A stretch of 10,408 bases of DNA from Bdellovibrionales bacterium (GTDB lineage: Bacteria; Bdellovibrionota; Bacteriovoracia; Bacteriovoracales; Bacteriovoracaceae), in assembly GCA_005791855.1 (NCBI GenBank), contig SXUH01000454.1, positions 1 to 10,408 on the forward strand. Direction: 5' to 3'. This document shows, piece after piece, positions 1 through 10,408 of this stretch (the first letter of the stretch is position 1; every line of letters starts with the position of its first letter). Below the pieces are notes generated by a model. The model was not told where the DNA came from and searched no databases. It worked only from the letters and a program-made list of their open reading frames with translations. Position numbers and translations under genes: made by a program.

Positions 1-1
1 C

Positions 2-565
2 TTCAAGAAAAGCTCTCCGGGCCCGCTGGACATCACGGAAGTGAATCCGAACAAGATGACCGCCCTGACTAAGAAGCATCTGATCAAGCTCACCCGGACC
101 TACGACCTCACTCCCTTCCTCTACTCGAGGGAGGTCAAGATCGAATCCTACGTGACCCCCCGGTCCCACCCGGTGATCACCCTCAACACCCGGTCCGCGA
201 GCTCTCCGGAGAAGATCCTCTCGAAGCTTTTGCACGAGGAGTTCCACTGGTGGGCGGTGGCCAATCCGGAGAAGACGGACGCGGCCATCGCGGAGCTCAA
301 GGAAAAGTTCCCCCGGATCCACGGCTACGACGAGATCCTCATCAACAAGTCGACCTACCTCCACCTCGGGATCTGCTGGCTCGAGTACAAGGCCCTGGAG
401 AAGTACATCGGCGAAGAGAAGGCCAAGGCCGTCATCACCGACATCATGAAGGTCGACAAGGTCTACCCGCGGATCTACGCCATGGTCCTCCGGAAGCAGA
501 GTGAGATCGGCGCCATCCTCCAGAAGAATTCCCTGGTCCCACCCGCGCTCAAAGGAAACATCTAA
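2..565 (+). CDS. HExxH-motif exported protein, paralog A (5' end outside window)
   Basis: The reading frame is open from the window edge, so the true start lies upstream; 187 residues are visible. A GTG at 41 is an in-frame codon but probably not the start: the paralog at 1566-2174 has about 40 residues, including a lipoprotein signal, before the matching ALTK segment, and only about 18 are visible here. Shared blocks in order are ALTK..LI, PFLY, SHPV.T.NTR, LLHEEFHWW (bases 227-253), TY.HL..C.LE..AL, DK.YP.IY and LVP. HEEFH fits the zinc-binding HExxH motif, and the conserved Glu in C-x-LE about 45 residues later could be a third ligand as in gluzincin peptidases; this is inference. I do not recognise a named family. 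The TAA stop overlaps the next ATG (TAATG), implying coupling to the phosphatase gene. Confidence 0.8.
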   Translation, partial: FKKSSPGPLDITEVNPNKMTALTKKHLIKLTRTYDLTPFLYSREVKIESYVTPRSHPVITLNTRSASSPEKILSKLLHEEFHWWAVANPEKTDAAIAELKEKFPRIHGYDEILINKSTYLHLGICWLEYKALEKYIGEEKAKAVITDIMKVDKVYPRIYAMVLRKQSEIGAILQKNSLVPPALKGNI

Positions 566-1569
566 TGACTAAGCTCTTCGTCCTCCTGGCCCTCCTCATC
601 CCGGCCCTCGCCCTCGCGCAGGCCTCGAACCACGAGCGGCTCTCGGCGATCACCAACCTGCAGCGCTTCGCCTTCGGATCCTGCAGTAAGCAGACCCACA
701 CGCAGAAGGCCTGGAAGGTCCTCGCCCACGAGGCCCCGGACTTCTTCCTCTGGGGCGGAGATAACGTCTACGCCGACACGGACAGCGAGGCGCAGATGCG
801 GGCGACGTACGCGGTCCAGAACGCCGTGGAAGACTACCGGGCCTTCAAAGCCGTGACCCCCGTCATCGGCAACTGGGACGACCACGACTTCGGCATCAAC
901 AACGGCGGCGGGAGCTTCTCCTTTAAGAAAATGAGCCAGAGCATCTTCCTGGACTTCGTCGAGGAGCCGCAGGATTCCCCGCGGAGGACGCAGGAAGGGA
1001 TCTACACGAGCTACGAGTTCCTGAGCGCGGGCCGGAAGGTGAAGTTCATCCTCCTGGACAACCGGTACTTCAAGGAACTCGAAGAGACCGCACCCATCCT
1101 CGGAGCCGTCCAGTGGACCTGGCTGGAGAACGAACTCGCGACCTCCACGGCGGACCTGACCTTCATCAGCAGCGGCCTCTCCATCCTCTCGCCGAAGACC
1201 CTCAAGTCCGAGGAGTGGGCCGACCACCCCGGCGAAGTGAAGCGGCTCAAGGCCCTCCTCACAAAGTACAAGGTCAAGGCCCCCATCTTCCTGACCGGCG
1301 ACAAGCACTTCGCCAGCATCTTCGAGAAGGACGGGATCATCGAATTCCTCGCGAGCGGCATGACCCACAACTCCCCGTTCTTCCTGCGGCCCTTCATCCG
1401 TCGGAAGTACCCGGTGGCGGTCTTCAAGCACAACTTCGGCCTGGTGGACATCCGCTGGGAAGGCGCCGTTCCGGTGGTCACCATGACCATCAAGAGCGAC
1501 GAGGGCGAAGACCTCGTGGTGCGGAGGGCCCGCTACGAGAGCGGAAGCTGGCAGGTCTCCAAGGAGTGA
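565..1569 (+). CDS. PhoD-like metallophosphatase (alkaline phosphatase D family), exported
   Basis: A 334-residue protein with a Sec-type signal peptide (residues 1-20, hydrophobic run ending ALAQA), so it acts outside the cytoplasm. PhoD-family metal-site motifs appear in order: FGSC (37-40), GGDNVYAD (64-71), GNWDDHDFG (102-110), LDNRYF (164-169), LTGDKHF (243-249) and SGMTHNS (264-270). The family hydrolyses phosphomonoesters or phosphodiesters using a calcium/iron or similar metal centre; the exact substrate cannot be read from the sequence. It is shorter than the classic ~550-residue Bacillus PhoD and lacks that enzyme's long N-terminal domain. The ATG at 565 overlaps the preceding TAA and is preceded by AAAGGA at 551-556. 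The stop overlaps the GTG of the next gene. It is flanked on both sides by paralogous HExxH proteins, suggesting a shared extracytoplasmic job. Phosphatase family assignment is firm, role is not. Confidence 0.9.
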   Translation: MTKLFVLLALLIPALALAQASNHERLSAITNLQRFAFGSCSKQTHTQKAWKVLAHEAPDFFLWGGDNVYADTDSEAQMRATYAVQNAVEDYRAFKAVTPVIGNWDDHDFGINNGGGSFSFKKMSQSIFLDFVEEPQDSPRRTQEGIYTSYEFLSAGRKVKFILLDNRYFKELEETAPILGAVQWTWLENELATSTADLTFISSGLSILSPKTLKSEEWADHPGEVKRLKALLTKYKVKAPIFLTGDKHFASIFEKDGIIEFLASGMTHNSPFFLRPFIRRKYPVAVFKHNFGLVDIRWEGAVPVVTMTIKSDEGEDLVVRRARYESGSWQVSKE

Positions 1570-2174
1570 GCCGTCGCCCCGTCCTACCCTTTCTCCTCCT
1601 CCTCGGCTTCCTCGGATGTTCCAGCGCCCCCATTCCCGAAGAGCTGCCCTACGGGCTCGAGATCCGCGAGAAGAAGCAGAGCAAGTGGACCGCCCTCACC
1701 AAGCAGAACCTGATCCACCTGGCGCAGGTCTACAACCTCAAGCCCTTCCTCTACACCAAGAAGATCCGGATCGTTCCCAACGAGCCCTCCCACTCCCATC
1801 CGGTGCTGACCATCAACACCCGGTTCGCCGAGCAGCCCCGGAAGCTCCTCGCGACCCTCCTCCACGAGGAGTTCCACTGGTGGGTCGCGAAGAAGAAGTC
1901 CAGCTACAAGGTCGCGAGGGCTCAGCTCGGGAAGCTCTTCCCCAGGCCCACGGTCTACCGGAACAACCTCGAGGGGACCTACGAGCACCTGGTGGTCTGC
2001 TACCTCGAGCTCCGGGCCCTGACCGTCTTCCTTGGCCCTCAGGAAGCGCGGAAGACCGTCATCGAACTCATGTCGAAGGATAAGACCTACCCGTGGATCT
2101 ACTCCCAGGTCCTGACCAAGCACGAGCTCCTCAAGAAGATCGTCGAGTCGGCTAAGCTCGTCCCGAAGTTCTAG
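1566..2174 (+). CDS. HExxH-motif lipoprotein, paralog B
   Basis: A 202-residue protein starting at GTG 1566, whose last two bases are the first two of the upstream TGA stop (GTGA overlap). The frame stays open further upstream inside the phosphatase gene, but only from this GTG does it begin with a sensible signal: basic MSRRP, a leucine-rich core and a lipobox-like FLGC with Cys18, followed by SSAP. The mature part contains LLHEEFHWW with His100, Glu101 and His104 as probable metal-binding/catalytic residues, and a conserved CYLELRAL segment with Glu148 as a possible third ligand. It clearly resembles the protein encoded at 2-565 along its whole length. A zinc peptidase-like envelope lipoprotein is the best guess; no named family is recognised. 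Its TAG stop shares the CTAG at 2171-2174 with the convergent VWA gene. Confidence 0.85.
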   Translation: MSRRPVLPFLLLLGFLGCSSAPIPEELPYGLEIREKKQSKWTALTKQNLIHLAQVYNLKPFLYTKKIRIVPNEPSHSHPVLTINTRFAEQPRKLLATLLHEEFHWWVAKKKSSYKVARAQLGKLFPRPTVYRNNLEGTYEHLVVCYLELRALTVFLGPQEARKTVIELMSKDKTYPWIYSQVLTKHELLKKIVESAKLVPKF

Positions 2175-2986
2175 AACCCGACGAAGAAGCCCTTGTGGTC
2201 TGACGAGAGGAGGCTCAGGAACTTGTAGCGGTCGCTCTGCTTGTCCGTGGTGAACTCGGACCCGACGCCGATGGAGCTGATCCGCACCGCCCCCGTGTTC
2301 CTCCGCCGGACGGCCTCCAGGATGTCGTAGATGTCGTCCTTCTGGTTGGAGTTGTGGAGCGTGGGAGACCCGTCGGAGAGGACGACGATGTCGGAGAGGC
2401 CCGGGTAGTTCTGGAGGACGAAGAGGAGCGCGTCCCGGGTCGGCGTCCCGCCATCCGGCCTCATCCGGTAGATGAAGTCGAAGGCGTCGGACTTGTTCAC
2501 AGAAGTCGTGGCCCGGGTGGCGCCCCACAGGCTCTTGAAGGGAGCGACCTCGCCGAAGGGAAACTGGACGATGTCCACTTCGTGCGTCGACGGGAGGGAC
2601 GTGAGGAGCATCTTGAGCCCCGCCTTCACCTGCCCCATCCGGTCCTCCTCGGTCATGCTGTAGGAGGTGTCCACCAGGAAGACGATCTTCCTGCCCTTAA
2701 ACTGGAAGCCGACGTCGAACGGCCCCGCCTCGGCCGGAGGGATCTTCTTGTCCGCTTCCAGCTTCTCGAGCTTCGCCTGCGCGAGCTGGGCCTTGAGGGT
2801 CCGGACCTCGTCCCGGGACGCCTCCAAATCCTTCGAGAGGAACTCCGAGAGGCGGTCGGGTTCGAAGACCTTCGGCGGCGGCCCCTTGGGGATGGCGACG
2901 TAGAGGATGATCACGGCACCCAGGGCGCCGCAGATGAGATCCAGGAAGGAGATGGAGAAGACTTCGATGGGCCGGCGCCGCCTCAT
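2171..2986 (-). CDS. VWA-domain protein with ExbD/MotB-like membrane anchor
   Basis: A 271-residue protein. Residues 1-8 are basic and cytoplasmic; residues 11-32 form one membrane helix beginning SFLDLICGALGA with an acidic Asp16 at its start, resembling the helix of ExbD/TolR/MotB stator partners where a single Asp carries the ion. Residues 41-81 are charged heptad-like sequence (probable coiled-coil stalk). From about 98 to the end is a von Willebrand A domain with a full metal-ion-dependent adhesion site: DTSYS (Asp106, Ser108, Ser110), Thr181 in GGTPTRDAL and Asp205 in VVLSDGSP. Topology puts the VWA domain outside the inner membrane. The ATG overlaps the stop of the upstream MotA/ExbB-type gene (ATGA), so the two are translated together. 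VWA and anchor assignments are strong; pairing as a motor complex is inference from context. Confidence 0.9.
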   Translation of the reverse strand: MRRRRPIEVFSISFLDLICGALGAVIILYVAIPKGPPPKVFEPDRLSEFLSKDLEASRDEVRTLKAQLAQAKLEKLEADKKIPPAEAGPFDVGFQFKGRKIVFLVDTSYSMTEEDRMGQVKAGLKMLLTSLPSTHEVDIVQFPFGEVAPFKSLWGATRATTSVNKSDAFDFIYRMRPDGGTPTRDALLFVLQNYPGLSDIVVLSDGSPTLHNSNQKDDIYDILEAVRRRNTGAVRISSIGVGSEFTTDKQSDRYKFLSLLSSDHKGFFVGF

Positions 2987-3729
2987 ACCGTCTCGATCTT
3001 ATTGATGAGGTTCTCGATGACGAATTCCTTCAGGTCCGAGTGGAAGCTGTCGGTCTCCTCCTGCAGCTGGTGGACGAACCACATGATGACGATGGACAGG
3101 ACCAGCGCCACGAGGGTGGTGTCGAAGGCCACGCCGAGGAGGGCGGTGATCTTCTCCATGTCTCCGGAGTTGGCGACGATCATCGCCTGGGAGATCCCGA
3201 TCACCGTTCCGACGAAGCCGATGGACGGGATCACCCAGGACAGGTAGCGGATGGTGGACTGGCTCCCCTCCGCCTTTTCCTGGGAGACTTCGATCTGGAT
3301 GCTCACGATGTCGATGAGGTCGGAGAGCGACCCGGAGGTCCGGAACTTCGTGCAGGCCTTCTTCAGGAGATCGCTCAGGATGTACTTCTCCCGCTTCTCG
3401 AACTCGATGAGCTTGAACTTCAGGTTATTGATGTCCGAGGGCATGAAGACGTGCTTCTCCCCGGTGGGGATGAGCCCGAGGCTGAAGGCCCTGCGCTCCC
3501 GCTTGATGATCCGGAGCTTTTCCTGTACCTCGAACCAGGCCCAGAAGAAGGCCAGGTAGGTGAAGGTCTGGACGTACCCCCCGTTTTTAACGTCTGCGCC
3601 CAAGAGCATTAAAAACCGGTGGAGCGCTGGCGATTCTTCCCTCGAGGTGCTCCCCAGCAAAAACATGCAGATACTCGTTATAAGAAGCGCCAAAACTAAC
3701 GAAATAGTTAGGCTTCTAAGGTTTTTCAT
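2983..3729 (-). CDS. MotA/TolQ/ExbB-type proton channel family protein
   Basis: A 248-residue membrane protein from ATG 3729; a TTG at 3738 would add three residues (MCE), but the ATG gives the normal MKNLRSL start. No strong Shine-Dalgarno is visible for either. Predicted helices lie at about 8-26, 54-69, 162-185 and 194-219, with a large charged cytoplasmic loop (70-160) between helices 2 and 3. Helix 3 carries WVIPSIGFVGTVIGIS, the signature of TolQ/ExbB/MotA proteins, and helix 4 has AFDTTLVALVLSI, matching the conserved small/Thr face lining the ion path. These proteins form a pentamer round a dimer of an ExbD/MotB partner and convert ion flow into movement. The partner is almost certainly the VWA protein encoded immediately downstream with a 3-base overlap. 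No peptidoglycan-binding MotB, TonB or TolA is present nearby. Confidence 0.9.
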   Translation of the reverse strand: MKNLRSLTISLVLALLITSICMFLLGSTSREESPALHRFLMLLGADVKNGGYVQTFTYLAFFWAWFEVQEKLRIIKRERRAFSLGLIPTGEKHVFMPSDINNLKFKLIEFEKREKYILSDLLKKACTKFRTSGSLSDLIDIVSIQIEVSQEKAEGSQSTIRYLSWVIPSIGFVGTVIGISQAMIVANSGDMEKITALLGVAFDTTLVALVLSIVIMWFVHQLQEETDSFHSDLKEFVIENLINKIETV

Positions 3730-3799
3730 CTCGCACAATCCGTGTTATTAAAGCTTATTATCGGTATCGGTAGTTCCGTTAAAAAGCTAAGGGAGCCCT
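3730..3799. promoter_or_regulatory. Divergent intergenic region between channel gene and ilvE
   Basis: This 70-bp AT-rich gap must hold the promoters for the leftward channel/VWA pair and rightward ilvE. It contains a tandem TATCGG TATCGG TA at 3759-3772. For ilvE a weak match is TTTTCA (3723-3728), 17 bp, TATTAA (3746-3751); no convincing pair is seen for the leftward genes. The ilvE Shine-Dalgarno AAGGGAG lies at 3789-3795, four bases before the ATG. The promoter positions are uncertain. Confidence 0.4.
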
Positions 3800-4879
3800 A
3801 TGAAGAAAGTGGAGATCCACCCGGACGCGGTGGAAAGAGTAAAAAAGTTCTCGATCAACGACTCGAAATTGGGTTTTGGAAAATACGTTGCCCCGATCAT
3901 GATCCAGGCTACTTACGACAACGGCGAGTGGCAGAAGTTCGACCTCGTTCCCTATGGCCCCCTCCTCCTCGACCCGTGTTCGAAAGTGTTGCACTACGGT
4001 CAGGAAATCTTCGAAGGCATGAAGGTCTTCCGCCAGCCCGATGACTCCATCAAGATGTTCCGGCCCGAGCTCAACGCCCGCCGCTTCAACCAGTCGGCCA
4101 AGCGCATGGCCATGCCGGAGATTCCGGAGGACCAGTTCATCCACGCCTGCGAAGTCATCTGCGCCTACTCCAAGCACCTCGTGCCCAGCCGCCTCGGCGA
4201 GTCCCTCTACCTGCGGCCCTTCATGATCGCCACCGAGGTGGGCATGGGGATCAAGCCGTCCAAGCAGTTCATGTTCGTCATCGTCGCCTCTCCCTCCGGC
4301 TCCTACTTCTCCGGAGACGCCGTGAAGGTCTACATCGAACGCGACGACATCCGCTGCGCCCCCGGCGGGATCGGGTTCGCCAAGACCGGCGGGAACTACG
4401 CCGCGAGCTTGAACTCCTACGACAAGACCATCAAGCTCGGCTGCGACCAGACCATGTGGCTCGACGCCATCGAGCACAAGTACATCGAGGAGATGTCCGG
4501 GATGAACTTCCTGTGCGTGATCGACGGCACCCTCCAGACCCCGACCATCACCGACACCATCCTCGACGGGGTGACGAGGAAGTCCATCCTCGACATCGCT
4601 CGCGCCGAGAACATCGAGGTCGTCCAGAAACGGCTCTCCATCAACGAAGTCCTCGAGGCCATCCGGGCCGGCCGCTGCACGGAAGCCTTCGTCTGCGGAA
4701 CCGCGGCCGTGATCGCTCCCATCTCCTCCTTCCTCGACAAGGACGGGACGGTGACGAGGTTCAAGGAAATCCCCGGGAAGCTCGGGATGCAGCTCCGGGA
4801 GAAGCTCATCGCGATCCAGAACGGCCGGGCTCCGGCGCCGGAGGGATGGCTGTATCCGGTCAAAGACCTTTCTTTCTAG
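3800..4879 (+). CDS. ilvE: Branched-chain amino acid aminotransferase
   Basis: A 359-residue protein of the fold-type IV, PLP-dependent class, of the longer (type II/eukaryote-like) branched-chain aminotransferase group. It exchanges the amino group between glutamate and the 2-oxo acids of leucine, isoleucine and valine (EC 2.6.1.42), in the cytoplasm. Diagnostic sequence: HYGQEIFEGMK (65-75), RPELNARRFNQSAKRM (88-103), SLYLRPF (135-141), the PLP-lysine segment GFAKTGGNYAASL with Lys195, then QTMWLDA, EEMSGMNF and the GTAAVIAPI loop (about 302-310). The length is normal for the group. The start ATG is 4 nt after AAGGGAG (3789-3795). It stands alone, with no other branched-chain pathway gene in the window. 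The channel/VWA unit diverges from its upstream region; the antiporter converges on its 3' end. Confidence 0.95.
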   Translation: MKKVEIHPDAVERVKKFSINDSKLGFGKYVAPIMIQATYDNGEWQKFDLVPYGPLLLDPCSKVLHYGQEIFEGMKVFRQPDDSIKMFRPELNARRFNQSAKRMAMPEIPEDQFIHACEVICAYSKHLVPSRLGESLYLRPFMIATEVGMGIKPSKQFMFVIVASPSGSYFSGDAVKVYIERDDIRCAPGGIGFAKTGGNYAASLNSYDKTIKLGCDQTMWLDAIEHKYIEEMSGMNFLCVIDGTLQTPTITDTILDGVTRKSILDIARAENIEVVQKRLSINEVLEAIRAGRCTEAFVCGTAAVIAPISSFLDKDGTVTRFKEIPGKLGMQLREKLIAIQNGRAPAPEGWLYPVKDLSF

Positions 4880-4905
4880 GACAGGTAGCGCGGGATACAA
4901 AATTC

Positions 4906-4932
4906 AAAAAAAAGGGGCCCGAGGGCCCCTTT
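4906..4932 (-). terminator. Intrinsic terminator of ferredoxin/antiporter unit
   Basis: A perfect 10-bp inverted repeat, AAAGGGGCCC (4911-4920) and GGGCCCCTTT (4923-4932), forms a GC-rich hairpin with a tight loop. On the minus strand it is followed directly by eight U residues (A-tract 4906-4913 on +). It lies 15 bp past the antiporter stop. On the plus strand only the three stem Ts follow, so it would stop ilvE transcripts less efficiently. Confidence 0.85.
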
Positions 4933-4947
4933 GCAGTTCGTCTAATC

Positions 4948-6228
4948 TTATCCGATCGTCGGCAGGAGCTCGAAGCAGATGATCGCCACCGCGGTCGGGA
5001 AGAGCGCTCCCTTCAGGAGGCCAATCGGCGTGATCCCGTTCTCCCCGAAGGACTCCTTGAGGATCCCGAAGCCGGCCGGGTTCGGAGCGTTCGCGATCAC
5101 GGTCAATCCCCCGCCGGTCACCGCACCGGCCACGAGGAAGTACTTGGCGGATTCGGTGAGCTCCACCAGGGAGCCGAGGTACGTGAGGGCGGCGTTGTCG
5201 GTGATCCCCGTGAGGGCGGTGGCGCCGAAGTAGAGGACCTGGTCGGTGAGGCTCGAGATGAGCGGCTGGAGCCACCACTTCTGCGGAGTCCCGAGGACGA
5301 TGAGGCCCGCGAGGAAGAAGCCGACCATGAGGGAGGACTTCACCTGCACCTCGTCCTGGTACTCCTTGGTCACGATGGTGAACCCGAGGAAGAAGAGGAA
5401 GAGGCCCATGAACACCACCATGTGGTGAGCCGTGAGGACCACGAGACCGATGAAGACGATGTGGAAGAGGGTCACCCACCACGGCGGGAGCATCTTCTCG
5501 TTGTTGTCGGCCCGGAGCTGGAAGTCACCCTGGAGCTCGTTCTTGAAGTAGAAGGCGATGGTGAGGGCGCTGACGAGACAGGAGATGGCGGCCTTGTAGC
5601 CGAAGGCCTTGAACATGTGGGCCATGCCCCAGCCCCACTTCCCCGCCACCATGAGGACCGGAGGGGCCGCGAAGTGGGTCAGGGTCCCGCCGATGGAGAC
5701 GTTCACGAAGAGCAGCCCGATGGTGGCGTACTTGAACTTCGTGCTCATTTCCTTCGAGTAGAAGTTCTTCAGGAGGATGATCGCGGTCACGGTCATGGCC
5801 GCGGGCTCGGTGATGAAGGACCCGAGGAGGGGCCCGACCACCATCACGGTGAAGTAGAAGGCCATCTTCCGCGGGAGCGGAACGACCTTCGAGATCGCGA
5901 CGATGGTCTTCTCCGCGAGCTTGATCACCGGCCTCGTCCCCGCCATCGCCATGATGACGAAGACGAACCCCGGCTCGGTGAAGTTCAGGGACTCGAGGTA
6001 CGTGACGGGCGCGTGGAAGCCGTCGACGCCGATGACGACCAGGACGAAGACCAGGGCCCACATCCCGAACACCGCCTCCACCTCCGCCAGGAAGTGGAAG
6101 AAGTTCTCGCCCATGGAGCCTTCTGGGTAGTGATGAGCGATCTTTGCGAAATAGCTCACGACGAACGTGTGGAGCACCGCCAGTGTGAAAATCACCGTGG
6201 CAGCGATCTCGATGATACTCGGATTCAT
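4948..6228 (-). CDS. Putative Na+/H+ antiporter
   Basis: A 426-residue, very hydrophobic inner-membrane protein with roughly ten or more predicted helices. It resembles the putative Na+/H+ antiporter family (Pfam Na_H_antiport_2) within the ion transporter superfamily. Paired conserved segments, typical of the two-fold pseudo-repeats of such carriers, are GSFITEPAAMTVTA (136-149) with NVSIGGTLTHFAAPPV (176-191), and GITDNAALTYLGS (341-353) with GGGLTVIANAPNPAG (372-386). Acidic residues in ITEP and ITDN are good candidates for ion binding. The start ATG at 6228 follows a strong GGGGAAGG. It lies 74 bp downstream of the ferredoxin gene on the same strand with no terminator between, so the two may be co-transcribed. 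Family assignment is good; the transported ion is known only by family inference. Confidence 0.88.
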   Translation of the reverse strand: MNPSIIEIAATVIFTLAVLHTFVVSYFAKIAHHYPEGSMGENFFHFLAEVEAVFGMWALVFVLVVIGVDGFHAPVTYLESLNFTEPGFVFVIMAMAGTRPVIKLAEKTIVAISKVVPLPRKMAFYFTVMVVGPLLGSFITEPAAMTVTAIILLKNFYSKEMSTKFKYATIGLLFVNVSIGGTLTHFAAPPVLMVAGKWGWGMAHMFKAFGYKAAISCLVSALTIAFYFKNELQGDFQLRADNNEKMLPPWWVTLFHIVFIGLVVLTAHHMVVFMGLFLFFLGFTIVTKEYQDEVQVKSSLMVGFFLAGLIVLGTPQKWWLQPLISSLTDQVLYFGATALTGITDNAALTYLGSLVELTESAKYFLVAGAVTGGGLTVIANAPNPAGFGILKESFGENGITPIGLLKGALFPTAVAIICFELLPTIG

Positions 6229-6302
6229 GCCTTCCCCTTTAAAAAAGAAATCTTTATCTCTTCATTTTATTGGGAATTGGAATTTTTGGGAGAAATTAAA
6301 AA

Positions 6303-6551
6303 TTAGCCATTTTTACCGATGGAGTTCACCGGGCAGGCGTCCATCTGCTCCTCGCAGAGAGCGATTTCGTCGGCTGTTAGGGGCTGCTTCTTCACGTAGG
6401 CGTTCCCGCAGTCGTCCTCGGCGAAGAACTCCGGGGCGCCGGAGTAGCAGACGTTACAGGCGATGCACCCTTCCCCCCCGTCGTCGTCGGGGTCGGTACA
6501 GTAGAAAGGTCCGGGAATGTTCTTTGCGTGTTTGTTCTTTGGATTGGCCAT
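6303..6551 (-). CDS. Single-cluster [4Fe-4S] ferredoxin
   Basis: An 82-residue soluble electron carrier. The ligand set for one [4Fe-4S] cluster is CIACNVC (Cys29, Cys32, Cys35) plus Cys73 in ACPVNSI. Cys66 (IALCEEQM), placed as in related small ferredoxins, and Cys48 may form the disulfide that replaces the lost second cluster. Unusual points are an extra Cys18 and an acidic, glycine-rich stretch (residues 20-28, DPDDDGGEG) just before the cluster loop. The redox partner cannot be inferred: the neighbour is an antiporter, not an oxidoreductase. The ATG at 6551 is the only plausible start, since the next Met is residue 70. No Shine-Dalgarno precedes it, and the promoter places transcription start at or beside the ATG. 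Confidence 0.92.
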   Translation of the reverse strand: MANPKNKHAKNIPGPFYCTDPDDDGGEGCIACNVCYSGAPEFFAEDDCGNAYVKKQPLTADEIALCEEQMDACPVNSIGKNG

Positions 6552-6556
6552 GGCCC

Positions 6557-6585
6557 ATTCTAATTCTAGTGGGAAAGAGTATCAA
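6557..6585 (-). promoter_or_regulatory. Sigma70-type promoter of ferredoxin gene (leaderless)
   Basis: On the minus strand TTGATA (6585-6580) is followed after exactly 17 bp by TAGAAT (6562-6557), each matching consensus at 5 of 6. Only five bases (GGGCC) separate the -10 box from the ATG at 6551, so the expected transcription start falls on the start codon. A second TAGAAT (6568-6563) lies immediately upstream but would leave an 11-bp spacer. Confidence 0.65.
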
Positions 6586-6615
6586 GAAAGATAAGGCTTC
6601 TGCGTCGTATCACTT

Positions 6616-6643
6616 TTGACATATACCCCTTGGGCTAGGTAAT
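6616..6643 (+). promoter_or_regulatory. Promoter of phosphohexomutase-queC operon
   Basis: A perfect -35 TTGACA (6616-6621), 16-bp spacer and GGTAAT (6638-6643; 4 of 6 to TATAAT). Expected transcription start is near 6650, giving a short leader with AAGGA at 6661-6665 before the ATG at 6673. It is divergent from the ferredoxin promoter, the two -35 boxes being 30 bp apart. Confidence 0.55.
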
Positions 6644-6672
6644 TTTGAAGGCTACAAACTAAGGATGACCAC

Positions 6673-8436
6673 ATGGACCAGAAAATCTTCGAAAACGCCA
6701 CGATCTGGGGAAAGAACACCTACTTCAGCGAAGCCGACCGGGCGGAGATCTCAAAGCTCCTGAGCGACTGGCCCAACTCGAAGCTCGAATTAACCGAAAG
6801 GTTCTATCGGGATTTGGAATTCGGCACCGGAGGCCTGCGTGCCCCGATGGGCATGGGCCAGAACCGGATGAACCGCTACAACGTCCGGCGGGCCACCCAG
6901 GCCCTGGCCAACGTCATCACCAAGTACTTCGGCGGCGGCTCGGCCGTGCTCTCCTACGACTCGAGAAACAACTCCCGGGAGTTCGCCCTCGAAGCCGCGG
7001 GCGTCTTCGCGGCCAACGGGATCAAGGCCTACGTCTTCCGGAGCCTGAGCCCGACCCCCATGCTCTCCTTCGGAGTCCGGCACTACAAGGCCCAGACCGG
7101 GATCATGATCACCGCGAGCCACAACCCCCCCATCTACAACGGCCTCAAGGCCTACTGGAACGACGGCGCCCAGGTGGTCCCGCCGGCCGACAAGGAAATC
7201 ATCGACGCCTACAACGCCCTCACCGACTGGAACGCGATCAAGTACCTGCCCTTCGAAGAAGCGGTGGCGAAGGGGCTCGCCAGCTGGACCGACGCGGAGG
7301 TCGACGAAGCCTTCTACGCCGTGATCGAGAACAAGGTGATCCAGGACCGGGATCTGTGCCGGAAGTCCGGCGCCGAGCTCTCCATCGTCTACACCGCCCT
7401 CCACGGCACGGGCCAGGTCCCGTGTAGCGAGATCACCCGGCGGCTCGGGTTCACCAGGTTCTACAGCATCCCCGAGCAGGCAAAGCCCAACGGGAACTTC
7501 CCGACGGTGAAGTCCCCGAACCCGGAGGACCCGAAGGCCCTGGCGCTGGCCATCGACCACATGCTACGGACCAACGCCGACATCGTCTTCGGCACGGACC
7601 CGGACGGCGACCGGATGGGCGTCGTGGTGAACGACCACGGGAAGCCCGCGATCCTGAACGGGAACCAGATCGCCGCCGTCATGCTCTACTACATCTTCAG
7701 CTCCAAGGAGCGCACCAAGACCCTTCCGAAGAATCCGCTGGTGCTGAAGTCCATCGTGACCTCCCCCATCCAGAACGCCATCGTCGAGCACTTCGGCGGA
7801 GAGGTGAAGGACACCCTCACGGGCTTCAAGTGGATGGCCGGGCTCCTGCGGGAACTCGAAGACAAGAAGTCCCCCTACAACTTCGTCTTCGCCTCCGAGG
7901 AGTCCTTCGGCTACATGCCTCACTGCGAGGCCCGGGACAAGGACGGGGTGAGCTCCGTCGCCCTCATGGCCGAGGCCGCGCTCTACTACAAGACACAGGG
8001 GAAGACCCTGGTGGAGGCCCTGGACGAGATCTACGCCCGGTTCGGCTTCTTCTTCGAGTCCCTCCTCTCCCAGGACTACGAAGGCATCGAGGGGTCCCAG
8101 AAGATCGGCCGGATCATGAACTTCTTCCGGAACTACCCGGAGACCCACTTCGCCGGAGAGGAGATCATAGCCAAGGAGGACTACGAAACCTCCGTGGCGA
8201 GCGACGTGCGCCTCAAGAACAACCGCGCCATCCCGCTCCCGAAGAGCAACGTCCTGAGCTTCACCTTCGCGAGCGGCAACAAGCTCTTCCTCAGGCCCTC
8301 CGGGACGGAGCCGAAGATCAAGTTCTACACCATGGTGCGGGAGACCGACGGAGACCTCGCGGCCAAGAAGATCAACGCGCTCAAGAAGGTCAAGGTCATC
8401 GAAGAGAAAGTTAAAGAATTCTGCGAGAAGGCGTGA
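6673..8436 (+). CDS. Phospho-sugar mutase (phosphoglucomutase/phosphomannomutase family)
   Basis: A 587-residue enzyme of the alpha-D-phosphohexomutase superfamily, of the long (~580) type related to Bacillus PgcA and animal PGM2. All four signature loops are present: GTGGLR (51-56) with the catalytic phosphoserine loop TASHNPP (Ser149), the magnesium site DPDGDR (Asp309, Asp311, Asp313), the sugar-recognition loop EESFGYM (409-415) and the phosphate-binding RPSGTEPKIK (541-550). It moves phosphate between C1 and C6 of a hexose (typically glucose phosphate), linking glycolysis to cell-wall or glycogen precursor synthesis; glucose versus mannose preference cannot be read here. It also shows SYDSRNNSREFA (94-105). 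The start ATG is 7 nt after AAGGA. The stop overlaps the ATG of queC (TGATG). Confidence 0.95.
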   Translation: MDQKIFENATIWGKNTYFSEADRAEISKLLSDWPNSKLELTERFYRDLEFGTGGLRAPMGMGQNRMNRYNVRRATQALANVITKYFGGGSAVLSYDSRNNSREFALEAAGVFAANGIKAYVFRSLSPTPMLSFGVRHYKAQTGIMITASHNPPIYNGLKAYWNDGAQVVPPADKEIIDAYNALTDWNAIKYLPFEEAVAKGLASWTDAEVDEAFYAVIENKVIQDRDLCRKSGAELSIVYTALHGTGQVPCSEITRRLGFTRFYSIPEQAKPNGNFPTVKSPNPEDPKALALAIDHMLRTNADIVFGTDPDGDRMGVVVNDHGKPAILNGNQIAAVMLYYIFSSKERTKTLPKNPLVLKSIVTSPIQNAIVEHFGGEVKDTLTGFKWMAGLLRELEDKKSPYNFVFASEESFGYMPHCEARDKDGVSSVALMAEAALYYKTQGKTLVEALDEIYARFGFFFESLLSQDYEGIEGSQKIGRIMNFFRNYPETHFAGEEIIAKEDYETSVASDVRLKNNRAIPLPKSNVLSFTFASGNKLFLRPSGTEPKIKFYTMVRETDGDLAAKKINALKKVKVIEEKVKEFCEKA

Positions 8437-9119
8437 TGGGGAGGGCAATCGTTCTCCTGAGCGGCGGCATGGACTCCCTGGTCTGCGCGGGCGAAGCCCT
8501 CGCGGCCCACCGGGAAGTCTACTTCCTCCACATGAACTACGGGCAGAAGACCTCGAAGCGGGAGCGCCAGTCGTTCTACGAGATCGCCCTTCACTACAAG
8601 GTCGAAGCCAGCCACCAGAAGGTCATCGACATGGCTTTCCTGAAGCAGATCGGAGGGAGCTCCCTCACCGACGAGAAGATCACGGTGAAGGCCTACCAGG
8701 GCGACTCCGATGTCATCCCCGACTCCTACGTGCCCTTCCGGAACTCCATCATCCTCTCCCTGGCCGTCTCCTGGGCCGAGGCCGTGGGCGCGACCACCCT
8801 CTACATCGGCGCCAACCACGAAGACTCCCCCGGCTACCCGGACTGCCGCCCGTCGTACTACGAAGCCTTCAACCGGGTCATCAAGGAAGGGACCAAGGCC
8901 GGGGACATCAGGATCGTGACGCCGGTGATCTCCATGAAGAAGTCGGAGATCGTCCTCCGGGGTAAGGAGCTGAACGTCCCGTTCGCCTTGAGCTGGTCCT
9001 GCTACAAGAACACGGAGAAGGCTTGCGGGGAATGCGATTCCTGCGTCCTCCGGCTCCGGGGCTTCCGGGAAGCCGGCATGACGGATCCCATCGATTACGC
9101 CTCCGTCCACTCTAGCTAG
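8436..9119 (+). CDS. queC: 7-cyano-7-deazaguanine (preQ0) synthase
   Basis: A 227-residue ATP-dependent enzyme that converts 7-carboxy-7-deazaguanine and ammonia to preQ0 (EC 6.3.4.20) in the queuosine tRNA-modification pathway. It has the PP-loop ATP-binding motif SGGMDS (9-14), MNYGQKTSKRE (33-43), VPFRN (99-103), GANHEDSPGYPDCR (125-138) and a C-terminal zinc site of Cys189, Cys197, Cys200 and Cys203 (SWSCY, CGECDSC). The length is normal. I take ATG 8436, which overlaps the mutase stop as TGATG and lies 4 nt after GAGAAGG (8425-8431); a GTG at 8433 would be too close to that ribosome site. No queD, queE or queF is in the window and no preQ1 riboswitch precedes it, so it appears to ride on the mutase promoter. 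Confidence 0.95.
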   Translation: MGRAIVLLSGGMDSLVCAGEALAAHREVYFLHMNYGQKTSKRERQSFYEIALHYKVEASHQKVIDMAFLKQIGGSSLTDEKITVKAYQGDSDVIPDSYVPFRNSIILSLAVSWAEAVGATTLYIGANHEDSPGYPDCRPSYYEAFNRVIKEGTKAGDIRIVTPVISMKKSEIVLRGKELNVPFALSWSCYKNTEKACGECDSCVLRLRGFREAGMTDPIDYASVHSS

Positions 9120-9128
9120 CCTGGGCTC

Positions 9129-9539
9129 TTACTCTCCGCGAGTGCAGGCCACCGGAATCGTGGCCCGGACCTGGGCGACGAATTCGTTGAAGTACCAGTG
9201 AGTAATGACCCCGGCGATCTTGCCGGAGGTAGGTGTTCCAAACGGATCGTTGGTGTAGATACTAATCACCCCACCAGCAGCGCGGCCCTGGGTGCATCGG
9301 TTGTCGTACCGGATACCGACGTTGATGTTCGTCGCAGCTAGTTGCTCAGAAACGCAGTTGGTATTCAGGTAACCGATCTGGCCCGTCCGGACTTCTTTCA
9401 TCAAAAGATAGACACCCCGGCCTCCCTGGGTTGTGACCTGGTAGAGGTTCCCTCGTTGATCTGCGCAGCGAAAAAAGACGGTCTCTGCTTGGGCAACTGA
9501 ACTAAGTGCGACGAGAAGGGCGATGGCGAGTGATTTCAT
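9129..9539 (-). CDS. Small secreted protein of unknown function, four cysteines
   Basis: A 136-residue protein with a clear Sec signal peptide (MKSLAIALLVALSSVAQA, likely cleaved before Glu19). The ~118-residue mature part is rich in Gly, Thr and beta-prone residues and has four cysteines (25, 62, 82, 132), enough for two disulfides, consistent with a small extracytoplasmic beta domain. I recognise no family. The ATG at 9539 is preceded by GGAGAA (9547-9542). It has its own strong promoter and converges on queC, with only 9 bp between the two stops and no hairpin there. Codon use is more relaxed than in neighbours (frequent GGT, GCT, AGT, CAA, CGA and other A/T-ending codons), which may mean recent acquisition or low expression selection. 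Confidence 0.75.
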   Translation of the reverse strand: MKSLAIALLVALSSVAQAETVFFRCADQRGNLYQVTTQGGRGVYLLMKEVRTGQIGYLNTNCVSEQLAATNINVGIRYDNRCTQGRAAGGVISIYTNDPFGTPTSGKIAGVITHWYFNEFVAQVRATIPVACTRGE

Positions 9540-9563
9540 GGTTCTCCGAGCGAAAGTGGTTTG

Positions 9564-9582
9564 TGGCCTGGAATATAGGCCA
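9564..9582. repeat. Inverted repeat over -10 box of secreted-protein promoter
   Basis: TGGCCT (9564-9569) and AGGCCA (9577-9582) are perfect 6-bp arms separated by 7 bp. The spacer plus one arm base covers the -10 hexamer of the leftward promoter, a position expected for a repressor operator. It could equally be chance in GC-rich DNA. Confidence 0.4.
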
Positions 9583-9600
9583 GCGGCAGAGTGATGACAA
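9572..9600 (-). promoter_or_regulatory. Sigma70-type promoter of secreted-protein gene
   Basis: On the minus strand TTGTCA (9600-9595), a 17-bp spacer and TATATT (9577-9572), each 5 of 6 to consensus. Expected start is near 9565, giving a leader of about 25 nt with a GGAGAA ribosome site before the ATG at 9539. This is the best sigma70 match in the window. Confidence 0.7.
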
Positions 9601-9691
9601 GTCGAGGATAAGGGAAAATTTACAATCGTGTTGCTGGAGCTGACATTGGTTGCTAGTTACGCTGGATCACCACCCATACCAAGGAGCCTCC

Positions 9692-10090
9692 ATGCGATTC
9701 ATCGTGTTCTTCCTACTCATCACCGGATCTGCTTTCGCGCAGTCCACGGAACAGTTCTACCAGGCAGCGAAGTACATGATCCACACCACGACGGAGCAGC
9801 GTCTCCGGGCCTTCGAAGCCAAGGACCTCAACAAGATCTGCAACGCCACCGGCAGCCGGTACGGCGTCGACACCATGACCTACTACCTTTCCTTCGAGAT
9901 GTTCGAAGACCCGAAGCTCGCAGAAAGACTCAACCGGGAGCTCGGGTACTTCTACGTGAGGAACCTTAAGGAAATGTACGAGAGCCGCATCCCGGTCAAG
10001 CTCCACCTCGCCTGCATCAAGAAAGACAGCAAGAGCGTGATGCAGCTGATGAATGCCGTCCGGTTCATCTACATCCAAGAAAGTCCGTAG
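9692..10090 (+). CDS. Small secreted helical protein of unknown function
   Basis: A 132-residue protein starting at ATG 9692, which follows AAGGAG (9681-9686). The frame is open back to an earlier ATG-like codon at 9650, but the signal peptide (MRFIVFFLLITGSAFA, cleavage likely before Gln17) starts here. The mature part is mostly charged and helix-prone, with two cysteines (50 and 108) that could pair across the fold, and with many aromatic residues (YYLSFEMF, YFYVRNL, RFIYIQE). I recognise no family. Codon use is C/G-ending like the main chromosomal genes here. It is transcribed away from the secreted protein at 9129-9539 across a 152-bp gap. No convincing -35/-10 pair was found for it there (TTTACA near 9624-9629 is a possible -35). 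A hairpin terminator follows, so it is probably monocistronic. Confidence 0.75.
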   Translation: MRFIVFFLLITGSAFAQSTEQFYQAAKYMIHTTTEQRLRAFEAKDLNKICNATGSRYGVDTMTYYLSFEMFEDPKLAERLNRELGYFYVRNLKEMYESRIPVKLHLACIKKDSKSVMQLMNAVRFIYIQESP

Positions 10091-10103
10091 TCCTTAAGCT
10101 CGC

Positions 10104-10139
10104 AGCTGGAATAAGATTCAAGATCCTATTCCAGCTTTT
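10104..10139 (+). terminator. Intrinsic terminator after secreted helical protein
   Basis: Arms AGCTGGAATA (10104-10113) and TATTCCAGCT (10127-10136) form a perfect 10-bp stem. After one A-C mismatch, GAT/ATC continue it inward. Ts follow to 10139. It starts 14 bp after the TAG stop. An outer pair, AAGCTC (10096-10101) and GAGCTT (10144-10149), could extend it. Confidence 0.65.
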
Positions 10140-10182
10140 CGCAGAGCTTCGTCGGCGCCGAAGTGTGGTATAAAATAAGTGC

Positions 10183-10211
10183 TTGACTTGTCCGTATATT
10201 TTCCGTATATA
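10183..10211 (+). promoter_or_regulatory. Promoter of HNH-type gene (leaderless)
   Basis: TTGACT (10183-10188; 5 of 6), 17-bp spacer and TATATA (10206-10211; 4 of 6). The expected transcription start is 10218-10219, that is on the ATG at 10219, and there is no Shine-Dalgarno in between. The local sequence is AT-rich against the GC-rich background. Confidence 0.6.
10191..10210 (+). repeat. Tandem 9-bp direct repeat in promoter
   Basis: TCCGTATAT occurs at 10191-10199 and again at 10202-10210, an 11-bp period, so both copies face the same side of the helix. They fill the spacer and -10 region of the downstream gene's promoter and could be a regulator site. Confidence 0.6.
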
Positions 10212-10218
10212 GACTGTC

Positions 10219-10408
10219 ATGAATCTAAAACCCCTCTCCGATAAAACCCTCCTTGCTCGTACCCTAACCCTTGCCAGAGAGGAACGTGAAATCCTCCTCC
10301 AGGTGCTGTGGCATCTAAAAGAAATCGAGGCGAGGAAGCTTTATTCGGACCTCAGGTGCGCGGGCCTGTTTGAATACTGCGTGAAGGTCCTTAAGTACTC
10401 CGAGGGCC
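10219..10408 (+). CDS. N-terminus of HNH-endonuclease-like protein (3' end outside window)
   Basis: Sixty-three residues are visible from ATG 10219 to the window edge. They contain LSDKTLL (6-12), REERE (20-24), HLKEIEARKLYSDL (32-45) and LFEYCVKVLKYSEG (50-63). From memory this pattern (ER-x-LLHHLKEIE-R-LYS-L followed by SLFDY...LGYSE) is the helical, DUF222-like N-terminal region of HNH-endonuclease-like proteins present in many copies in Bdellovibrio and relatives; the HNH nuclease part would lie beyond the edge and cannot be confirmed. The early codons (CTA, CTT, GCT, CGT, AAA) depart from the C/G-ending preference of neighbours, suggesting a mobile or recently arrived gene. It follows a terminator and has its own promoter, so it is an independent unit. 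Confidence 0.7.
   Translation, partial: MNLKPLSDKTLLARTLTLAREEREILLQVLWHLKEIEARKLYSDLRCAGLFEYCVKVLKYSEG

Follow-up and report, generated by a model that had tools for sequence, protein, structure and literature searches.

To our knowledge, the axles of well-studied 5:2 motors end in wall-binding domains, in domains that partner TonB or TolA, or in long-shaft domains (GldM). The TPH-vWA family (Mol Biol Evol 2025, msaf138, PMC12204202) consists of tolQ-like genes found together with VWA proteins, with no tolR or exbD and with a conserved Asp. The passages of that paper dealing with these proteins describe the VWA partners as predominantly heterologous pairs that replace TolR/ExbD and are proposed to be force transducers, and AF3 models of two-VWA relatives (section 8) show the Asp ringed by pore threonines. 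In Myxococcus xanthus, the AglR-AglQ-AglS system of the gliding machine has a TolQ-type channel with two ExbD-like genes, and the machine includes an FHA-domain protein, GltG (PMC3169522, passages on these components).

The window (the whole 10,408-nucleotide stretch of DNA that was analysed) carries a gene pair that is a one-VWA-gene variant of the published TPH-vWA kind. As in the loci described in PMC12204202, a TolQ-type channel gene adjoins the gene of a VWA protein with a putative transpore helix and conserved Asp, the channel has pore threonines and no TolR/ExbD gene lies near. In contrast, the published loci, as the passages on them have it, mostly hold two unlike VWA genes and come from Proteobacteria and Verrucomicrobia, while the window holds one and comes from the Bacteriovoracaceae; furthermore, the window channel has D203-T204-T205 where paired-VWA channels have N-S-T. 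The Myxococcus machine is alike in its TolQ-type channel, and its FHA protein recalls those beside several distant relatives of the window channel, but the passages cited report ExbD-type partners and no VWA axle, and the window-type locus has no FHA neighbour.

It is likely, in our judgement, that both genes encode a single ion-driven motor of the 5:2 type. This reading draws on the predicted folds of the single parts, the obligate pairing of the two genes, the conservation of the helix, its Asp, the MIDAS residues and the pore threonines, and the lack of an ExbD gene nearby. That the pair is novel in kind is not supported: a brand-new class was rejected, as section 8 of PMC12204202 describes the same kind. 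The main text of that paper mentions neither Bacteriovorax nor a homodimer, its mentions of FHA and OmpA concern other things, and no literature linking a rotary motor, TolQ, a VWA domain and Bacteriovorax was found. The one-gene-per-axle form and the swappable tips of relatives are new details, neither the tips nor the FHA neighbours being seen in the PMC12204202 main text.

The gene pair and its predicted folds

The host draft genome (3.0 Mb, 462 contigs) is 60% complete, and its nearest named relatives are mostly titled Bacteriovoracaceae. The features of the pair are as follows.

2171..2986, minus strand: gene of the presumed axle/output subunit, helix-coil-VWA, 271 aa plus stop (ORF, Pfam, alignment, AlphaFold2)
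2983..3729, minus strand: MotA/TolQ/ExbB-type channel gene, 248 aa from the conserved ATG (ORF, Pfam, AlphaFold2, Foldseek)
2983..2986, minus strand: ATGA overlap of channel stop and VWA-gene start (read from the sequence)
2894..2950, minus strand: membrane helix, residues 13-31, inside the conserved stretch FSISFLDLICGALGAVIILYVAI (residues 10-32; AlphaFold2 and conservation)
2939..2941, minus strand: Asp16 codon, presumed ion-binding residue (Asp in 47/48 aligned proteins)
2750..2857, minus strand: coiled stalk, residues 44-79, sequence unconserved (AlphaFold2 and genus alignment)
2174..2689, minus strand: VWA domain, residues 100-271, with C-terminal GFFVGF (Pfam, alignment, AlphaFold2, Foldseek)
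2657..2671, minus strand: predicted MIDAS motif DTSYS, residues 106-110 (D106, S108 and S110 in 48/48 aligned proteins)
2444-2446, minus strand: predicted MIDAS T181 codon (48/48 aligned proteins)
2372-2374, minus strand: predicted MIDAS D205 codon (48/48 aligned proteins)
3205..3207, minus strand: channel Thr175 codon, presumed pore-lining (47/47 aligned channels; aligns with the PomA GTLVG threonine)
3115..3120, minus strand: channel Thr204-Thr205 codons (AFDTTL), presumed pore-lining (47/47 aligned channels; aligns with PomA LLTTL)

Both genes lie where an earlier note made from this sequence had put them, the two open reading frames, Pfam and AlphaFold2 agreeing on a channel gene and a gene for a protein with short tail, helix, stalk and VWA domain. 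The channel frame is open over 2983-3738(-), and its ATG at 3729 matches the MKNLR start of relatives. Instead of the three bases first reported, the genes overlap by four (channel stop TGA 2985-2983, VWA-gene start ATG 2986-2984), an arrangement typical of translational coupling.

As had been anticipated, Pfam placed the channel in MotA_ExbB (PF01618; E-value: 1.8e-12, 47.6 bits against a cut-off of 22.9) and its partner in VWA_3 (1.6e-9) and VWA (7.5e-8), all over cut-off, and the VWA protein gave no ExbD/TolR/MotB match up to E=1 in Pfam or NCBIfam. Nor was an OmpA match to it found in Pfam up to E=1. The AlphaFold2 monomer model of the channel (mean pLDDT 89) was nearest to TolQ and ExbB in Foldseek (9avi TolQ best, E-value: 1.5e-4; also 8vlw TolQ-TolR, 9kpz TolQRA and 5sv0 ExbB). 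The model of the VWA protein (mean pLDDT 84) consists of a helix at residues 13-31, a coil at 44-79 and a VWA domain at 100-271, and its best Foldseek match was inter-alpha-inhibitor heavy chain 1, a VWA fold. The tail ahead of the helix has a net charge of +3 and, as in ExbD, TolR and MotB, the single N-terminal helix carries a conserved Asp near what would be its cytoplasmic end.

The pair resembles TolQ/TolR and ExbB/ExbD in channel fold (query-normalised TM 0.63-0.65 to TolQ) and in two-gene order, but differs from them in having no ExbD/TolR domain, no ExbD gene near and a T-T-T triad where E. coli ExbB has T-A-T. With the MotA/MotB and PomA/PomB stators it has in common a profile match to PomA, a single Asp-bearing helix, a linker followed by an output domain and a PomA-like threonine triad. 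However, its output domain is VWA and not OmpA (the MotB-type anchor domain, which forms the tip of some related pairs), its channel fold is nearer to TolQ/ExbB, and no flagellar gene was found among the window proteins scanned with Pfam.

Conserved residues and pairing across genomes

Asp16, the complete set of MIDAS residues and channel Thr175/204/205 had all been named in the earlier note, and each was found in the sequence and in the alignments (A1-A4, from which near-copies, contig-cut genes and the split channel of locus L072 were left out). Conservation of Asp16, which that note had made a point to be checked, is nearly complete in the wider alignment (window included), the sole exception among the 48 proteins being an Ile in the Bacteroidota locus L083. 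The DxSxS, T and D residues of the predicted metal site are kept without exception, as is D203 in the 47 aligned channels (window included) along with the three threonines. Within the genus (18 rows), invariant positions make up 21/29 of helix residues 6-34, 0/58 of the stalk and 67/179 of the VWA part, and the GFFVGF terminus is the same in every row.

Protons had been named as the coupling ion, which is not supported as stated. In the channel-profile alignment, T175 and T204-T205 fall on the PomA triad T158/T185/T186 (match to PomA E-value: 1.8e-4). The triad resembles that of Na+-driven stators, yet it is not diagnostic. Among the controls (one antisense junk row was ignored), E. coli ExbB has T-A-T, MotA has A-G-T and four ExbB/TolQ-like channels from other genomes have T-A-T; T-T-T is also found, however, in many other ExbB-like proteins whose ion is not known. 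For this reason the triad was rejected as proof of sodium coupling, and sodium coupling of the window channel is put forward as a suggestion, not as a result.

Strong matches to both proteins were found in 45 of 290 phylum genomes, and to one alone in none (VWA profile <1e-10 and channel profile <1e-50, both cut-offs chosen after the lists had been viewed). The two genes are adjacent and on the same strand in all 45 (profile matches -1 to 108 bases apart), and their co-occurrence over the 290 genomes gives a Fisher p of ~7e-54; as the genomes are related, this value counts more independent cases than there are. Each of the 45 has one window-type VWA gene. Where the VWA profile matched a second time, the match was to another piece of that ORF or, in G223, to the OmpA-tipped protein or, in G047, to a 432-aa frame that looks unrelated; likewise, the window's 60%-complete genome has one VWA gene of the family. 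When the channel cut-off was loosened to 1e-15, the number of genomes rose to 51, and none of the six additional genomes has a window-type VWA gene: the partner is OmpA-like in G055, G254 and G239 (cut by a contig end in the last), beta-rich in G080 and G212, and replaced by the contig end in G247. Three of the 16 genomes with weak VWA-profile matches only were inspected, and these matches were a helix with a beta-rich tip in G080 and G212 and an unrelated-looking 181-aa frame in G026.

Within the genus, the VWA gene is present in the window's genome and in 20 of the 23 others (two of the 20 are contig-cut pieces) and is absent from three of 24. The channel gene lies directly upstream at 20/21 of these loci, the contig of the remaining one starting within the VWA gene. 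The channel is also alongside in 43/43 named loci (L039-L081), where the next commonest gene cluster is common to 22; as these loci were drawn by VWA matches, only channel presence is informative in this count, and it leaves out the window, whose own pair the gene picker skipped in favour of longer antisense frames. The genes around the pair (PhoD-like, antiporter, aminotransferase) vary across the family while the pair stays, and a functional tie to them was therefore rejected. The distribution in the genus is also not the patchy one that an anti-phage, Zorya-like motor would lead us to look for. PADLOC did match the channel to ZorA, weakly (5.5e-7), but gave no match of any kind for the VWA protein; judged by profiles for both ZorA and ZorB, Zorya defence was rejected, and no nuclease or helicase was found among the eight window proteins scanned with Pfam. 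Such a defence role is highly improbable.

The window genome contains eight PF01618 genes and six ExbD genes. Among the matches listed (7 of 8), the window channel is the lowest-scoring, and the eighth gene, being unlisted, is presumably weaker. All six ExbD genes are on other contigs, and in none of the 13 pair-bearing genus genomes (window's included) was an ExbD gene found within 69 kb of the pair on the same contig; only G003 and G011 have one on the pair's contig, at least 69 kb away. The window channel is therefore one of several in its cell, with no ExbD partner beside it, and the claim that the usual Exb/Tol genes do not accompany the pair is borne out for its surroundings but not for the genome as a whole.

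These genes imply that other motors exist in the cell, and the VWA protein could in principle be a TolA/TonB-like force transducer that binds at the side, outside the channel, with another ExbD/TolR protein as the true axle. A vWA family of such a kind, with an SHLS motif, is described in the relevant passages of PMC12204202. However, this motif with its conserved His is absent from the helices of the window protein and its aligned relatives, the Asp is located about where E. coli ExbD and MotB have theirs, relatives bear OmpA and not VWA behind the helix, and no ExbD gene lies within 69 kb of the pair on its contig in any of the 13 genomes. We consider side-binding decidedly unlikely, and the VWA protein is treated below as the axle of the motor.

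Locus types, output tips and FHA neighbours

The wider-family survey kept 80 of 124 confirmed loci. Of these, 45 are of the window type (L039-L081, L085, L089), and in every one a whole or partial channel gene adjoins the VWA gene (in L072 the channel is split by a stop). Six are of a Bacteroidota type (L082-L084, L086-L088; five titled Chitinophagales, one Bacteroidetes), with VWA proteins that have a longer coil and the same GF(F/Y)IG(F) motif, terminal in five and followed by ~200 further open-frame codons in L084. A PP2C-like gene lies near these VWA genes on the opposite strand (assigned by Pfam in L086 and by eye in the other five). No channel was found beside the VWA gene at any of the six loci, but four of the six genomes have a channel of the same type elsewhere (profile E-value: 1.8e-70 to 8.1e-86); in the other two none was found. 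Some Bacteroidota thus keep the VWA protein and the channel at separate loci. The earlier note had asked whether VWA homologues occur without a channel gene: those of the protein's own family do not, whereas the Bacteroidota loci do lack an adjacent one.

The other 29 loci (L090-L118) come from Desulfobacterales and kin, Verrucomicrobiota and kin, Gammaproteobacteria and one member of the Bacteroidales. A channel is present in 26, the other three running off the contig upstream, and 28 of the 29 (one cut, L100) have two tandem ORFs matching the helix-VWA profile, which is the published heterologous-pair form. The VWA nature of these ORFs rests on profile A1, on sequence reading and on PMC12204202; one protein of the L117 pair matched VWA_2 below cut-off (0.0021) in Pfam, and the other matched no VWA family there. 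Channel positions 203-205 separate the two forms, with D-T-T in 23/23 single-VWA and N-S-T in 20/20 paired-VWA channels (this comparison and the first tree took in 23 single-VWA and 20 of the 26 paired-VWA channels).

A protein search with the helix region returned 219 proteins, and among the 120 listed the lengths were 260-288 aa and nearly all had a VWA domain; because the search admits only proteins of similar length, other tips could hardly show up in it. Such tips are found at loci of the same phylum. By Pfam, OmpA takes the place of VWA in L151 (5e-10) and L152 (7e-10), two further loci, L154 and L153 (the latter cut by a contig end), are similar to L152, and the L151 genome (G223) carries a window-type pair as well. 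In L147, L148 and L149, the helix protein ends in a beta-rich domain resembling the tip of the Bacteroidales locus L101, a label read from the sequence; Pfam gave no over-cut-off domain. The channel gene adjoins the helix gene in L148 and L149, and none was found in the stretch examined at L147.

For the channel tree, a topology uniting the four OmpA-type channels in one clade was rejected (p-AU 0.0004), and the tip has therefore probably been exchanged more than once, with long branches making exact places in the tree unsure. Specifically, the first tree joined two long branches, L151 and L156; with L156, L148 and L135 removed, L151 was still inside the window-type clade, at an unsettled place (16-23% bootstrap at the nearest forks). 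Tip exchange supports the view of a general engine made of channel and helix, with the VWA domain as its tip.

FHA genes were assigned with a custom profile seeded from Pfam matches, and nine of the proteins were confirmed by Pfam. They occur in 8/28 two-VWA loci (six beside the channel, two beside VWA genes with the channel off contig), in L101 (with PP2C and kinase-FHA genes alongside), in three of the four Bacteroidota channel loci and in five of the seven phylum channel loci that have no window-type VWA gene in the locus (L148, L149, L151-L155), but in 0/43 window-type loci. This makes phospho-control plausible for the class, but it has no support in the case of the window; no literature joining an FHA domain with TolQ and vWA was found.

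In other lineages, related channels have FHA, PP2C and kinase genes as neighbours, which suggests signalling, and VWA domains often sense ligand or force. Both points would suit a gated ion channel or ion-coupled sensor, in which the VWA dimer plugs the pore, a MIDAS ligand opens it and the state of the envelope is signalled inward. However, the window-type loci have no FHA gene, and the characterised relatives of such channels, as far as we know, all generate force; we regard such a sensor as unlikely and retain the motor. More tentatively, the family may be a modular motor class with one channel-helix engine and exchangeable tips (VWA homodimer, VWA heterodimer, OmpA, beta-rich), often steered by FHA proteins and phosphorylation, of which the window would be a minimal two-gene, perhaps sodium-coupled form pulling on a MIDAS ligand. 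We hold this to be possible, with the balance somewhat against it.

The proposed motor and its setting

In the motor that we propose, the channel protein would form a TolQ-like pentamer, and two copies of the VWA protein, presumably a homodimer because there is one VWA gene, would each send an N-terminal helix through it. The ion-binding residue would be Asp16, which would lie close to the cytoplasmic end of the pore and face Thr175/204/205. Ion flow may then turn or lever the dimer, and the coiled stalk would pass this motion to two VWA domains, which the basic N-terminal tail and the position of the Asp would place in the periplasm. There, the MIDAS sites may bind and release a partner in the envelope. 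That the pair acts in adhesion or assembly is a guess; the literature searched held no experiment on it. The points against a motor are the missing ExbD/MotB profile match, the unpaired Bacteroidota loci, the Ile of L083 and the three genus genomes that lack the VWA gene. For comparison, the MIDAS protein Bd0875 matters for prey entry by Bdellovibrio, but this lipobox protein is a different one and offers no more than an analogy (PMC11003981, passages on this protein).

Less expected were the swapping of output domains inside a single phylum, the Bacteroidota loci that are split and the FHA genes next to related channels. In other lineages, related channels have FHA, PP2C and kinase genes near them, which suggests phospho-control of envelope motors, and the OmpA or other tips on related natural engines make domain exchange testable. 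If the motor reading is true, the window pair would offer the simplest means of testing whether such motors can work directly through MIDAS contact. Bacteriovoracaceae include predators of other bacteria, and the window-type form occurs in this predator-holding family, where envelope mechanics matter.

Genes flanking the putative motor pair

Two paralogues, each with a HEEFHWW motif that is HExxH-like, flank a PhoD-like phosphatase gene in the window, and a putative antiporter gene is also found near the pair of channel and VWA genes.

41-565, + strand, paralogue 1 with the HEEFHWW motif
565-1569, PhoD-like phosphatase gene, between the two paralogues
about 1580-2174, + strand, paralogue 2 with the HEEFHWW motif
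4948-6228, - strand, putative Na+/H+ antiporter gene (Pfam PF07399, 9.7e-170)

Of the two paralogues, only paralogue 1 was covered by the Pfam scan, which assigned it to no family. Following clustering of neighbourhood genes, relatives of the HEEFHWW proteins were found around the motor pair at 17 loci, with the window counted (cluster 5). Because close relatives of the antiporter (73-86% identical) belong to a neighbourhood common to 18 of the 43 named loci, chance may explain why it lies close to a motor that is perhaps sodium-coupled.

Variant channel and VWA genes

In one relative's assembly (L072 / L157, G108:C8:10286-10962), an in-frame TGA splits the channel gene, while the adjacent VWA gene is intact; this TGA may represent an assembly error or decay. 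A Bacteroidota VWA relative (L083:5347-6636) has Ile in its helix at the position of the conserved Asp, although the same genome encodes a channel of this type (L140). This relative is possibly uncoupled, or a partner in a heterodimer.

FHA proteins beside the channel gene

At a Desulfobacterales locus with two VWA genes, the channel gene and the first VWA gene are separated by a gene (L117:3263-4702) whose product carries an FHA domain at its C-terminus. The long N-terminal part of this product has no Pfam name and appears actin/Hsp70-like by eye. A compact Bacteroidales cluster (L101:2469-9106) encodes, in order, PP2C, an FHA protein (FHA by a home-made profile, zinc ribbon by eye), a kinase-FHA protein, a helix/beta-rich protein, the channel and an FHA/trypsin-like protein. 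This cluster suggests a membrane motor under phospho-regulation.
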